This document shows, in pieces, positions 1-64,000 of a stretch of 64,000 nt of DNA (positions are counted from its first letter, which is position 1; the number at the start of each line of letters is the position of its first letter). The DNA lies in contig MPCU01000002.1 of NCBI GenBank assembly GCA_001874305.1, positions 558,001 through 622,000 of the forward strand, written 5' to 3'. Origin of the DNA: Bacteriovorax sp. MedPE-SWde. Its GTDB lineage: Bacteria; Bdellovibrionota; Bacteriovoracia; Bacteriovoracales; Bacteriovoracaceae. The position numbers were made by a program, and so were the translations under genes. The notes under the pieces are model-generated. The model did not search any database and was not told where the DNA came from. It worked only from the letters and a program-made list of their open reading frames with translations.

Positions 1-73
1 TTCTACCTAAGTAGACTATTTCACTAGCAAGCGTTGTAAATGTAAATAGAGACAATATTAATATCTTCTTCAT
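1..73 (-). CDS. Start of a secreted protein (partial)
   Basis: Reading the minus strand from an ATG at 73 gives MKKILILSLFTFTTLASEIV and stays open to the window edge. This is a typical signal peptide: basic N-terminus, hydrophobic core, and an Ala-Ser-type cleavage site near residue 17. The start lies 6 bases after the stop of the lipoprotein gene at 80-1039, so the two are probably co-transcribed. Only 24 codons are visible, so no family can be named. The Shine-Dalgarno sequence is weak. Confidence 0.6.
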   Translation of the reverse strand, partial: MKKILILSLFTFTTLASEIVYLGR

Positions 74-79
74 TAAGTT

Positions 80-1039
80 CTATCTGCTATGTAATATTTC
101 AAAAATATACGCAAAGTATATTTGTAGATCGTTATTATTAGTTGCGAAGTTCGCTTCACATAAAGAAACGCTTCGTACCTCTGCAATTGATGAATCAGAA
201 ACATCTGTTAACAAAGCAGCAAAGGCCGTATTAATATCATCAATAAGGTCACTCAAATCAATCGCTGAACTACTAAAAGTTAGATTTAAAAGAACATCTT
301 TAAAGTTATTAAAAAGAACGATTCCTTGGCACGCTCTTTCAAGATGGATATCACCACCATCATTTAGATCCGCATGTCCAGCTTGGCCAGCAGCTGTACA
401 AGAGCCACTTGCCCCTGCTCCCAGAACAACATTGATATTCGCTATATTCGCATAGCTATGCATACAAACGGCAGCTCCAGCACCACCCTTTACACCTGTT
501 GAATCAGTTGTACCGTAATGATAAAAATACTTACCAAGTTCAACAAAGCTTAAAAATAAAAGAAAAGAATTAATTTCATCTGCTTTCTCTGTAGTAAAAT
601 CTTGCGCTCTAAATGCAGCGGCTGGATTTTCGGCAGTGGATACTGTCCCAGAAAATAAGAGAGTGTTTATTGCTTTAAACATGTAAATATAGTCCCTATC
701 GAGAGGACCAGTGTTTGTTTGTGCTTGAGTAAAAGTTGTAAAGATACTGAGTAAATCAGCACCTGTTCCAAGATTGGTATTTTCAAGCTCTGTAAAAAAG
801 CTAGTTGTTGTGTAACCTGCTTTACATGCATAAGCAGATGCTAGAAGTTTTACATACCTTGCATCATCCGGTCTCGCAGGAAAAGAGGTCATTTTAGAAA
901 GTGCTTCATCGCACTGACCTCTTGTTAGAAGATTTTCAGCTGAAACCATACGTGCATCAGCTTCTTCTTCTTTGGATTGCCCGCAAGAAGTCGTTGCTAT
1001 AAGTATGAATGCAATGAATAAATTTCTGAGTAAAACCAT
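80..1039 (-). CDS. Putative lipoprotein, unknown function
   Basis: I do not recognise the family. The N-terminus is a lipoprotein signal (hydrophobic stretch, then TTSC with Cys19 as probable lipidated residue), so the mature protein should be membrane anchored. An AGGAG Shine-Dalgarno 6 bases upstream supports the start. The mature part is Ala/Leu/Phe-rich and probably mostly helical, which recalls TPR-like helical lipoproteins (an early 'CDEALSKM' helix), but I cannot assign a repeat family. It contains a Gly/Ala-rich segment near the middle with two Cys, and two more Cys in the C-terminal third. It is the first gene before the partial secreted protein at 1-73, with a 6-base gap. Confidence 0.75.
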   Translation of the reverse strand: MVLLRNLFIAFILIATTSCGQSKEEEADARMVSAENLLTRGQCDEALSKMTSFPARPDDARYVKLLASAYACKAGYTTTSFFTELENTNLGTGADLLSIFTTFTQAQTNTGPLDRDYIYMFKAINTLLFSGTVSTAENPAAAFRAQDFTTEKADEINSFLLFLSFVELGKYFYHYGTTDSTGVKGGAGAAVCMHSYANIANINVVLGAGASGSCTAAGQAGHADLNDGGDIHLERACQGIVLFNNFKDVLLNLTFSSSAIDLSDLIDDINTAFAALLTDVSDSSIAEVRSVSLCEANFATNNNDLQIYFAYIFEILHSR

Positions 1040-1112
1040 GAAATACTCCTAGATGCTGTATGCACCTAGAAGTATTATCCTATATATGATGACTTTATTT
1101 AAGACGGTAAGA

Positions 1113-2336
1113 CTAACCTATTAAGAAGTCCATGATTCTTGTCATGGCCTCATCAAAGCTATCCTTAGGAAGAACGAGACTAATTCTCGCACAGTTAGGG
1201 GTTCCAAATGCAGAACCAGGCACCATTGCTACTCCAAACTTCTCTAAAAGCTCTTCACATAACTGAGGGGAATAGTCGGTATTATCTTCATCACTTGATT
1301 TAAAACGATCCATTACTGGACACTGAGAAAAGTCGACCATGTAGTAGAAAGCAGAGTGTGTTTGATACCAGCACTTATCTAGTTTCGCTTCACGAAATTT
1401 CTCTCTTACTATTAAAGAATTATCTCTTAAGTGATTCTTAATCGGTGTTAGATATTCTTTAATTTGAGACATATCAAATTTCAAGAGAGCTTTTTGAATT
1501 AATGAGCAAGATCCTGATGCTGTATGACTTTGAAGCTTTGACATTGCCTGAATAATTTCTTTACGAGCAATAGCATAGCCAATTCTCAAACCAGTTGAAG
1601 CAAGATTTTTTGAAATCCCATCTATAACAATTGTTCTTTCTAGAAGACTACTATCATTTTGGTAAAAATATGTTGGCGCTGGATCAAAGTAACTAAGCTC
1701 AAAATAGATTTCATCACTGATGATAAATACATCAGGATACCTCTTCATTAGAGCAGCGAAGTCCTTCATCCATTCTTCACTATAGTGATTTCCTGAAGGG
1801 TTATTAGGGCTATTTATAACTATCGCTTTTGTATTCTTTGAAAGGGCCTCTTCAATTTTTTCAAGAGAAGGAACGAAGGCATCAAAGATTGTAGTTTCTA
1901 CAAGCTTAGTCTCTCCTCCATAGACACTTATCATTTCTGGATATGAGACCCAATATGGAGTGATTAGAACTACTTCGTCACCTGGGTTAATTAGTGCTGC
2001 AAAAATATTAGAAATAACGTGTTTACCACCATTACCAACTATCGTCGCAAATTCGCAATCAACATCCTCAAGGTTTACAGCTCTTGAGAGTTGAAAGTAA
2101 TCAAGAATTTTCTCTCTTAGTTTTACATCCCCGGCCACAGGGCTATATTGAAAACTTCCAAGGAAATCTAACTCTCCTCTTATTCCTTCAACAAATTCCT
2201 TCGGCGGTCTAAATGGAAGCTGTCCCGCAGTGAGGTTATAAATTTTCTTTCCTTCATCAGCTAATTGAACTGCTTTAGCATTTAGCTTTAAAGTTACACT
2301 CTCACCTATACTTTCAATTCTATTTGCTAAATTCAT
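1113..2336 (-). CDS. Class I/II PLP-dependent aminotransferase
   Basis: This is an aspartate-aminotransferase-like fold-type I PLP enzyme, about 407 residues. Visible hallmarks are the substrate-side GQLPFRPP segment, the 'NSPNNPSGNHY' motif, 'IISDEIYFEL' (cofactor-binding Asp), and 'GISKNLASTGLRIGY' with the PLP lysine and the downstream Arg. The C-terminal 'CARISLVLP' carries the carboxylate-binding Arg. An upstream in-frame extension exists, but the ATG at 2336 overlaps the coaD stop as ATGA, which argues for translational coupling and fixes this start. The substrate cannot be fixed from sequence: aspartate or another amino acid is possible. It is the last gene of the rsmD-coaD cluster. 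Confidence 0.9.
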   Translation of the reverse strand: MNLANRIESIGESVTLKLNAKAVQLADEGKKIYNLTAGQLPFRPPKEFVEGIRGELDFLGSFQYSPVAGDVKLREKILDYFQLSRAVNLEDVDCEFATIVGNGGKHVISNIFAALINPGDEVVLITPYWVSYPEMISVYGGETKLVETTIFDAFVPSLEKIEEALSKNTKAIVINSPNNPSGNHYSEEWMKDFAALMKRYPDVFIISDEIYFELSYFDPAPTYFYQNDSSLLERTIVIDGISKNLASTGLRIGYAIARKEIIQAMSKLQSHTASGSCSLIQKALLKFDMSQIKEYLTPIKNHLRDNSLIVREKFREAKLDKCWYQTHSAFYYMVDFSQCPVMDRFKSSDEDNTDYSPQLCEELLEKFGVAMVPGSAFGTPNCARISLVLPKDSFDEAMTRIMDFLIG

Positions 2337-2818
2337 AGCTTTCCTTTTCCTTTCTTTAATAACCATTCGTAAATTTTTGAAGGTAAGAACTCTTTTATAT
2401 CTCTTCCATGCTTATAAATTTCTTTTACAAGAGAACTTGAAACATAGTAGTTATCCCCTTCTGTAACAAGGAAAACTGTTTCAATTTCTGGATATAATCT
2501 CTTATTCATTGAGGCCATTTGAAACTCTGCTTCAAAGTCTCCCGTAGGTCTAAGTCCTCTTATAATGCATGCTATATCGTTTTTCTTAGCATAATCAACA
2601 ATAAGACCTTCCCAAGAATCAACCTTAACCCGAGGGTCATTAGCAAAGGTTTCTTCAAGCATAGAAACTCTTTCTTGAGCTGTAAAAAGAGGTGTCTTAG
2701 TGCGGTTTTCCGCCACTAAAATTGTCACCTCATCAAATACGGAGAATGATCTTTTTAAAATATCATTATGACCATTAGTAAAGGGATCAAACGTCCCTGC
2801 ATACATGGCTTTTTTCAT
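2333..2818 (-). CDS. coaD: Phosphopantetheine adenylyltransferase
   Basis: CoaD transfers AMP to 4'-phosphopantetheine, the penultimate step of coenzyme A synthesis, in the cytoplasm. At 161 residues it has the usual length. Motifs seen: 'GTFDPFTNGH' with the nucleotidyltransferase (T/H)xGH signature, 'IIRGLRPTGDFEAEFQM' in the middle, and 'YVSSSLVKEI' near the C-terminus (ISSTxxR-like region). It lies downstream of rsmD (59-base gap), a pairing common across bacteria, and its stop overlaps the start of the aminotransferase gene (ATGA). Confidence 0.97.
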   Translation of the reverse strand: MKKAMYAGTFDPFTNGHNDILKRSFSVFDEVTILVAENRTKTPLFTAQERVSMLEETFANDPRVKVDSWEGLIVDYAKKNDIACIIRGLRPTGDFEAEFQMASMNKRLYPEIETVFLVTEGDNYYVSSSLVKEIYKHGRDIKEFLPSKIYEWLLKKGKGKL

Positions 2819-2877
2819 GAAAAACCCTTTATTGAAATTTCAGTATAATTTTAACACAAAAAAGTGAGTTAGAGGAA

Positions 2878-3462
2878 TTAAGAAGAAACTCTCGCTATGA
2901 AGGAAGTTCCTTGTTTATATACTTTCTCAAAAGTAAAACCGATTGCATTGACTTCTTTCTCTGTTATTCCCTTTTGTCTATCGGACTCAATCCAAAGAGT
3001 ACCAATAAAGTCGGACTCTTCAATTTGCTTAAGGCATTTCTTGTAGAGATCTTTCATTTCATAAGGGGGATCAATATAGATATAAGTGTTAGATTTTTTC
3101 TCTTCATCCCATGTCTTATAGATTCTTAGAAACCTTTCAAGCCATGTGTCTGCGCTTCCTATATCAATACGAATATTTGCATCAGGAATTTTCTTAGTAA
3201 TTGCATCTGTGTTTGTTTTTAGAATCTTAAAAACTTGCTTGCTCTTTTCAACCGCCACAAGTTCGCTAGCGCCACGAGAGATGGCCTCTAAGCCCATTGC
3301 GCCTGTCCCTGCACAAATATCTACAAAAGTTAAACCACTACAGTCCTGGTGAGCATCAAAGAATCTTCTTCTTAGCATAACAGTTGTTGGTCTAGTGCTA
3401 TCACCTTTTGGAACAAAAAGGGCATGCCCACTAGCACGCCCACCTAATATTTGAATACTCAT
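2878..3462 (-). CDS. rsmD: 16S rRNA (guanine-966-N2)-methyltransferase
   Basis: RsmD methylates G966 of 16S rRNA in the assembled 30S subunit, using S-adenosylmethionine. The 194-residue protein starts with the family hallmark 'ILGGRASGHAL', then 'STRPTTVMLRRRFFD' (usual form RPTxxRxRExxFN), the SAM-binding loop 'FVDICAGTGAMGLEAISRGA', and the catalytic 'IYIDPPYE'. It sits 15 bases after the acidic-protein gene and just before coaD, so the three are probably one transcript. Confidence 0.93.
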   Translation of the reverse strand: MSIQILGGRASGHALFVPKGDSTRPTTVMLRRRFFDAHQDCSGLTFVDICAGTGAMGLEAISRGASELVAVEKSKQVFKILKTNTDAITKKIPDANIRIDIGSADTWLERFLRIYKTWDEEKKSNTYIYIDPPYEMKDLYKKCLKQIEESDFIGTLWIESDRQKGITEKEVNAIGFTFEKVYKQGTSFIARVSS

Positions 3463-3477
3463 TATAAATTAACCTAT

Positions 3478-4341
3478 TTAAGCGACATTCTTTTTAGATG
3501 ATTGTTCATCAAGAGGGATTGAGAATTGAACCCCACCTTCCATTTTTACAGAACACCCTGTTTCTTCGCTTATAGTTAGTTGAACTCCATTCATATGTAA
3601 AGACAGACCGCCATTTTCAACTTTAAGATTTGCAGTTTGCCCCGCAACATTAAAATTAATATTTAAGTCCATTGAACCTGCTGCATTAAAATCAATCTGA
3701 CTTCCAGGTACTGGGGCCAAACTCGGAGCTGTCTCAGCAACAGTTGTAGTCTCTTGCTCAGTCTCTAATTCAGAAGGTCTCTCAAATAGTACAACGTTTT
3801 CTTCTGGAGCTTCAGCTACTGTTTCCGATGCTTCAATTTGTTCCATTACGGCGTCCATAACATCGTCTTGTGTTACTTCTTCTGCAGGAGCAGCGGCTTC
3901 AACCTCTACTTCTACTTCTCCACCCATATCGGCAACACTTTCTTCAATTGCAGCAATCTCTTCAGCACTAAAAGCAACTTCATCATCACTTTCTTCTACT
4001 GTCTCAACCTCTGCAACAGTTTCAACTTCTTCTACTGCTTCAGCTACGACTAGAGGTTCTTCAACAAGTACCTCTTCCACTTCAGCTGCAGGAGCTTGCC
4101 CTTCGTCTAGAATACTTTCCATTTCTCCGGAAATACTTTCGACTTCTTTATCTATTGCATCTTGAAGATCATTTGGTTTTGCCTCTTCAAGCTTTAAACC
4201 GTCTGGGCCCGCAGGAGTAACATCATCTGAAAATTCTTTTTCAAGATTCTCGATTTCGTTCATAATGTCTTCTAATTCAGAATCATTAAAACTCTTCTCG
4301 ATAGTTTCTGCTAATGCGTCTTCTAATTGCTTATCTTCCAT
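3478..4341 (-). CDS. Glu-rich acidic protein, unknown function
   Basis: No family recognised. About the first 200 residues are extremely acidic and of low complexity (runs of Glu/Val/Ala such as 'VEEVETVAEVETVEE'), likely disordered or extended. The last 75 or so residues differ: alternating hydrophobic and polar residues with Gly turns ('MDLNINFNVAGQTANL', 'GLSLHMNGVQLTISEE') suggest a small beta domain. The track-style longer start is a TTG. GGAG six bases before the ATG at 4341 supports that start instead. It has no signal peptide, so it is probably cytoplasmic. It is first in the rsmD-coaD cluster, but nothing ties its function to theirs. Confidence 0.75.
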   Translation of the reverse strand: MEDKQLEDALAETIEKSFNDSELEDIMNEIENLEKEFSDDVTPAGPDGLKLEEAKPNDLQDAIDKEVESISGEMESILDEGQAPAAEVEEVLVEEPLVVAEAVEEVETVAEVETVEESDDEVAFSAEEIAAIEESVADMGGEVEVEVEAAAPAEEVTQDDVMDAVMEQIEASETVAEAPEENVVLFERPSELETEQETTTVAETAPSLAPVPGSQIDFNAAGSMDLNINFNVAGQTANLKVENGGLSLHMNGVQLTISEETGCSVKMEGGVQFSIPLDEQSSKKNVA

Positions 4342-4372
4342 GCGTTGCTCCAAATAAATTTTCTTTTACAGT

Positions 4373-4400
4373 ATAAGCGAATTTCACTTATAACGCTTAT
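4373..4400. repeat. 7-bp perfect inverted repeat, possible operator
   Basis: ATAAGCG (4373-4379) is repeated inverted as CGCTTAT (4394-4400) with a 14-base spacer, 32-59 bases upstream of the acidic-protein start and in the divergent intergenic region 4342-4591. It could be an operator or part of a promoter region. The rest of this 250-base gap shows no open reading frame or RNA gene that I can support. Confidence 0.3.
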
Positions 4401-4591
4401 CGTCACAGATGTCAGAATCTTTAAGAAATTTATTTCCTATAAATACAGTTACTTAGCTACTTTCAGGGCCCATCAAAAATGACTTTTTTCATGACAAACA
4501 CATTGCATGTGGATATATTTAACGCCTCGAAATCATAAGAGAATATACACACACAACTCACAAGAATTGTATTGTATTTGGGGATCAAAAG

Positions 4592-7447
4592 GTGAACAAA
4601 CGACCTTTCATGGCCGCTAATTGGCTAGGAACGACATCGGCAGCGAGCGAAAAGCTGTCTACAGAGAGTAATTCTCTGGCGTCGGCGCGTGTTCAAACAC
4701 CAGGGCCACAAGCTCCCCTATCAAACCAAAAATTTATTGAAGAACAACAAGAGAAGGCCGGTTTTACACTTGGCGACTATATTGTTCCTCAGTGGAAAGG
4801 TGAAAGCCTTCTAACAAAGAACGGTCTTAAACTCAAAAATATAACGAAAGCTCTTTTCAAAGAAGCGTCACTACTTGTTAAGACGTTTCCTTCAAGAAAT
4901 AAGACTTTGAAAATGACTGTCTACAATCAGTTTATTGCCTATGTCGAAAGTGAAGGGATAAATGTTTCAGGGATTAGCGACTTTAATGTCTTTTGGGAGC
5001 ACTACCTCGACAAGTACTCTCCATCGAGAAAAGTTATACAGAAGTTCCTAGATATCTACTGCCTTCGTGCTGTAAATGTATACCTTCTAAAGACTAGGTT
5101 CTTAACTCTTCTTGGCGGACAACAAGCAAAGCCTCTAACAACGATAGAGTTACTAAACCCAGATTCTACAATTGCTAAAATATTTAAAAAAGCATCATCT
5201 ACTGAGCTAAGATGTGAAGCTTTAGGTAATAACCAATTCTGTTGGTTTAGACCATCACAAGAATTAGCATCTACAGTTGAAAAGCTTTCAATAATTTTAC
5301 AGGAATTAGGTTCTGTAGAATTTTTAAAAGTTTGCAACCATGAAGTTCCACTTGAGCTAAACCTCAATGTTGAAGATAAAGGTCTTGAAGTATTCTCACA
5401 TGCTATTAGCAATAGGAACTTTGGGCTTTTCATCAATGACCTACTTATCAATATTCCAGAATGGATTGAAAACCATGATGGATACTTTAATTTTGATAAT
5501 GAGCCAAAGTGTTTAAATACTCTCTTTGCCGGAGATTTCTTAAACTCATTTGCTCTATCTCATTGGCTGGCCCAAGAGAATAATGTCACAGAAAAATGGG
5601 AAGATGTTATCTGCCCAGACTTCAAAGGTAGAGACTTTAAAACTGGTGCTTATTTAAAAGTATGCCAAGAGCTTCAATTCTTAACTTTCCTAGTAAAAAT
5701 GGGGAAGAATCAAGGTCATAATCCTGTTACTCTTATTTGCTCACTCTTTAACCAAAAGAATGCTAAATCGAGAACTGATGCTGAAGGCCAGATGTCCATC
5801 TTTGATGGTGCACAAGTTGAAGAAAGTATTTACGACAGAATTATTGTAAATCACTCTCACTTACCAAAGACAAACCCACACCATTATCTACTCACTCAGA
5901 TACAAACAACTGGTGAGAAGTTATCTAATAATGGTTACATGTATATATTCTCTAATCAAAAGCTCTTTGTTCCTTCTCACTCTGAAAAGATCGAAGGCCT
6001 GCTTAAGAAGTATAAGCTAAACGCGAGAATTAATTTTGAAGACCTAAAAGGTAAAGGCGAAGTCGCTAAATACCTCTATGTTTTCAGTAAAAGAATTTAC
6101 TCTAATAGACTAGATCTCTTTGGTCCTAATATGCCAAAGTTACAAAAGGAATCGTGCCTTAGCTTGAACTTTCAAGGTCAACTTATGCACTTCTCTAAGT
6201 TTGGTAAGCTGAGAAATGAGTTTAATAAGTTTATAACTTCAAAAGAAACTATTAACTCTCCTCTTTATCAAGTTGAGACTGACCCTGGTTTAACTTTTGA
6301 GTTTCACCAAGATGCTATTCTCAATGGAAAGCTTCTAAGTAATAATGGTGACACTAATAATATTACTCACCCTACTTACTTCAAGAACTTAACAAGAACT
6401 TGTATCCCATTTGATCAGTTCTTTATTATAGAAAACCTTTCAACGAAATCTGAAAATTATACTTCAGAGCTTCTAGGTTTAGCAGTTAAGGCCGAAGAGA
6501 GATTCCCATACTTACTTATCGTTAACTTTACTAACGAACATGAAATAAGAGTTGAGTTAACTACAACGGACCTATTTAAGGCAAAAGTTGAAGAGTACGG
6601 TAATGCCTACTTCCAATACTTTGGTCTAGTACCTAAGGTCGGTAACCTCAATATTAATCTCTTTAGAGAGTTCTTTGAAACAAGTGTTGGAAAGCAAATT
6701 ATCCAATTAACTTTTAACGGTGGTCTTAAGAAAACAAAATCAAGACTTAAGGCGATGCTAGTTCCAAAGTTTATAATGGAGTTTGATAACCTTCCTGAGC
6801 ATCATGCCCAGGCCCTAAATGTTTATATGATGGACAAGTCTCAACTCAATTCAGTTGGGCCGGTACATGTTGTAGAAGAACTAAAAAATACTGCAAATTA
6901 CGTTAAAATACTTAAAGAGAAATACCCATGGCACCTAAGTTGTCTTATCTCAAGATTTAAGTATCTTGCAGAAGAGTCTCTATCTGAAATTAAGTCAGGT
7001 AACTCTGAGAACTTTAAAGTGAATTATTCTAACCCAGTAATCCTCGGTGAAATTTTAGCTCTTGAAAAGTATCCGATTTACCCAGTTAACGAGGACCTCT
7101 ATATTGAGTCTTCACTAGAAGAAAGAAGTGATATTCATCTACCACTCTCCCATACAGTTCTTGCTAAAACTGATACTGGTCACTCACTAGAATTATATTC
7201 AGGAGAGAAGTGTCTCTTCAATATTCACGGTGATAATACAATCCTACACTTCGCTCAGTTTATTCTAACAAATGCTGCCGGAACTCAAATATCTAAGATC
7301 CTTCAAGGTCTAGAACTTCCAGCTGCAAATGAACTTAAGAGTATTCTTGAAAAGCACAATGAAGTAGAGACAGGACTTGAAGAAACAATCAAGTTTGTAC
7401 ATCAGCAAATTAACGATATTATTATCGATCAGATTTATAATTCCTAA
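4592..7447 (+). CDS. Degenerate N6-adenine-methylase-like protein
   Basis: This 951-residue protein starts at GTG, with GGGGA seven bases upstream (a later ATG gives MAANW). No signal peptide. The middle resembles class I N6-DNA methylases: a possible relic of motif I ('VICPDFKGRDFKTG', about residue 340), then 'YDRIIVNHSH' at about 414-423, where active enzymes have DxIIxNPP(F/Y). After that comes a helix-strand pattern typical of the family, 'NNGYMYIFSNQKLFVPS' and 'KGEVAKYLYVFSKR'. Around 690-730, 'FFETSVGKQIIQLTFNGG' plus 'LKAMLVPKF' resembles the target-recognition part of type I/TaqI-like enzymes. The catalytic Asn-Pro-Pro-aromatic is not intact, so methylation is unlikely. The family assignment is inference from pattern. 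It probably shares a transcript with the ChaN-like gene 31 bases downstream. Confidence 0.6.
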   Translation: MNKRPFMAANWLGTTSAASEKLSTESNSLASARVQTPGPQAPLSNQKFIEEQQEKAGFTLGDYIVPQWKGESLLTKNGLKLKNITKALFKEASLLVKTFPSRNKTLKMTVYNQFIAYVESEGINVSGISDFNVFWEHYLDKYSPSRKVIQKFLDIYCLRAVNVYLLKTRFLTLLGGQQAKPLTTIELLNPDSTIAKIFKKASSTELRCEALGNNQFCWFRPSQELASTVEKLSIILQELGSVEFLKVCNHEVPLELNLNVEDKGLEVFSHAISNRNFGLFINDLLINIPEWIENHDGYFNFDNEPKCLNTLFAGDFLNSFALSHWLAQENNVTEKWEDVICPDFKGRDFKTGAYLKVCQELQFLTFLVKMGKNQGHNPVTLICSLFNQKNAKSRTDAEGQMSIFDGAQVEESIYDRIIVNHSHLPKTNPHHYLLTQIQTTGEKLSNNGYMYIFSNQKLFVPSHSEKIEGLLKKYKLNARINFEDLKGKGEVAKYLYVFSKRIYSNRLDLFGPNMPKLQKESCLSLNFQGQLMHFSKFGKLRNEFNKFITSKETINSPLYQVETDPGLTFEFHQDAILNGKLLSNNGDTNNITHPTYFKNLTRTCIPFDQFFIIENLSTKSENYTSELLGLAVKAEERFPYLLIVNFTNEHEIRVELTTTDLFKAKVEEYGNAYFQYFGLVPKVGNLNINLFREFFETSVGKQIIQLTFNGGLKKTKSRLKAMLVPKFIMEFDNLPEHHAQALNVYMMDKSQLNSVGPVHVVEELKNTANYVKILKEKYPWHLSCLISRFKYLAEESLSEIKSGNSENFKVNYSNPVILGEILALEKYPIYPVNEDLYIESSLEERSDIHLPLSHTVLAKTDTGHSLELYSGEKCLFNIHGDNTILHFAQFILTNAAGTQISKILQGLELPAANELKSILEKHNEVETGLEETIKFVHQQINDIIIDQIYNS

Positions 7448-7478
7448 AAATTTTAAATGTGTTAACATTAACTAAGTT

Positions 7479-9104
7479 ATGAATAATACATTGGAAAGTA
7501 CCCATCGCAGTATTTACCGTTACCTAAAGAACAAGGCAAACTCCCTTGAAGGTAAGCCTTCGGCATCACTTCTAGAGTATAAGAAAGACCAACATAGATC
7601 ATCACTGAGAAGCTTTACTGATTCTACGATTAGAGAGCTTTTTGACTCCATTGAAGACTCAGACATCATTTATCTTGGTGACTTTCATACATTTGATCAG
7701 AGTACTAGGAACCTTGAAAGACTCATGAGAGTACTTTCTTCAAAAAAGTTTGAGTTTGCGCTAGCACTTGAGTTTGTGAGTATCAATAATCAAAAGTATA
7801 TTGATTACTATGTTAAAGGCCATATAACAGAGCTGGAATTTCTCGAGTCCATAAACTATACCCAGTCCTGGAGATTTCCTTGGACGTATTATAAGAAGTT
7901 CTTTGAGATCGCGAAAAAAGAACAAATCCCAATTATTGCCCTTAATACAGAAGGGACATTGAAAGGTCGCGACACGAGGGCCTCAAAAGTAATAGCTCGC
8001 TTTCATAAGGATAACCCGACGAAGAAGTTAATGGTTCTCTTTGGGGAATACCATATTGTTCAAAACAAGTTACCTCAAAGGGTAATGGAAGCAACGAATA
8101 AGAATGTTATCCAAACTATTATTCATCAAAACTTAGATGAGGTTTATTGGAAGCTTGTAAAAGAAAATAAGCTCAAGAAAGATAAGATCGTGAAGTTCTC
8201 TAAAAGAGAGTTCACAATGATTACATCAGCTCCTTGGCTGAAATATGAGAGCCAAATTTACTGGTATGAACACCTCAGCGAAGATCCTGAGTTTGATATT
8301 CACGAATATATCATTGAGACAGGTGCGATAAACTTCTCAGATAATGTACCAGAGAATTTTGTCTTTCTTTGTGATGAAGTTATGCGTACATTTCATCTTA
8401 AAATAAAGAAGCATAATGTGGAGGATTTCCACCTCTATGATCATATTAACCTCGATAGAGTCCAAAGACATATTGAAAAAATTAAGCACAAAGGTCTTCA
8501 GGCCTACTATCGAAACCTTATTAAGAAAGGTCGAAGCTTTAGATTACCCCAATCAAATCATTATTTTTGTCCAAACTATTCAATTAATAGAGTCTCCTAT
8601 CTTGCTGGTGTCCATATTCATCACCTCAACTTAAAAGAGTCTAAATTTCGTCCATATGACCTACTCTCAAGTAGAAAACGTTCTGAGATATTTGTATACT
8701 TTCTTAAGCAGTGCATGTGCGGATATCTTGCTTCTAAGCTGATCAATCCATATCGAAAATGTGATATGTACGCAGACTACAAGAAGCAGTTGCGATCAAA
8801 TCACCTTAAGCAAACGAAGAAGAATTGTTTAAAGGCCATGCTTACTATTGCTCAGGGAAATGACCCAATAAAGAAGCATATTGTAGGCATTCCAACCCAT
8901 GGCCTATATACAATGGCGAGAATGTTAGGACATATCTTTGCAGATATTCTCTTTGACCACTACTTTGTTAAAGGACACCCTGATACACAAAAGGCCCTGA
9001 AGTTAATTTATTCTACAGACTTTAGTGATGAAGCATTTCAAAGTTTAAAAGAGATTGTATTTAATAAGTATGACTTTAAGAATTCAAAGAAGAGAGATTT
9101 TTGA
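7479..9104 (+). CDS. ChaN-like (haem-binding/TIKI-superfamily) protein
   Basis: The first ~230 residues match the ChaN/DUF399 pattern: 'DIIYLGDFHTFDQS' (family LGExHd), 'FALALEFVSINNQKYIDYY' (alElf...Q..ld.y), 'WRFPWTYYKKFFEIAKKEQIPIIALNTEG' as a spread of conserved positions, and 'LMVLFGEYHIVQNKLP'. ChaN family members bind haem or act as TIKI/EreA-like hydrolases. The protein is 541 residues, roughly twice the usual length, and the second half, rich in Lys and aromatic residues, is not recognised. Unlike classic ChaN lipoproteins it has no signal peptide, so it should be cytoplasmic. It follows the pseudo-methylase gene by 31 bases. Confidence 0.65.
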   Translation: MNNTLESTHRSIYRYLKNKANSLEGKPSASLLEYKKDQHRSSLRSFTDSTIRELFDSIEDSDIIYLGDFHTFDQSTRNLERLMRVLSSKKFEFALALEFVSINNQKYIDYYVKGHITELEFLESINYTQSWRFPWTYYKKFFEIAKKEQIPIIALNTEGTLKGRDTRASKVIARFHKDNPTKKLMVLFGEYHIVQNKLPQRVMEATNKNVIQTIIHQNLDEVYWKLVKENKLKKDKIVKFSKREFTMITSAPWLKYESQIYWYEHLSEDPEFDIHEYIIETGAINFSDNVPENFVFLCDEVMRTFHLKIKKHNVEDFHLYDHINLDRVQRHIEKIKHKGLQAYYRNLIKKGRSFRLPQSNHYFCPNYSINRVSYLAGVHIHHLNLKESKFRPYDLLSSRKRSEIFVYFLKQCMCGYLASKLINPYRKCDMYADYKKQLRSNHLKQTKKNCLKAMLTIAQGNDPIKKHIVGIPTHGLYTMARMLGHIFADILFDHYFVKGHPDTQKALKLIYSTDFSDEAFQSLKEIVFNKYDFKNSKKRDF

Positions 9105-9106
9105 TA

Positions 9107-9128
9107 AGCACTCTAATTAAAGAGTGCT
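9107..9128. terminator. Hairpin between convergent genes
   Basis: AGCACTCT (9107-9114), loop AATTAA, AGAGTGCT (9121-9128): a perfect 8-bp stem right after the stop of the ChaN-like gene and before the end of the minus-strand gene at 9137. There is no clear T tract on either side, so termination efficiency is uncertain. Confidence 0.45.
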
Positions 9129-9136
9129 AAATGAAC

Positions 9137-9607
9137 TTATAATAAATTAATTTTAACTTCCGCTGAGTTACTTGAGTCTAGTCTAATGCTATCACCTGTA
9201 CATTCTAAAGATTTATTAGACTTTATACAGTCTAACTCATAGATACCTGATCCATCATTAAGTGATGTCAAAATAGATCTCTTCTTTGCTGAAATAGTAT
9301 CGCCAGTACTTACTTGTAATGAAAGTTGATTTAATTTGTAATTACAGAAACCTCTAATTTTCTTATCAAACTTTAGAGTATTACCTTCTACTGTTTTTGA
9401 TACTTTCTTAACTCTTTGGGCCACATGAGGATAAATAAATCCTCCTTGAATCTGCTTACATAGAGTGTTTCCAGCAGTATAATTTGCAACAACTTCAACC
9501 TTTAAAGAGTTACTCTTATCAATAATTAATTCAACAGACTGCTCAGATGCCTGTGCAGTAAAACAAAGCGCCATTGATGCTAAGATAGCAATCGTTTTTA
9601 AATTCAT
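9137..9607 (-). CDS. Small secreted protein with conserved-looking Cys pair
   Basis: 156 residues, with a clear signal peptide (MNLKTIAILASMALCFTAQA, cleavage about residue 20) and AGGAG five bases before the ATG. No named family. The mature part is beta-rich with Cys in 'NTLCKQI' and 'RGFCNYKLNQLSLQVS', and a later pair in 'ELDCIKSNKSLECTG', suggesting disulfide bonds and an extracytoplasmic location. The layout resembles the secreted protein at 54623-55240. It appears to be a single-gene unit. Confidence 0.75.
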   Translation of the reverse strand: MNLKTIAILASMALCFTAQASEQSVELIIDKSNSLKVEVVANYTAGNTLCKQIQGGFIYPHVAQRVKKVSKTVEGNTLKFDKKIRGFCNYKLNQLSLQVSTGDTISAKKRSILTSLNDGSGIYELDCIKSNKSLECTGDSIRLDSSNSAEVKINLL

Positions 9608-9695
9608 ATATGCTCCTAATATTAACTAGAATCGTTATACTAAGTTATTGATATAAGATCTCATATATTGAAAAAGTTTCAGTACTGTATAAAAA

Positions 9696-9718
9696 AGGCC
9701 ATCTCAAAGAGACGGCCT
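9696..9718 (-). terminator. Rho-independent terminator of the gene at 9751-11130
   Basis: On the minus strand AGGCCGTCTC pairs with GAGATGGCCT (one G-T wobble) around a 3-base loop, followed by a run of T (plus-strand A's 9691-9695). It lies 33 bases after the stop of the kinase-like gene, so it fits as its terminator. Confidence 0.75.
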
Positions 9719-9750
9719 AAAGTATTGATTTAATAAGATTCTGTAAATGA

Positions 9751-11130
9751 TTAGCTATTAAGTCTTTCCATTATTTCTCTCTTAGTTCCTTTTTCAAGTC
9801 TAACAAGAGTTTTACTGGCCGGAGAGATCTCTTGTGGTTCCACTTCTCTAGCTTCACCAGTTTTAAGAATCACTCTAACTTTTCTTCCTACAATGTCTTT
9901 CTCTTCATTGTAGAGATTTGCAAATTCCATTCTTCCAGAGACTTCTGAAACAAGCTCTTTTGCAATTGTAATTGAAGTGTTTTCTGACTTATCTCTACCT
10001 TCACCGTGAGAGCAAACTTCAAGATTATAAACGCTTCCTAAAGTCTTACCTTTTACAGAAATCTTCTTATCTGTTGCGTGGTCAGTATTCTTTAAAGCGT
10101 CGAGAACAACATAGTAGAGAACTTGCTCTAATGTTTCAGACTCACCTTTTATGATCGCATCATCCATATTCATATCGACGATAATTCCATCAGCAATCAG
10201 TTTATTTGCAAGATGATCAACAACTTTAGAAGTTAATGGTTCTAGATCTGTTGTTGGTACAACTTCCGTAATTAACTCAGATTCATCCCATACCTTTTGA
10301 GCAGTCTCTGCAATTTCTGTTTCATCAAGTCCAGAAACCATTGCCATTGGTGTAACACCTGTAGCTTGTGCTTGCTCAATTGTCTTAAGAACATTTTGTC
10401 TATAAGTAGTAAGAAGCTTTGAACAATGAGTCATCTCATTAAGCTCTAGTGCATTAACAATAATTTCTTCTACTTTCATTGCCGTGGATACGTCATCTGA
10501 AACTAGCTCGCCTAGTGCTTCATCCTCAACTTCTCTCTTATCTTTATCATGTCTTCTTCTTTCAATAATTTCCCACGCTCCAGAAGCAATAAGAATAAGA
10601 GCAGCTAGAGAAAGAGCAACTTTAAGATTACCAAGTGAGTTATTAAGTCCATCAACATGAGAATCAATAAGTTCTAAAGTTGAATCAACACTCTCTTCTA
10701 CTTGTTGATACTTGCTATCAATTGCAGAAGTTCCTTGAGCTTCTTTAACAGAGAAACCTTTCCCTGTTCCTCTCAAGGATTCATGAAACCAATGTACATT
10801 TGAATTTAAAGCATTTATTTTTTTGCTAATTGTATCTGATAGACCTTGATAGTCTTCGACTAGATTAGTCGCCTCAGCAAAACACTCTTCAGATGCTGAA
10901 GTAAAGTTACTATCCATATAGATAGAACTAGAGTCACCTAGTAAAGAAGCTGTATAAGTCTGATGTGCTCTGGCCGAACAGATCTGAAGTCCATTTCTAA
11001 TGTCACCGACACTCTTATACCTTGAGCTTAGGTCTTTAAACATATGCCCAACACCAAAAAGTGCGACAGAGGAAAGGCCAACTAGCCATATTTTAGATTT
11101 AGAGAATCGTTGTAGTAGCATCCTGCTCAT
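9751..11130 (-). CDS. Membrane sensor with degenerate histidine-kinase ATPase domain
   Basis: 459 residues. Two membrane segments (about 13-30 and 168-188) flank a helical extracytoplasmic region of ~135 residues with two Cys, and a cytoplasmic part follows. The C-terminal ~130 residues follow the HATPase_c layout: 'LEQVLYYVVLDALKNTDHA' (N box), 'VCSHGEGRDKSE' (G1 box) and 'SITIAKELVSEVSGRMEF'. The N-box Asn positions read Tyr and Asp, the G1 Asp reads His, and I see no HExxxPL phospho-acceptor motif. Phosphotransfer is therefore doubtful. It may be a pseudo-kinase that senses or scaffolds. No response regulator lies beside it. It is divergent from the TonB-like gene. Confidence 0.6.
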   Translation of the reverse strand: MSRMLLQRFSKSKIWLVGLSSVALFGVGHMFKDLSSRYKSVGDIRNGLQICSARAHQTYTASLLGDSSSIYMDSNFTSASEECFAEATNLVEDYQGLSDTISKKINALNSNVHWFHESLRGTGKGFSVKEAQGTSAIDSKYQQVEESVDSTLELIDSHVDGLNNSLGNLKVALSLAALILIASGAWEIIERRRHDKDKREVEDEALGELVSDDVSTAMKVEEIIVNALELNEMTHCSKLLTTYRQNVLKTIEQAQATGVTPMAMVSGLDETEIAETAQKVWDESELITEVVPTTDLEPLTSKVVDHLANKLIADGIIVDMNMDDAIIKGESETLEQVLYYVVLDALKNTDHATDKKISVKGKTLGSVYNLEVCSHGEGRDKSENTSITIAKELVSEVSGRMEFANLYNEEKDIVGRKVRVILKTGEAREVEPQEISPASKTLVRLEKGTKREIMERLNS

Positions 11131-11268
11131 TACGATAAGTCCTTGATATTACGTATATCACAATTTTGGGCGGTCCTGCCCTTAAGAAGATTCTACACTT
11201 TTGACTAGTCAGCGTCATCTATAGTCAAAATTTGCCTTTGCAATGCTATTTATTAGAGGGACAATTAA

Positions 11269-12108
11269 TTGATGAAAGATTTCCACGGACTTCACAAGAA
11301 GACCATAAATATATTTTTCTTAGTCACTACCCTTCTCTTACATACTATATTAGGTCTTACCTCATTTGACGGTAAGGTTGATTTTGATTTTAACTCTGAG
11401 AAAGTTACGATTAAGCTAAAACCTAGTCAGAAAGTCAGGGATATTGGAAAGAAGTTCTCAAAGCACAAGCCTAAGGAGTTTGTTCCATCAAAGAAACAAA
11501 GTGGTGCTGATTTCTTTAAGAAGTTCGCCATTGCTAAAGAGCAAGGGGCCAAGAAGAAGCCAGAGATAAAAGAAGAAGTTAAAAAGAAGTCTGTTAAGCG
11601 CTCTAAAAAGTCTAAGGCGATAAAGAAGGTTAACTACGTTCAAAGACAAATCATGCAAGAGGCGGTAAAGCAAAAAAGAGATGAAAACCCACTCTTAAAT
11701 GACATGAATTACAATGTTAAATTCATCCCACCCAAGGGTATCTCACCTGATGAGCTAAATGAGTTTGAAAAAGTTTTCTACTCTTTCTTTAAAAGAATCG
11801 CCCTTCAGTATATTAACTCAGTTAATTCAACAGTCATGAGTGCAATAGATGACAAGCCCTACCTAAGGGGCAAACTACGTAAGCATGATGCAGCTGTCCT
11901 TACAGCGAGAATCGTATATGATGAAAATGGAAATGCCGAAAAAGTAACGATCTTAAAAAGTTCATATGATGATGACGTTCACGAGGTTTTTGAAAAGGCA
12001 TTACTAAAAATGAATAAAATTCCAAATGTATCTAGTGCCCTCAGAGGTGAAGACGGAAAGTACACCGCCTTCTTTCAATTAGGTATTAATCAAAAATCTC
12101 GAAACTAG
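11269..12108 (+). CDS. TonB-like energy-transducer protein
   Basis: 279 residues. The N-terminus is cytoplasmic, with one membrane segment at about 13-31 ('FFLVTTLLLHTILGLTSF'), followed by a long Lys-rich linker (about 60-130). The C-terminal ~80 residues resemble the TonB C-terminal fold ('ARIVYDENGNAEKVTILKSS', then 'KALLKMNKIPN' and 'KYTAFFQLGIN'). Such proteins span the periplasm and pass ion-gradient energy to the outer membrane. No ExbB/ExbD or receptor gene is adjacent. The linker is Lys-rich rather than the classical Pro-Glu/Lys type. The end overlaps, tail to tail by 30 bases, the anti-sigma-like gene. Confidence 0.6.
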   Translation: MMKDFHGLHKKTINIFFLVTTLLLHTILGLTSFDGKVDFDFNSEKVTIKLKPSQKVRDIGKKFSKHKPKEFVPSKKQSGADFFKKFAIAKEQGAKKKPEIKEEVKKKSVKRSKKSKAIKKVNYVQRQIMQEAVKQKRDENPLLNDMNYNVKFIPPKGISPDELNEFEKVFYSFFKRIALQYINSVNSTVMSAIDDKPYLRGKLRKHDAAVLTARIVYDENGNAEKVTILKSSYDDDVHEVFEKALLKMNKIPNVSSALRGEDGKYTAFFQLGINQKSRN

Positions 12109-12483
12109 AATAAAAAGACAAGTAAAAGTTAGTATCTTAAGATTCCTTGGTTGAATAAAGTGCATAAGAAAATGAAAAGAATTCACGCGAACTTCTTTAT
12201 TAAACTTCTTTGAGCCAGACTTTACCTTATCTGATACTGACGGAGTCATTGAGTTTATTACTTCAGTCAATTCTATGCGGAGCTCTGTTTTTACATCATT
12301 TGGAGTGTTAAAAGACTCGAAGTGCTTCTTTAGAACCCTCTTTTCATCTAGAATTGTCTTGATTTTAATTTGGCAAGGACGACAGCTTTCAATGTGAGGG
12401 CCAACTTCTTTTGAATTTGATTCAAGTGTATGGTGACCAAGCTGCTTACTGTGAAAACAGCGCTCATGGGACTCAGTTTGCAT
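12079..12483 (-). CDS. Anti-sigma-like zinc-finger membrane protein
   Basis: 134 residues. The N-terminal domain has Cys9, His11 and 'HIESCRPC' (His30, Cys34, Cys37), the HxxxCxxC spacing of zf-HC2 anti-sigma factors. A single membrane segment closes the C-terminus (about 113-131), giving a short or absent outer part. Its start overlaps by 11 bases the stop of the sigma-like gene just upstream, so the pair is translationally coupled, the usual layout for ECF sigma and anti-sigma genes. The family predicts that it holds the sigma-like partner inactive at the inner membrane. The outer sensory domain is missing, so the signal is unclear. Confidence 0.55.
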   Translation of the reverse strand: MQTESHERCFHSKQLGHHTLESNSKEVGPHIESCRPCQIKIKTILDEKRVLKKHFESFNTPNDVKTELRIELTEVINSMTPSVSDKVKSGSKKFNKEVRVNSFHFLMHFIQPRNLKILTFTCLFILVSRFLINT

Positions 12484-12892
12484 GATACTCCTGCATTGCG
12501 TTTGATTGAATCGTATGAAGAACTTTTGTTCGTGAAGAAGAGATAATCTGTTTTAGGTCTATTACCGTCATATCTAAAATTAGAGCAACCTTTTCTAAAG
12601 GAAAGTCAAGATTTTCAAATAGGTAAAGTGATGCCTTCTCTTTTAAAGAGATACAGTTCTCCTCAAGTGATATTTGACTTCTCCGTTTTAAAGCAAGCTC
12701 GTAGAGCTTTCTATATAGGTAGATATCATCTTTTAATACATTAGGATCTTCAAGAAAGTCCGTCCTTTCAATCATTGCAGCAGTTGTTATATCAACAACG
12801 AGTTGTAATGCTTGTAGCTCATCTTCTAAAAGGTAGAACGAAAAAGGAAAGTATAGTTCAGATAATATTTCTATCGTTTTTTTATTCTTCAC
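12473..12892 (-). CDS. Reduced sigma-factor-like protein
   Basis: 139 residues with a GTG start. The last ~55 residues ('EKASLYLFENLDFPLEKVALILDMTVIDLKQII') match the helix-turn-helix of sigma-70 region 4: acidic helix, 'eIAeiLgisv.tVk.ris.ar..L' pattern. The N-terminal part is helical, but I cannot see a convincing region 2 -10-recognition motif, and the protein is shorter than ECF sigmas (about 170-200). It could be a minimal ECF sigma or a regulator derived from one. Coupling to the zinc-finger gene supports a sigma/anti-sigma role. Confidence 0.5.
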   Translation of the reverse strand: MKNKKTIEILSELYFPFSFYLLEDELQALQLVVDITTAAMIERTDFLEDPNVLKDDIYLYRKLYELALKRRSQISLEENCISLKEKASLYLFENLDFPLEKVALILDMTVIDLKQIISSSRTKVLHTIQSNAMQEYHAN

Positions 12893-13017
12893 AACTTAAT
12901 TGTATGACTCAACAGAAGTTGGGTCAACTCCTGAATCCGAGTACTTAACTCTACCTTTAAAGAATTTCCAGTAGATACCGATAAGTCTGTGAGAAGTTGT
13001 AAGAACGAGGCATATTT

Positions 13018-13812
13018 ATGAAAAAGAAAACCTTATTATCAATTCTAATCCTCATCGCTTTTACGAGTTGTATGAAGACGAAAACAAATACAAAGAAGAC
13101 GACGAGCTCTCCTCTTAATGGCGATACCTACTATGGTGGATCAGGAGATGGAAGTTCCAGCGGTGGTGATACAGGTGGAGATACCGGAGGCGACTCTGAC
13201 GGTGGACATGGAGATGGTGAAGAAGATGGTGTTGCTGACGGTGGTCAGACACAGGATTACTTTACTATTGGAAATATTAGTTTACATGGAACGGCCGGGT
13301 TAAATCGTTTCTATCCAAATGGTGGTCCTCTGTGGTCATCTTCAGCTCAATTAAGTTCATCAGATCAAGGTATCTTTTATACAAACTCAAAGTTTAATGT
13401 CAGAGTTAGAGCACAAGATGGACCAGGACAAAACACTAACGACTCTCGTGGAAACAAGTGTCAGTATATTGCAAACCCATATGCTAAGTTAACACTTGAT
13501 CTCTGTGTTAGAAAGAGTACGGGATCATGTATTTATACTCAGACCTTTTCTGAGGTTCCAGTTGGTCAAGTTTCAAAGGTTAAAGAGTTTACGATACCAA
13601 CGACATCAGAACCTCTCGTAGTAGAAGTTCTTGGAGTTAAATGGGATTACTCATGCCAGGATTATGTTAACAGAGGCTATAGTGCTTCAGATCCTCAACT
13701 AAATGGATATTGTCCAATGGGTCTGGTTTGGGATACGAGTTGTGTAAAGTTTGATATTCAATTTTCAACCGATTATACAAAAGACTTTCCACCATCGGCA
13801 CCAAGATATTAA
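13018..13812 (+). CDS. Lipoprotein with Gly/Asp-rich linker
   Basis: 264 residues. Lipoprotein signal peptide with lipobox FTSC (Cys18), and GAGG seven bases before the ATG. Residues ~35-80 are a Gly/Ser/Asp low-complexity tether, which could extend the domain away from the membrane. The following ~180 residues look beta-rich with several Cys ('NKCQYIANPYAKLTLDLCV', 'GSCIYTQ', 'DYSCQDY', 'GYCPMG', 'TSCVKF'), so disulfides are likely. Function unknown. It stands alone and ends in a clear terminator. Confidence 0.75.
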   Translation: MKKKTLLSILILIAFTSCMKTKTNTKKTTSSPLNGDTYYGGSGDGSSSGGDTGGDTGGDSDGGHGDGEEDGVADGGQTQDYFTIGNISLHGTAGLNRFYPNGGPLWSSSAQLSSSDQGIFYTNSKFNVRVRAQDGPGQNTNDSRGNKCQYIANPYAKLTLDLCVRKSTGSCIYTQTFSEVPVGQVSKVKEFTIPTTSEPLVVEVLGVKWDYSCQDYVNRGYSASDPQLNGYCPMGLVWDTSCVKFDIQFSTDYTKDFPPSAPRY

Positions 13813-13819
13813 AATAATG

Positions 13820-13837
13820 GCCCTCTTTTAAGAGGGC
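13820..13837. terminator. Bidirectional rho-independent terminator
   Basis: GCCCTCTT (13820-13827) pairs with AAGAGGGC (13830-13837), followed by TTTTTTATT on the plus strand. It lies just after the lipoprotein gene and just before the end of minus-strand gshB, whose side has a weaker T-rich tail, so it can serve both. Confidence 0.85.
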
Positions 13838-13844
13838 TTTTTTA

Positions 13845-14789
13845 TTACATTAAATCGACTATTTTTTCTGCAAGGTTTTCTTCCATTGCTTTTGAAACTT
13901 CAACAAGCAGACCTGGGCAAGTTACATTTACTTCAGAAATCTTACCGCCTAGAATATCAAACGCCACAAGATCAACACCGTCATTCATAAGATCTTTACA
14001 AATTTCATGACATTCATCTTTTAGAGATTTATCCATTTCGTATCTCACAAACTTTGCTCCTTGAGCAATATTTGCAAGGAACTCACCGGCCTTAGGAGTT
14101 TTTAAAATTGTCCCAAGCTCTACCGCCTTATAATAGATTGATCTTATTTCACCAGTTACTACACTTGAATCAAATGGCTGAACAACAACAGGACCAAAGA
14201 ACTCGCGACTTTTATTCATAAAGACTTCTGCAAAGTTCTCGTCTGCCTTAACTTTTTCAACGCCTATACCTTGATAGAGATCTAGAGGTTTTAGGATTAA
14301 GTCCTCTACTCCTTCACTTTTTAAGTGCTCTACAAAAGAAACAGCTCCACTAACAGAAGCTCCAACGTAACTTTCTAAACTATTATCTCTTTTATAGGCC
14401 TCAAGCTTTTCGTTATTTTTCATGATTCCAAGAGGATTATTTGCCACTTGGACACCATAATTTTCTAAGAATTGTTGCATCCAAAGGTAGCGCTGATAGC
14501 GGCTATCATATGGAGGATCAATTCTCATATGTAGAGTTATTCCCTCTTTCATCTGAACTTTCTTTTTATTTCCAATAGCAAAGTCCGTGATATAGAAATC
14601 ATCTTCAATACTTCCTGAAAACTCATAGCAATCAAAGGACATTTCTCCCGAGTTTTGAACAAAGAAATCTTCTTCGAAGAGAAAGAGAACATCCTCTCCT
14701 CGATTTTTTAGAGTTAATGCTAAGAGCATTGTCGAATCTTTCTTAACAACGAGTTTTTCAATAGGATCGATAAATAATATATGTGTCAT
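13845..14789 (-). CDS. gshB: Glutathione synthetase
   Basis: GshB joins gamma-glutamylcysteine and glycine with ATP hydrolysis. The 314-residue protein has the usual length of the prokaryotic family. 'HMRIDPPYDSRYQRYLW' matches the family RxDPPxDxxY motif, 'NNPLGIMKNNEK' the N-P-xx-IRxxNEK motif, 'GEIRSIYY' the ATP-grasp R segment, and 'VAFDILGGKISEVNVTCPG' the metal-binding and terminal motif. GGAG six bases before the ATG supports the start. gshA is not in this window. The next gene downstream belongs to an unrelated transcript end. Confidence 0.88.
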   Translation of the reverse strand: MTHILFIDPIEKLVVKKDSTMLLALTLKNRGEDVLFLFEEDFFVQNSGEMSFDCYEFSGSIEDDFYITDFAIGNKKKVQMKEGITLHMRIDPPYDSRYQRYLWMQQFLENYGVQVANNPLGIMKNNEKLEAYKRDNSLESYVGASVSGAVSFVEHLKSEGVEDLILKPLDLYQGIGVEKVKADENFAEVFMNKSREFFGPVVVQPFDSSVVTGEIRSIYYKAVELGTILKTPKAGEFLANIAQGAKFVRYEMDKSLKDECHEICKDLMNDGVDLVAFDILGGKISEVNVTCPGLLVEVSKAMEENLAEKIVDLM

Positions 14790-14825
14790 AGTTTACTCCG
14801 TTTCGAGGAGATACTAGCACACAGT

Positions 14826-15866
14826 CTACTTACCGAGGAGGTATTTTTCGAAGGATTTACCAGTGTCTTCGATATCATCTTCACGATATTTGTCATATTT
14901 CTTCGTCACAAATTGGAAAAGATCCTTTAAATCACCACTGAATGACTCAGAAAATGCCTTTATTTCATTTTGGCTTTTCTCATAGGTATTAAAAGCCGAA
15001 AAAGTAGCTGAGTTCCATTTTAATTTTACTGGCCAACAGTTATCTATGGCCAACTCATCACACTTCTTCTTCATAGACTCTGGAAAAATCACTTCAACAA
15101 ATCTCTTCTTTTTTGATTTCCAGTCTTCATCACTTAAGATTTCTTCCAATTTCTTCGACTGAATCACAATTTCTTCACGTAAAAAAGCATACTTCTTTTC
15201 TTGTTGGTAGTATTTATCTAGTTTTTTTGATTGATTGAAGTATTTGTAAACCATTGCCTTGCCAAAAAAGTTTGCAAGGTTCTCATTTAAGTCAACTTCA
15301 TCATCAATGAAGAGAATCGTATGGAATAACTCATGAAAAATCGTCTCAGCAAGTCCGTATTCATCGTATAAGAAGAATGTAGAAAGAATCGGATCATTGA
15401 AAGTACCAAGAGTAGAGTACGCCAGAACCCTTCTCATGTAAGTCTCATGGCCATTTTCTTCAAGTTGCTTAACATGTTCCCTTGCTGATTCCTTTTTAAA
15501 AAAACCAAGATATGGAAAACAACCATAAAAAGGAAAGCACTCTTTCTTCGCTTTAATTTCTCGTGGTTTTGATGCAATTACTAAATACGTAACCGCGTCT
15601 CTATTTAAAATCGTCGTTTTTTCGTAAATATCAGACGGTTTCTTCTGCCAATATTCATAGAAAAACTTTTTGTAAGCACTAATTTTTTTGATTTTTTCTT
15701 TATCGATCTCTTTTATTTTTGGATCACTGAGAACTTCTTTATTTTCTCTAGCATTTGTTAAAATTTTAACCTGACCAATGCCTTGTTCGGTTAAATAACT
15801 AAGTTTTGCACAAGAAACAAATAGCGTAAGAACAAAAATGCCTCTGAGAGGCCTTAGAATATCCAT
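14826..15866 (-). CDS. Putative lipoprotein zinc aminopeptidase (COG4324-like)
   Basis: 346 residues. Lipoprotein signal with FVSC (Cys19). The sequence 'KLSYLTEQGIGQVKIL' plus 'RVLAYSTLGTFNDPILSTF' and the metallopeptidase motif 'ETIFHELFHTILFI' (HExxH, about residue 175) followed by 'NENLANFFG' (third ligand Glu) match the predicted-aminopeptidase family of Gram-negative lipoproteins. It should act in the periplasm. The start ATG lies inside the end of the outer-membrane barrel gene (13-base overlap), so the two are coupled. The substrate is unknown. Confidence 0.75.
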   Translation of the reverse strand: MDILRPLRGIFVLTLFVSCAKLSYLTEQGIGQVKILTNARENKEVLSDPKIKEIDKEKIKKISAYKKFFYEYWQKKPSDIYEKTTILNRDAVTYLVIASKPREIKAKKECFPFYGCFPYLGFFKKESAREHVKQLEENGHETYMRRVLAYSTLGTFNDPILSTFFLYDEYGLAETIFHELFHTILFIDDEVDLNENLANFFGKAMVYKYFNQSKKLDKYYQQEKKYAFLREEIVIQSKKLEEILSDEDWKSKKKRFVEVIFPESMKKKCDELAIDNCWPVKLKWNSATFSAFNTYEKSQNEIKAFSESFSGDLKDLFQFVTKKYDKYREDDIEDTGKSFEKYLLGK

Positions 15867-16468
15867 GAAAGACCTGCAGCATAGCTTAACTGATCTTTGG
15901 CTTCATTCCACTCAAAAGCTTTAAAAGCCGTCTTTACGGAGCCCTTAAGAGACATAAATTTTGTAAGTTGTATTTTTAAAGCAAAAGATCCAAAAACAGA
16001 ATCATATTCTGCTCTAGAAACTCCTGAATCATATGTTGTAGAAGCGGAGGTCGCCTTATCTACAATTATTGCTGTCGCTGATGATTGAAACTTTTGTCTC
16101 GCCCACCCAAAACTAATTGAAGGCACAAGGAAAGACTTTCTACTTGCGAGTGCTTGTCGAATTCCTACTCCATAAGTTTGAGATGTGATTGTTTGGCTAT
16201 CAGAATCAATAACTAAACCTGATGTAACATTTGAAGTGTCATGATTAACAATCGTCTCATCTTCTTTTTCAGAGTAATTAAACTCAATCGCTGTCATTTC
16301 GAAAAAATAAAAAGCAATTGACCCACCATAAGTACGAGATGTGGACTTGTTTTGTCTGTCCGCGCCGAAAACACTTTTATCGTAAGCAAAATTAAAGTCG
16401 AGTTCTGTTACTGCTTTTGCATGATTTGCAAAAATTAGAATAGATAGAGCAAGTAGCATTTTTTTCAT
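15854..16468 (-). CDS. Small outer-membrane beta-barrel protein
   Basis: 204 residues. Signal peptide MKKMLLALSILIFANHAKA. The ATG at 16468 is favoured over an upstream in-frame GTG because GAGG lies six bases before it. The mature part alternates aromatic and polar residues in amphipathic strands ('LDFNFAYDKSVFG', 'GSIAFYFFEMTAIEFNYSE', 'SYAAGLSWIF') and ends in Phe, the classic signal for BAM-mediated assembly. It resembles eight-stranded OmpA/OmpW-like barrels. Function unknown. It is coupled to the metallopeptidase lipoprotein downstream. Confidence 0.75.
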   Translation of the reverse strand: MKKMLLALSILIFANHAKAVTELDFNFAYDKSVFGADRQNKSTSRTYGGSIAFYFFEMTAIEFNYSEKEDETIVNHDTSNVTSGLVIDSDSQTITSQTYGVGIRQALASRKSFLVPSISFGWARQKFQSSATAIIVDKATSASTTYDSGVSRAEYDSVFGSFALKIQLTKFMSLKGSVKTAFKAFEWNEAKDQLSYAAGLSWIF

Positions 16469-16566
16469 TAGAAACCTCACTTAACTATTCTATACAATTT
16501 AGGTAACCAATAAGTAGTTAGCGGAGGTTTTTGCCGCTAACTTACTATAAGTATTGAATATTTTGA

Positions 16567-18033
16567 TTAATCAAGAGGCCTTCTACCGTGATCTTCTAGC
16601 AATTCCCCCTGACATGAAAGAGCTGTAGTACTAGTTACTTTAACGTCTACCCAATGCCATTTGTAATTAGACTCTTCATTTTCAGGTAGAAAGTGAATGA
16701 TTCGATTACAATTTGATCTTCCTTTCCATTTCTTCACACCATTCTTACGACCAAACCCTTCAACAAGAACACGAAAAGTCTTTCCAACCATTTCTGATCG
16801 CGTATTTTCTTGAATTTTAAGCTGATGTGCTTGAACTTCATGAAGTCTCGATTTTCTAATTTCTAAAGTTAAGAAATCATCCATTTTTGCAGCACGAGTC
16901 TTCTCTCTTTGAGAGTAAGCATAAGAATAAATGAAATCAAATTGAGCTTTATTTAAAAGATCGATTGTATCTGCGTGCTCTTCATCAGTTTCATTTACAA
17001 AACCAGTGATAATATCTGTAGAGATAACCAGTTCTGGCTGTGCTTTTCTTAGCTTTTCAAGAAGTCCTAGGTAATGTTCCTTAGTATATTCCCTATTCAT
17101 TCTTTGTAAGACTGTATTAGATCCAGATTGTACTGGTAAGTGCAAATGTTTAGAAAGCTTCTTTGCCGCTCCATGAGCTGCGATCAACTCATCTGAAACA
17201 TCATAAGGATGAGAAGTTGTATATCTCAACAGCTTTAGGCCCTCAATTTTATCAAGTTCCATAATAAGATCTGCTAAGTTTTCACCATTTTCTTTTCCAA
17301 ATGAATTAACATTTTGACCAAGTAACATAACTTCTTGAACACCTTGGTATTCAACAAGTCTTCTTACATCCTCTACAATTTCAGCTTTTTTACGAGATCT
17401 CTCTCTACCTCTAGTGTATGGAACGATACAATAAGTACAATACTTGTCACAACCTTTGATGATATTTACGAAGGCTTGTGGTGAACCGTGAGAAATTTTA
17501 GTTTCAATTGAAAAATCAGAGCTTCTATCCCATGTATTTACAGAGAATTTATCGTCACCAGCATATGTTCTAAAGACCATATCGTTGATTGAATCGATAG
17601 TATCTGGTCCAAAAGCAAAATTAAGGTGCTTAAATTTCTTAACAAGATCTTTCCCTTCAGTCTGAGCAACACATCCACCCACTCCAATAATTAGATCTCC
17701 ACCTTTTTTCTTCTTTAAATTCTTCAATTCACCAAGTTGAGAGTAGAATTTGTTATTAGCAAGCTCTCTAACCGCACAAGTATTAAACAAAACAAGGTCA
17801 GCATCATCAACTTCACTGGCCGGCTCAAAGTTTAAACTCTTTAAATGAGATAGGATTCTTTCAGAATCATGGTAATTCATCTGACAACCGAAGGTTTTCA
17901 TCCAAACTTTTCTAGGTGGAAATACTAAATCACCCATTTTTACCATTTTTTGGCCAGTGCTAGAGTCGATAAATGACTCTTCATTTAGACCAGATTTACG
18001 AATACCTAAACCTGTAGGTGCAGATTCGATCAT
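16567..18033 (-). CDS. miaB: tRNA-i6A37 methylthiotransferase MiaB
   Basis: Radical-SAM enzyme that adds a methylthio group to i6A37 of tRNAs. The order of domains is UPF0004 ('MKTFGCQMNYHDSERI' with its cluster Cys residues), the radical-SAM motif 'GCDKYCTYCIVPYTRGRE' (CxxxCxxC), and a C-terminal TRAM domain ('MVGKTFRVLVEGFGRKNG'). At 488 residues it is slightly long because of a ~43-residue N-terminal extension before the first motif. AGGAGA five bases before the ATG shows that the extension is translated. It is probably monocistronic. Confidence 0.96.
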   Translation of the reverse strand: MIESAPTGLGIRKSGLNEESFIDSSTGQKMVKMGDLVFPPRKVWMKTFGCQMNYHDSERILSHLKSLNFEPASEVDDADLVLFNTCAVRELANNKFYSQLGELKNLKKKKGGDLIIGVGGCVAQTEGKDLVKKFKHLNFAFGPDTIDSINDMVFRTYAGDDKFSVNTWDRSSDFSIETKISHGSPQAFVNIIKGCDKYCTYCIVPYTRGRERSRKKAEIVEDVRRLVEYQGVQEVMLLGQNVNSFGKENGENLADLIMELDKIEGLKLLRYTTSHPYDVSDELIAAHGAAKKLSKHLHLPVQSGSNTVLQRMNREYTKEHYLGLLEKLRKAQPELVISTDIITGFVNETDEEHADTIDLLNKAQFDFIYSYAYSQREKTRAAKMDDFLTLEIRKSRLHEVQAHQLKIQENTRSEMVGKTFRVLVEGFGRKNGVKKWKGRSNCNRIIHFLPENEESNYKWHWVDVKVTSTTALSCQGELLEDHGRRPLD

Positions 18034-18186
18034 AATTTCTCCTATCGTGACAGTTATATATACTGGCGATCGTACTTAATTGAATTGAGTCGTGTATTTA
18101 TCAGAGTAAGTGGTGTTATGTAAATGGAATTATTGGGAGTGTGAACTTTTGGAATTGTATTTTCAGGTACTTAGGTAGAAATAAGA

Positions 18187-18206
18187 AGGCCCTCGTTAAA
18201 GGGCCT
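18187..18206. terminator. Terminator downstream of the histone-like gene
   Basis: AGGCCCT (18187-18193), loop CGTTAA, AGGGCCT (18200-18206), with T-rich sequence on both sides (stronger on the plus strand, 'TTATTTTTT'; 'TCTTATTT' on the minus strand). It lies 14 bases after the end of the minus-strand Lys/Ala-repeat gene and should end that transcript. The rest of 18034-18219 holds the miaB upstream region and no gene. Confidence 0.7.
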
Positions 18207-18219
18207 CTTATTTTTTGAA

Positions 18220-18786
18220 TTACTTTTTCTTAGCTGGTGCTTTTTTTGTAGCTTTTTTAGCTGCAACTTTCTTAGTAGCTTTTTTAGGAGCTGCTTTCTT
18301 AGTCGCTTTCTTAGCTGCAACTTTCTTTGTTGCTTTCTTAGTCGCTTTCTTTGCTACTTTCTTAGTCGCTTTCTTAGCTACTTTTTTCTTAGTTGCTTTC
18401 TTAGCTACTTTCTTAGTTGCTTTCTTTGCTACTTTCTTAGTTGCTTTTTTAGCTACTTTTTTCTTAGTTGCTTTCTTAGCTACTTTTTTCTTAGCTACTT
18501 TCTTAGTTGCTTTTTTAGCTACTTTTTTCTTAGTTGCTTTCTTAGCTACTTTTTTCTTAGCTACTTTCTTAGTTGCTTTCTTTGCAACTTTCTTAGTTGC
18601 CTTCTTAGCTACTTTCTTCTTAGCTACTTTCTTAGTCGCTTTTTTAGCTACTTTTTTCTTAGTTGCTTTCTTAGCTACTTTTTTCTTAGCTGCAACTTTC
18701 TTAGTCGCTTTCTTAGCTACTTTTTTCTTAGTTGCTTTCTTAGCTACTTTTTTAGTCGCTTTCTTAGCTGCTTTTTTAACTGCCAT
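18220..18786 (-). CDS. Histone H1-like Lys/Ala-repeat DNA-binding protein
   Basis: 188 residues, almost wholly Lys, Ala, Thr and Val in tandem units such as KKVAKKATKK and KKKVAKKATKK, ending 'KKAPAKKK'. This matches the histone H1 C-terminal-like proteins of bacteria (Hc1/Hc2, AlgP type), which bind and condense DNA through charge. AGGAGA six bases before the ATG at 18786 (MAVKK) decides the start over ATG codons at 18792 and 18807. No folded domain is visible. The repeated codons make the locus prone to length change by recombination. The large antisense frame (Phe/Leu/Ala repeats) is a shadow. Function in nucleoid compaction is inferred. Confidence 0.8.
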   Translation of the reverse strand: MAVKKAAKKATKKVAKKATKKKVAKKATKKVAAKKKVAKKATKKKVAKKATKKVAKKKVAKKATKKVAKKATKKVAKKKVAKKATKKKVAKKATKKVAKKKVAKKATKKKVAKKATKKVAKKATKKVAKKATKKKVAKKATKKVAKKATKKATKKVAAKKATKKAAPKKATKKVAAKKATKKAPAKKK

Positions 18787-19103
18787 TGACATTCTCCTGG
18801 TTTTCAATACTTACTCATAGGATAAACAACATTTTATTTCTGTGCAAACAAAAAAAAACAATTTTCCAATTAGTAAGTTTCCTTTTTCTAAGTCTTCTTA
18901 TTTTTAAACTTCGGAAGAAATAAATAATTCCTTTAAAAAAAACTTTATAAAAACTTCCCAAATGCCGATGGCAACGCACTTTCAAAAAAACAGCAAATAT
19001 AAAAACATACCCTATTCATGCATGTTTCAATCGTTTTATTTTTGTAAATTTGGGTCTTATTTTTTTTTATTTTTTTTTGATTTTTTTTTTGAAAAAAGAG
19101 AAA
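18787..19103. other. Gene-free AT-rich upstream region of the histone-like gene
   Basis: About 317 bases without a gene. This must hold the promoter of the minus-strand histone-like gene, but I cannot pick a convincing -35/-10 pair in such AT-rich sequence. At its far end three T runs (19060-19068, 19070-19078, 19081-19090) are centred about 10-11 bases apart, a phasing expected to curve DNA. No RNA gene or ORF with a start and ribosome-binding site is seen. Confidence 0.5.
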
Positions 19104-19126
19104 AAACTGCCCTGAATGGGCAGTTT
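19104..19126 (-). terminator. Rho-independent terminator of clpA
   Basis: On the minus strand AAACTGCCC (19126-19118) pairs with GGGCAGTTT (19112-19104) around a 5-base loop, followed by TTTCTCTTTTTTC. It lies 10 bases after the clpA stop codon. A strong, typical terminator. Confidence 0.9.
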
Positions 19127-19135
19127 CGATAGTTT

Positions 19136-21529
19136 TTACGAGATTACTTTTTGTTTTTTTTCTTTTATTTTTTCTTCAAACGAAAGTTTAAGATCATCAT
19201 TTTCTATTTCAACAATAACCTTTCCACCTTTTACTAATTTTCCGAAAAGAATTTCTCCAGAAAGCTCCTTCTTCAGCTTCTGATCGATCATTCGGCCAAT
19301 TGGTCGAGCTCCCATTTTTTCATCAAATCCATTCTCTGCGATCCATTCTTTTGCTTTTTCACTAACAACTAACTCAATATTCTTCTCAACGAGCTTAATT
19401 TCAAGTTGAGAAAGAAACTTTTCTACAATTTTGACAACATATTCTGTGCTCAGTTTATCAAAATGCACTATTCCATCTAATCTATTCCTAAATTCTGGTG
19501 AGAAAAAGTTCTTTATAGTGCGATCTCTCTTCGCATTATTAGTTTTTGTCTTAGACGCAAGCCCGATACTACCGGCCTCTACGTCCTTAGCGCCTGCATT
19601 TGTTGTCATAATAATGACAACATTTCTAAAATCAGTCACTCTTCCCTGAGAATCGGTTAATTTACCATGATCCATCACTTGAAGAAGGATATTAAAGAGA
19701 TCAATATGCGCTTTTTCAATTTCATCCAAGAGAAGAACACAGTGTGGATTCTTCTTAATTGCATCAGTTAAAACTCCACCCTGCTCATGTCCAACATAAC
19801 CGGGAGGCGCTCCTATAAGCTTAGACACTGAATGCTTCTCCATATATTCAGACATATCAATTCTTTCGAGATGACAGCCCATATGTAGTGATAGCTGTTT
19901 GGCAAGTTCAGTTTTTCCTACTCCTGTTGGTCCAGCAAATAAAAAAGATGAAATAGGCTTACCATCATTTCCAAGCCCCGATTTTGCCATAATTATAGAC
20001 TGGGCCACAGTTTCAACAGCACTATCTTGCCCAAAAATTAGCATCTTTAAGTCTTTTCCAAGATCTTTTAGTTTATCTTTCTCAGTTGTCTCTACTGTGA
20101 TTCTTGGAATATTTGCCATGCTAGCAACAACAAGCTCAATATCTCTCTTACTAATTGTATTTTTCTTCTTATTATCAGGCTTAATTTGATTTAATGCTCC
20201 TGCTTCATCTATCGCATCAATAGATTTATCAGGGTTTTTCCTGTCAGTTAGGTAGCGATCAGTTAGTTTTACAGCTGTTCTCAATGCACTATCTGTTATT
20301 TTCAGCTTATGAAAATCTTCGAATCTTGTTCTAAGTCCCTTCAAGATAGCTAGTGTATCTTCAAGAGATGGCTCATCAACGTCCACCTTTTGAAATCTTC
20401 TGTTAAACGCAGGGTCCTTTTCAATGAACTTTCTGTGTTCTGAATACGTAGTACTACCAATACATCTAATAGTTCCATTACTAAGCGCTGGCTTAAGCAA
20501 GTTACTTGCATCCATACTACCGCCGGTTGTTGCACCAGCTCCCATAACAGTATGCATTTCATCAATAAATAGAATCGCCTTATCACCCTTCTTTGACATT
20601 TTATCAAGATCTTTAATGACTCCCTTTATTCTCTGCTCAAAGTCTCCACGAAACTTTGCTCCTGCAACAAGAGACGCCATATCAAGAGTAAACACTTCAG
20701 TATCTTCTAAAACCGTTGGAACGTCTCCATTAACAATTCTTAGAGCAAGACCTTCCACGATAGCTGTTTTTCCAACACCGGCCTCCCCAACAAGTAATGG
20801 GTTATTCTTTCTTCTTCGACAAAGTATTTGGATAATTCTCTTAACTTCTTCATTTCTACCCACAAGTGGATCAATTCGATTCTCCGAAGCTAATTCATTT
20901 AAGTTCGTTGCATACTTATCAAGAAATGTTCCTGACTTTTTAACAACTTCTATTTCTTCTTCATCTAGAGCTTCTTGAGTATCACCTTCACCAAGCTTTG
21001 GAGTATCAAGTTCTAATGTTGAAGGTCCATCAACGTCATGCGATATTGCTTTAACAATATCAAATCTCTCGATTCCCTGTTTTTGGATTGTATATAATGC
21101 GAAGCTCTCACTCTCCTGAAACATGGCAACAAGAAGATTAATTCCCTTAATTTGTCTTTTTCCAGCTGATTGAACATGAATAGCGGCACGTTGAATTACT
21201 CTTTGTAGCGCCAAAGAGATCTCTGGTTGATATTCAATTCCATTATCTTTTGCGAGTTGCCTTAGTTCATCATTTACAAACTGTTTCTTACTAAGTTCAG
21301 CAATCTGCTCTTCATTGAGAATACTGAAGTTTGCCTTATCATCAATAAAAGCTTCGAGCTCTTCTCTAATCATTATGAGATCTGCACCACAAAGCTCTAA
21401 AACCTCTGTAACTTGTTCATCGCCAAGCATCGCAAGAAGTACACTTTCTAAGGTCAAATATTCGTGATGAAGGCCATTGGCCCTTCTTATAGCATCATTA
21501 ATAATGACTTCTAATTTTTTTGACATCAT
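19136..21529 (-). CDS. clpA: ATP-dependent Clp protease ATPase subunit ClpA
   Basis: AAA+ unfoldase that feeds substrates to ClpP in the cytoplasm. The 797-residue protein has the Clp N-domain, then a first AAA module with Walker A 'GEAGVGKTAIVEG' and 'AILFIDEMHTVMGAG', and a second with 'GPTGVGKTELAKQ' and 'VLLLDEIEKAH'. It has the 'GAPPGYVGHEQGG' pore loop and 'GSIGLASK', the IGL/F loop that docks ClpP. It lacks the long ClpB middle domain. It lies 6 bases after clpS, the usual pair for N-end-rule degradation. clpP is not in this window. Confidence 0.96.
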   Translation of the reverse strand: MMSKKLEVIINDAIRRANGLHHEYLTLESVLLAMLGDEQVTEVLELCGADLIMIREELEAFIDDKANFSILNEEQIAELSKKQFVNDELRQLAKDNGIEYQPEISLALQRVIQRAAIHVQSAGKRQIKGINLLVAMFQESESFALYTIQKQGIERFDIVKAISHDVDGPSTLELDTPKLGEGDTQEALDEEEIEVVKKSGTFLDKYATNLNELASENRIDPLVGRNEEVKRIIQILCRRRKNNPLLVGEAGVGKTAIVEGLALRIVNGDVPTVLEDTEVFTLDMASLVAGAKFRGDFEQRIKGVIKDLDKMSKKGDKAILFIDEMHTVMGAGATTGGSMDASNLLKPALSNGTIRCIGSTTYSEHRKFIEKDPAFNRRFQKVDVDEPSLEDTLAILKGLRTRFEDFHKLKITDSALRTAVKLTDRYLTDRKNPDKSIDAIDEAGALNQIKPDNKKKNTISKRDIELVVASMANIPRITVETTEKDKLKDLGKDLKMLIFGQDSAVETVAQSIIMAKSGLGNDGKPISSFLFAGPTGVGKTELAKQLSLHMGCHLERIDMSEYMEKHSVSKLIGAPPGYVGHEQGGVLTDAIKKNPHCVLLLDEIEKAHIDLFNILLQVMDHGKLTDSQGRVTDFRNVVIIMTTNAGAKDVEAGSIGLASKTKTNNAKRDRTIKNFFSPEFRNRLDGIVHFDKLSTEYVVKIVEKFLSQLEIKLVEKNIELVVSEKAKEWIAENGFDEKMGARPIGRMIDQKLKKELSGEILFGKLVKGGKVIVEIENDDLKLSFEEKIKEKKQKVIS

Positions 21530-21535
21530 AACTTC

Positions 21536-21922
21536 TTACTCCGGTTCAATTGTACACAGAAGAGGATGGCCATTTTGCTTGGCCTCAAGAGAAACTCTCT
21601 TCATCTTCGATTCGGCAACTTCGTGAGTGAAAACACCGCACTGACCTTTTCCTTCATTGTGTACAAGCAGCATAATCTCTTGCGCTTCAGCACCTGTTTT
21701 TGAAAAAATCATTTTTAAAACATAGATTACAAACTCCATTGTCGTGTAATCATCATTATGTAAAAGCACCCTATATCTTGGGGGCCTTTTAAACTTCTTT
21801 CTTGTTATTGTGGCGAGGTCTCCCTCTCCTTCTTCTTTATCATTTCCCATTCTCACCAATAAGTTGGCGTCTCTATCTTGAATGTCAAGATTGGGCCTGT
21901 TCATAAACTCTTCAACTATCAT
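21536..21922 (-). CDS. clpS: ClpA adaptor ClpS
   Basis: ClpS delivers N-end-rule substrates to ClpA. The 128-residue protein has an unstructured N-terminal ~45 residues and then the conserved core: 'RVLLHNDDYTTMEFVIYVL' (binding-pocket NDD/TM positions), 'LVHNEGKGQCGVFTHEVAESK' in two conserved pieces. Its place just before clpA supports the call. It is slightly longer than E. coli ClpS because of the N-terminal tail. Confidence 0.95.
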   Translation of the reverse strand: MIVEEFMNRPNLDIQDRDANLLVRMGNDKEEGEGDLATITRKKFKRPPRYRVLLHNDDYTTMEFVIYVLKMIFSKTGAEAQEIMLLVHNEGKGQCGVFTHEVAESKMKRVSLEAKQNGHPLLCTIEPE

Positions 21923-22038
21923 TTTAGTATTCTCCTAATTACCTCTCTATTATCCTCCTCTACCGCTACTAATTCAAGGGTTCAAAGTTGGACTATTTCA
22001 ATGTACTATCTAATAATATTAAGAACTTTGGAGTAAAA

Positions 22039-22545
22039 ATGGGTTTCTTTGATTTATTTATTGGTAAAGAGGAAGAGGTTTTTATTAACTCTCTTCACGA
22101 AGAGTTTTCTAAGCATTTTCCTAAAATGCCTGAAAACCGGATAATTACTCTAGCATGCCTAGCAGGTCTGTTGGCACGTGTCGCTTATGTTGACTTTGAA
22201 GTGCATGAGCATGAAGTCGAACATATGGAAGATGCCCTTATAAAATGGGTTGCAATCACACGAGAGGAAGCACACTTTGTTGCTCAATATGCTGTGACTG
22301 AGATGAAAAATCTCTCTGGCCTAGATAATAGAAAATATTGTACTCCGCTATTAGATATTCTATCTACAGACGAGAGATATCAAGTCCTCATAAGTCTTTT
22401 TGAGCTTGCTGCCGCTGATGGAATTGTAGAAATAGCTGAGACTAATGAAATAAGCTATATTGCAAAGTCACTAGTTCTTGAAAACAAGTATTTTATTTCT
22501 GCTAAAGCAAAAGTAAGAGAGCATCTAGGAGCACTAAAGAAGTAA
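22039..22545 (+). CDS. TerB-like domain protein
   Basis: About 168 residues from the ATG at 22039, chosen because GGAG lies five bases before it. An upstream in-frame start at 21988 has no such site. All-helical with acidic positions: 'LACLAGLLARVAYVDFEVHEHEVEHM' and 'LISLFELAAADGIVEIAETNEI' are the two symmetrical halves of the TerB (tellurite-resistance/DjlA-like) fold, in which acidic residues can bind metal. No TerC/TerD genes are nearby, so a tellurite role is not implied. Probably cytoplasmic; function unknown. Confidence 0.7.
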   Translation: MGFFDLFIGKEEEVFINSLHEEFSKHFPKMPENRIITLACLAGLLARVAYVDFEVHEHEVEHMEDALIKWVAITREEAHFVAQYAVTEMKNLSGLDNRKYCTPLLDILSTDERYQVLISLFELAAADGIVEIAETNEISYIAKSLVLENKYFISAKAKVREHLGALKK

Positions 22546-22558
22546 TTCTTTAGAGCTT

Positions 22559-22903
22559 TTAGAATTTACATGGATTAACTACAGCATTTGCATAAATGAT
22601 AGGAATAAACTCAGAGAGTTTAGTTTTTCCAGGGGCTGAAGGCAAAGGAAAGGTCATTGGGTATTGAAAGGTTGCCCTAGAAAGATCCTTTGAGATCCAA
22701 TAATACCAGTGATCTTTCTTTTTTATATTTGGAAATAAGACTGAAAACTCTTCAGCGTCAGGGTATCTCATTTTCTTTTCGCAGAACTTCTTTAACCCTA
22801 TCTGCACACCTAAGGCCTTATCGATCATAAGAAAATCTTCGACAAGTAGCTTTGCGCCAATTATTGAAAAAACGATAGAAGCAATAATTGCAAATAACTT
22901 CAT
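22559..22903 (-). CDS. Small membrane-anchored protein, unknown
   Basis: 114 residues. The N-terminus is a hydrophobic segment (MKLFAIIASIVFSIIGAKLL) that could be a signal anchor. The rest has no recognised motif but has aromatic-rich 'KKDHWYYWISKDLSRATFQYP'. The ATG directly follows the TAG stop of the upstream gene, so the two are translationally coupled. It may be a pilin-like or periplasm-facing small protein; this is a guess. Confidence 0.6.
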   Translation of the reverse strand: MKLFAIIASIVFSIIGAKLLVEDFLMIDKALGVQIGLKKFCEKKMRYPDAEEFSVLFPNIKKKDHWYYWISKDLSRATFQYPMTFPLPSAPGKTKLSEFIPIIYANAVVNPCKF

Positions 22904-23638
22904 CTATACCATTAACTCTGTGTTAATTGCAGCTACACCATTCTTTACAATAAAAGAAAAGCCTTCCCCTGATATTTCAAAGTCCTCAAGGTCTTCTTCA
23001 GTTGTAAATGAGATTGTACATGATGGGTTACGCCCTTCAAGAAATGCGACACTTGTTGAACTTCCCCCCTTAAGAGGTAGAGCAATATTCTCTTCAGAAG
23101 TAAGTCTTGGGTCTATCCAAGATAAGTTATCTTCCACATTAGTCACATATTCTTTCGGATATACAAAGGTTAATGATTGAAAGGATTCAAATGGAGAAAG
23201 AAGTCCAAGTTTAGAACTCTGACTCCCCCACTCTTTCATCCACTGATCAGAGTACTCAACACCCCATGATGAAAGATATGAGTATGGTCTTATTCTACAA
23301 ATACTTAGAAGTGGCGCTTCAACAGGCACCATCATATATTCAGTATTCTTCCCAGTTAATGCATCTTGAACTTGAGGAAGAAAGTGTCCTCGATATTCTT
23401 TTTCACAGGTCATACAGAGACCTACTGATTGACTACCAACAGAAACCTCAGGGTCTAAGACTTCTAAGAAGCTTCCATTTTCAAAGTAAACATAGAATCC
23501 AGACCATGATTTACCATCAACTTCAAACTCCCCGTGCTGAAAGAGGTCTTCACCAATTATAGTCTGAAAGGAATCAAACAGTTTTGTATAAGCTTCTTTT
23601 GTTGGTTTAATATAAAAATGATCGACGTAAACACTCAT
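22904..23638 (-). CDS. Uncharacterised protein, DUF5829/glyoxalase-like pattern
   Basis: 244 residues, no signal peptide, AAGGG six bases before the ATG. The N-terminus 'VDHFYIKPTKEAYTKLFDS' followed by 'GKSWSGFYVYFENGSFLEVLDPE' recalls DUF5829 and other vicinal-oxygen-chelate-like proteins (Hxx...Y...WxGxYxYfe...ylEl). The remainder is not assigned. Catalytic function is unknown. It is first in a two-gene unit with the small membrane protein that follows without a gap. Confidence 0.5.
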   Translation of the reverse strand: MSVYVDHFYIKPTKEAYTKLFDSFQTIIGEDLFQHGEFEVDGKSWSGFYVYFENGSFLEVLDPEVSVGSQSVGLCMTCEKEYRGHFLPQVQDALTGKNTEYMMVPVEAPLLSICRIRPYSYLSSWGVEYSDQWMKEWGSQSSKLGLLSPFESFQSLTFVYPKEYVTNVEDNLSWIDPRLTSEENIALPLKGGSSTSVAFLEGRNPSCTISFTTEEDLEDFEISGEGFSFIVKNGVAAINTELMV

Positions 23639-23785
23639 TACTTACCCTTGGTAAAGTGGTGCTTAATTTTAACATAACGCTCAGTTCTTATCCGGCCCGA
23701 ACAAATGGCCATAAAAAATTTGCTAATAAAGGATCGTTTTAATACACTATTTATAACGTAATAGAGAGCAAGGAAGTTAACTATA

Positions 23786-24604
23786 ATGAATGATATACCT
23801 ACATCTTTAACAGGTGATTTTAAAAATAATATTAAGACTAAATTAAAAGCTAAGAAAGCATATAATATTGATGAAATGGAAAATGAGTTTAAATCTAAAA
23901 TCAATTTTTCAGATATGCTAGATAAGAATTATAAAGATGTAGAAGAATCACCTGTATCTGACCTCATTAAATCAACAACTCAGTCAGTTGTATCGAAACA
24001 AGAGGACTCTTCAGAGAATATATCAGAAAGACTAGACCTTCTCGAAGACAAGCTACAAATTAATTCAGTCAATGAGAAAATGGAGCGCGTAGAAGGACTT
24101 CTTCAATCTCTCATCATTAATCAACAGAACCTTCAACACTCACTTCAAAGTGAAATTAAAGATAGATTAGTTGAGTTTAAAACAGATCAACAAAAGAGAA
24201 CTCCGGCAATAAACGAAGATGTAAGAACAGTTAAAGAAGTAGGCTCAAGTAGAAACTCTCTTATAGCTCTTGCAACATCGGCATTAATTGTTATCGCATC
24301 TCTTATCTTTGCATTTAACAGTAGTAAAGAGTCTAGTGTTAACTCACCTGTTCAGGTAAAGATAGAAGCTCCTAAGAAAGTTCTAAAAGTAGTAGCTACA
24401 CCAAAATTTGTTACGACTAAGTTTGTTAACTTAAGAGTTTCAGCATCTACTAAAGCTAAAATTGAGTTTATAGTTCCGCCAAACTCTATAGTTGAAAGAC
24501 TAGAGCACAAAGCAGGATGGAATAAAATAAAGTTTAAAAACCATATCAAGTCGACTTCATTAACAGGTTGGGTATATGGAGAAAATCTTAAAGAATTAAA
24601 TTAA
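23786..24604 (+). CDS. Membrane protein with coiled coil and C-terminal SH3 domain
   Basis: 272 residues. About 150 cytoplasmic residues, including a coiled-coil segment (about 75-125), then a membrane helix (about 159-177, 'IALATSALIVIASLIFAF'), then a bacterial SH3-type domain at the C-terminus ('TKFVNLRVSASTKAKIEFIVPPNS', 'GWNKIKF', 'GWVYGENL'). SH3_3 domains in the periplasm usually bind peptidoglycan or peptides. The orientation (cytoplasm to periplasm) is inferred. It overlaps tail to tail by four bases with the deamidase-like gene. No neighbours suggest a specific role. Confidence 0.7.
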   Translation: MNDIPTSLTGDFKNNIKTKLKAKKAYNIDEMENEFKSKINFSDMLDKNYKDVEESPVSDLIKSTTQSVVSKQEDSSENISERLDLLEDKLQINSVNEKMERVEGLLQSLIINQQNLQHSLQSEIKDRLVEFKTDQQKRTPAINEDVRTVKEVGSSRNSLIALATSALIVIASLIFAFNSSKESSVNSPVQVKIEAPKKVLKVVATPKFVTTKFVNLRVSASTKAKIEFIVPPNSIVERLEHKAGWNKIKFKNHIKSTSLTGWVYGENLKELN

Positions 24605-25209
24605 TAGTTTAAAATAAAACCAAATGGATTCTCGTTTTGGCGATTATATTCAACATAGTCGCCTCCTCCAAGAGAATCCATATGTCTAAACAATCGACTT
24701 CCTCCAAAATGAATACGATCGACCTTAGCGCTTTGTAGAGCATAGGGAGTAGTAAGAAACATCTCATCATATTCGAAAATTTCCCCATCTCTTAATGAGA
24801 TAGTGATATTTTCAATACCCCTTAGGTTTAAAGAAATAACTATCCCTCGAGATTGAAGATCTTCTTTTATTGAGTCTGCTAAATCAGTGGATCCACCAAT
24901 AAGAGAGACACTAATATTCTTTGAAAATTGTTTTAATAGCCTAGGTAACTCACGATCTAAATCAGTTTGAGCGTCAATATGTGCCAATAGTCCAAGCTTT
25001 CGCTCTTCATCAAAAATAACCAGTCCCACACAGGTTAATAACCCATAGGTCTGAATATAATCATACTGATTAGAATCAGCTAGAATATACTCTCTTTGAG
25101 CAACTTCAGGGATCCCTTCAATATCTTCGATCCTCTCTAGTCCACTAGCAAAGCAAATAAGAGGAAAAAGTAAAACTGTCAGTAATTTGGCCATACTAGA
25201 ACCTATCAT
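24601..25209 (-). CDS. Secreted CheD/NTAN1-fold putative cysteine deamidase
   Basis: 202 residues with a signal peptide (MAKLLTVLLFPLICFASG if the second Met, at 25194, is the start). The body resembles N-terminal asparagine amidohydrolase (NTAN1) and CheD: 'YIQTYGLLTCVGLVIFDE', 'LGLLAHIDAQTDLDRELP', 'ISVSLIGGS', 'ISLNLRGIENITISLRDGEI'. Thr54, Cys60 and His77 have the Thr-x5-Cys-x16-His spacing known for the CheD catalytic triad. If right, it would deamidate Asn or Gln side chains outside the cytoplasm. CheD and NTAN1 are normally cytoplasmic, so the signal peptide is unusual. The assignment rests on pattern and spacing only. Confidence 0.6.
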   Translation of the reverse strand: MIGSSMAKLLTVLLFPLICFASGLERIEDIEGIPEVAQREYILADSNQYDYIQTYGLLTCVGLVIFDEERKLGLLAHIDAQTDLDRELPRLLKQFSKNISVSLIGGSTDLADSIKEDLQSRGIVISLNLRGIENITISLRDGEIFEYDEMFLTTPYALQSAKVDRIHFGGSRLFRHMDSLGGGDYVEYNRQNENPFGFILNY

Positions 25210-25311
25210 CTATGTACTATCAATCTCTATTTATTTGGGAAATTGAGTAAATTCTCTCTGTCTAAACTTTATACACTTTTAGTTTTTACACTTAGGCTAT
25301 AAAATATAAGT

Positions 25312-26619
25312 ATGAAACTTATTTTAATAGAACCTGATGAAAATTTACGCTCCCTATTTGAACTTAATATAACTAACGAGTTATCATACGAAGTTATACC
25401 AAGAGATGATGCAAAAGAAGCCATCAGCTTCATGCAGATACTTCCGGACATCAGAATAATTGTAACTAAAGATAAAATTGGTGCAGAGAATAGTGCAAAG
25501 ATCCTAGAAGATCACCTTTCCCAATCAGGTCGATCAAGCGTCCAGTTATTTGTTATCGGTCCAGAGTTTGAAGCTACCCAAGATTTTACACATGCGCTTC
25601 CTGAAAATACTACACCAGAAAAGCTCATTGAATACCTCGTTAAAAAGAGAAAGGTAAAGGGCCAAAGTATATCAACTCAAGGCTACATGCCGGTTCCACT
25701 TAAAAGCTTAAAGTATCTTGGAGTATATCCAAGTGACATATATTTGAATATGAAAAGGGATGGAGAATTAAAATTTATCAAAACCTTTAATGCTAAGGAC
25801 AGAATTGAGAAACAAGATGTCGAAAAGTACTCGCTAAAGGGAATTGAAAAAGTATTTGTTCTCGAGTCTGATTTTAAAGACTATGTCGAGCGCGCAAATA
25901 TTGTTTTTAGCAGTATGATTATCAATCCAGACCTAAGTAAGAAATCTAAAGACGAACTTAGAAAGGTTGTTCTAAGACAAATCAAGAATATTGGAGTCAA
26001 TGAACAGTCACTCGAGCTAGCATCAACATTCATCAACGATGTTCAAAAAGAGGCCAGCTCAAATGCAGCATTAGGCTCGATTGCGGAAATATTTAACTCT
26101 TCAATGGGCTACCCTTTTCAAAGAAGCTATATGTGCTCACTCTTTTCTAAGTTAATTGCTGATCAATACTCTTGGAAAGATCAGTCACATATTCAAGCTC
26201 TAAGTATTGCAGCTGTTTTTGCTGACTCTGAACTATCCTCTAAAGAAGAGCAAGCTATAGCTACAGAAGATGACCTTAGGGATGCTCAAATCTCAAGTGA
26301 TAGGCGAAAAATTGTAAAGACCCACGCAAAACTAGCGTCAGAGAAAGTCTCTCAAGTAAAAGGAACATCTCCAATGCTTGAACAACTTGTAAGGTTTCAA
26401 CACGGTAATACTACGGGTGAAAGCTTTAATTTTAATCTAGGAGACAAGATGTCTCCTCTATACGCTATTTTTATTGTAAGTGATAACTTGGCAAGACTCA
26501 TCCTCTCATCAACGAGAAAGAAAATTGAGCTAAACAAGTATATAACTGAAATTAATAAGGTTTATCCTAATAAACATATTGAGACTGCGCTTGAAAACTT
26601 AAAGAAACTCTTTGTTTAG
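25312..26619 (+). CDS. Pseudo-receiver plus degenerate HD-GYP protein
   Basis: 435 residues. The N-terminus has receiver-domain layout ('LILIEPDENLRSLFELNI', with acidic Glu7/Asp9), but the phospho-acceptor Asp position reads Thr52 in 'PDIRIIVTKDKIG'. A middle domain (~115-215) is not recognised. The C-terminal ~180 residues follow the HD-GYP helix order: 'ALSIAAVFADSEL' (HD replaced by AD), 'KTHAKLASEKV', 'FQHGNTTGES' (HHExxxGxGYP replaced by QHG), 'YAIFIVSDNLARL'. Metal ligands are mostly gone, so phosphodiesterase activity is unlikely; it may bind partners or nucleotides. It stands alone upstream of fxsA. Confidence 0.6.
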   Translation: MKLILIEPDENLRSLFELNITNELSYEVIPRDDAKEAISFMQILPDIRIIVTKDKIGAENSAKILEDHLSQSGRSSVQLFVIGPEFEATQDFTHALPENTTPEKLIEYLVKKRKVKGQSISTQGYMPVPLKSLKYLGVYPSDIYLNMKRDGELKFIKTFNAKDRIEKQDVEKYSLKGIEKVFVLESDFKDYVERANIVFSSMIINPDLSKKSKDELRKVVLRQIKNIGVNEQSLELASTFINDVQKEASSNAALGSIAEIFNSSMGYPFQRSYMCSLFSKLIADQYSWKDQSHIQALSIAAVFADSELSSKEEQAIATEDDLRDAQISSDRRKIVKTHAKLASEKVSQVKGTSPMLEQLVRFQHGNTTGESFNFNLGDKMSPLYAIFIVSDNLARLILSSTRKKIELNKYITEINKVYPNKHIETALENLKKLFV

Positions 26620-26686
26620 TTTCTGGCAACCTTGACATGGGTGAATATGACCCCATATTTTAAAGGTAACAAAATAATGAGGTAAA

Positions 26687-27169
26687 ATGTTTTCAATATT
26701 AGTACTACTATTCACAGTTATTCCTGCAATAGAAATATACCTACTCTTCTCGATTGGTGGACAAATTGGTGGGATAAATACACTCATCGTAGTCATCACA
26801 ACAGGTATTGTCGGGGCCGCTCTAGCTAAGTCACAAGGGCTCTCAATCCTACACAAGATTCAAACTGATCTTAATAAGGGATCTATTCCTACAGATCAAT
26901 TTACTCATGGCCTATTAGTATTTGGAGGAGGACTTCTTCTTCTTACTCCTGGTTTTTTAACAGATATTCTTGGACTCTCTATGGTTTTCCCAGGTACTCG
27001 TCACGTCATAGCAGGCTTCTTAAAGCATTGGTTTGCAAAGGGAATTGCCAGTGGCTCTGTCCATTTCTCATCTTCATTCGGCCAAAATACAAGAAGAGAA
27101 AGTCCACAGCAAGGCCCACGAAGAGTTGACGAAAATACCTTTGAGGCAGACTTTGAGAATATAGAATAA
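26687..27169 (+). CDS. fxsA: FxsA-family membrane protein
   Basis: 160 residues with hydrophobic segments at about 2-20, 27-45 and 78-95. 'FTVIPAIEIYLLFSIGGQIGG', 'TTGIVGAALAKSQGL' and 'GGGLLLLTPGFLTDILGL' are the conserved FxsA pattern. FxsA is an inner-membrane protein named for suppressing F exclusion of phage T7; its normal role is unclear. GAGG lies five bases before the ATG. The next gene is the TetR regulator, which might control the region. Confidence 0.88.
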   Translation: MFSILVLLFTVIPAIEIYLLFSIGGQIGGINTLIVVITTGIVGAALAKSQGLSILHKIQTDLNKGSIPTDQFTHGLLVFGGGLLLLTPGFLTDILGLSMVFPGTRHVIAGFLKHWFAKGIASGSVHFSSSFGQNTRRESPQQGPRRVDENTFEADFENIE

Positions 27170-27186
27170 ATAAATCACTTCTATCA

Positions 27187-27200
27187 ACCGATAAGTCGGT
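27187..27200. promoter_or_regulatory. Operator-like palindrome abutting the tetR start
   Basis: ACCGA-TAAG-TCGGT is a perfect 5-bp inverted repeat with a 4-base spacer. It ends directly at the ATG of the TetR-family gene. Many TetR-family operators have ACCGAC/GTCGGT-type half-sites, so this suggests autoregulation by blocking initiation of the tetR message. No clear Shine-Dalgarno is present at that start. Confidence 0.5.
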
Positions 27201-27713
27201 ATGACTGATAATTCACAAAAAGAAGAAGTAAAGAGCCAAGAAGTACACTTTAGAATTTTAAATGCAGTAACAAAGCTTGAGATTTCTAAGGGCCACCTTA
27301 AATGGAAAATTTCTGACGTCGCAAAAGAAGCCGACGTTACGCGAAGCCTTGTCTACTACTATCTAGGAAAGGACAAAGAAGTCATATTAAAGGAAGCTGT
27401 TAAATTCATGCTGGACTCTGTATTTAATCTCTTTGAAGATGAGCCAGTCAGAGTTAAGTATAGAATGAAGATTGCTCTCGAACAAATAAAGAGTATGCCC
27501 TATCTCATGGTTCTATTTGTACTAAATAGACGTGAAGATAATGAAATTGGTGAAATAATAAGAAATGGTGAAAGAGAGTTATTTGGACTCCTTCAAAAGA
27601 TCTATCCGCAAATGACGGACAAGGACATTTTACAACTCTACTTACTTGAGCTGGGCGCCGCTGTTCACGGAGATTTACCAGAGGGATTTGTAGACGAAGT
27701 CTTTCCAGACTAG
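27201..27713 (+). CDS. TetR-family transcriptional regulator
   Basis: 170 residues. The N-terminal DNA-binding domain is plain: 'HFRILNAVTKLEISKGHLKWKI' then 'SDVAKEADVTRSLVYYYLGKDKEVIL', matching the TetR helix-turn-helix ('IA..aGvs.g.lY.YF.sKe.L'). The C-terminal ligand domain is short (~110 residues) and of unknown ligand. A palindrome abuts its start codon. The threonine-ammonia-lyase gene follows after 122 bases and fxsA precedes it; which one it controls cannot be told. Confidence 0.88.
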   Translation: MTDNSQKEEVKSQEVHFRILNAVTKLEISKGHLKWKISDVAKEADVTRSLVYYYLGKDKEVILKEAVKFMLDSVFNLFEDEPVRVKYRMKIALEQIKSMPYLMVLFVLNRREDNEIGEIIRNGERELFGLLQKIYPQMTDKDILQLYLLELGAAVHGDLPEGFVDEVFPD

Positions 27714-27835
27714 TCATCTAATAGCACCGTAACATACTGAAAGTACATATATTTATCTGTGACTCTCCAAGTATTTTCGACGTGCTCAATTTAGTTTATT
27801 ATGCCGGTCATACTAAGGCCTTTAATACGGAAGAC

Positions 27836-29044
27836 ATGATGATTAACCTCAAAGATATTCAAGATGCTCACGAGAGAATCAAAGATCAAATAATAAAAAC
27901 TCCGAGTACTTATTCTTCAACATTTAGTGAATTAACAAATTGTGAAGTCTATCTTAAGCTAGAAAACCTACAACTAACTGGTGCCTATAAAGTACGTGGT
28001 GCTTTAAATCGCATGCAATGTCTTAGTGAGGAACAAAAGAAAAAAGGTGTCATTGCATCGTCCGCCGGTAATCATGCACAGGGAGTTGCCCTTGCTGCTA
28101 AAAAGTGTGGAATTGAAGCTACGATTGTCATGCCTAAAACAACTCCACTTTCTAAAATACAAGGTACCAAGAAATTTGGAGCAAAAGTAGTTCTTCATGG
28201 TGATTTCTACGACGATGCTTACCAAAAAGCATTAGAGTTACAAAGAGAACAAGGACAAGAGTTTATCCATCCATTTAATGATAAGGATATTATTGCTGGC
28301 CAAGGAACAATTGGTCTAGAGCTATTCGATACTATTAAAGACTTAGAAGTTGTCATTATTCCAATTGGTGGAGGTGGACTTATCTCCGGTGTTTCTACTG
28401 CGCTTAAGGCCCTTAATCCGAAGATTAGAATTATTGGTGTAGAGGCCGAACAAATGGCAGCAATGAAGGCCAGCGTTGATAGTGGAAAAATTGAAGTAGT
28501 AAAAAAATCTAAAACTATTGCTGATGGTATTGCAGTAACGACAGTTCTTGATAATACCTATAATATCGTAAAGAAGAATGTTGATGAAATTGTAACTGTT
28601 AGTGAGGTTGAGATGGCCCACGCAATTATGATGCTTCTTGAAACTGAAAAAGTATTAGCTGAGGGCGCAGGAGCTGCAGCATTTGCAGCACTGACATATG
28701 GAAAGATAAAAGATCTTGAACATAAGAAAGTTGCCGTTCTTGTATCCGGTGGAAATATTGATTTGAACTTTCTATCTAAGGTCGTAGAGCGTGGTCTCTC
28801 TCAAGATGGAAGGCTTTGTAACCTCAAGGTTATTGTTCCTGACAACCCTGGGATCATTTCTGATATTTCTAAAATTGTGGCCGATCATGGCGCCAACATT
28901 GTCGATATCTATCATAATAGAACGTTTTCTAATACTCACCTAGGTGAAACAGCTGTTCACTTCACTCTCGAGACAAAGGGTCATCCCCATATAGAGGAAA
29001 TTATTACAGCAATCACTGAGCGTGGTCTAGAAGTTCGTCTATAG
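27836..29044 (+). CDS. ilvA: Threonine ammonia-lyase with C-terminal ACT-like domain
   Basis: PLP enzyme that deaminates threonine to 2-oxobutanoate. 'LTGAYKVRGALNRM' has the PLP lysine, 'SSAGNHAQGVALAA' the phosphate/substrate loop, and 'IPIGGGGLISG' the Gly-rich phosphate loop. The C-terminal ~75 residues ('NLKVIVPDNPGIISDISKIV') form an ACT-like domain, as in the ~400-residue catabolic or tdcB-like class rather than E. coli IlvA (514, two ACT repeats). A GTG at 27782 gives a longer form, but GGAAG before the ATGs at 27836/27839 favours the shorter. Role in isoleucine synthesis or threonine breakdown is open. Confidence 0.9.
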   Translation: MMINLKDIQDAHERIKDQIIKTPSTYSSTFSELTNCEVYLKLENLQLTGAYKVRGALNRMQCLSEEQKKKGVIASSAGNHAQGVALAAKKCGIEATIVMPKTTPLSKIQGTKKFGAKVVLHGDFYDDAYQKALELQREQGQEFIHPFNDKDIIAGQGTIGLELFDTIKDLEVVIIPIGGGGLISGVSTALKALNPKIRIIGVEAEQMAAMKASVDSGKIEVVKKSKTIADGIAVTTVLDNTYNIVKKNVDEIVTVSEVEMAHAIMMLLETEKVLAEGAGAAAFAALTYGKIKDLEHKKVAVLVSGGNIDLNFLSKVVERGLSQDGRLCNLKVIVPDNPGIISDISKIVADHGANIVDIYHNRTFSNTHLGETAVHFTLETKGHPHIEEIITAITERGLEVRL

Positions 29045-31105
29045 AAATTTAAATAACTTTAGGAGATTTGTGTAATCATCAGTCCAAATAACCTCGGTTA
29101 CACTTTCTCTCTTCGTTTTTTCTTTAAAAGGACCACTCTTTATTGAGTTTATAAAACCCTTATCCTTACTAACAAGTGCCCAAATCGAATATACTTTCTT
29201 TTCATTAGTAGTATGATCATTAAATTCTACAGATAGATAGCCCTTCTCTTTTGCAAGAGTGGCAACAACAGGGAAAAGATCAATATGTCGATTAGAAATA
29301 TGTATTGCTAGAACTCCATCTTTAGAGAGATGTTGAGTGTAGAGTAAGAATGCCTCTCTCGTTAGCAAGTGCGTTGGTATAGCATCACTACTAAAAGCAT
29401 CAAGAACAATTAGATCATAATTTTTAGACCCTTCATGTCTGTAAATCTCTTCCAGAGTTATTCTTGCGTCACCCAAGTAGGTTTTAATCTTTGCTTTTGA
29501 TTTTTTGAGATATGTAAATTGCTTGTTGGCGATTTCGATGACCTGAGGATTAATCTCATAGAAATCAAAAACATCACTTTCTTCTCCATAGGATGCCAGT
29601 GTTCCAGCACCAAGCCCAATGATACCAACCCTACTACGAGACTTATTCTTAAGGCCATTAAAAGCAACACCGACTCCAGACTCCTCCGTGTAATACAGAC
29701 TAGGAGACAATGTATTCTTACTATTTAGAAACTGAAGTCCATGAATTGTTTTTCCATCAAAGAGAGCTCTTTTAATTTCATCTCCTTGAAACTTTGTGTC
29801 TAGAACTTTGAGAACACCATAGAAATTACGATCTTTAAGAATTAAATTCTTAATCATCATATTGTCTTTAAAATACAACAAAGAGAAACATATCAAACCA
29901 CTTGAGAGCCAGAGAATAAAGTTAACCTTCATTCCTTTTTCAAATGCCTTTGAAGCTTTACTAAAGAGCTCATACTTCTGTATTCCAATAAACCCATAGA
30001 TACTTAAAAGAGCAAGATACATTTCAAAGTACTGATTAAAAAGTACAGGGCCAAGAAATGTGACAAAGAGACTTCCTAGAGCTCCTCCTAAGGAAATATA
30101 GAGATAAAATTCTGTAAGGTACTCTTCTTTGGGCTTTGTTGCCGCTAGCTCAATATGGCAAACCATACAAGCGCTATAGAGAATGAAGGCATATGTTATG
30201 ACCTGAAAGACGATTGGCATTCCATGGCCTGTCACTTTCAAAAGAATCAACAGTAAAAGGGAAATATTAAAGGTCTTCTTCCAAATATTTGGTCCTTCTC
30301 TCCTCTCTTTAGCAAAGGGAATAATAAATGAGATTAAATAAATCCCCAAAGAAAGCACCCATAAGAAAGGAATCGGTGGTAAGTCCTGGGTCATCTCATT
30401 AGTCGCACCTAACATTATTACTACGCCAAGAAACGCGAGAAATACCCAAGAGGTTTTTCTAGAAAAGCTATATCTATGTTCAAGGGTTTTCTTAGAGACC
30501 TCATTATTTGCGATATTACCTTTAAAGACGAAGATACCAATAACGGAACACATGAGTATATATAAAATATTTGTTATAGACCAAATATGAGTTTGTAACT
30601 TGAGACCAAAGAATGGCTCAAAGAAAAAAGGATAACTAACGAGACCAAGAAGTGAGCCAAAATTACTAATAGAAAATAAGTAGTATGGCGACTTATCTTC
30701 AAAGTACTTACTGAACCAAAACTGAATTAAAGGGCCCGACGAACTAAGAAGTAAGTATGGAATAGATATAGTTGAAAAAAGCGTCAAAAGTACTTTTATC
30801 TCAGGCGTAAACTTATCTGTTATCTTCCAAGAGGAGCTTGGGTAAACTGGGAGCATCAGTAGAGAGAGCCCCAAAAATAAGAGGTGTAGTACAATCCCTT
30901 TCTTAACTGTAAGAAAACGACAAAGAAGATGGGAATACAAATAACCAAATAATAAGAAGAACTGAAAGAAGAGGATACTTGTAGTCCAAACGGATGGTGA
31001 GCCACCAAACCAAGGAAGGATGACCTTTGCCATCATTGGCTGCACTTGAAAGAGCAAAAAAGAACTCAAGAATATAACGATTCCGAATATGTAATGTAGA
31101 TACAA
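29039..31105 (-). CDS. Polytopic membrane protein fused to spermidine-synthase-like domain
   Basis: 688 residues. About 11-12 membrane segments fill residues 1-430, and the last ~230 residues carry a spermidine-synthase-like class I methyltransferase fold: 'VGIIGLGAGTLASYG', 'DFYEINPQVIEIANKQF', 'YDLIVLDAFSSDAIP', 'HLLTREAFLLY'. Such fusions are common and poorly understood. Polyamine synthesis is not proven, and no decarboxylase is adjacent. The start is TTG: the upstream in-frame stop is only four codons away, and AAGG lies seven bases upstream. The 3' end overlaps ilvA by six bases, tail to tail. Confidence 0.75.
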   Translation of the reverse strand: MYLHYIFGIVIFLSSFLLFQVQPMMAKVILPWFGGSPSVWTTSILFFQFFLLFGYLYSHLLCRFLTVKKGIVLHLLFLGLSLLMLPVYPSSSWKITDKFTPEIKVLLTLFSTISIPYLLLSSSGPLIQFWFSKYFEDKSPYYLFSISNFGSLLGLVSYPFFFEPFFGLKLQTHIWSITNILYILMCSVIGIFVFKGNIANNEVSKKTLEHRYSFSRKTSWVFLAFLGVVIMLGATNEMTQDLPPIPFLWVLSLGIYLISFIIPFAKERREGPNIWKKTFNISLLLLILLKVTGHGMPIVFQVITYAFILYSACMVCHIELAATKPKEEYLTEFYLYISLGGALGSLFVTFLGPVLFNQYFEMYLALLSIYGFIGIQKYELFSKASKAFEKGMKVNFILWLSSGLICFSLLYFKDNMMIKNLILKDRNFYGVLKVLDTKFQGDEIKRALFDGKTIHGLQFLNSKNTLSPSLYYTEESGVGVAFNGLKNKSRSRVGIIGLGAGTLASYGEESDVFDFYEINPQVIEIANKQFTYLKKSKAKIKTYLGDARITLEEIYRHEGSKNYDLIVLDAFSSDAIPTHLLTREAFLLYTQHLSKDGVLAIHISNRHIDLFPVVATLAKEKGYLSVEFNDHTTNEKKVYSIWALVSKDKGFINSIKSGPFKEKTKRESVTEVIWTDDYTNLLKLFKFL

Positions 31106-31162
31106 GAAATGGCCTTAGGTATTAGTTATTTATTTTATTATACCTTAATAGATACCAATCTA

Positions 31163-31909
31163 TCAAAGCGTGTCTAGACCATATTTCTTAAAAAATAAAT
31201 TGAGTTCTTTCTTAACCTCTTTTTGTTTTAAAAGCTTATTCAAAATTTGAAAGGTAGCATTCATATCTTTACTCGCAAAAATGCGGCGGTAGAATGCTTT
31301 CATTGGACCAATAGTAAATCTTATTTCATTAGAGTCTAATTTTTTATTATCTTTAAGGTAACTATAAGTAGACAAGCTCATAACTCCGAAACTTACTCCC
31401 ATCCTCTGGGCCTGTACCATCTTAAATACTTGATTCTCAGAGTTCACATCAACCCTTTCCACATGATTATTCTTGAAGAGGGAAACTAAGTCAGGGTAGT
31501 AGTAACCTCTTACACAAACCAGCTTTTGATTGGATAGATCTAATAGCGTTTTAAAGTTAAAATTAATATTCTTATTGTATATGATGATATCACTATCTTT
31601 GAGGAGCTCCCCAGTCCATAAGAACTTAGATTGATTTGGGTCTTTTACCCAAAGCGGGTTTGACCAAAGTACAACTTTCTTATTATTGATACTATCAAGC
31701 CTTTTCCTAGGGATATACTCTGTTTTAAATTCGATAGTTTTAGAGAATTTAGATAAAACGTTAGCGATATCAAAGCTTAATCCCTTTTCTTTTTTAAGGT
31801 CAGTAATAAAAGGTGCTTTATTGTGATAGGTGTATAAACGAATGACTTCCTTAGCCTGTGAAAGTACCGGTACGTTTAGTAGGAAAATGGTTAATAGAAA
31901 GTAATTCAT
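31163..31909 (-). CDS. Periplasmic solute-binding-like protein (SBP_bac_3)
   Basis: 248 residues with a signal peptide (MNYFLLTIFLLNVPVLSQA). 'VIRLYTYHNKAPFI', 'GLSFDIANVLSK' and 'VVLWSNPLWV' match the start of amino-acid-type solute-binding proteins, with the second lobe in 'KLVCVRGYYYPDLVSLF'. No permease or ATPase gene is beside it, so it may be a sensor-like or orphan binding protein, as often found in Bdellovibrio-like genomes. A second such gene is at 49213. Ligand unknown. Confidence 0.72.
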   Translation of the reverse strand: MNYFLLTIFLLNVPVLSQAKEVIRLYTYHNKAPFITDLKKEKGLSFDIANVLSKFSKTIEFKTEYIPRKRLDSINNKKVVLWSNPLWVKDPNQSKFLWTGELLKDSDIIIYNKNINFNFKTLLDLSNQKLVCVRGYYYPDLVSLFKNNHVERVDVNSENQVFKMVQAQRMGVSFGVMSLSTYSYLKDNKKLDSNEIRFTIGPMKAFYRRIFASKDMNATFQILNKLLKQKEVKKELNLFFKKYGLDTL

Positions 31910-32093
31910 CCTTCTTATGATACAAGAGAAACCGGTTCACGAAAACAACAATTGTTATTTCCACTGTTCAAAATACGACATGGCCTAACTATTAATTTGT
32001 CACTGTCTAAACTCTGGCCATTTCTCCTATCTACTATTCAGCAATAACAATAAGTTATATTTGGCACACTCCATGCAGTGAAGAAGGTGGGTA

Positions 32094-32774
32094 ATGGGGG
32101 TAAATATGAAAGGTAAAATCACGGTAATAACAACACTTCTACAGTTTTCAATTATGGCGTTTAATATTGAATCTCTTGATAAGTCGCTATCTCAGATTAA
32201 TGACTATAATAAAGAGAACCATATTCGTATAGAGCACGCCAAAGAGCTTCTTGGAAAGAGGTTTGGAAGAAGTATTGCGAGCTCAGACGTTGATCATAAA
32301 GATATAACAGAGCTTATAAAGACAACAGCTATTAGGACGCTGCCTAGAAAGTTTAAAAAACAAGCTAATATAATAGCAAAAACAATAATTGAGCAAAGTA
32401 TGATTTATAAAATGGATCCAGTTTTTCTATCGGCCATTATCATGAATGAATCATCATTTAACCCGATTGCGAAGGGATCATCTGGAGAGATTGGTCTTAT
32501 GCAAATCCTACCTTCCACTGGAAAATGGATGGCAAAGAAAATTAAAATGAAATGGAGAGGATCAAAGACCTTAAGTAATCCTATACAAAATATTAAGCTC
32601 GGTGCTGCCTATGTTAACTTGTTAAGAAATAAATATAAGCATGGTCAACTATATTTAGCAGCTTATAACATGGGTCCAGGTAATCTAAGAAAGGCACTTA
32701 GTAAGAAGATTCGCCCAAAAGACTACACTGTCGCAGTTATGAAGAGATACTTCACAATATACAAATCAATTTAA
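32094..32774 (+). CDS. Lytic transglycosylase (SLT domain)
   Basis: 226 residues. N-terminal hydrophobic stretch (ITVITTLLQFSIMAF), a possible signal peptide or anchor. The SLT domain spans ~100-215: 'DPVFLSAIIMNESSFNP' with the catalytic Glu, 'GSSGEIGLMQILPSTG', 'NIKLGAAYVNLL' and 'YLAAYNMGPG' are the four conserved segments. It cleaves the glycan strands of peptidoglycan to 1,6-anhydro products in the periplasm. An alternative ATG at 32106 is also plausible. For a predator such enzymes can act on self or prey wall; which applies here is unknown. Confidence 0.88.
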   Translation: MGVNMKGKITVITTLLQFSIMAFNIESLDKSLSQINDYNKENHIRIEHAKELLGKRFGRSIASSDVDHKDITELIKTTAIRTLPRKFKKQANIIAKTIIEQSMIYKMDPVFLSAIIMNESSFNPIAKGSSGEIGLMQILPSTGKWMAKKIKMKWRGSKTLSNPIQNIKLGAAYVNLLRNKYKHGQLYLAAYNMGPGNLRKALSKKIRPKDYTVAVMKRYFTIYKSI

Positions 32775-32819
32775 TCCCTCACTCTTTCCAAGGCCCCTCT
32801 CCTTCTGTATGATGGGTCT

Positions 32820-33824
32820 ATGGAAAATATTCAAAAACTTATAAATGGAGAATCATTTCTCAAAATTACTCGAGAAAATGAAACTTATCTCCCTAAAGAA
32901 ACTACTAAAATATCTTCAATGACAATCTCCATATATGGAACCGGTCTTATAGAATTTATCCCTGATAATCATAATGATAAGTCGACAATTCTCTCTTGTG
33001 CTATTCATGGAAATGAAACAGCTCCGATTGAAATTTGTGATGAATTAATTACAAATATTATCAATGGTAAGCAAGACTTGAAGTGCCCTACACTCTTTAT
33101 CTTTGGAAACCCAAAGGCCATGAATATTGGAAAGAGGTTTATTGATTTCAACCTCAACAGACTATTTACAGGAAACCATAAGAATATTGATGATTGTTAT
33201 GAGACAGAGCGTGCAATAGAACTAGAGGCCGTTGTAGAAGAATTCTTTAGTAAATATAACTATAGTTTTAAAAGACACTATGATCTTCACACAGCAATAA
33301 AGCCCTCTAAGCACGAAAAGTTTGCTATATACCCTTATTGTCCTGACAGAGAGAAGTCCATTGAGCAAATGAATACGATGGAGGCCTTAGATGCAAATAT
33401 CATTCTATTTTCAACATCAAAAGCGACGACTTTCTCTTATCATACTTCTAGCATATACAATTCTCATTCATTTACAGTAGAACTTGGAAAGGTTCACCCT
33501 TTTGGAAAAAATCCTCAAGAATCATTCATTAGAACGAGAGAGAGTCTATCACAACTACTCTCTGATCAACTTATCGTATCTCATGAACTACACGAAAATG
33601 TTGTTAAATATCAAGTTCAACTTTCACTCATAAAAAATAGTGAAAAGTTCGCCTTTCACTTTCCAGAGACAACAGAGAATTTCACACTCTTTAAAGCGGA
33701 TGAATTAGTCTACTTTGATGGAGAAAAAGATTGCACACTTGGAGAAGATTTAAGAATCGTATTTCCAAATCAAAATGTTGTAATTGGCCAAAGGGCCGCC
33801 CTATTTGTGAAACAAGAGAACTAA
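32820..33824 (+). CDS. astE: Succinylglutamate desuccinylase-like M14 enzyme
   Basis: 334 residues, the usual AstE length. 'LSCAIHGNETAPIEICDEL' supplies the zinc-binding His and Glu, 'HYDLHTAIK' the third zinc His, and 'FTVELGKVHPFG' the catalytic Glu. AstE removes succinate from N-succinylglutamate, last step of arginine breakdown by the AST pathway. The other ast genes are not in this window, so a related aspartoacylase-like substrate is possible. The stop is 2 bases before the start of the Kir channel gene. Confidence 0.82.
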   Translation: MENIQKLINGESFLKITRENETYLPKETTKISSMTISIYGTGLIEFIPDNHNDKSTILSCAIHGNETAPIEICDELITNIINGKQDLKCPTLFIFGNPKAMNIGKRFIDFNLNRLFTGNHKNIDDCYETERAIELEAVVEEFFSKYNYSFKRHYDLHTAIKPSKHEKFAIYPYCPDREKSIEQMNTMEALDANIILFSTSKATTFSYHTSSIYNSHSFTVELGKVHPFGKNPQESFIRTRESLSQLLSDQLIVSHELHENVVKYQVQLSLIKNSEKFAFHFPETTENFTLFKADELVYFDGEKDCTLGEDLRIVFPNQNVVIGQRAALFVKQEN

Positions 33825-33826
33825 GA

Positions 33827-34651
33827 ATGAAGAATTCAAAAATTTTAAAAATGTATGCACCTCGTAACTTCTTTAGCGACCTCTACTATCACTTAATGAA
33901 TATGAGCTGGCCTAAATTTCTTTCGCTATTTCTATTCGCATTTATATTACTAAATTTATTATTTGCTTGTGCGTACTACTTCATTGATGGCACAACAACA
34001 GGAGATGGAACATTTCTTCATTCTTTCTTTTTCAGTGTTCACACTCTATCAACTGTGGGCTATGGAAATATTTCTCCCAATGGTATCGTTGGTAACCTCA
34101 TTTCTAGTATTGAGATTTTCACAGGTATGCTTTCATTAGCAGTTATGACAGGACTTATTTTTTCTAAGTTTTCTATACCAAAGGCGAAGATCCTCTTCTC
34201 TAATAATATTCTTGTAACTGACTACAACGGTACTCCCCACCTCATGTTAAGAATTGCAAATGTGAGATCAAATAGAATAATGAATGCTAGCATTGGAATA
34301 ACACTAATGAGAACTGAGACGAGCCCTGAAGGAATATCATTAAGAAAGATGCACAACCTTCACCTCGTAAGAAGTGAGACTCCATTCTTTGCTCTAACTT
34401 TAACTGTAATGCATCCAATCACTTCATCTAGTCCGCTATATGGTTTAAGTAACGAAGAACTTACACGGACAAGCATGGGTCTCATGGCCTCGTTTACGGG
34501 ACTTGACGAGACAATTGGTCAGACAGTCAGTACCACTAACTTCTATCGACAATCTGATATCGTTTTAAATAAGGAGTTTGTGGATATACTTGAAGATGAT
34601 CCCAAAAAAGGCACGACAATCCGCTATGACAAGTTTCATAATTACCAATAG
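33827..34651 (+). CDS. Inward-rectifier-type (Kir) potassium channel
   Basis: About 275 residues from the ATG at 33827 (the longer frame from 33731 overlaps astE and is rejected). Two membrane helices (~31-52, ~95-118) flank the pore loop with selectivity filter TVGYG (residues 76-80). The C-terminal ~150 residues are a beta-rich Kir cytoplasmic domain ('LMLRIANVRSNRIMNASIGI', 'LTVMHPITSSSPLYGL'). Such bacterial Kir channels conduct K+ passively. It is closely spaced behind astE, so probably co-transcribed; no obvious functional tie. Confidence 0.93.
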   Translation: MKNSKILKMYAPRNFFSDLYYHLMNMSWPKFLSLFLFAFILLNLLFACAYYFIDGTTTGDGTFLHSFFFSVHTLSTVGYGNISPNGIVGNLISSIEIFTGMLSLAVMTGLIFSKFSIPKAKILFSNNILVTDYNGTPHLMLRIANVRSNRIMNASIGITLMRTETSPEGISLRKMHNLHLVRSETPFFALTLTVMHPITSSSPLYGLSNEELTRTSMGLMASFTGLDETIGQTVSTTNFYRQSDIVLNKEFVDILEDDPKKGTTIRYDKFHNYQ

Positions 34652-34661
34652 TTACGCAGCA

Positions 34662-34685
34662 AGACGTTCTCCAAGCAGAACGTCT
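34662..34685 (+). terminator. Terminator of the astE-Kir unit
   Basis: AGACGTTCT (34662-34670) and AGAACGTCT (34677-34685) form a perfect 9-bp stem with a 6-base loop, followed by CACCCTATTTTTTGATCTTTTTTTT. It begins 11 bases after the channel stop. The T tracts start several bases late, so efficiency is uncertain. Confidence 0.65.
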
Positions 34686-34758
34686 CACCCTATTTTTTGA
34701 TCTTTTTTTTGAACAGAAAATAAACTAATATTACAGATATTAAAATAATGGAGGATAT

Positions 34759-35271
34759 ATGAAACCAAATATACTGATAATCACTTCTAGTGATGGTAAA
34801 AACCTAGAGCTCGCAAATAAGCTCAATGACCTTTCTAAAGACTTTAATGGTGAGTTCAGTGTCTTAAAACTAAGTGACTATGAACTACCACTTTACAGTA
34901 CTAAAGAAGAAGAGAATGGAACACCTGAAGCGGCAAAAGCTCTTACTGATAAGTTCTTATCTGCCGATGGATTCATTTTCTTATCACCTGAATATAATGG
35001 ATCTGTTACACCAAGCTTTATTAACTCTATTGCTTGGGTTAGTCGCTCTGGAAATGAAGACTGGAGATCAGCATTTAATAACAAACCAGCTGCCATAGGT
35101 ACACATAGTGGTGGTGGTGGAAACCATGTTCTTATGGCAATGCAATCTCAGCTCAGCTTTATTGGATGCCATATCGTTGGAAGAAAACTTCTAACAAGCT
35201 ACTCAAAAGAATTAAATGAAGACAGTGCTAAGAGTGTTCTTGATCTTGTTGCAAAACTTGCTTCAAAATAG
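34759..35271 (+). CDS. NADPH-dependent FMN reductase family protein
   Basis: 170 residues, flavodoxin-like fold. 'ILIITSSDGKNLELANKL' is the FMN-phosphate loop region, and 'DGFIFLSPEYNGSVTPSFINSIAW' is the signature PEYN(G/h)sxp..lKnaiDw motif. 'AIGTHSGGGGN' is the second nucleotide-binding loop. Members reduce FMN, azo dyes, quinones or chromate with NAD(P)H. GGAGG five bases before the ATG supports the start. It appears monocistronic; the precise substrate is not predictable. Confidence 0.88.
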   Translation: MKPNILIITSSDGKNLELANKLNDLSKDFNGEFSVLKLSDYELPLYSTKEEENGTPEAAKALTDKFLSADGFIFLSPEYNGSVTPSFINSIAWVSRSGNEDWRSAFNNKPAAIGTHSGGGGNHVLMAMQSQLSFIGCHIVGRKLLTSYSKELNEDSAKSVLDLVAKLASK

Positions 35272-35282
35272 AATAGTCGACA

Positions 35283-35305
35283 AGGCCTCTTTTATCTAGA
35301 GGCCT
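35283..35305. terminator. Hairpin between convergent genes
   Basis: AGGCCTCT (35283-35290), loop TTTATCT, AGAGGCCT (35298-35305): a perfect 8-bp stem between the FMN-reductase stop (35271) and the end of the minus-strand pseudo-kinase. No T tract follows on the plus strand, so it may be weak or act as an RNA-stabilising stem. Confidence 0.45.
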
Positions 35306-35323
35306 ATACATACCTAAATCACA

Positions 35324-36904
35324 TCAGACCACTTCTTCTTTTCCATGCGTATCTAAAATTGGAATTATAAAATTAAACTCAGATCCATGCCCACTAACTG
35401 ATTTTGCATCAAGTTCACCACCTAATTGTTTTACCATTTTCTGATGCAATGCAAGATCCACACTTTCAAACTCATGCTTTTGCAAAAGAGATGTTGCTGC
35501 ATTTTCATTTGCAATAGACTCTAGCGTCGTTCTCATCTCAGAGAGACTAATTAGTAGGAAGCTTCCATGTGCAGTTTTCGAAGTACTTACGAGAAGTCGA
35601 ATCTCTCCACCTTGTGACATATTCAGTGTTGCTCCGAGGGTATATTCAAGAACCTCTTTAAACTTATTAATATCAAGAAATACTGACTCAGGGACAGAGG
35701 GATCAATAGAGGTATACAGCTCCATTCCTAGTTTTCTTATACGAGATTCATGGTTTTGAGCATACTCTAAAATGAAACTCTTAATATTCTCTTCCGTATA
35801 GTTTAAGTTTTTCTGTGGTGCTACTTCAACCCCTGTAACATCCTCAATACGATGTATGACTTCAGCTAAGTGCTCACTCTCGTGTTCTGCGATCTCAAGA
35901 AGCTCCTTATTCTTAGCATTTGTACTTCCATCGTCATGAACCTTGTGAATTGCCGAGTTAATAACATCAAGAGGCTTTTGAACTTCATTATTTAAAGTTA
36001 CAAGTAGCTCAGTCTTTTCCATACTTTCACTGACCGCTCTGCCCTTATCCTGTACAAGTTTGTCCTCTCTCATGTAGATACTATTCGCCATATCTTTAAG
36101 GGAGTGAATAAGCTCCCCTATTTCATCATCTTCCTCATAATCAAATTCCAACTCGCGCTCCCCCTTAGCTATGCGATGAGCAATATTTACGCCATTTTTT
36201 AGTGGTATGAGGACATTGTAATAGAGAAAAATAAAAGTAAGACACAAGATTCCAAAGAAAGCGATATTCGAAAATAGAATAAGGGACCATGACTTCCTTT
36301 GATCACTTATAACAGCATCCTGAGCATTTCCAGCGACGGTATCAAATTCTTCGAAGTAAGATAGCATTATTTTTTCAAGAGACATTCTCGAGTTTTCAAA
36401 TTCAAAAATTGCCATGGCCACCGAATCATTATTAATAGTATTATCTGTTAGAATCCCACTACCCTTTTCAAATTTACTCTTAAAGTATTTAAATTCATCT
36501 TCATAAAGTTCTACTCCTAGCAATGCTACATATGCTCCATCAAGTTGCGGAATTACAGCACTTTTCATTTCTGTATATTGATTCTGTGCTCTATTAACTT
36601 CTTTTAGAATGTATGGAGCTTTAGCCGATAACCTTCTCTCCAGATCACTAGCGTTTAATCCTCCGCTTTGAAACTTCCTCAGGTCAAATATTAATGCCTC
36701 AAGTGCCTGCTGAATCCTCGTTTGAATATCTGAGACTACAAATATATGTTTAGTTATATTTAATTCCTGTTCGGCCAAGGTGTTTAACCTCTTTGTTGAT
36801 TTATCAAAATGAGATTTTGAAATAAACGATGTTGCAGTAAAGAAGAGAAGACCTGCAATAAAGGTCATCAAAAACTTCATCTTTATCGAAGATAATCCAA
36901 ACAT
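35324..36904 (-). CDS. HAMP-domain pseudo-histidine kinase
   Basis: 526 residues: membrane helix (~9-28), helical extracytoplasmic domain (~30-205), second helix (~208-234), HAMP (~235-285; 'HRIAKGERELEF', 'DDEIGELIHSL'), then a HisKA-like helix and an ATPase-like domain. In 'LLVTLNNEVQKPLDVI' the phospho-acceptor His of SHEIRTPL reads Asn. In 'EVLEYTLGATLNMSQGGEI' both N-box Asn positions are lost. The C-terminal 'VSGHGSEFNFIIPI' keeps G2-like glycines. It is therefore predicted inactive as a kinase and may regulate another kinase or sense a signal. AGAGG is six bases before the ATG. Confidence 0.75.
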   Translation of the reverse strand: MFGLSSIKMKFLMTFIAGLLFFTATSFISKSHFDKSTKRLNTLAEQELNITKHIFVVSDIQTRIQQALEALIFDLRKFQSGGLNASDLERRLSAKAPYILKEVNRAQNQYTEMKSAVIPQLDGAYVALLGVELYEDEFKYFKSKFEKGSGILTDNTINNDSVAMAIFEFENSRMSLEKIMLSYFEEFDTVAGNAQDAVISDQRKSWSLILFSNIAFFGILCLTFIFLYYNVLIPLKNGVNIAHRIAKGERELEFDYEEDDEIGELIHSLKDMANSIYMREDKLVQDKGRAVSESMEKTELLVTLNNEVQKPLDVINSAIHKVHDDGSTNAKNKELLEIAEHESEHLAEVIHRIEDVTGVEVAPQKNLNYTEENIKSFILEYAQNHESRIRKLGMELYTSIDPSVPESVFLDINKFKEVLEYTLGATLNMSQGGEIRLLVSTSKTAHGSFLLISLSEMRTTLESIANENAATSLLQKHEFESVDLALHQKMVKQLGGELDAKSVSGHGSEFNFIIPILDTHGKEEVV

Positions 36905-37121
36905 TCTTACCTCTCATATACTTCAATGGTGATTAGAATAATTGTAGGGCCAAACAATAGAGGGAAAACTAATAAATGTTCATAATTTAGAATACTTATC
37001 TAAATGAGAAGACGTGGAATTTAAACTTATAAGAATTTTATATATTTAGAATCTATTACCGAATCTAGTCTATGCTAGATCTTACAGTACCAAAAGGACA
37101 TCTAAGACAATAAAGTTAGGA

Positions 37122-37595
37122 CTATGGAGTGTAACAGTCTCTATAAATGGCAATTTTTTCTGGAGCACCAAGAACTGCAGCACAGCCACTAATTGAGATA
37201 TTTCTGTTATCTTTAAACAAGTTAAGAAGTATCTTATCTGAGTGTAGAACCTTCTTCTTCGAATCAATATCAACTCCATTAACGGAGAATGATACCTCAT
37301 ATACATAGGACGATTTATCTACTAATTTAACATTGTTGATTTTTACTTCTTCTTCTCTAGAGATTGTGTATTGAGGTTCAGACGCTTCTTCATTTGAGCT
37401 ATCGTGCGTTGCCAATACATAGGGAAACTTACCTTGCTGAATACACTTATGTCCTTGCATGCCATCTACTCGTATTCCTGAAAACTCAGCTTTTAGAACT
37501 TCTTTAGCAATCTTTTTAACGTCAAAACTCTTAGGACACGAAAGACCAAACGCTACTGTTGAGACTAATGTTAGACATAGTATTTTAAACTTCAT
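37122..37595 (-). CDS. Small secreted Cys-containing protein
   Basis: 157 residues, signal peptide MKFKILCLTLVSTVAFG. The mature part has Cys at 'LSCPKS', 'HKCIQQ', 'SGCAAV' and 'YRDCYTP', so two disulfides are possible. No family recognised. Its ATG lies inside the end of the NlpC/P60 lipoprotein gene (11-base overlap), so the two are translationally coupled and may work together outside the cytoplasm. The 200-odd bases from 36905 to 37121 hold no feature I can support. Confidence 0.68.
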   Translation of the reverse strand: MKFKILCLTLVSTVAFGLSCPKSFDVKKIAKEVLKAEFSGIRVDGMQGHKCIQQGKFPYVLATHDSSNEEASEPQYTISREEEVKINNVKLVDKSSYVYEVSFSVNGVDIDSKKKVLHSDKILLNLFKDNRNISISGCAAVLGAPEKIAIYRDCYTP

Positions 37596-38880
37596 TACTT
37601 ACCTTTTCCTCTTGATCCTTTAAACATCCGTCTACGCATTCCTCATTTCTAAGTTTTATTCTCTCATTAGAAACACAGTCTGGGTCAGTTGTATTATGGC
37701 GAATTACAGAAAATTTACTATATGAAGTCAGTGATTTCATTGAAACAGACTTCTTCTTTCCTTCAACAATCCTCTTACACATTTTAACAGCTGTTGTTCT
37801 TAAGTTGTTCCACATTGTACCGCCACTATGCTTACTTATGTGTACTCTCGAAGGTCCATAGCTATTATTAATATTCCCACTGTGTATATATGTAAAATCG
37901 AAATCTTTGACTGAAATTGAATTACAGTTACCTGATTTTGCAAATCTCTTGATTGCTAGTGGGTCTTCACCAACAGAATCGACCATGACAATGTGACTTC
38001 CGGCCACATTGATCATATCGCCAGGAACAATAGATTGATCTTCACTATAAGTCGCACGCTTAAGGCACGAGTTCTTACTTCCTAGGAAAGAGTGAAATGA
38101 GCGAGTTGTGTTATCTGTAAAAGGGCCGGCCTTTTTTGAGACTTTAAGACCTTGGGTTCCAAGGGCAGTAGATATGAATGCCGAACAGTCTATCCCTGCA
38201 GCAGGCTTAGAGCTTGATATAACACCTGCTCCAGATGAAGACAGGTTAAGTACTCCACTCTTATTTGGAGCTTTTCTTGAACCATATCCATAAACAGGTG
38301 GTTTCTTAGTTACATCTTCACATTTTTCACCAGGATAGTTCTTATCTTCTTTAAGTTTATTCAAAACAATATGGCTATCAACATAGGCCTTAGTATTCGT
38401 AATTTTTCTCTTCTTTGGTATTGCAGACCCTCTTTTCATCTTCACTGTCGTGACACCTTCTAAAGGAGGCGTTTTATCGTCAATAACTTGCGTGAGTGCC
38501 TTACAAGACTGAAACATTGCTGCAAGTACTTTCCTTGCTCCAAACGCCGCAGGATGAATAGACTTTTCATCTCCAAACTTATTACCATATGAATCTTCAA
38601 AACCTTCACAAGGGTTATTGGGTGAAGACAATTGATTATTGAGATAATTTGTTACCTCGCCAGAAGATGGAAAAGTTTTATAACCACCAGTAAATTTCTT
38701 TATTTCCTTATGCCACTCATTAACCTCTGGAGCATATTCAGATGGTCCCTCATTCTTTTCATCCTCGCTACTAGACGATGGCATAGAAAAGTCTCTTCCA
38801 AACTTCTTTGGACCACCATTATTAGCGACACAACTCACCAATAATGAAACAATAAAGAATTGTGGTAAAAAGTATTTCAA
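37585..38880 (-). CDS. NlpC/P60-like cysteine peptidase lipoprotein
   Basis: 431 residues. TTG start (AAGGA seven bases upstream), lipoprotein signal with LVSC (Cys17). After an acidic, Ser-rich linker and a region without known motif, the peptidase core appears: 'AAGIDCSAFISTAL' (catalytic Cys, ~230) and 'GDMINVAGSHIVMVDSVG' (catalytic His, ~297). The family cuts peptidoglycan stem peptides or acts as amidase or acyltransferase. The core is larger than the usual 110 residues and has extra Cys. It would act at the outer or inner membrane surface. It is coupled to the small secreted protein. Confidence 0.75.
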   Translation of the reverse strand: MKYFLPQFFIVSLLVSCVANNGGPKKFGRDFSMPSSSSEDEKNEGPSEYAPEVNEWHKEIKKFTGGYKTFPSSGEVTNYLNNQLSSPNNPCEGFEDSYGNKFGDEKSIHPAAFGARKVLAAMFQSCKALTQVIDDKTPPLEGVTTVKMKRGSAIPKKRKITNTKAYVDSHIVLNKLKEDKNYPGEKCEDVTKKPPVYGYGSRKAPNKSGVLNLSSSGAGVISSSKPAAGIDCSAFISTALGTQGLKVSKKAGPFTDNTTRSFHSFLGSKNSCLKRATYSEDQSIVPGDMINVAGSHIVMVDSVGEDPLAIKRFAKSGNCNSISVKDFDFTYIHSGNINNSYGPSRVHISKHSGGTMWNNLRTTAVKMCKRIVEGKKKSVSMKSLTSYSKFSVIRHNTTDPDCVSNERIKLRNEECVDGCLKDQEEKVSNEV

Positions 38881-39038
38881 ATCTCTTCCTTTAAAAAAAT
38901 AACTCAGTTAACTTGTCGGTCATATTCTCCTGCAACCTTAGAATATCCCAAGACTTAGATGATTATCCCCGCAAAGGTCAAGAAACCTTATGCTTTCAAC
39001 AAGATGGAAGCTTAATACTTCTCAAATTATGTTAAAAA

Positions 39039-39060
39039 AATGCCAATAAAAGCTGGCATT
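39039..39060. repeat. Hairpin in the lysA leader
   Basis: AATGCCA (39039-39045), loop ATAAAAGC, TGGCATT (39054-39060), ending 16 bases before the lysA ATG. It is not a lysine riboswitch, which is far larger. It could mask or structure the ribosome-binding region, for which I see no clear Shine-Dalgarno, or it may be incidental. Confidence 0.3.
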
Positions 39061-39076
39061 AAGTTAAAATACCTCT

Positions 39077-40309
39077 ATGACAAAAATTAATGATAAATCA
39101 AAGTATCTCCACATAGATGGAGTTTCAATTAACGAAATTGCAGTAAAACTTAAAACTCCATTCTATATCTACTCTGAAACAACCCTCTCAGAAAATTATT
39201 TAAAGTTTAAAGAAGCTGCAATTGAAAATAAGATTATTAATCCTCTTATATGTTTTGCACTAAAATCAAACCCAAATAAGAAAGTAGTTAAGTCTCTAGC
39301 AAAATTAGGAGCAGGTGCTGACATTGTTTCTGGTGGTGAACTCAAACGATCTCTAGAGTGTGGGATATGCCCTCAAAAAATAGTTTTTTCTGGTGTTGGC
39401 AAAACTGAAGAAGAGATAAACCTGGCATTAAAGTCCCACAAGAATGGTATATATTCATTTAATGTTGAATCATTTGAAGAACTAGAGTTAATCAACAAGC
39501 TCGCAGCAAAAGCAAAGAAGACGGCCAGAGTGGCGCTTCGCTTGAATCCACAAGTTCAAGTGAAAACACACAAGCATATATCAACAGGATTTAAAACTCA
39601 TAAGTTTGGACTGCTAAGAGAAGATATTCTTAAAAATTTAAAACAAAGAAAATATTGGTCTCATACATCTCTCGTAGGATTAAGTATTCATATTGGAAGT
39701 CAGCTTACTTGTTTAAAAGCAACTGATAAAGCTATCAAGGAATTATGCCAGCTCGCTTTAGAGACAGGAAAGAGCTTTGAGTTCTTTGATGTTGGAGGAG
39801 GCCTTGGCGTAGATTATGAAAGAACAAAGGATAAGCCAAGTTGTTTTGACTATATGAAACTTGTGTCAAATGCTCTTGAAAAATATTATTACACTAGAAC
39901 TAATGACAGGCCTAGAGTCGTCTTTGAACCCGGTAGAGTTATATCAGCAACGTCAGGTCACTTCATCACGAAGGTTATTAGAACAAAGACCTCAGGAGAC
40001 TGCTTCTTTGCCATTGTAGATGGAGGAATGAATGACTTTGTTCGAACTTCTCTCTATGGTGCCTACCATGAAATCATTCCTATTAAAAAAAGTAAGAGAA
40101 AGGTTGTGAGTACAGATATCGTAGGACCTATTTGTGAAACGGCTGATTGTTTTGGTAGCGGAATAATGCTTCCGAAACTCATGGCCAATGATATTATAAG
40201 TGTCTCCGATGTGGGTGCATACGGACACTCGATGTCATCCAATTATAATATGCGTGATAAGCCTAGGGAGTTCTTCATATCTAAGAAAGGTAAAGTTTCG
40301 AAGTGTTAA
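39077..40309 (+). CDS. lysA: Diaminopimelate decarboxylase
   Basis: Fold-type III PLP enzyme that makes lysine from meso-diaminopimelate. The 410-residue protein has 'FALKSNPNKKVVKSL' with the PLP lysine, 'GADIVSGGELKRSLECG', 'KIVFSGVGKTEEEI', 'LSIHIGSQ', 'FFDVGGGLGVDY', 'VFEPGRVI' (phosphate loop) and 'IVGPICETADCFG' (the dimer-interface Cys). All the class landmarks are in order, so activity is expected. Other lysine-pathway genes are not adjacent; it appears monocistronic. Confidence 0.95.
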   Translation: MTKINDKSKYLHIDGVSINEIAVKLKTPFYIYSETTLSENYLKFKEAAIENKIINPLICFALKSNPNKKVVKSLAKLGAGADIVSGGELKRSLECGICPQKIVFSGVGKTEEEINLALKSHKNGIYSFNVESFEELELINKLAAKAKKTARVALRLNPQVQVKTHKHISTGFKTHKFGLLREDILKNLKQRKYWSHTSLVGLSIHIGSQLTCLKATDKAIKELCQLALETGKSFEFFDVGGGLGVDYERTKDKPSCFDYMKLVSNALEKYYYTRTNDRPRVVFEPGRVISATSGHFITKVIRTKTSGDCFFAIVDGGMNDFVRTSLYGAYHEIIPIKKSKRKVVSTDIVGPICETADCFGSGIMLPKLMANDIISVSDVGAYGHSMSSNYNMRDKPREFFISKKGKVSKC

Positions 40310-40454
40310 AGTCGTGAAAAGTTAACAAACTTTATCTGACACCTCTTTAAATCTCGTCATATCTCTAAATGTGAGTATTTTAGACAAAATAAACGTAGAC
40401 TTACTGTTTGTGGCCTTGGAATAATTATTGGCACACATAACGAAAGGATACGAT

Positions 40455-41321
40455 ATGAAATTAGGGACGATTTTTTTAACACTTGCTTTATCTATTTCTG
40501 CTCTTGCAAATAACAAAGTTATATATGGAGATGATAATAGACTTGATATTTTTGAAGTAACAAACTCAATGCACCTTAGATTAGCGAAAGCTACAGCAGG
40601 TAAAGTTTCAAATTATAATTTAGATGAGCTTCCAAATGGAAATTTTAGAATGTCAGGGGGTAAGCTTAACGTTTGTTCTGATGACAAGTTTTCTGGACAA
40701 GTTACAAGTGCTACATGCTCTGGTTTCTTAGTTGGACACGAAGGTAAAGAGTACCTAGTTACTGCCGGTCATTGTATTACAAGTTCATCATCATGCTCTT
40801 CTCATAAATGGGTATTTGATTATGCTCTAACAGAAGAAGGTCAAGAAAATATCGAAGTAGGAAAAGATAGTATCTATACGTGTAAGCGAATCGTTGAAAG
40901 ACAACTTAACTCTGGAACTCAATCAGACTACGCTGTTTTAGAACTAGACAGAAAAGTAGTTGGAAGAGAGCCTCTTAAAATGAGATCTAGTGGTGAGATT
41001 AAAAGAGGTGAAGAGATTCTTGTAATTGGTCACCCTACAGGCCTACCTTCTAAAGTTGCTGATGACTCTTACGTAAGAAATAGTTCTAACAATGTCTTCT
41101 TTCAAACGAACTTAGATACATTTGCAGGAAACTCAGGTTCAGCTGTATTTAATGCCAGAACAGGAGATGTTGAAGGTATATTAGTTAGAGGACATACTGA
41201 CTACCAATCAAGAAGAGGCTCAGATGGTAAGTACTGTAGAACTCCAGTTGTATGTGACATGGATTCATGTCGTGGAGAAGATGTTACGAAAATTACAATA
41301 ATTAAAGAATTTAAAAAATAG
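40455..41321 (+). CDS. Secreted trypsin-like serine protease
   Basis: 288 residues from the ATG at 40455, supported by AAAGGA seven bases upstream and by the signal peptide MKLGTIFLTLALSISALA. The catalytic triad is visible: His106 in 'LVTAGHCIT', Asp158 in 'QSDYAVLELD', Ser227 in 'FAGNSGSAVF'. It is a chymotrypsin-fold, glutamyl-endopeptidase/V8-like group by the GNSGS form. Several Cys suggest disulfides. It probably acts outside the cytoplasm, on self or prey protein; the substrate is unknown. It ends at a strong terminator. Confidence 0.9.
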   Translation: MKLGTIFLTLALSISALANNKVIYGDDNRLDIFEVTNSMHLRLAKATAGKVSNYNLDELPNGNFRMSGGKLNVCSDDKFSGQVTSATCSGFLVGHEGKEYLVTAGHCITSSSSCSSHKWVFDYALTEEGQENIEVGKDSIYTCKRIVERQLNSGTQSDYAVLELDRKVVGREPLKMRSSGEIKRGEEILVIGHPTGLPSKVADDSYVRNSSNNVFFQTNLDTFAGNSGSAVFNARTGDVEGILVRGHTDYQSRRGSDGKYCRTPVVCDMDSCRGEDVTKITIIKEFKK

Positions 41322-41328
41322 AAGTATC

Positions 41329-41357
41329 AAAAGGCCTTCTCTATGAGGGCCTTTTTT
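41329..41357. terminator. Bidirectional rho-independent terminator
   Basis: AAAAGGCC (41329-41336) pairs with GGCCTTTT (41348-41355), with partial pairing inside the loop, followed by TTTTT on the plus strand. It separates the convergent serine-protease and rhomboid genes, and the minus-strand side also has a T-rich tail. Confidence 0.8.
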
Positions 41358-42037
41358 TATTCATAAAACTCTTCTTCTCTAACAGAATAATCAAAGTCCA
41401 CTTCCTTCTCTTTTACCATTTGCCACTCTTCGTATGACTTAATTCGTCTTCTGTTTACCCAGTAATATAGAATTGCAAATAAGACTCCTAAAACAAAGCC
41501 TAAGAAGTGTGAAAGATGACTTACTTGAACTTCAAAGGCTTCAGGAATTAATAGAAAACTTCCAACGATAAAAACTTTCATTAATCTTCTTGCCAAGGGA
41601 ATATGTGTTTGAATTTTTACATATAGAGATAACCAGAATCCCCATAAATAATAGAGAACTCCAGAGATTCCAACAATCCCTATCTCATGATCAAAAGTCA
41701 TTAGAACAAGAATATTAATAATCAATCCTGCAAGTACCCCAAGCCCAGGATAAGCAATTCCACCAAAGTAAGAGCTCACATAGTGCCCCATCACAAGCGT
41801 CATAAGAGAGTTTGATAAGAGATGCTTCAAATCACCATGAACAAAGATTGAACTTAAGAGTCTCCAATAATCACCGTCAGCAAAGACAAGCGAAGGCTTT
41901 GCAATGAGATCATAACCATAATTCCAATTGAGATTACTAAGAAGAAAACAGAGTGCTAACATTCCAAATGAAATGAGCATTCCTCCAGGGTAAATAGGTC
42001 GACTTAAATAATTTTTTACAAAGACTTTCTTTTCCAT
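41357..42037 (-). CDS. Rhomboid-family intramembrane serine protease
   Basis: 226 residues, about six membrane segments. 'WRLLSSIFVHGDLKHLLSN' is the conserved first-helix region (HxxxN), 'GIVGISGVLYYLWG' carries the GxSG nucleophile (Ser125), and 'SHLSHFLGFVLG' the catalytic His (His177 by alignment). All catalytic residues are therefore present. Rhomboids cleave transmembrane helices of other proteins in the inner membrane. Size is close to GlpG without its N-terminal cytoplasmic domain. Substrate unknown. Confidence 0.88.
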   Translation of the reverse strand: MEKKVFVKNYLSRPIYPGGMLISFGMLALCFLLSNLNWNYGYDLIAKPSLVFADGDYWRLLSSIFVHGDLKHLLSNSLMTLVMGHYVSSYFGGIAYPGLGVLAGLIINILVLMTFDHEIGIVGISGVLYYLWGFWLSLYVKIQTHIPLARRLMKVFIVGSFLLIPEAFEVQVSHLSHFLGFVLGVLFAILYYWVNRRRIKSYEEWQMVKEKEVDFDYSVREEEFYE

Positions 42038-42082
42038 ACTTACAAAGATGGTACGGATATGATTTATGTCAACCTTTCGGTG

Positions 42083-42712
42083 TTAAAGCGCTAGGCCAAT
42101 ATTATTAAGCCTCTCTATTATTGAAGGGTTAGAACGATAAATTCTTACAGGCGTCCCCTTCTTAACGAGTTTTAATATTTCATCTATTTCATTGTCATTT
42201 ACGGCGACACATCCGTTAGTCCAGTCCTTGTATGGATAGATATACTTTTGTAGAACTTCCTCAAGTTCCTTTTCATCATCGATCATCCATCCAAGGTACT
42301 TCATAGCAAACTGCTTTAAGCTTCTATCTATACGCTTAGGAGTTCCGTGAATTTGAATAGCATCTCCTAACTCTTTGACGGAGTATCCATTCTCTTTACC
42401 CCATTTTATGTCGGCCTTATTTGGATAATTAATTAGTAGTGACTTCTTAAAGTTACTCCAATCTTCTGTAACATGCCTAATTACCTTATACTCACCTTCA
42501 GGAGTTCTATTGTCTCCACGAAGACGTTTTGGTCCCATACCAAAGAATGGAATATTATGTTTTACACTCAAGCGAATACTATATTCTTTGAATATATTGC
42601 CCTTTTCCATTAAGAACATTTGCCTTGATGATTTATAGATAATAATTTCATCAACCTCAGCAAAGACGTTAAAAGACACAAATAGTAGGATTGTTGCGAT
42701 TAGTTTTTTCAT
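42083..42712 (-). CDS. L,D-transpeptidase (YkuD domain)
   Basis: 209 residues from the ATG at 42712, chosen because it begins a clean signal peptide (MKKLIATILLFVSFNVFA). The frame extends 24 codons further up without one. The YkuD domain spans ~25-200: 'GDNRTPEGEYKV', 'DAIQIHGTP' (catalytic-site His) and 'DWTNGCVAVND' (SxGC-like motif with the catalytic Cys). It makes 3-3 peptidoglycan cross-links, attaches proteins to the wall, or in this family trims it. In predatory relatives L,D-transpeptidases modify prey wall; whether this one does is not known. Confidence 0.87.
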   Translation of the reverse strand: MKKLIATILLFVSFNVFAEVDEIIIYKSSRQMFLMEKGNIFKEYSIRLSVKHNIPFFGMGPKRLRGDNRTPEGEYKVIRHVTEDWSNFKKSLLINYPNKADIKWGKENGYSVKELGDAIQIHGTPKRIDRSLKQFAMKYLGWMIDDEKELEEVLQKYIYPYKDWTNGCVAVNDNEIDEILKLVKKGTPVRIYRSNPSIIERLNNIGLAL

Positions 42713-42884
42713 ATTTTTTATATTGCAAGATGTCCGCCAAACAAACCAACCTAAACAACTGTAATTACAATGCATAGGTGTCAATAGTTTTGACTCTGCT
42801 CACTCAATTTACAACCCGCATCATGGAAAAACTACGATAAAACAGATAGAATGCTGCAGATTTACAAGAATAAGGGAAAAATAT

Positions 42885-44879
42885 ATGACTGATACAGAAT
42901 TTAAGAAGGCGATCCTAGCAGGTATTCCAAGCACTTTACCTGCGAAGAAAGAATATGAAGCGGCCATTAATCATGCTCCAAAAAGAAAAGATATTCTTAA
43001 TGAAAAAGAAAAGAAGCTAGCTCTTAAGAATGCTCTTAGATACTTCCCTGCTAGTTTTCATAGTGAATTAATTCCTGAGTTTAAAGAGGAATTAGAAACT
43101 TATGGAAGAATCTATATGTATCGCTTTCGTCCAGATTATAAGATACATGCAAGAACAATTGAAGATTATCCCCATAAGTCTAAACAAGCCGCTGCAATTA
43201 TGCTTATGTTATCTAACAACTTAGATTATGCAGTAGCTCAACATCCTCATGAGTTAATTACATATGGTGGAAATGGTGCGGTCTTTTCAAACTGGGCCCA
43301 ATACCTACTAACAATGCAGTACCTTGCAACAATGACAGATCAACAAACACTAGCACTATACTCTGGCCATCCTTCAGGATTATTCCCATCCCACAAAGAT
43401 GCACCTCGTGTTGTTGTTACAAATGGTATGATGATTCCAAACTATTCAAAACCAGATGACTGGGAAAAGTTCAATGCTCTTGGAGTCACTCAATATGGTC
43501 AAATGACTGCTGGTTCTTTTATGTATATCGGTCCGCAAGGAATTGTTCATGGAACAACGATCACTGTACTTAATGCTGGTCGAAAGATTTCAAATGGAAA
43601 AACTGATCTAGCTGGAAAGTTATTTATCACAGCAGGCCTTGGAGGAATGAGTGGAGCTCAACCAAAGGCCGCAGTTATAGCAGGCTGTATAGGTATAGTT
43701 GCAGAAATAAATCCAAAGGCGGTAAAGACAAGACATGAACAAGGCTGGGTTGATGAAGTATTTGATAACCTAGACGAACTGGTACCAAGAATTAGAAAGG
43801 CCAAAGAAAATAAAGAAGTTGTCTCAATTGCATTTCAAGGAAATATAGTAAATCTCTGGGAGAGGTTAGTAGAAGAGAATATTTATGTTGAACTAGGCTC
43901 TGATCAAACATCTCTTCACAATCCTTGGGCCGGTGGATACTACCCAGCAGATCTTAGTCTCGAAGAATCAAATGATCTTATGGCAAATAACCCAGACAAA
44001 TTTAAGGAAGAAGTTCAAAAAACATTAAGAAGACATGTTACTGCAATAAATAAACTAGCAGATAACGGAATGTACTTCTTTGATTATGGAAATGCTTTTC
44101 TTCTCGAAGCTTCAAGGGCAGACGCAGATATCATGAAAGAGGACGGTGACTTTAAATATCCTTCTTATGTTCAAGATATAATGGGACCAATGTGCTTTGA
44201 CTATGGATTTGGCCCATTTAGATGGGTATGTACAAGCTCAGATCCTTCAGACTTAGATCTTACAGATCAAATAGCTACTGAAGTATTGGAAGAGTTAATG
44301 GCCGAATCACCAAAAGAGATTCAACAACAAATGGCAGACAATATTCAATGGATAAAAGGCGCAAAAGAAAATAAATTAGTCGTTGGATCGCAAGCAAGGA
44401 TTCTTTACGCTGATAGCGATGGTCGAACTAAAATTGCTCTTGCATTTAACAAAGCACTAAAAGACGGAAAGCTAAAAGCCCCAGTAGTTTTAGGTAGAGA
44501 TCATCATGACGTTTCAGGAACAGACTCTCCATATAGAGAGACTTCTAATATCTATGATGGTTCAAGCTTTACAGCAGATATGGCGGTACAAAACTTTGTT
44601 GGAGACTCATTTCGAGGTGCCACTTGGGTCTCACTTCACAATGGCGGTGGTGTCGGATGGGGAGAAGTAGTCAACGGTGGATTTGGGATGGTTCTTGATG
44701 GCTCAGAAGACTGTGACAGAAGAATTAAATCAATGCTCTTTTGGGATGTTAACAATGGTATTAACAGAAGAAGTTGGGCGAGAAATGAAGGTGCGACTTT
44801 TGCAATTAAACGTGCAATGGAATCAGAGCCTTTATTAAAAGTAACAATACCTAATCTTGTAGATGAGGATCTACTCTAA
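42885..44879 (+). CDS. hutU: Urocanate hydratase, long form
   Basis: 664 residues. Converts urocanate to 4-imidazolone-5-propanoate in histidine breakdown using a tightly bound NAD+. 'GGLGGMSGAQPKAAVIAG'-type NAD loop (in pieces 'TAGLGGMSGAQPK'), 'YGFGPFRWVCTSSDPSDL' with the catalytic-region Cys, and 'HNGGGVGWGEVVNGGFGM' are all present. E. coli-type urocanases are about 557 residues; this belongs to the longer, eukaryote-like form. No hutH, hutI or hutG is in the window. AAGGG eight bases upstream and a clear terminator downstream. Confidence 0.93.
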   Translation: MTDTEFKKAILAGIPSTLPAKKEYEAAINHAPKRKDILNEKEKKLALKNALRYFPASFHSELIPEFKEELETYGRIYMYRFRPDYKIHARTIEDYPHKSKQAAAIMLMLSNNLDYAVAQHPHELITYGGNGAVFSNWAQYLLTMQYLATMTDQQTLALYSGHPSGLFPSHKDAPRVVVTNGMMIPNYSKPDDWEKFNALGVTQYGQMTAGSFMYIGPQGIVHGTTITVLNAGRKISNGKTDLAGKLFITAGLGGMSGAQPKAAVIAGCIGIVAEINPKAVKTRHEQGWVDEVFDNLDELVPRIRKAKENKEVVSIAFQGNIVNLWERLVEENIYVELGSDQTSLHNPWAGGYYPADLSLEESNDLMANNPDKFKEEVQKTLRRHVTAINKLADNGMYFFDYGNAFLLEASRADADIMKEDGDFKYPSYVQDIMGPMCFDYGFGPFRWVCTSSDPSDLDLTDQIATEVLEELMAESPKEIQQQMADNIQWIKGAKENKLVVGSQARILYADSDGRTKIALAFNKALKDGKLKAPVVLGRDHHDVSGTDSPYRETSNIYDGSSFTADMAVQNFVGDSFRGATWVSLHNGGGVGWGEVVNGGFGMVLDGSEDCDRRIKSMLFWDVNNGINRRSWARNEGATFAIKRAMESEPLLKVTIPNLVDEDLL

Positions 44880-44885
44880 TTATAT

Positions 44886-44909
44886 GGGGAGCACTTGCTC
44901 CCCTTTTTT
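44886..44909 (+). terminator. Rho-independent terminator of hutU
   Basis: GGGGAGC (44886-44892), loop ACTT, GCTCCCC (44897-44903), then TTTTTT. It lies seven bases after the hutU stop. Its T run overlaps the 3' end of the minus-strand ATPase gene at 44908. Confidence 0.92.
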
Positions 44910-45837
44910 ATACCTTATAAACAATATCTAAATTTAGACGATTTCCATCACAGATAATTTTTCCAACTCTAGTAACTCTTCTCTTTCCATCTTCACATTT
45001 TTCTTGAAAGATAACATAGTCAAAAGCACTAGATATTGCATAACGAATGTCTTCTATTGTTCCAGTAAAGTCTGAACTTAAGGCCTTTAGCTCTAATCTT
45101 CTTAGTGCATCAAATACATTTTCTGCACCAATAAGCGCCATCCCACTATGACCTTCATGAAGAAGACTTAGAAATGGCATCGTTTCTGGTCCTTGAATAT
45201 CATTGAGAATAACATAATCTGCACGCATACTTCTTGCGGCATCGACTAGCTCTATAAGTTCCTCGGCCTTATTATTCTCAGTTTGTAGTCTTGCAACTCT
45301 CTTTCTATTTGTAACCAAGTTTGCCATTTTCTCAATTGTAACAACACGTTGTTCTTTATCGATCGTATCAACAAGCATATTCAGTAGTGTCGTTTTACCT
45401 GAACCAACAGGACCAGCAACAAGAAAACTTTTACTATCTTTAAGTAAGTCTTCTATTAGCTTCTTCCCACTTTCTTCAATTGCCCCAAACTTTAAATATT
45501 CGCTCCATCCAAAGCTTTGGTTAGGAATTTTTGTAAGATTAAGGATTGGTCCCTTTATAGATAGCGGGGGAAGAACAACCATAATATTAGTAGTTTCATC
45601 AACTACAAAGTTCATAGAATATTGACCTTCTTTTAATTTTCTACCAGAGTATTCAATAAGCTTATTAATCGTTTGAACTATCTCTTCATCTGAAGAGAAA
45701 ACTCTCCCCTTACAATTATGTATCTTTCCCGATTCTTCGTAATAGATATCATCAATAGAATCGACAATAATCTCTGAAACACTCGACTTAGAGTACAACT
45801 CCCATAATGGTCCAAAAGCATCTTTAATTTCTTTCAT
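44908..45837 (-). CDS. Orphan CpaF/VirB11-type secretion ATPase
   Basis: 309 residues, AAGGAGA before the ATG. N-terminal domain ~1-115 and an ATPase domain after it with Walker A GPVGSGKTT (142-150). The usual Walker B/His signature 'GEVRG' reads 'ILNDIQGPE' (Glu to Asp at 213), and 'HEGHSG' is the His box. The family hexamers power type II/IV secretion or Tad pili. It is shorter than CpaF (~430), because the N-terminal part is trimmed. No tad or pilus gene is adjacent, so this is either an orphan ATPase of a distant system or a regulator. Confidence 0.75.
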   Translation of the reverse strand: MKEIKDAFGPLWELYSKSSVSEIIVDSIDDIYYEESGKIHNCKGRVFSSDEEIVQTINKLIEYSGRKLKEGQYSMNFVVDETTNIMVVLPPLSIKGPILNLTKIPNQSFGWSEYLKFGAIEESGKKLIEDLLKDSKSFLVAGPVGSGKTTLLNMLVDTIDKEQRVVTIEKMANLVTNRKRVARLQTENNKAEELIELVDAARSMRADYVILNDIQGPETMPFLSLLHEGHSGMALIGAENVFDALRRLELKALSSDFTGTIEDIRYAISSAFDYVIFQEKCEDGKRRVTRVGKIICDGNRLNLDIVYKV

Positions 45838-45922
45838 AGTATCTCCTTATGTATGTGTTAAATACATTATCGATATTTCTGAATTTATTAGTACTAGGGC
45901 CATCCCTAGGTATTAGGCTAAG

Positions 45923-46309
45923 CTACTGAATCCATTGAAGATCAATGGCATTTTTTACGGCCTCTGTTCTATTTGAAGACTCTGTCTTCTTTAGAATTGA
46001 GCTTAAATGATATTCTATTGTTTTAGTTGAAATCCTAAGTGCACTTGCTATTTCTTTATTGGTAAAACCTTGTGAAACATGGCCTAAGATTTCAGTCTCT
46101 CTCTTTGTTAAAGGAGAATCACTATGCATGCTATTCTCTTCATCAGCATCAAGAATGATACTATTAAGAGCAGCTATTTTATCCGAAAAACTTAGAAGAA
46201 TATTCTTAGCAACTTTATTACTAGATGGAATTGTAAGCTCATAATCTCTGCAAAGATCTGACAAGCTTTGAATCTCCTCCTGAATTTCACTTCTTAATTT
46301 TTCATTCAC
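45923..46309 (-). CDS. LuxR-type helix-turn-helix regulator
   Basis: 128 residues. The last ~60 residues are a plain LuxR/FixJ DNA-binding domain: 'LTKRETEILGHVSQGFTNKEIASALRIS' and 'STKTIEYHLSSILKKTES'. The N-terminal ~65 residues are helical and hold no receiver domain, so it is probably controlled by expression, ligand or protein contact. The start is GTG. It lies between the CpaF-like and aldo/keto-reductase genes, with 42-base and 85-base gaps, and may regulate either. Confidence 0.85.
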   Translation of the reverse strand: MNEKLRSEIQEEIQSLSDLCRDYELTIPSSNKVAKNILLSFSDKIAALNSIILDADEENSMHSDSPLTKRETEILGHVSQGFTNKEIASALRISTKTIEYHLSSILKKTESSNRTEAVKNAIDLQWIQ

Positions 46310-46351
46310 TAAGAAATTATAAACAGGTCAATTCAGGAAGAGAAGTTCTAT

Positions 46352-47593
46352 TTAGATTAAATCTTTTAGCTGTTCAACATAGATACTACGCTTCATACCA
46401 ACAAGAATATAGTCGAAACCATAATCCTGATATTTTTCGAGTAGTGAAATTTGTAATGGACGTTTCTCGTCAGAGATTAGACCAGTTTTTACTGCTTGCT
46501 GTCTAAAGTCTTCAGCGACCTCATTCATTCTCTTTCGAGAGTAATTAAGAGCACAATCATAGAGCTCATAAAATGGTTCACTATCTTTTGCAGAGAGATC
46601 CCCTCCCCAAATTTTAGCGACAAGAGGAAAGAAGTGTCCCATAAAAACCTGCTGAACAGCGTCCTCACTTGGTAGTCCGTTCCAGATTCCTATGAATTGC
46701 TTAATTAAAGGCAGCTCTCTTATATTTTCTTCGGGGTCTTCTTCTTGAACTTTCTCGTTAAGAAGCTCTAAACATGTCTCAAGTAATGACTCTCCTTTTT
46801 CATCTGAAATGAATTCCATGAGTTCACTATAAGATGCTAGGCGAATAAGATCCTCTCCTTTAAAAGCATTTAATGGTCTATTAACCATCGTTTTTAAATT
46901 CATGGCCTTGGCCTTATCTAATAAAGAAAAACCGCTATAGTGCTTTTCCAAAGCATCAATTTCAATCAAATTAAAAGGGAATTGAATCCACTTAAAGTTA
47001 TGATCTTTGCTAATTTTCTCTGCACAAGCATAGACTTTATCAATATCAGTAACCTTTGCATTATCTGTGGCGAGAACGAAGTTATTAGAGCTAACACCAT
47101 AGGATTTAATTAAACCTTCACTTACGAGATCTTCTAGACAAGCAAATGCCTTAGAAATTCGTTTGTAGTATTCCTCCTGCGTAGCTCCTTCCTCGTAGAA
47201 GTAATACTCGGGATTATGTAATAGGTATGAATCAAGGGCATCAACCTGAAGTCTCTCCAAGGAAAGACCAATTTGATTCCTTATAAAGTCAGGATGAATT
47301 GAATGCCATAAGCTCTCATTAACTTTTACAAGATCTTCAACAGCTTTACCTTCATTATTTAATTCTTCTATCACTTGCAGGTTTCCACCTTGGATATATC
47401 CGACCTTCGATACCAAAAGGGGTTTATTTTGAGACTTCTTAAGTACTTCACCTATTAATTTTTCACTATCACCATTTGTATAGTTAGCTGATGTATCAAT
47501 TAAAGAGATTCCTAAATCTACAGCTTTCTCTAAAGCTTCGCGGTGCTCATCTGAAGTTACACTAACTCTATATCCACCAAATCCAATTGCCAT
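46352..47593 (-). CDS. Aldo/keto reductase-family protein
   Basis: 413 residues. Barrel start 'IGFGGYRVS', then the catalytic tetrad: Asp in 'LIDTSANYTNG' with Tyr, Lys in 'LLVSKVGY', His in 'SYLLHNPEYYF'. The protein is ~80 residues longer than typical AKRs, with a C-terminal helical extension. It reduces carbonyls with NADPH. AGGAGA five bases before the ATG overlaps the stop of the GH3-like gene, 8 bases upstream, so the two are one operon and may share a pathway. The substrate is unknown. Confidence 0.82.
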   Translation of the reverse strand: MAIGFGGYRVSVTSDEHREALEKAVDLGISLIDTSANYTNGDSEKLIGEVLKKSQNKPLLVSKVGYIQGGNLQVIEELNNEGKAVEDLVKVNESLWHSIHPDFIRNQIGLSLERLQVDALDSYLLHNPEYYFYEEGATQEEYYKRISKAFACLEDLVSEGLIKSYGVSSNNFVLATDNAKVTDIDKVYACAEKISKDHNFKWIQFPFNLIEIDALEKHYSGFSLLDKAKAMNLKTMVNRPLNAFKGEDLIRLASYSELMEFISDEKGESLLETCLELLNEKVQEEDPEENIRELPLIKQFIGIWNGLPSEDAVQQVFMGHFFPLVAKIWGGDLSAKDSEPFYELYDCALNYSRKRMNEVAEDFRQQAVKTGLISDEKRPLQISLLEKYQDYGFDYILVGMKRSIYVEQLKDLI

Positions 47594-47601
47594 GATGTCT
47601 C

Positions 47602-49149
47602 CTAATCCTCTAATTTAAATGTACTTAATTCAATATCAGATTCTCTTAAATAATTAAAGAATTTGTCTGAATCAGTTGCTTCATTATGTACGGTCATGAA
47701 CTTCCCTTGACCAAATTGTTTATTATTTAGAATATACTTGTCTATAGTTCCCCTTGGGACAATGCTAAGCCTTGGTTTCTCTAGCCTAGCATTTGCATCT
47801 CGAGATAGCTTGTAACCACTATTATAAGTCATCAGATCATTATCAAGATCACATAATAAATCGAGAGCAGACTTTGGTGCATTATCTAATTCAAAGCACC
47901 AGTGATAACCTCTTCCCCCATTTTCATTGAAGTAAGGACACAGTAGAAACATCTCACGCTTTAAGTCATATTTTGCGAATAAATCATCTAGAAACTCATG
48001 CAACATAGGTAGACTAAGTCTCTCAATCCCCGCCATATTTAATTCTTCTTTTTCTCTTCCAAGAATTTTTATTAAAGGCGGGTTAAGTGAGGTAAACTCA
48101 ACAATATCCCCTATTCTATAACACATCAATCCACCGTAGGTTGTCATAAGTATACGGTAAGGTTTTCCAACTTCAATTTCATGAACCCCCAGTCTCACAG
48201 ATGAGACCTTTGATCCCACATCTTGAAACTGAAAGAAGCAACTTTCAATATCCAGGTACAACTCTCCAGGTGTAGATGAATACTGATATGCAATCGGAGA
48301 CTCTGTGGCCGAGTACACTTCTAGAATTGGCGTATCCTCACCTAGAAATTTCCTCAATCTCTTCTCATGTGGGCCTACTGCAGCACCAGAAAATATATAC
48401 ATTATAAAGTTAGGCCATATATCTCTAATACTCTTTGGATCTTGGCCACGTCTCTTAGCTTCAGCAAATAACTCTTCAAAAACTGGAAGAGCAAATGATG
48501 GAACACACGAGAATGAGCGAATATCAAGATTGTAAGACTCATTAATCATGGCCGTTAGTTTTTCCTGAATGGTTGGTAGGCTAATAACTTCGACACTAGG
48601 CTTAACAATCTTTTTAGAGAACTTTGGCGCTAATAGAGTCATTATCCCAGTGGCATAGCCAATCGTCAGACCCTTATCACTGCCCTCCGTTATAGGTGTC
48701 GCCGGGCCAACCAAGACATTCTCATCAAGAACATCATATCTTTCATTTATATGGCAAAACTGTAGAATAATATTTGTAGAGAATCTTCTGAAGTTCTTAA
48801 TAAGTTTATCAGTATATGGAATGTACTTACTTTTCTTAGTCGAGCCAGATGTCTTTGCTAAGTACTTTAGACAACCGGGTTGGATAGTATTTTCTCTATT
48901 ATTACTTTTTAGATCTTCAATTAAATCGTTATAATCAAGGTCTGTCGTTATTGGTACAAGTTGATTAAAGTCTTGGATATTATCAACCTTACTTAGATCA
49001 AAAAACCTTCCGAGGTCGGTTTCACTAAAGTGCCCGAGGATCTCTCTAAGAACTTTCTCTTGTACAACTTCAGGACGCAGAGATAATTTGAGAATTCGCT
49101 TTTGCTGTCTGCTTGATAGCCACTTAATTAGAAAGTGAGGGGGTCTCAT
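47602..49149 (-). CDS. GH3-family (auxin-responsive-like) acyl-adenylating protein
   Basis: 515 residues, AAAGGA seven bases before the ATG. 'CLKYLAKTSGSTKKSKYIP' is the ATP-binding loop (TSGST), 'VYSATESPIAYQY' and 'YGGLMCYRIGDIVEF' are the next adenylation motifs, and 'ILGREKEELNMAGIE' lies at the hinge. GH3 enzymes adenylate carboxylic acids and join them to amino acids; plants use them on hormones, and bacterial roles are mostly unknown. With the AKR gene behind it, it may activate and reduce or conjugate an acid. Inference only. Confidence 0.8.
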   Translation of the reverse strand: MRPPHFLIKWLSSRQQKRILKLSLRPEVVQEKVLREILGHFSETDLGRFFDLSKVDNIQDFNQLVPITTDLDYNDLIEDLKSNNRENTIQPGCLKYLAKTSGSTKKSKYIPYTDKLIKNFRRFSTNIILQFCHINERYDVLDENVLVGPATPITEGSDKGLTIGYATGIMTLLAPKFSKKIVKPSVEVISLPTIQEKLTAMINESYNLDIRSFSCVPSFALPVFEELFAEAKRRGQDPKSIRDIWPNFIMYIFSGAAVGPHEKRLRKFLGEDTPILEVYSATESPIAYQYSSTPGELYLDIESCFFQFQDVGSKVSSVRLGVHEIEVGKPYRILMTTYGGLMCYRIGDIVEFTSLNPPLIKILGREKEELNMAGIERLSLPMLHEFLDDLFAKYDLKREMFLLCPYFNENGGRGYHWCFELDNAPKSALDLLCDLDNDLMTYNSGYKLSRDANARLEKPRLSIVPRGTIDKYILNNKQFGQGKFMTVHNEATDSDKFFNYLRESDIELSTFKLED

Positions 49150-49212
49150 AATTTTCCTTTATTAGTTTAGGACTATATCGGAAAAGAAAGGAGTTCTCAT
49201 GAATACCCGACC

Positions 49213-49959
49213 TTAAAGCTCAGAATACTTTCTTATAATTTCTTTAATTTTACCAGACTTCTTCATACTCTTGAGGCCCTTTTCAATTTTGAGTTGAAGT
49301 TTATGATTAAAATTTCTCGAAAACGCCAAGTTTATCTTATATGTCTTAAGAACATCCTTAATAGTACTAAAGGCAAATCTATCAAAATTTAGCCCCATAG
49401 ACTTTAAGTGATACTTAACTCTTATTTCCATTTCCGGAAATGCCAGTCCACGGTCTTTTTGAATAGCACTGATAGCTGCTTCATGATTGGCAACTCTAAT
49501 GGTTTTAATTCGACCACTTTTAATATATTGATCAAGCTCTGGATACTCAAAACCAGTTATAAGAACAATCCTCTTATTAAATAAGTCACTAACCTTACTG
49601 AATTTATGCTTCTTCTTAGTCAAAAAGACATGATTTACCTCAAAAAGACCCTCTTGAGATATGTTCCATGATTGAGGCCCAGTCCATGAGTCACTTCCGT
49701 AAGTAATCCATGATTGCTGCCTCTTTAATTCCTTAATGTATCTTTTAAACGGCAAAGTATGAGTCACGAGATTATACTTCTCAAGACCCTGAAAGACTTC
49801 ATTCATAATATCTGTAATGATTCCTCTATGGTTTTTACCATTTTCTTCTATTTGGAAAGGGGCAGCTGTACTTCCTATAACAAAATAGTTAACATTTTCT
49901 GCTTTAACCCCTATCATTACGCAAAATAATATAAATATAGGGAATAGTTTCTTAATCAT
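49213..49959 (-). CDS. Periplasmic solute-binding-like protein (SBP_bac_3)
   Basis: 248 residues from the ATG at 49959 (the upstream in-frame start is TTG). Signal peptide MIKKLFPIFILFCVMIGVKA. 'GIITDIMNEVFQG', 'WNISQEGLFEVNHVFLTK', 'FNKRIVLITGFEYPELDQYI' and 'INLAFSRNFNH' follow the type-3 amino-acid-binding layout. Like the gene at 31163, there is no transporter partner nearby. Ligand unknown. It precedes the GH3 operon by 63 bases on the other side, so it is probably transcribed separately. Confidence 0.7.
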   Translation of the reverse strand: MIKKLFPIFILFCVMIGVKAENVNYFVIGSTAAPFQIEENGKNHRGIITDIMNEVFQGLEKYNLVTHTLPFKRYIKELKRQQSWITYGSDSWTGPQSWNISQEGLFEVNHVFLTKKKHKFSKVSDLFNKRIVLITGFEYPELDQYIKSGRIKTIRVANHEAAISAIQKDRGLAFPEMEIRVKYHLKSMGLNFDRFAFSTIKDVLKTYKINLAFSRNFNHKLQLKIEKGLKSMKKSGKIKEIIRKYSEL

Positions 49960-50046
49960 TAAGAAATTATACAATAATATTTACTGCCACGAAAGAAATA
50001 AAGGATTTGCCCTATTAACCGACAAGACTATTATGATGGAGACTTT

Positions 50047-50322
50047 ATGAAGAGGTTCGGTATGATCCTTAGCTACTGTAATAGTAGTGGTCGCGGCATA
50101 ATAGAAGATGGCAAAGGGAAGAAGTATTCTTTTTCGAAGAGATTTACGAAGAAGACCCCTATTTCAAAGAATACACCTGTAGAATTTGAGCTACAGATCG
50201 AAGACTCCAAAAAGACACAAGTGGCAAAACTACAAGTTCCAAGAACATCTTACAAAAGAGATACTTTTTTAAGAATGTTTGAGCTAGAAAAGAATCAACT
50301 TGAATTACCTTTTGTTGGCTAA
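50047..50322 (+). CDS. Cold-shock-like OB-fold protein
   Basis: 91 residues, GGAG six bases before the ATG. 'GMILSYCNSSGRGIIEDGKGK' then 'YSFSKRF' and 'VEFELQIEDSKKTQVAKLQV' follow the cold-shock-domain order (G-I-xxY-xxxx-GfGfI, F-F, V-F-x-A). The usual RNP1/RNP2 aromatics are partly absent, so nucleic-acid binding may be altered. The C-terminal ~25 residues are an extension. The next gene, 22 bases on, is probably co-transcribed. Confidence 0.6.
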   Translation: MKRFGMILSYCNSSGRGIIEDGKGKKYSFSKRFTKKTPISKNTPVEFELQIEDSKKTQVAKLQVPRTSYKRDTFLRMFELEKNQLELPFVG

Positions 50323-50343
50323 ATAAAAATCCGGAGAAATAAA

Positions 50344-50745
50344 ATGGAAGAGCACCCACTATTTGCAGCGTTAAATGCAGAAAAGAATCCACTTTTAAAA
50401 AAGAAAAAGAATGATCTTCTTAAAATGTGTAAAGAAAGAGATATCCCAGGTGAGTATGACGACGATATTGAAGATTTAGCATTTCTCGTTCATCGCTATG
50501 ACATTAATGCTGAGATGACAGCAGGTGAAATTGAAGAAGCATTTACAAAGCTAGGAATTAATCCTGGAGAAAATAAGAATAATAACCTTTTAATTCTTGT
50601 GACATATGAGCTTGCTCTTGTTGATCTTATCGATGCTGACGAAGATGAAATCACAGAACTATGTCAAGAATACAAGATCTCTAAAGACGGTAAAGAGTTA
50701 GAAGCTCTTGTTGTAGAACTTGCAGTATCTATGGTTAACCAATAA
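50344..50745 (+). CDS. Small acidic protein with SAP-like segments, unknown
   Basis: 133 residues, GGAG seven bases before the ATG. All-helical, acidic. 'LLKMCKERDIPGEYDDDIEDLAFLV' and 'DEITELCQEYKISKDGKELEALVVEL' resemble SAP-type helix-turn-helix pieces (Lk..el...glp..G.k..Li), suggesting two such units, but the match is loose. It may bind nucleic acids. It follows the cold-shock-like gene in a two-gene unit. Confidence 0.55.
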   Translation: MEEHPLFAALNAEKNPLLKKKKNDLLKMCKERDIPGEYDDDIEDLAFLVHRYDINAEMTAGEIEEAFTKLGINPGENKNNNLLILVTYELALVDLIDADEDEITELCQEYKISKDGKELEALVVELAVSMVNQ

Positions 50746-50756
50746 AAAACTATTAA

Positions 50757-50781
50757 GAGCAAGTAGCCAAACTACTTGCTC
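50757..50781. terminator. Strong hairpin between convergent genes
   Basis: GAGCAAGTAG (50757-50766), loop CCAAA, CTACTTGCTC (50772-50781): a perfect 10-bp stem, 12 bases after the stop of the plus-strand gene. There is no T tract right after it on the plus strand; on the minus strand a T run follows after several bases. It probably acts as a shared terminator. Confidence 0.55.
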
Positions 50782-50787
50782 ACTAAA

Positions 50788-51210
50788 TCACGCACTTTTC
50801 TTGATATACGTTTCTAAATGATCTAAACAGCTTTTCCAAAACTCTCTATGATGGCGATAAGTAATTTTATCCGGTAAATTAGCATGAGTTACCTGAAGCT
50901 TAGTTCCATTATTCTCTGTTTCAAAGAAGTCAAAAGAAACCAAAGTATTTTGTACTTCACCATCATGCCAAACCATATCAATATGATGATCGACATTTAT
51001 CTGAGTATATTCTCCATAGTAATGACTAACATCACCTATATTAGAATGCATTTCAAAGTGATATTTTCCACCAGGAGAAAAATCACTATCAACTTCAGTT
51101 GTTATATTATCTGACTTGACCATCCAAGACTTAACCTTATCAACAGAACTAAAATCACTGAACAATTCCTTTGGCGGTACAGCAAAAACCTTCTTATAAA
51201 CAAGCTCCAT
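50788..51210 (-). CDS. AHSA1/SRPBCC-type ligand-binding fold protein
   Basis: 140 residues, AGGAGG four bases before the ATG. 'YKKVFAVPPKELFSDFSSVDKVKSWM' (typical start of AHSA1-like proteins, a-p.e.vf.a.td.e...W), 'GGKYHFEMHSN', 'TLVSFDFFETENNGTKLQVTHANLP' and a C-terminal helix 'FWKSCLDHLETYI' match the START/SRPBCC superfamily. Ligand unknown. It is not part of the motor operon that begins 216 bases away on the other strand. Confidence 0.83.
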   Translation of the reverse strand: MELVYKKVFAVPPKELFSDFSSVDKVKSWMVKSDNITTEVDSDFSPGGKYHFEMHSNIGDVSHYYGEYTQINVDHHIDMVWHDGEVQNTLVSFDFFETENNGTKLQVTHANLPDKITYRHHREFWKSCLDHLETYIKKSA

Positions 51211-51370
51211 AATTCCTCCTAATAACTGATTCTAGCTCTAAATTATCAATAAAATGTGAAAAGGAATCTGCAAACTTTAACTTAGTTTGAAAAGTCTTTA
51301 GAGTTACTTAAGATAGGCTCCCCTAAGCTATTAAACTTCCCTCAAAAGCTGATTATTTATAAAATATGTG

Positions 51371-51384
51371 TTGAGCTAAATCAC
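51371..51384 (+). promoter_or_regulatory. Possible CRP/FNR-type site upstream of the motor operon
   Basis: TTGAG-CTAA-ATCAC matches eight of ten fixed positions of the FNR-type TTGAT-N4-ATCAA, and its right half fits TCACA of CRP sites. It lies 41 bases before the MotB-like start. ATGTG (51366-51370) and CACAT (51386-51390) flank it symmetrically. A CRP-family regulator would suit an operon that encodes a cyclic-nucleotide-binding protein, but this is inference from one site. Confidence 0.35.
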
Positions 51385-51425
51385 ACACATGACGAAAATA
51401 AGCTTTAGTACAAGGAGCAATCTTT

Positions 51426-53270
51426 ATGAACGATGATGAAAATGGTAACAGTGATGATGGATCAATCTGGACATCATATAGTGACATGTTCACAACAATG
51501 GCAATTATCTTTCTCGTCATGTTTGTATTTGCACTTCTTAGAAGTGGAGTTAGTACCCTAACAGCAATTAAAGAAAAGAAAGAAAAAGAAGCCTTTATTG
51601 AAGGTCAAATATCAGACAAAGAAAAAGTTAAAGACCAAAAAATTATAAAGAACTTAGAAAAAGAAATAACTCAAATGCAGAGTTACTCACAAATCATTGA
51701 TGACAAAATGAAAGAGATGAACAATTTTGCCAAGAAAATGAATAAGCACAAAGACCTTGTAGCAAAGGCGATGAAGAGCCAACAGAGAACCCAAGTTGCA
51801 CTTCAAAAAACAACTAAGAAGTTACAATCTAAACAGAAACTATCATCAAGACAAAAAAGAGAACTTAAACAACTTAACTACCACATAGACAAGTATCAAA
51901 AAGATCTTTCTAAACTTAAGATCTCTAAGAATAGCTTAATAAAGAATAAGACTAAACTAGAAAAGAACTTGAAAAATCGAGAAAAAGAGATAACCAGCCT
52001 TAAGATGGTAAATAACAATGAGAAAGTGAGGAATAAAAAGCTTGAGCGGTCTTTCATTCAAAAATCTAAAGAGAATATGATTCAGTCTCAAAACATATCA
52101 TCTCTTCAAAGAGAAAATCAAAGAATTAAAGATGACTTAAAAATATCAACAAACTACATTCAAAAAACTGAAGAGACATTAAAAGAAGCCGATACTAACT
52201 TAAGAACTAGTATGGCAAATAATATTAAATCTCAAAATGAAATCCAGCAAAAAGATAGGACTCTATCACGAAAAACTCAAGAGATTGCCAAACTATCTAA
52301 GTCGATAGAAAACAAGAATAATAAAATCAAATCAACACTTTCAGAATTAGCAAAGATCCAAAAGTACTCAAAGAGTTTAAGTAATAGTATCAATAATAGA
52401 GATAGCTCGATATCTAAACTTAAGACAAGTATTGCTTCACTTCAAGGATCTTTAGCAAAAAGTAAGTCCAATCAAAAGGAGCAACAGTCGCGATATGAAA
52501 AGCTATCGAAGAACCTACAAAATTTAAAGAACTACACTTCGACCCTTGCAGCAAAGGTAGGAGATCTTGAAGATGAGAATAGGTCTCTTCATAAAGAACT
52601 AAAATCATCATACGCTGCCCTATCTAAGGCCAAAGGACAGAACAAAAGAATATCAAGAGGAATAGCAAGTGTTAGAAATAATATACGTTCACAAATTGGT
52701 CAAAACATTGCTCAAAAGCTAAAAGAAGCAAATCTCTATGCGAAGGTCGACCCATCTTCTGGAAGTGTTACATTACAAATGGATGATGCTTTCCTATTTA
52801 AGAGAAATGACTTTCATTTAAGCCTTAGAGCGAAGAAGACATTAAAAGAGATCATTCCGCTATATGTTGATGCGTTATTTAAAGACTCTTCAACTTATAA
52901 CTATATTGAGTTTGTGAATATAGTAGGTCACGCTTCTCCACGCTATGACAAGAAGTACATGTCCCCTATTTCTAAGAATAATCAAGATGCATTCAATTAC
53001 AATATGGAGCTTAGTACAAATAGGGCCAAAGAGATTGTTAAATATATTTTCAGCAAAGAGTTTGGAAAGTTTAAGAATAAGAATATTTTCAGACAGAAAG
53101 TATCGGCAATTGGAAGGTCATTTTCTGATCCTATTAAAAGAAGTCCTGCAAGTACAAATAAAGATACTTCTTGTGGACAATATGACTGTAAGAGTTCGAG
53201 AAGGGTTGAGATAAAATTCACACTTAAAGAAGATAAGAAGATATGGAATAAACTAGAGAATTTAAACTAG
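51426..53270 (+). CDS. MotB/ZorB-like motor stator subunit with long coiled coil
   Basis: 614 residues, AAGGAGC before the ATG. A short cytoplasmic tail is followed by 'WTSYSDMFTTMAIIFLVMFVFAL': Asp20 at the start of the single membrane helix aligns with the ion-binding Asp of MotB ('AYADFMTAMM') and ZorB. Then comes a Lys/Gln/Glu-rich coiled coil, ~45-435, and a C-terminal OmpA-like peptidoglycan-binding domain (~440-605; 'VGHASPRY', 'NMELSTNRAKEIVKYI', 'SSRRVEIKFTL'). A MotA-like gene follows in 8 bases. The coil is unusually long for this subunit. It is not near flagellar genes. Confidence 0.8.
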   Translation: MNDDENGNSDDGSIWTSYSDMFTTMAIIFLVMFVFALLRSGVSTLTAIKEKKEKEAFIEGQISDKEKVKDQKIIKNLEKEITQMQSYSQIIDDKMKEMNNFAKKMNKHKDLVAKAMKSQQRTQVALQKTTKKLQSKQKLSSRQKRELKQLNYHIDKYQKDLSKLKISKNSLIKNKTKLEKNLKNREKEITSLKMVNNNEKVRNKKLERSFIQKSKENMIQSQNISSLQRENQRIKDDLKISTNYIQKTEETLKEADTNLRTSMANNIKSQNEIQQKDRTLSRKTQEIAKLSKSIENKNNKIKSTLSELAKIQKYSKSLSNSINNRDSSISKLKTSIASLQGSLAKSKSNQKEQQSRYEKLSKNLQNLKNYTSTLAAKVGDLEDENRSLHKELKSSYAALSKAKGQNKRISRGIASVRNNIRSQIGQNIAQKLKEANLYAKVDPSSGSVTLQMDDAFLFKRNDFHLSLRAKKTLKEIIPLYVDALFKDSSTYNYIEFVNIVGHASPRYDKKYMSPISKNNQDAFNYNMELSTNRAKEIVKYIFSKEFGKFKNKNIFRQKVSAIGRSFSDPIKRSPASTNKDTSCGQYDCKSSRRVEIKFTLKEDKKIWNKLENLN

Positions 53271-53278
53271 GAATAATT

Positions 53279-54163
53279 ATGCTATCACTTGTATTAGATT
53301 TCTTTTCTACCTACCTCATTGAAGCCATGGCCGTCATGCTTGTTTGTGGCCTCATATTTAGGTGGACGGCCTATAGAAAAAGTTTAAAAGAAGATAATTA
53401 CTTTTCAACATTTGTTAGTGAAATTGAAAAGGCACTATCAGAAAAAGAGAAGGATTCGAGCGAAAATGTTCAAGTCTATGTAGAAGATCTTCTAATGTCT
53501 ATTAAGGATAAGCTTCCTACTCGATCCGTCAGAGGTTCTAAGAAAAAGCCTAGTACATCAAGTTACAATGCAAGAAATGTTGTATCTTTGAGAGACTTTG
53601 TTACTGGGGAGAAAGGTCTCTTTCATTCCATTATTGCTGAGTCTGGTGCACTCAAATCTAAACATCCACCAAACTATAATGAATTAACAGAAAGAATTCT
53701 TGAGAAAGATGAAAACTGGACAAAGATCTTAGGCTTCATTCCTATTGCTCCAGTATCTCGACTCAATGATACCCTACCTGGAATCTTTGTAGTCTTTGGA
53801 ATCTTTGGTACTTTTATAGGTATCTCTATGGCGCTACCAGAGATTGCAAATATTGATTTCAATAACCTTGAAAAGTCAGGAGAAGTACTCACACGTTTTG
53901 TACTCAGCGTAACATTCGCGATGAAAACTTCTATCGCAGGGATTTTGTTCTCACTTGTTATGACAATGCTCAATACTCTTGCACCAGTTAGAGGACTCAG
54001 AAACAAAACATTTAAAAAAATGTCTAATTGCTTTGAAAATATTTGGATTTCTCTACATGGAAAGAAGAAGGTTGAGGAAGAGTTAATTGAATCAATTCCC
54101 CTTCTTCTAGAAGAAGTGAGGGAATTAAAAGAATATGTTAAACAATCAAAAAAGGCCTCTTAG
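53279..54163 (+). CDS. MotA/ZorA-like motor stator subunit
   Basis: 294 residues, AGGA six bases before the ATG. Membrane helices ~8-27, ~166-187 and ~210-235, with a ~130-residue cytoplasmic region between the first and second. 'TLPGIFVVFGIFGTFIGISMALP' and 'FVLSVTFAMKTSIAGILFSLV' are the ion-channel helices, with the MotA Pro (Pro167) and TS pair (217-218), and look closer to ZorA/ExbB-type than to flagellar MotA. It forms the outer ring around the MotB-like dimer and should use proton or sodium flow. No ZorC, ZorD or ZorE gene follows. The C-terminus is a short cytoplasmic coiled tail. Confidence 0.8.
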   Translation: MLSLVLDFFSTYLIEAMAVMLVCGLIFRWTAYRKSLKEDNYFSTFVSEIEKALSEKEKDSSENVQVYVEDLLMSIKDKLPTRSVRGSKKKPSTSSYNARNVVSLRDFVTGEKGLFHSIIAESGALKSKHPPNYNELTERILEKDENWTKILGFIPIAPVSRLNDTLPGIFVVFGIFGTFIGISMALPEIANIDFNNLEKSGEVLTRFVLSVTFAMKTSIAGILFSLVMTMLNTLAPVRGLRNKTFKKMSNCFENIWISLHGKKKVEEELIESIPLLLEEVRELKEYVKQSKKAS

Positions 54164-54616
54164 ATGTCAATGGTAAGCTTAGTAAAGGGCTGTAGTCTCT
54201 TTCATGAAATATATGATAACGAAATAGAAGAAGTAATTAAACATTGCGTTGTCGCCACATATGAAAATGACGACTATATAATCAAGCAAGGAGATGAAAG
54301 TACCGACATTTGTATTCTCCTATCAGGAGAAGCCGATATTGTATTTTCGGATGGGGACAAACAAAGCTATATTGCCACTCTTAAACAAGGTGATATCTTT
54401 GGGGAGCTTGTTCTTATCAACGAGACAAAGAGAACCGCTAACATTATATGCAAAAAGCCTTGTGATGTTTTAATTATAAAATACGAGGACTTCTATTCTT
54501 TCTATAATAAGAACCCAAAGATTTTTTCATTACTGGTATTAAATATTACGAGATTAGTTACAAAGAGATTGAAAATGATGAATGCGGCCTTTCAGGATGT
54601 TAATAAGGCCGCTTGA
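54164..54616 (+). CDS. Stand-alone cyclic-nucleotide-binding domain protein
   Basis: 150 residues. The ATG directly follows the TAG stop of the MotA-like gene, so translation is coupled. The whole protein is a CNB domain: 'LFHEIYDNEIEEVIKH', 'YIIKQGDESTDICILLSGEADI', and the phosphate-binding cassette 'GDIFGELVLINETKRTANI', which keeps Glu81 and Arg90, the ligand contacts. It has no DNA-binding domain, so it is not a CRP regulator; a C-terminal helix may contact a partner. Together with the two motor subunits it suggests a nucleotide-gated motor. The partner is inferred from operon structure only. Confidence 0.85.
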   Translation: MSMVSLVKGCSLFHEIYDNEIEEVIKHCVVATYENDDYIIKQGDESTDICILLSGEADIVFSDGDKQSYIATLKQGDIFGELVLINETKRTANIICKKPCDVLIIKYEDFYSFYNKNPKIFSLLVLNITRLVTKRLKMMNAAFQDVNKAA

Positions 54617-54622
54617 TAATAC

Positions 54623-55240
54623 TTACTTCTTTTTTAATAGGTACGGTAGCCCTGTTTTAATGTTCTTAGCTGCGCTTTGAGAGAACACATCCCAGTTTCT
54701 TTCTCCATCAAAGTATAGGAAGACATTAAACTGTCTAACTGACTCTTTATAAAAGAATGTAAGAACCTTATTTTCGAATGTATCTCGAACTAGAGAAATA
54801 TCAATCTGAGAATCGTCTTTCTTATAAAATTGCTTTGTTCGCACTTCCATTGCAATAGCTTTATCAAATCGATTTGCCCATCCAATAGAGTACTTAGTAT
54901 CAGATACTTTTAAAGAAATATTACTGTAACATCCCTTTGTCGGCTTGAAGAATCCTTCAATTTTCATTTTGTGTGTTCTATCTAAAGAGACAGTCACCTC
55001 TGTCATTCCGGCCTTCTTCTTAGATACTACCGAAAGAGGTATATCTTTGTAATCAGAGTAGTATTGAGATGAATCACTCCATACCATTTTCTCATAACGA
55101 CAACTTTGGTGAAGAGTCGCTTCAATTTGCATATTCTCTTGGTCAACGTAGAAACTAAAGCTAAATGGTCTTGCTACCGTCGTTGCTCCCATTACTTGAA
55201 TAGATGCGACAAGTAGTATAATCATTTTTAAAGTATTCAT
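54623..55240 (-). CDS. Secreted protein, unknown function
   Basis: 205 residues, GGAG six bases before the ATG, signal peptide MNTLKMIILLVASIQVMGA. The mature part is beta-rich with Cys in 'LHQSCRYEKMVW' and 'TKGCYSNISLKVSD', likely one disulfide. It has the same overall plan as the protein at 9137-9607. It follows ylqF by 2 bases and is probably translated from the same message. No function can be assigned. Confidence 0.7.
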   Translation of the reverse strand: MNTLKMIILLVASIQVMGATTVARPFSFSFYVDQENMQIEATLHQSCRYEKMVWSDSSQYYSDYKDIPLSVVSKKKAGMTEVTVSLDRTHKMKIEGFFKPTKGCYSNISLKVSDTKYSIGWANRFDKAIAMEVRTKQFYKKDDSQIDISLVRDTFENKVLTFFYKESVRQFNVFLYFDGERNWDVFSQSAAKNIKTGLPYLLKKK

Positions 55241-55242
55241 TA

Positions 55243-56157
55243 TTACTCCTCTACAGGAACTTCAAAGGACCAACGCCCAAGTTCCCCTTTTCTAAAATCA
55301 CTAAGAATTAATGTATATACACGGTCAAAATCGACCTCACCTTTCTTTCTGATACACTTTCTATTTAAGCCAATTTGTTCCAGCACTTCACCTACGCTTA
55401 GGTTTTTAGTGTCCACATCATATCTTTCTTTAAATACAGATGAGTTTCTCTCCATAATGTATTTGATGATAAAACATGAGACTTCTTCTTCACCTACAAT
55501 TTCATCTTTTATAGCGTGTATTGCACAGAGGTAATAGGCCTGCTCATCGTTCTTGATTCTTGGAGGCATAATTCCAGGAGTATCCATTAGCTCCATGTCA
55601 TCATCAACCTTTATCCACTGTTGATTTTGAGTCAATCCTGGCCTATCTGCTGCCCTAGCAACAACTCTACCTACAAGTCGATTGATAATCGTCGACTTCC
55701 CAGTATTTGGAAGCCCTATAAACATCATTCTAATCTTCTTTTTTAAATTAGGGTTTGCACCATTTTCAATCTTCTTCTTATTTACGAGATCTTTGGCCTT
55801 ACCCATAATCCTCTTAACACTAGTTCGATCTAAGGCATTAACAAAAATATGAGCTTCGCCTTGTTTTGCAAACCACTCTTCCCACTTCTTAGTAACTTCA
55901 GGATTAGCAAGGTTAACTTTATTTACAATGATCAATCTATTTTTTTGGCCAACAGTTTTTTGTAGTCTGTCATTTCCAGAGATGAGAGGTACTCTGGCAT
56001 CGCGTATTTCTAATACAATATCAACCATCTTCAGTTTATCTTGTACCTTCCTTAACGCCTTGGCCATGTGCCCTGGATACCAAGTAATCGTTGGCTTTTC
56101 CTCGTCACGATCTTCAGTAAGCTCAACCTCTTCTATTAAATTATATTTTCTGCCCAT
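55243..56157 (-). CDS. ylqF: Ribosome biogenesis GTPase YlqF/RbgA
   Basis: 304 residues, circularly permuted GTPase: G4 'IIVNKVNLA' (NKxD-like) comes before G1 'GLPNTGKSTIINRL', G2 region and G3 'LMDTPGIM', the order diagnostic of this family. The start 'TWYPGHMAKALRKVQD' is the RbgA hallmark. It helps assemble the 50S subunit in the cytoplasm. The C-terminal ~90 residues are helical, as in the family. The stop is 2 bases before the secreted-protein gene. Confidence 0.93.
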   Translation of the reverse strand: MGRKYNLIEEVELTEDRDEEKPTITWYPGHMAKALRKVQDKLKMVDIVLEIRDARVPLISGNDRLQKTVGQKNRLIIVNKVNLANPEVTKKWEEWFAKQGEAHIFVNALDRTSVKRIMGKAKDLVNKKKIENGANPNLKKKIRMMFIGLPNTGKSTIINRLVGRVVARAADRPGLTQNQQWIKVDDDMELMDTPGIMPPRIKNDEQAYYLCAIHAIKDEIVGEEEVSCFIIKYIMERNSSVFKERYDVDTKNLSVGEVLEQIGLNRKCIRKKGEVDFDRVYTLILSDFRKGELGRWSFEVPVEE

Positions 56158-56385
56158 AATTAGCCTAACGTGTGAATATTTCTAAGTCGCCAGAGAGTAG
56201 CCATGTCTACACAGCTTAGCAAGTTTTAGCTGCAAACCATGGTCATTTTACATGACTCAGAAGAGTAGAATCCCTTGTAATTTCAAGTACTCATAATCCT
56301 CCGACTACTATACTCAGCTACTAGATTTATTTGCCTTAATGTAATGAATTTAGGACAATTAACTTTTACTATTTAAGGATGAATA

Positions 56386-57462
56386 ATGGTTAAAGAGAAT
56401 AAATTTGAAACCTATTACTTTTTGTTGATATTTCTGGTCATTATCGGCCTCAATTTATTCTTAATGGCGCCACTATTTGACGCCATTATCTTTGCAGCAA
56501 TCTTGGCCGGGACTTTCTACCCTCTCTTCAACTTCCTCCACGTAAAAAAGAAGTTAACACGCCAAATGGCCAGCTCAATTACAACAGCTGTTATTATCCT
56601 ATTCATTGTCGTTCCTCTCATTTATCTCATGATACAGATATCAAAAGAGGCAATATCACTTTATGCAATTATTAAGGGTGCAGTTTCTCAAAACTCTGTT
56701 CACGATTTTATATTCGGAGATGGACCGTTTGCCATAGCAACTCAAAAGGCCCTCTCTAGTTTTGATATAGAAATTACTAAAGAACAACTTGCTACAAAGT
56801 TTTTAAACAAAGTTAGAAACTATAGTGGTGTCGTACTACAGACTATTAACGGGATGATTGGTGACACTTTCTCAATGATATTCCAGTTCTTCATCATGAT
56901 AATTGCAACTTTTGGCTTCTTTCTTAAGGGTGAAGACCTTAAAAAGACCTTCTTTAAGGTTTCACCTCTACCAACTTCCGAAGAACAAACAATTCTCGAT
57001 AAGTTCAATCATATGAATTATGTCACAATGGTTGGAAATGGTGTTGGAGGCCTGATTCAAGGATCGATAGCAGGCCTTGGCTTTTGGATGGCTGGACTCT
57101 CCTCAGTCTTTTTATGGACTACAGTTATGATCATTCTGGCATTCATTCCCCTCGTTGGTATTTCTATTGTAACTATTCCTGCATCAATATACTTATTTAT
57201 TATTGGAAAGAAAGTAACTGCTATAGCCCTATTTGCTGTTACAACAGCGGCTTCACTGATCGTTGAGAATTGGTTCAAGCCAAAGTTTATAGGACAAAAG
57301 GTCGAAGTCGATGGAACACTTGTTTTCATTTACATTATTGCAGGTATGAGTATTTTTGGGATGGCCGGAATTTTCTATGGTCCACTAATGTGTATTATCT
57401 TGATTACGACAATTGATATTTATAAGAAGAATTATCTTCCTCGCCTACAAAAGAATGATTAA
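56386..57462 (+). CDS. AI-2E-family (PerM/YdiK-like) membrane transporter
   Basis: 358 residues with about eight membrane segments, AAGGA seven bases before the ATG. 'FAAILAGTFYPLFNFL', 'FFIMIIATFGFFLKG' and 'VGNGVGGLIQGSIAGLGFWMAGL', then 'LAFIPLVGISIVTIPASIYLFI' and 'IFYGPLMCIIL' are the UPF0118 landmarks. Members include an AI-2 exporter, sodium/proton antiporters and proteins of unknown substrate; the substrate here is unknown. Its TAA overlaps the next ATG as TAATG, so it is coupled to the MltD-like gene. The 228-base gap upstream shows nothing else. Confidence 0.9.
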   Translation: MVKENKFETYYFLLIFLVIIGLNLFLMAPLFDAIIFAAILAGTFYPLFNFLHVKKKLTRQMASSITTAVIILFIVVPLIYLMIQISKEAISLYAIIKGAVSQNSVHDFIFGDGPFAIATQKALSSFDIEITKEQLATKFLNKVRNYSGVVLQTINGMIGDTFSMIFQFFIMIIATFGFFLKGEDLKKTFFKVSPLPTSEEQTILDKFNHMNYVTMVGNGVGGLIQGSIAGLGFWMAGLSSVFLWTTVMIILAFIPLVGISIVTIPASIYLFIIGKKVTAIALFAVTTAASLIVENWFKPKFIGQKVEVDGTLVFIYIIAGMSIFGMAGIFYGPLMCIILITTIDIYKKNYLPRLQKND

Positions 57463-59309
57463 TGCTTAGAAAAATTCTACTAATAACAATAGTACTATCA
57501 GCTTTTAACACGACTCTCGCATCTAAAGGCTTCCCTATTCAAGGGGAAATGGTTGCTAGAGTAAAGTTCTGGGAAAAGGTCTATACTCAGATAACAACTA
57601 AAGAAGCCTTTATTCATGATGCTGATAATGTCTCAATCATCTATCGAAAAGTTAAAATATATAAGAATAGAAAGAAGCAAAGAAGAGTCTCTAATGCCGA
57701 AAAAAAGAGAATTGCTAGGATCATTCGCTCAATTGCAAAAAAGAGATATAAGAACCTCAATAAGAAAGAAAAGGCCCTCGTCAAAATTATTGGAAAGAGA
57801 AGCACAAAAACTCTAAAAAGAATGGCCAGACGTATTCGCTACCAATACGGGTTAAAAGACAGATATTACGCAGGACTTATTCGTTCTTACGCTTATATAG
57901 ACTTTATAAAGAAGACCTTCAAAAAATCAAGACTTCCAAACGAACTACAATACCTTCCCCATGTCGAAAGCTCTTTTAACTACAGAGCATCTTCAAAGGT
58001 GGGAGCAGCAGGTATTTGGCAATTCATGAGAAGTACAGCTAAGCAGTATAAATTAAAAGTTGGATACGTCGTTGATGAAAGAAGAGATCCACTTAAAGCA
58101 ACGAGAGCTGCTGCAAGATTTCTTAGAGATAATTATAGATCTCTTAAGAGTTGGCCTCTCGCTCTAACAGCATATAATCAAGGCGTGGGAAATGTAAGAA
58201 GGGCCGTTAGAAAAGTTGGATCTAAGAATATAAATACCATTGTAGAAAAGTATAACGGGAGAAACTTTGGCTTTGCCTCAAAGAACTTTTACGCGACCTT
58301 TATGGCAACGGTAAATATATCTAAGAACCCTAGTCGTTACTTTCCAAAATTCAAAAAACCGAGAAGGTTTAGATTTTCTGAATTGAAGCTAAGAAAGTCC
58401 TACACTGTTAATCAGCTTGTAAAAACATTAAATATCTCTGAAAGAGTGATCAAAAAGTATAATCCATCAATTAGAAGAAGTGCTTTTAGATCCAGACTTT
58501 ATATTCCAAGAGGTTTTGTTCTTCATATTCCACAGGTTGGAAGAAAAACTTTAGCTGCCTATAAGAAGAAATTAAAAGGTGTTGAAGATACATATGCATC
58601 AGCTAAGTACGACAAGTTTCATATAATATCTAGGAATGAAAACCTTTACGAGATTGCGAGAAACTATCGAGTTAGTTTAAGAACATTAATTGACTATAAC
58701 TCTATAGCGAACCCCTCTCTTATATATGCTGGAATGAAAATCAGAATACCTTCTAAGAAGCGTATTTCAAAAAGGCCAAAGCTTAAGAAGATCCAAAAAG
58801 AAGCGACTCTTCGTCCAGTTGCCACAGGTCGTTTAAACACAAGTCCAAAAGAGTTAATAGTAAGTCTTGAATCATATAACCTTGATACAATACGATTATC
58901 AAAGGACTTCTATAGTATTAGAATCGAAGTTCAAGAAACACTTGGCCATATTGCAGAATGGGCAGGTACTTCAATGAAGCGAATTAGAAAAGATAATAAG
59001 CTTCGCTCGCGTGGGCTGAGGCTTAATCAGAGAGTAATTCTACAACTATCTCCGAAAGAGTTAATAACTTTTAAAAAGTTGCGTAATGAATATCATCTAT
59101 CAATTCAAGAGGACTTCTTTGCATCTTACAATATTACTGGAGATAGAAAGTATAAGGTAAAAAGAGGCGAAACTCTTAATCAAATTCTTCAAAGAACATC
59201 ACTCCCTCTTTGGCTTGTGAGAATGTATCAAGATAAGAAAAGTCGCACGATGCGCATAATCTCTGGAAAGAGCATTAAGCTACCAGAAATTAAACCTAAG
59301 TCAGTCTAG
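57462..59309 (+). CDS. mltD: MltD-like lytic transglycosylase with LysM repeats
   Basis: 615 residues. N-terminal signal peptide (MLRKILLITIVLSAFNTTLA), a basic ~100-residue region, then an SLT domain (~150-270): 'ELQYLPHVESSFNYRAS' with catalytic Glu, 'GAAGIWQFMRSTAKQY', 'KATRAAARFLRDNY', 'ALTAYNQGVGNV'. LysM repeats follow: one clear at ~386-430 ('FHIISRNENLYEIARNYRVS'), and two weaker ones near ~485 and ~563 ('YKVKRGETLNQILQRTS'). It should bind and cleave peptidoglycan. It lacks the MltD lipobox. Overlaps the transporter gene's stop by one base. Confidence 0.9.
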   Translation: MLRKILLITIVLSAFNTTLASKGFPIQGEMVARVKFWEKVYTQITTKEAFIHDADNVSIIYRKVKIYKNRKKQRRVSNAEKKRIARIIRSIAKKRYKNLNKKEKALVKIIGKRSTKTLKRMARRIRYQYGLKDRYYAGLIRSYAYIDFIKKTFKKSRLPNELQYLPHVESSFNYRASSKVGAAGIWQFMRSTAKQYKLKVGYVVDERRDPLKATRAAARFLRDNYRSLKSWPLALTAYNQGVGNVRRAVRKVGSKNINTIVEKYNGRNFGFASKNFYATFMATVNISKNPSRYFPKFKKPRRFRFSELKLRKSYTVNQLVKTLNISERVIKKYNPSIRRSAFRSRLYIPRGFVLHIPQVGRKTLAAYKKKLKGVEDTYASAKYDKFHIISRNENLYEIARNYRVSLRTLIDYNSIANPSLIYAGMKIRIPSKKRISKRPKLKKIQKEATLRPVATGRLNTSPKELIVSLESYNLDTIRLSKDFYSIRIEVQETLGHIAEWAGTSMKRIRKDNKLRSRGLRLNQRVILQLSPKELITFKKLRNEYHLSIQEDFFASYNITGDRKYKVKRGETLNQILQRTSLPLWLVRMYQDKKSRTMRIISGKSIKLPEIKPKSV

Positions 59310-60235
59310 TGTGCTAAAAATGGAGCGATCAACTTTGATAGCCTCAAAGGGTCTTCCCAATGAGGCATATGAGCGCTATTTCTTAAAATTTTGATTGTAC
59401 TATTTGGACTGCTCTTCTTCCACTGAGGGATCTGAGTATCGACTGGTATAATCTGATCTTTCTCACCATGAAGAATGAGCATAGGATGCTTTATTTCACT
59501 TGCTCTCTTTGAGTCAGAATAGTCATAATTTCCTGCATACTCTAAGAGATCAATATAACTCTTGAGGTTTCCCTGTGAAGTCATTAGCTCACTAATTCTA
59601 AGGAACTGATCACTAACAAAGTCCTTATGCTTTGTATCGGCCACAAGGCCTGGAACTCGAGGGCCAACAACTCCAGTAAGTGGACCTATTGTTTCATTTC
59701 CAAAAGTTCTTATTACTTTATTTACAAACGTGTTTGTTACATCAAATACCCACGGAAATTTCTGGGGGAAGCCTCCACTACTGAGAAGCACGACTTTATT
59801 GACAAGATTTGGATAATTAACTGCAAATGTCCATGAGAGTAGACCCCCCAATGAGTTTCCTATGAGAGAGGCCTTTTGAATATTTAACTCTCCCATAAAA
59901 GACTTCAAGAAATTAGAAAATCTTAGTGGTAAGTTTCCGTTTAACTCAAGAGGCTCAGATAGACCAAAGCCAGGAACATCTATTCGAATAACACGATACT
60001 TCGTTTCTAAAAAAGGTACTAATAAGTCCCAAGTATGTAGAGAGTCGACAACACCGTGAATAAGAATAAGAGGCTCTCCACTACCAGACTCTCTATAGTG
60101 TACTTTCTTATTATCAATAGAAATAAATTTTGACTGTGATGCTTTAGAAGCGTATTTAGCGATCGCCTCTTTCTCTGTTAGGTTATTACATGAAAAGAGA
60201 GAGAGCAGGATTAAAAGTAGAACTGTATTTTTCAT
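59306..60235 (-). CDS. Alpha/beta-hydrolase lipoprotein
   Basis: 309 residues, lipoprotein signal with LFSC (Cys16). Oxyanion-region 'LILIHGVVDS', nucleophile elbow 'LIGNSLGGLLSW' (Ser128), acid in 'LILHGEKDQIIP' and His in 'LRNSAHMPHWEDP' complete the triad. 'IDVPGFGLSEP' is typical of the epoxide-hydrolase/lactone-hydrolase-like branch. Being anchored on the periplasmic side, it may hydrolyse lipids or signalling esters. It follows slyX in the same direction by 16 bases. The 3' end overlaps mltD by four bases, tail to tail. Confidence 0.86.
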   Translation of the reverse strand: MKNTVLLLILLSLFSCNNLTEKEAIAKYASKASQSKFISIDNKKVHYRESGSGEPLILIHGVVDSLHTWDLLVPFLETKYRVIRIDVPGFGLSEPLELNGNLPLRFSNFLKSFMGELNIQKASLIGNSLGGLLSWTFAVNYPNLVNKVVLLSSGGFPQKFPWVFDVTNTFVNKVIRTFGNETIGPLTGVVGPRVPGLVADTKHKDFVSDQFLRISELMTSQGNLKSYIDLLEYAGNYDYSDSKRASEIKHPMLILHGEKDQIIPVDTQIPQWKKSSPNSTIKILRNSAHMPHWEDPLRLSKLIAPFLAH

Positions 60236-60251
60236 AACTTCTTATATGATT

Positions 60252-60461
60252 CTAGTAATGAGGTGGGACTTCATCCATTAGGCTTGGTCCATTAGTATTA
60301 CCATTATTAGTTTGTTGAAAAGCTTCTCGTAAACTCTTTAATTCAAAGGCAAGACCTTCAATCATAGTCTCTTGTTGAGCAACGATACTGTTAAGTTGAT
60401 TAACTAATTCATCTTGATGAGAATATTTCTCTTCTAGTGATATAATTCTATCTTCTAACAT
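60252..60461 (-). CDS. slyX: SlyX-family coiled-coil protein
   Basis: 69 residues, GAGGAG six bases before the ATG. A coiled coil ('MLEDRIISLEEKYSHQDE', 'LNSIVAQQETMIEGLA') with the terminal 'MDEVPPHY', which matches the SlyX ending (xxxxePPPHY). Function is unclear in the family. It precedes the hydrolase gene. The 165-base stretch 60462-60626 upstream shows only a weak long-loop inverted repeat (CCTCATC/GATGAGG) and no gene. Confidence 0.85.
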   Translation of the reverse strand: MLEDRIISLEEKYSHQDELVNQLNSIVAQQETMIEGLAFELKSLREAFQQTNNGNTNGPSLMDEVPPHY

Positions 60462-60626
60462 TTTAACTCCTCTTATTTGCTAAGTGTCATAAGTAGCATA
60501 AAAGGCGGCACTTTTAAATTATTTAATGAATAATGTTTTAAGGGCTTGAAATTAAATAGAACAAAGATAGTTTAATACCTCATCGATCCTAATTACAAAG
60601 AAAGATGAGGCCTATTATAACGAATA

Positions 60627-62066
60627 TTACTGAAGAACTACTTTAGACTCTGGCATAGCAGCTTTCTTGTAGAACTTAATAGAACCTTTCATTCCAAAGA
60701 CAATGTAGCCAGATTTTAGAACGAGAGGATCTGCGAAAACAGCTTCTCCCTTCTTAAAAAGATTCAACTTTAAAACTTTACCACTATCAATATTCAAATG
60801 AGCAATGCTTCCTCTAGGGTTGATAAAGATGAGATTTCCATCGTTGCGATATTGAACAGATGAGTAACTATACTTAATCCCTTTCTTTTCACCAGCATAT
60901 TTCCAATTCATTACTCCACTCGAAGAGTTCCAAGAATAAACACCTCCGTTAAAATCATTGAAGATTATATTTTCACCTGAAACAAGTGGTTTACCAATTA
61001 CAGGAGATTCAATGATTACAGAGCTTAATCTCTCCCCTGAAGGGCTGAAACAGTTGAGGCCACCAATTTGAGATTTAACATGTAGCTCCCCTTGGATGAA
61101 ACATATATTCTTTCCACTTTTTATTGGACCATACCAGCTTGAAAGAGGAAGTTCCTTTTTCCAAATTAGCTTTCCTGTCATAGCATTGAGCTTATATGCA
61201 TAGGGTCTCTTAATCCCAATTTCTTCTTTTGGAACTCCACTTGCTATGTAGAGATCATTGCCATCAATCAAAGAGAAAGCATCCATGTGTCCATCTTTGA
61301 AATGCCATCTCTTCTTTAAGCTTATAGGATCAATTGCATGGAGACCGTCAGAGCCAGCGGCCTGATAGAGATAATCTTTTCCACCAAGGTCGGCCATTAC
61401 TGGAAATATTTCTGTATGCCCTTTAGTCTTATAAGCACCTACTATCTTCTTAGACATAGGATCAAACTTATATACTCTCATATGATGAGACGCATGTAGC
61501 CCTTCTCCAAAGAAGAGGTAGCCTTTATATAGAACAGGTGTCGGTGACAAGAACTTTCCAAAGAAAATCTTATTGGTAACTTTTCCATTTTCAAGATTAA
61601 CAACGTAGAGATGGCCTTCCTTTGTACCTACAAAGAGTTCTTTACCTACAATTGTTCCACTGGCAAATATTCCTTCACCAATATTTTGTTCCCAATGTAG
61701 ACCATTACTCTTAGCTAATGGGGCTTTTAAAAACTCAATATTAGAATTCATAAAAGATTGTACTTTTAAAGGTACGGGACCATTCTTTATATGCTCGTAT
61801 CCCTTATAGCCAAAGAAAATCACAGCATTTAAAATCATTGCTGAAATTAATATTCGAGGTCTTAAAAGTAGCTCGAGAAGTTTACGAGGTCCTTCGGCCT
61901 TTAGCTTTACTCCGAATAATCCGGCCACAAATGTTGCGACAACACTGATTCCAGTACTTAAAAAAGCAAGAGGAAGTAGTACTGTTGGAACTATCCCTAC
62001 CTGCATATCAGGGTATAAATTACTATACGAGCTTAACAGTTCCTGTATTTCCATCAATCCAAACAT
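60627..62066 (-). CDS. Membrane-anchored PQQ-like beta-propeller protein
   Basis: About 479 residues from the ATG at 62066, supported by AAAGG 9 bases and GGAG 3 bases upstream, though a GTG (62075) and an ATG (62054) are also possible. Two membrane helices (~25-55, ~75-95), then a beta-propeller of PQQ/WD-like blades: 'GTIVGKELFVGTKEGHLYVVNLENGKV', 'GSDGLHAIDPISLKKRWHF', 'NDLYIASGVPKEE', 'NGGVYSWNSSSGVMNWKYAG' repeats in shorter pieces. PQQ contacts are not clear; it may scaffold proteins like BamB. It overlaps the 3' end of the upstream phosphotransferase-like gene by 44 bases. Confidence 0.65.
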   Translation of the reverse strand: MFGLMEIQELLSSYSNLYPDMQVGIVPTVLLPLAFLSTGISVVATFVAGLFGVKLKAEGPRKLLELLLRPRILISAMILNAVIFFGYKGYEHIKNGPVPLKVQSFMNSNIEFLKAPLAKSNGLHWEQNIGEGIFASGTIVGKELFVGTKEGHLYVVNLENGKVTNKIFFGKFLSPTPVLYKGYLFFGEGLHASHHMRVYKFDPMSKKIVGAYKTKGHTEIFPVMADLGGKDYLYQAAGSDGLHAIDPISLKKRWHFKDGHMDAFSLIDGNDLYIASGVPKEEIGIKRPYAYKLNAMTGKLIWKKELPLSSWYGPIKSGKNICFIQGELHVKSQIGGLNCFSPSGERLSSVIIESPVIGKPLVSGENIIFNDFNGGVYSWNSSSGVMNWKYAGEKKGIKYSYSSVQYRNDGNLIFINPRGSIAHLNIDSGKVLKLNLFKKGEAVFADPLVLKSGYIVFGMKGSIKFYKKAAMPESKVVLQ

Positions 62067-64000
62067 TCTCTCCACCTTTAAATCTTAAATGACATTGGTT
62101 AATTCCACTAATAGCAGGTATCCCCATTTCTCTGGCAACAATTGCACAATGAGAAAGAACACCACCTCTTTCAACTATAATTCCACTCGCCTTAGTAAAG
62201 ACAGGTGTCCAACCAGGATCAGTAGACTGGGCCACAACAATCGGGTTATTTGGCCAATTAACACTCTTCCAATCTCCAGGATTATTGATAACAACTATTT
62301 CACCTTTCACTATTCCTGCAGAGATCCCCTCTCCGCTCAAACTATTATCAACTTTTATTTCACCATTTATGACATCTTTAATTTCTGACAAAGATGCAAC
62401 AGTCGAAAAGTTAAAGTTTTTAAGACTTGCTGCTTCGGCCTTTCGCTCTCTTATCAGAGTTTTCATAGACTCTTCAAAATGAGTTACCTCTTCAAGCGAA
62501 AGCCAAAAAATATCACTTTCATTTTCAATACCTAGCCTTCTCTCTTTTTCAAGAAGTAAGAAGCGTATGTGACAGTATGGTTTTAAGAGTGCCATTTTCC
62601 ACTTTTCTCTTAATTCAAGAAGACTCTTTAATATTCTCCACTCCTCAAGAACAATGGACTTTTTAAATGTCTTCATCTCTTCTATTTCGGCCTCAACATC
62701 ATAATCTTCTCGAGACATTTTACTTTTTTCATAGTCTTCTAGAGAGAGATCATAAAAAGCATCCTCACCTATTTCTGACCATCTTTTAGAGCTGAGATCT
62801 AACTCTCCTGGTCCACGATGTCCGTACCTTTCAAGAAAGAGAGGTCTCATTTCAGGTTTTGCACAGGCCTTTTTAAAGTACCTACCCATTTCATATGTTT
62901 CAGAGTTGATTCCCTGACCAGACCATTTCTTAATTAATTCATTCGCCGTATCTTGAGGATATATACTCTTAAGCAATGAGATTAAAGTTTGTATTGTCGT
63001 CTCTGTGAGAGAAATTAGTACATATGGCCATACAAGAGTTCTCTCATGAAAGAGATGACACTCTTTTGCAATTCTTTCGTTGAGCTTTTGGTCACTCCAA
63101 CTTCTATAAATCTCTGGATCATTTGGTCTCTTTAAAAGAGTCGAAAGGTTAACTAATTCCCTAGTTGCCTCTTCAATCATATCCTTTCGATGTGTATTAA
63201 TCGAAAGGCCAACCTTTATCATTCTTAAAACTGTTTTTGGTGTATTGAAGACAACCTTTGGAGATATCTTAGAGAAATGAAATTTTAAATGTGGTCGAGG
63301 TACAGGCTCAATTGAATATGGAATTGGTCCAAAGTACAACTCTCCAAGCTTATTTAAATTTATATAACTCTTACCAAAGACAGTGTCTAAGAGAGAGTCA
63401 TTCTGGTCTTCTTTAAAGCCGAGATACCCAAGTTTTTTAAGGGCAAGATCAAATGCCTGTTCTCTTCTAAAAGAGTTTGCCCATAACTCAGTTGTTAGAA
63501 CAGTTGGTGCGACTGTCCACTCTGCAAATGTTTGTCCGTCCCAAACTGTATTCACGCTAAAGTTATCTTCGAGACGTTTCAGCTCTTTCTTTCCTAATAC
63601 CTTTAAGTTTGAAATTGAGCTCTTAGCTGTTATTGGTCTTGCTTGAAGAATAAAAACTACTCCATCTTTATCAATCGCCCACTCAATATCAAACTCATCT
63701 TTGTACTCTGCTTCAACTTGCCTGGAGTAATTTAAAAGTGCATTTTCTTGGCTTTCTGATATTTCTTTATAGTTATTACTCCCCTCACTGACAATAGTAG
63801 GAGTTCTCTTGCCAGAAACAAGGTCCTCTCCAACTCCATCAATGTATTCATACATCCAGCCATCTATTTTTCCTCTTGGGTCACGAGAGAAGTAGACCCC
63901 CGAATATGCAGGATCAATCATTCTTTGAATAACAACATTCATCGGAACCTCTTTATCGGAACCGAGGAAGTGTTTTCTATAGGCGCGAGAAGATTCTTTA
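62023..64000 (-). CDS. Rifampicin-phosphotransferase/PEP-synthase-like protein (partial)
   Basis: The frame is open through the right edge (upstream codons read KESSRAYRKHFLGSDKEVPM), so the ATG at 63942 is internal and the N-terminal ATP-grasp part is cut off. Visible: the end of the ATP-binding domain ('SGVYFSRDPRG', 'EFDIEWAIDKDGVVFILQARPI'), a ~400-residue middle region of its own kind, and a C-terminal swivelling domain with 'GGVLSHCAIVAREMGIPAISG', in which His is the phosphocarrier. No TIM-barrel PEP-binding domain follows, which separates it from PEP synthase and fits the rifampicin-phosphotransferase layout. The substrate is unknown. Confidence 0.8.
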   Translation of the reverse strand, partial: KESSRAYRKHFLGSDKEVPMNVVIQRMIDPAYSGVYFSRDPRGKIDGWMYEYIDGVGEDLVSGKRTPTIVSEGSNNYKEISESQENALLNYSRQVEAEYKDEFDIEWAIDKDGVVFILQARPITAKSSISNLKVLGKKELKRLEDNFSVNTVWDGQTFAEWTVAPTVLTTELWANSFRREQAFDLALKKLGYLGFKEDQNDSLLDTVFGKSYINLNKLGELYFGPIPYSIEPVPRPHLKFHFSKISPKVVFNTPKTVLRMIKVGLSINTHRKDMIEEATRELVNLSTLLKRPNDPEIYRSWSDQKLNERIAKECHLFHERTLVWPYVLISLTETTIQTLISLLKSIYPQDTANELIKKWSGQGINSETYEMGRYFKKACAKPEMRPLFLERYGHRGPGELDLSSKRWSEIGEDAFYDLSLEDYEKSKMSREDYDVEAEIEEMKTFKKSIVLEEWRILKSLLELREKWKMALLKPYCHIRFLLLEKERRLGIENESDIFWLSLEEVTHFEESMKTLIRERKAEAASLKNFNFSTVASLSEIKDVINGEIKVDNSLSGEGISAGIVKGEIVVINNPGDWKSVNWPNNPIVVAQSTDPGWTPVFTKASGIIVERGGVLSHCAIVAREMGIPAISGINQCHLRFKGGENVWIDGNTGTVKLV

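What the first reader, a model, noticed from the sequence alone, without database searches (positions are those of the whole stretch)
24601..25209. Secreted protein keeps the CheD deamidase triad spacing
Seen: a signal peptide, then Thr54, Cys60 and His77 in TYGLLTC...GLLAHID. Known: CheD catalytic residues (T. maritima Thr21, Cys27, His44) have the same 6- and 17-residue offsets; NTAN1 shares the fold and has similar 'thCh..D' and 'v.LvGG' features. Inference: an extracytoplasmic Asn/Gln deamidase, perhaps acting on prey proteins or in the periplasm, analogous to toxin deamidases of the CNF1/CheD fold. A CheD/NTAN1-type enzyme with a signal peptide is unexpected.
Basis: partly seen in the sequence, partly recalled or inferred. 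Interest (0 to 1): 0.75.

Follow-up and report, generated by a model that had tools for sequence, protein, structure and literature searches.

The report
Secreted CheD/NTAN1-like deamidase-type enzyme
A gene in a marine predatory-type bacterium encodes a probably exported enzyme built like the protein deamidases CheD and NTAN1, which normally work inside cells, and its target is unknown.

Summary
The minus-strand gene 24601-25209 encodes 202 aa with an export-type N-terminus and Thr54, Cys60, His77 at CheD/NTAN1 spacing. The spacing alone is weak evidence (0.24 chance hits per window). Homology is not: 6 of 6 first-set members hit Pfam NTAN1, a 13-row profile finds T. maritima CheD first and human NTAN1 second among 177,635 PDB sequences, and AlphaFold models of two members match NTAN1 (Z 13.5, 14.2) and CheD (10.9, 13.6). 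The family is a clade apart from local CheDs (100/100) and sparse: 11 of 129 genomes of its GTDB family. The triad is invariant in 14 of 14 rows; 13 of 14 have no other Cys outside the signal sequence. It is not CheD (motifs, Pfam match absent) and not a proven NTAN1 (residues binding N-terminal Asn are mostly replaced or unlocated). Best reading: an extracytoplasmic Cys-His-Thr amidohydrolase, probably an Asn/Gln deamidase, substrate unknown. Action on prey is possible but not shown; the toxin analogy is only a distant fold. New variant of a known kind.

The parts
24601..25209 (-). Gene of the secreted CheD/NTAN1-like protein, 202 aa
   Evidence: ORF; Pfam PF14736 N_Asn_amidohyd 21.2 bits, E 1.8e-4, under the cut-off of 24; fold match to NTAN1 Z 13.5 and CheD Z 10.9
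25144..25209 (-). Export-type signal sequence, about residues 1-22 (alternative start Met6 at 25192-25194)
   Evidence: Hydropathy and -3/-1 rule; start region read; cleavage site not predicted by a dedicated tool
25090..25110 (-). PEVxQRE motif, residues 34-40
   Evidence: P34, E35, Q38, R39, E40 invariant in 13 of 13 rows of A5; aligns to V-x-Q-R-E of NTAN1
25048..25050 (-). Thr54, predicted triad member that orients the His
   Evidence: Invariant in 14 of 14; equivalent of CheD Thr21 and NTAN1 Ser69
25030..25032 (-). Cys60, predicted nucleophile; the only Cys of the mature protein
   Evidence: Invariant in 14 of 14; only Cys outside the signal sequence in 13 of 14
24979..24981 (-). His77, predicted catalytic base
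   Evidence: Invariant in 14 of 14; equivalent of CheD His44 and NTAN1 His92
24973..24975 (-). Asp79, H-x-D as in NTAN1, not as in CheD
   Evidence: Invariant in 13 of 13; NTAN1 H-C-D in the alignment; the 13 local CheDs have H-x-x-L-P
24892..24897 (-). Gly105-Gly106 after a strand, shared with CheD and NTAN1
   Evidence: Invariant in 14 of 14; aligned
24658..24726 (-). Family-specific C-terminal block K162..R165..R172..RH175-176..S179..GGGD184
   Evidence: K162, R165, R172, R175, H176, S179 invariant in 13 of 13; from residue 171 on pLDDT under 50, so its position is unknown

Best explanation
The gene encodes an exported cysteine amidohydrolase of the CheD/NTAN1 branch of the CNF1/YfiH-like fold. 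Shown: homology, predicted fold, invariance of the Thr/Cys/His triad, an export-type N-terminus in the family. Inferred: after export through the inner membrane the free thiol of Cys60, deprotonated by His77 (oriented by Thr54), attacks a carboxamide, releases ammonia and forms a thioester that water opens to the acid. The likeliest substrate is an Asn or Gln side chain of a protein or peptide in the periplasm (the cell's own, or that of the prey it grows in). Substrate choice would be made by the family's own basic C-terminal block, since the NTAN1 recognition region is not found. The substrate itself is not identified.
For: Pfam NTAN1 hit in the window protein, in 6 of 6 of the first set and in 12 of 14 of the larger set at E <= 10, best 8.4e-7; two relatives pass the Pfam cut-off (25.5 and 32.4 bits). 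PDB profile search: CheD 2.7e-5 and NTAN1 0.067 are ranks 1 and 2 (13 rows); 5.2e-7 and 0.026 with a 14th, divergent row. Profile-profile match to 13 CheDs of the same GTDB family: probability 94.5, triad in register. Two AlphaFold models: NTAN1 Z 13.5 and 14.2, CheD 10.9 and 13.6. Triad invariant in 14 of 14. Sole Cys in 13 of 14, which suits an enzyme thiol outside the cytoplasm. Signal sequences. Two carriers, G094 and G095, also have an ordinary CheD, so this is not simply their CheD.
Against: The window protein is under the Pfam cut-off for PF14736; NTAN1 in the PDB profile search is not significant on its own (0.067). With the first 6 rows only, CheD scored 0.68, NTAN1 was not listed and unrelated chains ranked first. 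Models are modest (mean pLDDT 72.1 and 70.2, 5-row alignments). Active-site geometry was not measured. The fold also serves other chemistry (YfiH/YlmD rows), so the substrate class is open. No gene context outside the genus points to a substrate.
Confidence: 0.6

Rival explanations
1. A true N-terminal asparagine amidase (NTAN1 function) working outside the cytoplasm on protein N-termini, for instance those made by secreted proteases.
For: Best fold match is NTAN1; Pfam NTAN1 hits; Thr59 next to Cys60 equals NTAN1 Thr74; H-x-D and QRE shared. In 2 of the 16 regions the neighbour is an HExGH protease of one family (one of the two scores as M48), and in a third an unrelated HExxH protein.
Against: NTAN1 Asp71 and Thr73 correspond to invariant Gly56 and variable position 58 (by the ungapped -6 spacing; HMMER itself puts a gap there). 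Ser254, Thr255 and Glu260, needed for full activity, lie in a C-terminal region of NTAN1 that the window model does not cover (aligned to NTAN1 31-211 or 31-217; two rows end at 264). The protease family has 4-10 matches in each of 12 of the 15 carrier genomes searched, so the neighbours may be chance.
Confidence: 0.12
2. A peptidoglycan-directed amidohydrolase of the same fold (as YfiH/PgeF acts on UDP-MurNAc-L-Ser; recalled), trimming or deamidating stem peptides of own or prey wall.
For: YfiH-type chains are the next fold matches (best Z 7.5 and 9.2), one in complex with UDP-MurNAc-L-serine. A periplasmic location fits. In L026 the gene lies 66 bases behind an L,D-transpeptidase gene on the same strand.
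Against: Z falls well below NTAN1/CheD; the transpeptidase neighbour was noted in one place only (L026, the same place as L063) among the regions; no YfiH-specific residue was tested.
Confidence: 0.12
3. A catalytically dead or binding-only descendant, or a glutamate methylesterase rather than a deamidase.
For: A remote relative (L046, 260 aa) shows T-E-S-R where the Cys loop should be (by eye), so the superfamily may lose the nucleophile. CheD is also named a methylesterase (NCBIfam name).
Against: Triad invariant in 14 of 14 family rows.
Confidence: 0.1
4. A cytoplasmic CheD-like receptor deamidase whose N-terminus only looks like a signal sequence.
For: CheD is the first PDB profile hit.
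Against: Hydrophobic N-termini in 12 of 13 rows with hardly any sequence conservation there; CheD Pfam not matched by the window protein; distinct clade; real CheDs coexist in two carriers.
Confidence: 0.04

Closest known systems
NTAN1, eukaryotic protein N-terminal asparagine amidohydrolase (Pfam PF14736; PDB 6A0E)
   Same: Best fold match; triad spacing 6/17; QRE, T-C, H-x-D and GG motifs
   Different: Eukaryotic and 310 aa; equivalents of Asp71, Thr73 and the C-terminal recognition region were not found; our protein is probably exported and has its own basic C-terminal block
CheD, chemoreceptor glutamine deamidase (Pfam PF03975; PDB 2F9Z)
   Same: First PDB sequence-profile hit; T-x-G-x-x-(S/T)-C loop and His in register; fold
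   Different: No LGSC, no H-x-x-LP; separate clade, 100/100; export-type N-terminus; the CheD Pfam model does not match the window protein
YfiH/PgeF/YlmD (DUF152)
   Same: Same fold class (best Z 7.5 and 9.2)
   Different: Much weaker match; larger proteins; different known substrates
CNF1/CNFy/BLF1 toxin deamidases
   Same: Distant fold (best Z for CNF1-type 4.0 and 5.6)
   Different: No sequence match; L-S-G-C motif absent

Membership tests
CNF1/YfiH-like cysteine hydrolase fold, CheD/NTAN1 branch | Shared fold | tested here: met
   Two models; NTAN1 and CheD are the top rows, Z 13.5/10.9 and 14.2/13.6
CNF1/YfiH-like cysteine hydrolase fold, CheD/NTAN1 branch | Cys-His-(Ser/Thr) triad in register | tested here: met
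   Alignments; 14 of 14 invariant
CNF1/YfiH-like cysteine hydrolase fold, CheD/NTAN1 branch | Cys and His in contact in space | not testable with these tools
   No coordinates of the models were available (one search lists the files held)
NTAN1 (PF14736) | Pfam gathering score | tested here: not met
   Window 21.2 bits against 24; 2 relatives pass, 25.5 and 32.4 bits
NTAN1 (PF14736) | Residues that bind the N-terminal Asn: Asp71, Thr73, Thr74 | tested here: not met
   Only Thr74 has an equivalent (Thr59, 13 of 13); Gly56 and variable 58 at the other two places, by the ungapped spacing from the Cys
NTAN1 (PF14736) | C-terminal recognition region with Ser254, Thr255, Glu260 | tested here: inconclusive
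   Model of the window protein aligned to 31-211 or 31-217 only; own C-terminus has pLDDT under 50
NTAN1 (PF14736) | Deamidation of N-terminal Asn | not testable with these tools
   Needs an assay
CheD (PF03975) | Pfam match | tested here: not met
   No match for the window protein; genome best hit elsewhere, 13.5 bits against 25; 1 of 14 family rows matches CheD, 2.1e-5
CheD (PF03975) | LGSC and H-x-x-LP motifs | tested here: not met
   Invariant in 13 of 13 local CheDs, absent in all 14 family rows
CheD (PF03975) | Cytoplasmic partner of CheC and receptors | tested here: inconclusive
   Export-type N-terminus speaks against it; no localisation data
CNF1-type toxin | L-S-G-C motif at the nucleophile | tested here: not met
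   L-L-T-C here; motif from PMC8960835 (passage)

The most novel reading that the evidence does not exclude
Some predatory bacteria export a protein deamidase of the CheD/NTAN1 lineage into the prey periplasm, where it changes Asn/Gln residues of prey envelope proteins or fresh N-termini; that would be an extracytoplasmic use of a lineage known as cytoplasmic.
Probability: 0.2. Interest if true: 0.75.

Novelty: new variant of a known kind. Interest (0 to 1): 0.5.

Why it matters
CheD and NTAN1 are intracellular enzymes (established knowledge; NTAN1 in the N-degron pathway). A third, probably exported clade with an intact triad and a sole catalytic Cys would extend enzymatic protein deamidation of this lineage to the cell envelope, and gives a small tractable enzyme for substrate searches in predator-prey systems. 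In the searches made here (open-licence PubMed Central only) no paper describing an exported CheD/NTAN1 protein appeared in the listings; most subscription journals are not covered.

Tried and rejected
N-degron link: clpS (21536-21922) and clpA (19136-21529) lie about 3 kb away, and NTAN1 feeds the N-degron pathway. Rejected as a functional link: of the 16 regions only the window and the DB6_IX locus L025 share these genes; and the product is probably exported.

Conserved operon: none. All-against-all comparison of neighbours in 16 regions gave pairs of close relatives, plus a few loose pairs: a metalloprotease (L055, L061), an RHS-repeat protein (L052, L054) and an Hsp70-type pair (L051, L055). 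The metalloprotease family has 4-10 matches in each of 12 of 15 carrier genomes, so I do not count it as evidence.

Mobile element: no relative in viral contigs or phages; one weak plasmid hit, a CheD of Pontibacillus; none for row L060 in plasmids.

Rows dropped before counts: of the 19 genomes at E <= 1e-3, four (G335, G098, G042, G033) have E of 1e-4 to 8e-4; G098 and G033 are ordinary CheDs by sequence, the other two remote. They are not in A4/A5. G213 (L061) is a real but longer relative (32.3 bits to PF14736) and was left out of A4/A5 as too divergent. L059, L063 and L064 carry the same proteins as L027, L026 and L028 and were not counted twice in A4/A5. L060 was left out of A5 because it could bias the CheD hit; both results are given.

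The first genome-contig scan with the single protein found nothing; the second, with A1, found 4 loci. Those patterns are narrow, so the spread outside the phylum is not settled.

Full report
What was found. The minus-strand ORF 24601-25209 encodes 202 aa. The pattern T-x5-C-x16-H is found in 1 of 62 non-overlapping ORFs of the window against 0.24 expected by shuffling, and in 0.11% of shuffles of this protein; it is a lead, not proof.

Homology. The protein alone gives PF14736 (N-terminal Asn amidohydrolase) at E 1.8e-4, 21.2 bits, below the cut-off of 24, and short CheD matches in NCBIfam, best 6.3e-3. No PDB sequence matches it alone. Six members together: PF14736 in 6 of 6, best 4e-6, but their profile does not find NTAN1 in the PDB and gives CheD only 0.68 behind unrelated chains. 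With 13 members CheD (2f9z) is first at 2.7e-5 and NTAN1 (6a0e) second at 0.067 of 177,635 sequences; adding the more divergent L060 gives 5.2e-7 and 0.026. In Pfam 12 of 14 members hit PF14736 at E <= 10 (best 8.4e-7) and 1 of 14 hits CheD. A profile of 13 CheDs from the same GTDB family aligns with the 13-member profile at probability 94.5 with the triad in register.

Fold. AlphaFold2 from five rows gave mean pLDDT 72.1 (window protein) and 70.2 (relative L026); the C-terminal 30 or so residues are unreliable in both. PDB comparison: NTAN1 Z 13.5 (145 residues, 3.1 A) and 14.2 (137, 2.8 A); CheD 10.9 (120, 3.3 A) and 13.6 (125, 3.0 A); YfiH/YlmD at best 7.5 and 9.2; CNF1-type at best 4.0 and 5.6. 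In the window model T54 ends a strand, C60 precedes the next and H77 lies in the one after. Among viral predicted structures the best rows are giant-virus proteins, one named CheD.

Active site and recognition. T54, C60 and H77 are invariant in 14 of 14 rows; Cys-His spacing is 17 in 8 and 16 in 6. C60 is the only Cys outside the signal sequence in 13 of 14; L028 has two more. Of the residues that hold the N-terminal Asn in NTAN1 (Asp71, Thr73, Thr74, Ser254, Thr255, Glu260; PMC7022378, results part 1 of 2 and discussion read), only Thr74 has a clear equivalent (T59). The loop T-x-G-x-x-T-C looks like CheD's, while Q-R-E and H-x-D look like NTAN1's. The family has its own invariant block K162, R165, R172, R175, H176, S179, which neither relative explains.

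Location. Hydrophobic N-termini with plausible cleavage sites in 12 of 13 rows; the remaining row was trimmed by me. No dedicated predictor was run. Export is therefore likely, not proven; whether the protein stays in the periplasm or goes further is unknown.

Distribution. 11 of 129 genomes of the GTDB family, 4 of 48 genera; in the phylum 19 of 368 at E <= 1e-3, 15 of them below 1e-13. Named carriers: Bacteriovorax sp. DB6_IX, Bacteriovorax sp. BSW11_IV, a Halobacteriovorax marinus isolate and a groundwater Deltaproteobacteria MAG. The MAG suggests that the family is not confined to marine predators. One copy in the window genome, which has no CheD over cut-off. G094 and G095 have both this protein and an ordinary CheD. 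On a tree of 27 rows the family and the CheDs are two sides of one branch, 100/100; L060 has a long branch and its place is unsure.

Context. The gene order is shared with DB6_IX only; among the 11 genes shared between the window stretch and L025 this gene is the least conserved (51.6% identity against 55.1-87.8%). Fast divergence would suit an enzyme facing changing targets, but also plain weak constraint. No neighbour recurs widely.

Reading. An exported Cys-His-Thr amidohydrolase of the CheD/NTAN1 branch, most likely an Asn/Gln deamidase of envelope proteins or peptides. Steps shown: family, predicted fold, triad conservation. Steps inferred: catalysis, substrate class, place of action. Rivals and what would refute them are listed in their sections. 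Literature: search listings and passages of PMC12724312 and PMC8960835 gave no description of such a protein; a term search of PMC11656739 found none of the terms.

Noticed in passing
window 19136-21922 (-): clpA and clpS lie about 3 kb from the gene; in DB6_IX (L025) the same order. An NTAN1-like gene near the N-degron adaptor is striking but not conserved beyond the genus.
   Followed up: yes
L055 6847-7548, L061 4548-5372: An HExGH secreted metalloprotease of one family sits next to the gene, convergent, in two different GTDB families; the protease family has several matches per genome.
   Followed up: partly
L026 4132-5922: L,D-transpeptidase (YkuD) 66 bases upstream on the same strand.
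   Followed up: partly
L045 1420-2931: CheD domain fused to a response-regulator and CheB-like methylesterase in one 503-aa protein (by eye); several other CheD hits of about 500 aa may be the same fusion.
   Followed up: no
L060 5176-6312: 379-aa exported protein with a CheD/NTAN1-like domain behind a long N-terminal part that holds an EF-hand-like DLDHDRRIS stretch (by eye).
   Followed up: no
L046 1012-1794: Remote relative with H-x-D kept but no Cys at the nucleophile position (by eye): possibly a dead enzyme.
   Followed up: no
window 25312-26619 (+): 435-aa protein, divergent from the gene, starting like a receiver domain and with no Pfam family over cut-off.
   Followed up: no

What the first reader, a model, noticed from the sequence alone, without database searches (positions are those of the whole stretch)
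51426..54616. ZorAB-like motor operon with a dedicated cyclic-nucleotide-binding protein
Seen: three coupled genes in the order MotB-like (ion-binding Asp20, OmpA-like C-terminus), MotA-like (LPGIFVVFGIFGTFIGI and AMKTSIAGILFS helices), stand-alone CNB domain with its Glu81/Arg90 phosphate-cassette residues. Gaps are 8 and 0 bases. Known: MotA/MotB and ZorA/ZorB are 5:2 ion-driven rotary motors; Zorya adds ZorC/ZorD/ZorE, none of which is here. Inference: a motor whose opening or partner is gated by a cyclic nucleotide, not a flagellar stator and not a full Zorya system. I know of no described system with this gene set.
Basis: partly seen in the sequence, partly recalled or inferred. Interest (0 to 1): 0.82.

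Follow-up and report, generated by a model that had tools for sequence, protein, structure and literature searches.

The report
ZorAB-like motor with cyclic-nucleotide-binding partner
A predatory-type bacterium carries a three-gene unit that pairs an ion-driven rotary motor, related to the Zorya phage-defence motor but built differently, with its own small cyclic-nucleotide sensor; 44 of 45 relatives of this motor keep the sensor gene beside it, so it looks like a motor switched by a second messenger, a combination I found described nowhere.

Summary
The pair is a ZorAB-like 5:2 motor core. In the PDB, the MotA profile matches only ZorA chains among motors and the MotB model matches ZorB first. 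The ion-path residues (MotB D20, MotA T178 and S218) are nearly invariant. It is not a Zorya system: ZorA's required cytoplasmic tail is absent, no ZorC/D/E is beside it, and a coiled-coil rod sits on the dimer subunit instead. CNB-linked motors form one supported clade (45 rows, 44 with the CNB gene, three families), and the CNB Glu81 and Arg90 are 42/42 invariant. A sister clade, phylum-wide in Bdellovibrionota, carries an FHA-coiled-coil-membrane protein in the same slot. I read this as a family of ZorAB-like envelope motors with an interchangeable signalling partner: cyclic nucleotide here, phosphopeptide in the sister. Gating by nucleotide, the ligand and the mechanical output are inferred. 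In passing, a C-terminal KKA[AS] tag turned up on the motor, the CNB protein, an HD-GYP protein and a CpaF-like ATPase.

The parts
51426..53270 (+). MotB/ZorB-like dimer subunit, 614 aa: one TM helix, coiled-coil rod, OmpA-like domain
   Evidence: ORF; PADLOC ZorB1 9e-39; PDB 8vvi_A by profile 1.5e-14 and by model 7.6e-9
51483..51485 (+). codon of ion-binding Asp20
   Evidence: Asp in 72/72 MotB-like homologues
51615..52727 (+). coiled-coil rod, residues 64-434, about 55 nm if one straight helix; topologically periplasmic by homology to ZorB
   Evidence: AF2 model nearly all helix here, one weak gap at 257-266; hydrophobic period exactly 3.50, 0/500 shuffles as strong; length varies widely, up to 1758 aa whole protein
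52728..53225 (+). OmpA-like, presumed peptidoglycan-binding domain, residues 435-600
   Evidence: PADLOC match 417-606; Foldseek ZorB and OmpA domains
53172..53189 (+). Cys583 and Cys588 (CxxxxC), possible disulfide; absent at this place from the four ZorB references read
   Evidence: 76/76 homologues read here; ZorB sequences
53279..54163 (+). MotA/ZorA-like pentamer subunit, 294 aa, three long helices, no ZorA tail
   Evidence: PDB profile hits only ZorA chains among motors; AF2 pLDDT 76, Foldseek ranks ZorA first
53744..53848 (+). pore helix TM2 (residues 156-190), Thr178 at 53810-53812
   Evidence: Thr178 84/84, aligned with ZorA T147
53867..53980 (+). pore helix TM3 (residues 197-234), Ser218 at 53930-53932
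   Evidence: Ser218 82/84, aligned with ZorA S184
54149..54160 (+). C-terminal KKAS tag of the MotA-like protein
   Evidence: 52/65 MotA-like tails fit against 5/469 neighbouring proteins
54164..54616 (+). stand-alone CNB protein, 150 aa, CRP-like C-helix, no DNA-binding domain
   Evidence: PF00027 5.7e-20; adjacent to the pair in 44 loci
54398..54439 (+). phosphate-binding cassette FGELVLINETKRTA (Glu81 54404-54406, Arg90 54431-54433)
   Evidence: Gly80, Glu81, Arg90 42/42
54605..54613 (+). C-terminal KAA tag of the CNB protein
   Evidence: 29/40 CNB tails fit

Best explanation
The three genes make one machine. Five copies of the MotA-like protein surround two copies of the MotB-like protein, and ions passing Asp20 turn the pentamer against the dimer (by homology and conserved ion-path residues, not measured here). 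The dimer continues into a long coiled-coil rod that ends in OmpA-like domains, so torque or tension is carried through the periplasm to peptidoglycan (domains shown, force transfer inferred). The CNB protein, a CRP-like sensor without a DNA-binding domain, binds a cyclic nucleotide and docks on the cytoplasmic face of the pentamer, in the place where Zorya has its tail, and so switches the motor on or off. This is the role that PilZ proteins such as YcgR play for flagellar stators with c-di-GMP (inferred; YcgR comparison from general knowledge). The motor serves the cell envelope of these Bdellovibrionota, perhaps a life-cycle transition, rather than phage defence (inferred).
For: ZorA/ZorB relationship by sequence and model; conserved ion path. 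CNB next to the pair in 44 of the 45 motors of one supported clade (97/98), three families, 43 of 44 on the same strand, gaps mostly under 12 bases. MotA-CNB distance correlation r = 0.86, 0 of 2000 permutations as high. Cassette residues invariant. Four class III cyclase matches in the genome could make a ligand. No other flanking gene recurs beyond synteny shared among related loci, so the unit is three genes. The sister clade has an FHA protein in the same slot.
Against: No complex was modelled and no binding measured. Adjacency and coinheritance do not prove contact. CNB folds can bind other ligands or none. One clade member (L131) lacks the CNB gene. A straight rod of 55 nm, or about 200 nm in the longest relative, does not fit a normal periplasm of 20-30 nm (general knowledge), so how the rod is laid out is unexplained.
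Confidence: 0.6

Rival explanations
1. An anti-phage system: a Zorya offshoot in which a phage-induced cyclic nucleotide, as in Pycsar, is sensed by the CNB protein and opens the ZorAB-like channel.
For: Core closest to ZorAB; the CNB domain also scores to Pycsar effector models; patchy presence, about 38 of 129 genomes of the order by my count.
Against: No ZorC/D/E/F/G or Pycsar cyclase beside it, and no defence hit beyond one weak generic GTPase match among ten neighbours; the ZorA extension required for Zorya defence (PMC11890865) is missing; no match in 72,556 plasmid or 50,697 phage records; flanks shared between some related genera suggest vertical descent; the sister FHA-type motor occurs once per genome in nearly every listed genome of the presumed Bdellovibrio genus.
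Confidence: 0.15
2. The CNB protein is part of the machine but not a switch: an assembly or positioning factor that keeps the fold and binds nucleotide only structurally, or responds to another ligand.
For: Residue 91 after the cassette Arg varies (T, N, H, Y, Q, S, A), so the ligand may differ between subgroups; bacterial CNB folds can bind other things (general knowledge).
Against: Gly80, Glu81 and Arg90, the cassette's Gly and its ribose and phosphate contacts, are invariant in 42 diverged proteins.
Confidence: 0.18
3. Auxiliary stator for the flagellum or gliding motor of the host.
For: Same 5:2 superfamily; hosts belong to a group of motile predators (general knowledge).
Against: MotA_ExbB-family paralogues of the same genome are separate and far away; the PDB profile search finds no MotA, ExbB or TolQ chain up to E 10; the model has three long helices, as in ExbB and ZorA.
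Confidence: 0.05
4. The CNB gene is a bystander that happens to share the operon.
For: One clade member lacks it (L131) and one has it convergent (L039).
Against: 44 of 45 over three families with recurrent tight spacing and correlated distances.
Confidence: 0.02

Closest known systems
Zorya ZorA/ZorB (types I and II; PDB 8qyd, 8vvn, 8vvi)
   Same: Nearest in sequence and model; same ion-path Asp and Thr/Ser ring; ZorB-like OmpA domain at the C-terminus
   Different: No long cytoplasmic tail on the A subunit; long coiled coil on the B subunit instead; CxxxxC in the OmpA-like domain; CNB partner instead of ZorC/D, ZorE or ZorF/G; gene order B-A-CNB, whereas the type I loci read here run A-B-C
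MotB-MotA-FHA motors of Bdellovibrionota (this work; includes L207, probably B. bacteriovorus HD100)
   Same: Separate but related clade; same gene order B-A-partner, same Cys pair, similar long MotB, similar C-terminal tag on MotA
   Different: Third gene is FHA + coiled coil + TM + conserved C-terminal domain instead of CNB; phylum-wide, one copy per genome in most
Flagellar stators MotAB/PomAB with PilZ regulators (YcgR, FlgZ)
   Same: 5:2 motor with a nucleotide-sensing cytoplasmic regulator (analogy, from general knowledge)
   Different: Different A-subunit topology; c-di-GMP and PilZ, not CNB
ExbBD, TolQR and vWA force-transducer motors (PMC12204202)
   Same: PMF-driven envelope motors acting through the periplasm
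   Different: No OmpA-like domain with coiled-coil rod and no CNB partner described there
Pycsar effectors and CRP
   Same: CNB fold with phosphate-binding cassette
   Different: No TIR/TM effector or HTH fused; no cyclase beside it

Membership tests
5:2 ion-driven rotary motors (superfamily) | A subunit of the MotA/ExbB/ZorA fold with pore Thr/Ser | tested here: met
   AF2 model and Foldseek/VIA; T178 84/84, S218 82/84
5:2 ion-driven rotary motors (superfamily) | B subunit with single TM and ion-binding Asp | tested here: met
   D20 72/72; model
5:2 ion-driven rotary motors (superfamily) | 5:2 stoichiometry and ion-driven rotation | not testable with these tools
   Needs cryo-EM and a flux assay
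Zorya anti-phage system | ZorA and ZorB homologues | tested here: met
   Profile and model matches, though far below the NCBIfam cut-offs
Zorya anti-phage system | ZorA cytoplasmic C-terminal extension, required for defence (PMC11890865) | tested here: not met
   Last pore helix ends at residue 234 of 294; four ZorA references are 607-773 aa
Zorya anti-phage system | ZorC/ZorD, ZorE or ZorF/ZorG beside the pair | tested here: not met
   PADLOC scan of ten neighbours; no fourth gene recurs across the 44 loci
Zorya anti-phage system | Protects against phage | not testable with these tools
   Needs plaque assays
Flagellar stator MotAB | Groups with MotA in sequence | tested here: not met
   No MotA chain in the PDB profile search to E 10; MotA_ExbB paralogues of the same genome lie outside the clade (long branches)
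CNB (cyclic nucleotide-binding) domain family | CNB fold with phosphate-binding cassette Glu and Arg | tested here: met
   PF00027 5.7e-20; E81 and R90 42/42
CNB (cyclic nucleotide-binding) domain family | Binds a cyclic nucleotide | not testable with these tools
   Needs a binding assay
CRP/FNR transcription regulators | C-terminal HTH DNA-binding domain | tested here: not met
   Protein ends after the C-helix (150 aa); only the CNB domain is matched
Pycsar | PycC cyclase gene beside the CNB effector | tested here: not met
   No cyclase among ten neighbours in PADLOC; the genome's class III cyclase matches lie elsewhere

The most novel reading that the evidence does not exclude
A cyclic-nucleotide-switched rotary motor that turns or pulls a periplasmic coiled-coil rod tens to hundreds of nanometres long, one branch of a phylum-wide set of ZorAB-like motors in predatory bacteria in which the third gene (CNB or FHA) is a plug-in second-messenger or phospho-signal receiver; the assembly is cleared by a C-terminal degron at a life-cycle transition.
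Probability: 0.3. Interest if true: 0.85.

Novelty: new variant of a known kind. Interest (0 to 1): 0.66.

Why it matters
No 5:2 motor is described, in the papers held, with a dedicated cNMP-binding protein. If right, it makes motor gating testable with a small soluble ligand and a three-gene module. It would also show that the ZorAB core was used outside phage defence, in predatory bacteria that have an FHA-linked sister motor, near-universal in the presumed Bdellovibrio genus and, as far as the papers held show, unstudied. And it raises a physical question: what a coiled coil far longer than the periplasm is doing on a rotary motor.

Tried and rejected
Flagellar stator: rejected by profile search and tree. 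Zorya defence: rejected as membership (missing tail and effectors), kept as a rival. Extra conserved partner gene: none found; recurring flanks are confined to subsets of related loci. C-terminal KAS tag as a motor-CNB docking motif: weakened, because unrelated HD-GYP and CpaF-like proteins carry it too. Tag as a DNA-level effect of the next gene's start: rejected, because the CNB gene is last in the unit and MotA keeps the tag where CNB is convergent (L039). Whether the triplet CNBs are one clade apart from other CNBs of the genome could not be resolved (weak forks, long branches). The place of ZorA relative to the two clades is unresolved (branch length 6). Rfam, promoter and terminator scans gave nothing usable. 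Papers on Zorya, 5:2 motors and Bdellovibrio held no CNB- or FHA-linked motor.
Full report
Observation. The window lies in contig C8 (558001-622000) of a 3.76 Mb genome. A genus-mate, G004, has a contig of the same number and length (134; 13,675 bases) as a contig of Bacteriovorax sp. DB6_IX, so the host is taken to be a Bacteriovorax/Halobacteriovorax-type bacterium. The genes directly on either side point the other way, so the unit is exactly three genes.

What the proteins are. Pfam sees only the CNB domain clearly (5.7e-20) and misses the MotA-like protein. PADLOC recognises the MotB-like protein as ZorB (9e-39) and the MotA-like one weakly as ZorA (about 1e-7, pore helices only). NCBIfam ZorA and ZorB models match far below their cut-offs. 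A profile of 20 MotA-like relatives against the PDB hits, among motors, only ZorA chains (8qyh 8e-6, 8vvn, 8vvi), and no MotA, ExbB or TolQ chain up to E = 10. The MotB profile's best hit is ZorB 8vvi_A (1.5e-14). AlphaFold2 models (pLDDT 76 and 70) give a three-long-helix A subunit and a B subunit made of one TM, an almost uninterrupted helix to residue 434 and an OmpA-like domain. Foldseek ranks ZorA and ZorB chains first for the two (for the A subunit no hit passes E 0.001). By VIA-align, ZorA, ExbB and TolQ are tied (Z about 11), so the fold alone does not separate them.

Ion path. MotB Asp20 is 72/72; MotA Thr178 is 84/84 and Ser218 82/84, over both clades described below. In the alignment these two line up with ZorA residues 147 and 184 (counted by me). 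The Asp packing against a Ser/Thr ring is described for ZorAB in PMC11890865.

How it differs from Zorya. ZorA's cytoplasmic extension and the ZorB PG-binding domain are required for defence (PMC11890865). Here the A subunit ends 60 residues after its last pore helix, while four ZorA references are 607-773 aa. The long helical element sits instead on the B subunit. Residues 64-434 have a hydrophobic period of exactly 3.50 (0 of 500 shuffles as strong) and hardly any Pro or Gly, so this is a coiled coil of about 55 nm if straight. In relatives the whole protein runs to 1758 aa. By homology to ZorB it would be periplasmic. Two cysteines (583, 588) in the OmpA-like domain are present in 76 of 76 relatives read and not at this place in the four ZorB references. 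No ZorC, D, E, F or G is nearby; ten neighbours gave only one weak generic GTPase match. No plasmid or phage record matches.

Is the CNB gene dedicated? Searches of 129 genomes of the order and 369 of the phylum, with flanks fetched, give 44 loci where a CNB gene lies beside a MotA-like gene of this kind. Of the 41 in the order, 40 are on the same strand and most gaps are under 12 bases. All three found outside the order (L203, L204, L205, two further families) also have it. In a tree of 92 A subunits, the CNB-linked ones form one supported clade with a single CNB-less member, L131 (97/98). MotA and CNB distances correlate at r = 0.86, 0 of 2000 permutations as high. Gly80, Glu81 and Arg90 of the cassette are invariant in 42 CNB proteins, while the residue after Arg varies. 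The same genome holds a second triplet on contig C4 (MotA 1171-2076, CNB 2073-2537, MotB apparently split over the ends of C4 and C8). It has 15 CNB-domain places and four class III cyclase matches, so a ligand is plausible.

The sister clade. More distant A subunits (25-37% identity) form a second supported clade (33 rows, 99/97). In the same third slot they have a protein with an N-terminal FHA domain, a long coiled coil, a TM and a conserved C-terminal domain (PF00498 3e-17 in L207). This form is phylum-wide; matches of this distant kind occur once per genome in nearly every listed genome of the genus of G154, four of which I read and three of which show the FHA neighbour (in the fourth, L208, my ORF picker dropped the MotA-like frame). 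G154 is a single contig of 3,782,950 bases, which I recall as the genome size of B. bacteriovorus HD100 (identification inferred). So one motor type carries two alternative signalling partners.

How it most likely works. By homology: a 5:2 ion-driven motor core, a periplasmic rod, an OmpA-like end, and a CRP-like nucleotide-binding fold without a DNA-binding domain. Inferred: five A subunits turn against the B dimer; the rod passes force to peptidoglycan; and nucleotide-bound or nucleotide-free CNB docks on the cytoplasmic face of the A pentamer, where Zorya has its tail, and switches ion flow, as PilZ proteins do for flagellar stators. The cellular job is not known. An envelope or life-cycle function is likelier than defence because of the missing Zorya parts, the chromosomal setting, flanks shared between related genera, and the near-universal sister motor in the presumed Bdellovibrio genus.

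Novelty. Papers held on Zorya types (PMC8565338, PMC11890865), 5:2 motors (PMC9389320, PMC12505986, PMC12204202) and Bdellovibrio signalling contain no motor with a CNB or FHA partner that I could find. The library is open-access only, so absence there is not proof. I rate it a new variant of a known kind: the ZorAB-like motor core is known, the module is not.

A side finding. The A subunit and the CNB protein, which are unrelated, both tend to end in K-[KED]-A-[SA] (52/65 and 29/40 fit a slightly looser pattern, against 5/469 neighbouring proteins; Fisher 9e-54 and 4e-33; shared ancestry makes these p-values too strong). Genome-wide, 22 KKA[AS]-stop DNA matches stand against 4 in the reversed control. 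The in-frame ones include an HD-GYP protein, a CpaF-like ATPase, a response regulator, an HPt protein, a chemoreceptor-like protein and a globin (names by my reading). Homologues of the HD-GYP and CpaF-like proteins keep such a tag across many genera while the residues before it vary. The tmRNA tag of the genome ends MAA. ClpX substrates in E. coli include tails ending LAA and RRKKAI (PMC8138137). A lineage-wide C-terminal degron is the obvious guess; it is untested.

Noticed in passing
54149-54160 and 54605-54613; also G000 C5:74474-75613, C2:155063-156196; loci L227-L279: C-terminal KKA[AS]-type tag shared by unrelated proteins (MotA-like, CNB, HD-GYP, CpaF-like ATPase and others) across the group, with variable residues before it; resembles ClpX C-degrons.
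   Followed up: partly
L048-L058, L133-L142, L206-L222 (L207 = probable B. bacteriovorus HD100): Phylum-wide sister operon MotB-MotA-FHA/coiled-coil/TM protein with a conserved C-terminal domain; no description found.
   Followed up: partly
L047 8954-14230; 51615-52727: Coiled-coil rod on the MotB-like protein varies from about 370 residues to well over 1000 between relatives, far longer than a periplasm if straight.
   Followed up: partly
G000 C4:1-2537 and C8:1-2097: Second copy of the triplet in the same genome, its MotB gene apparently split between two contig ends, which suggests that C8 and C4 are adjacent.
   Followed up: partly
L039 7401-7895: The one locus where the CNB gene is convergent to MotA; this CNB lacks the C-terminal tag while MotA keeps it.
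   Followed up: no
L131 4304-5179: The one member of the CNB clade without a CNB gene beside it.
   Followed up: partly
53172-53189: CxxxxC pair in the OmpA-like domain, 76/76 in both clades, absent from the ZorB references read.
   Followed up: partly
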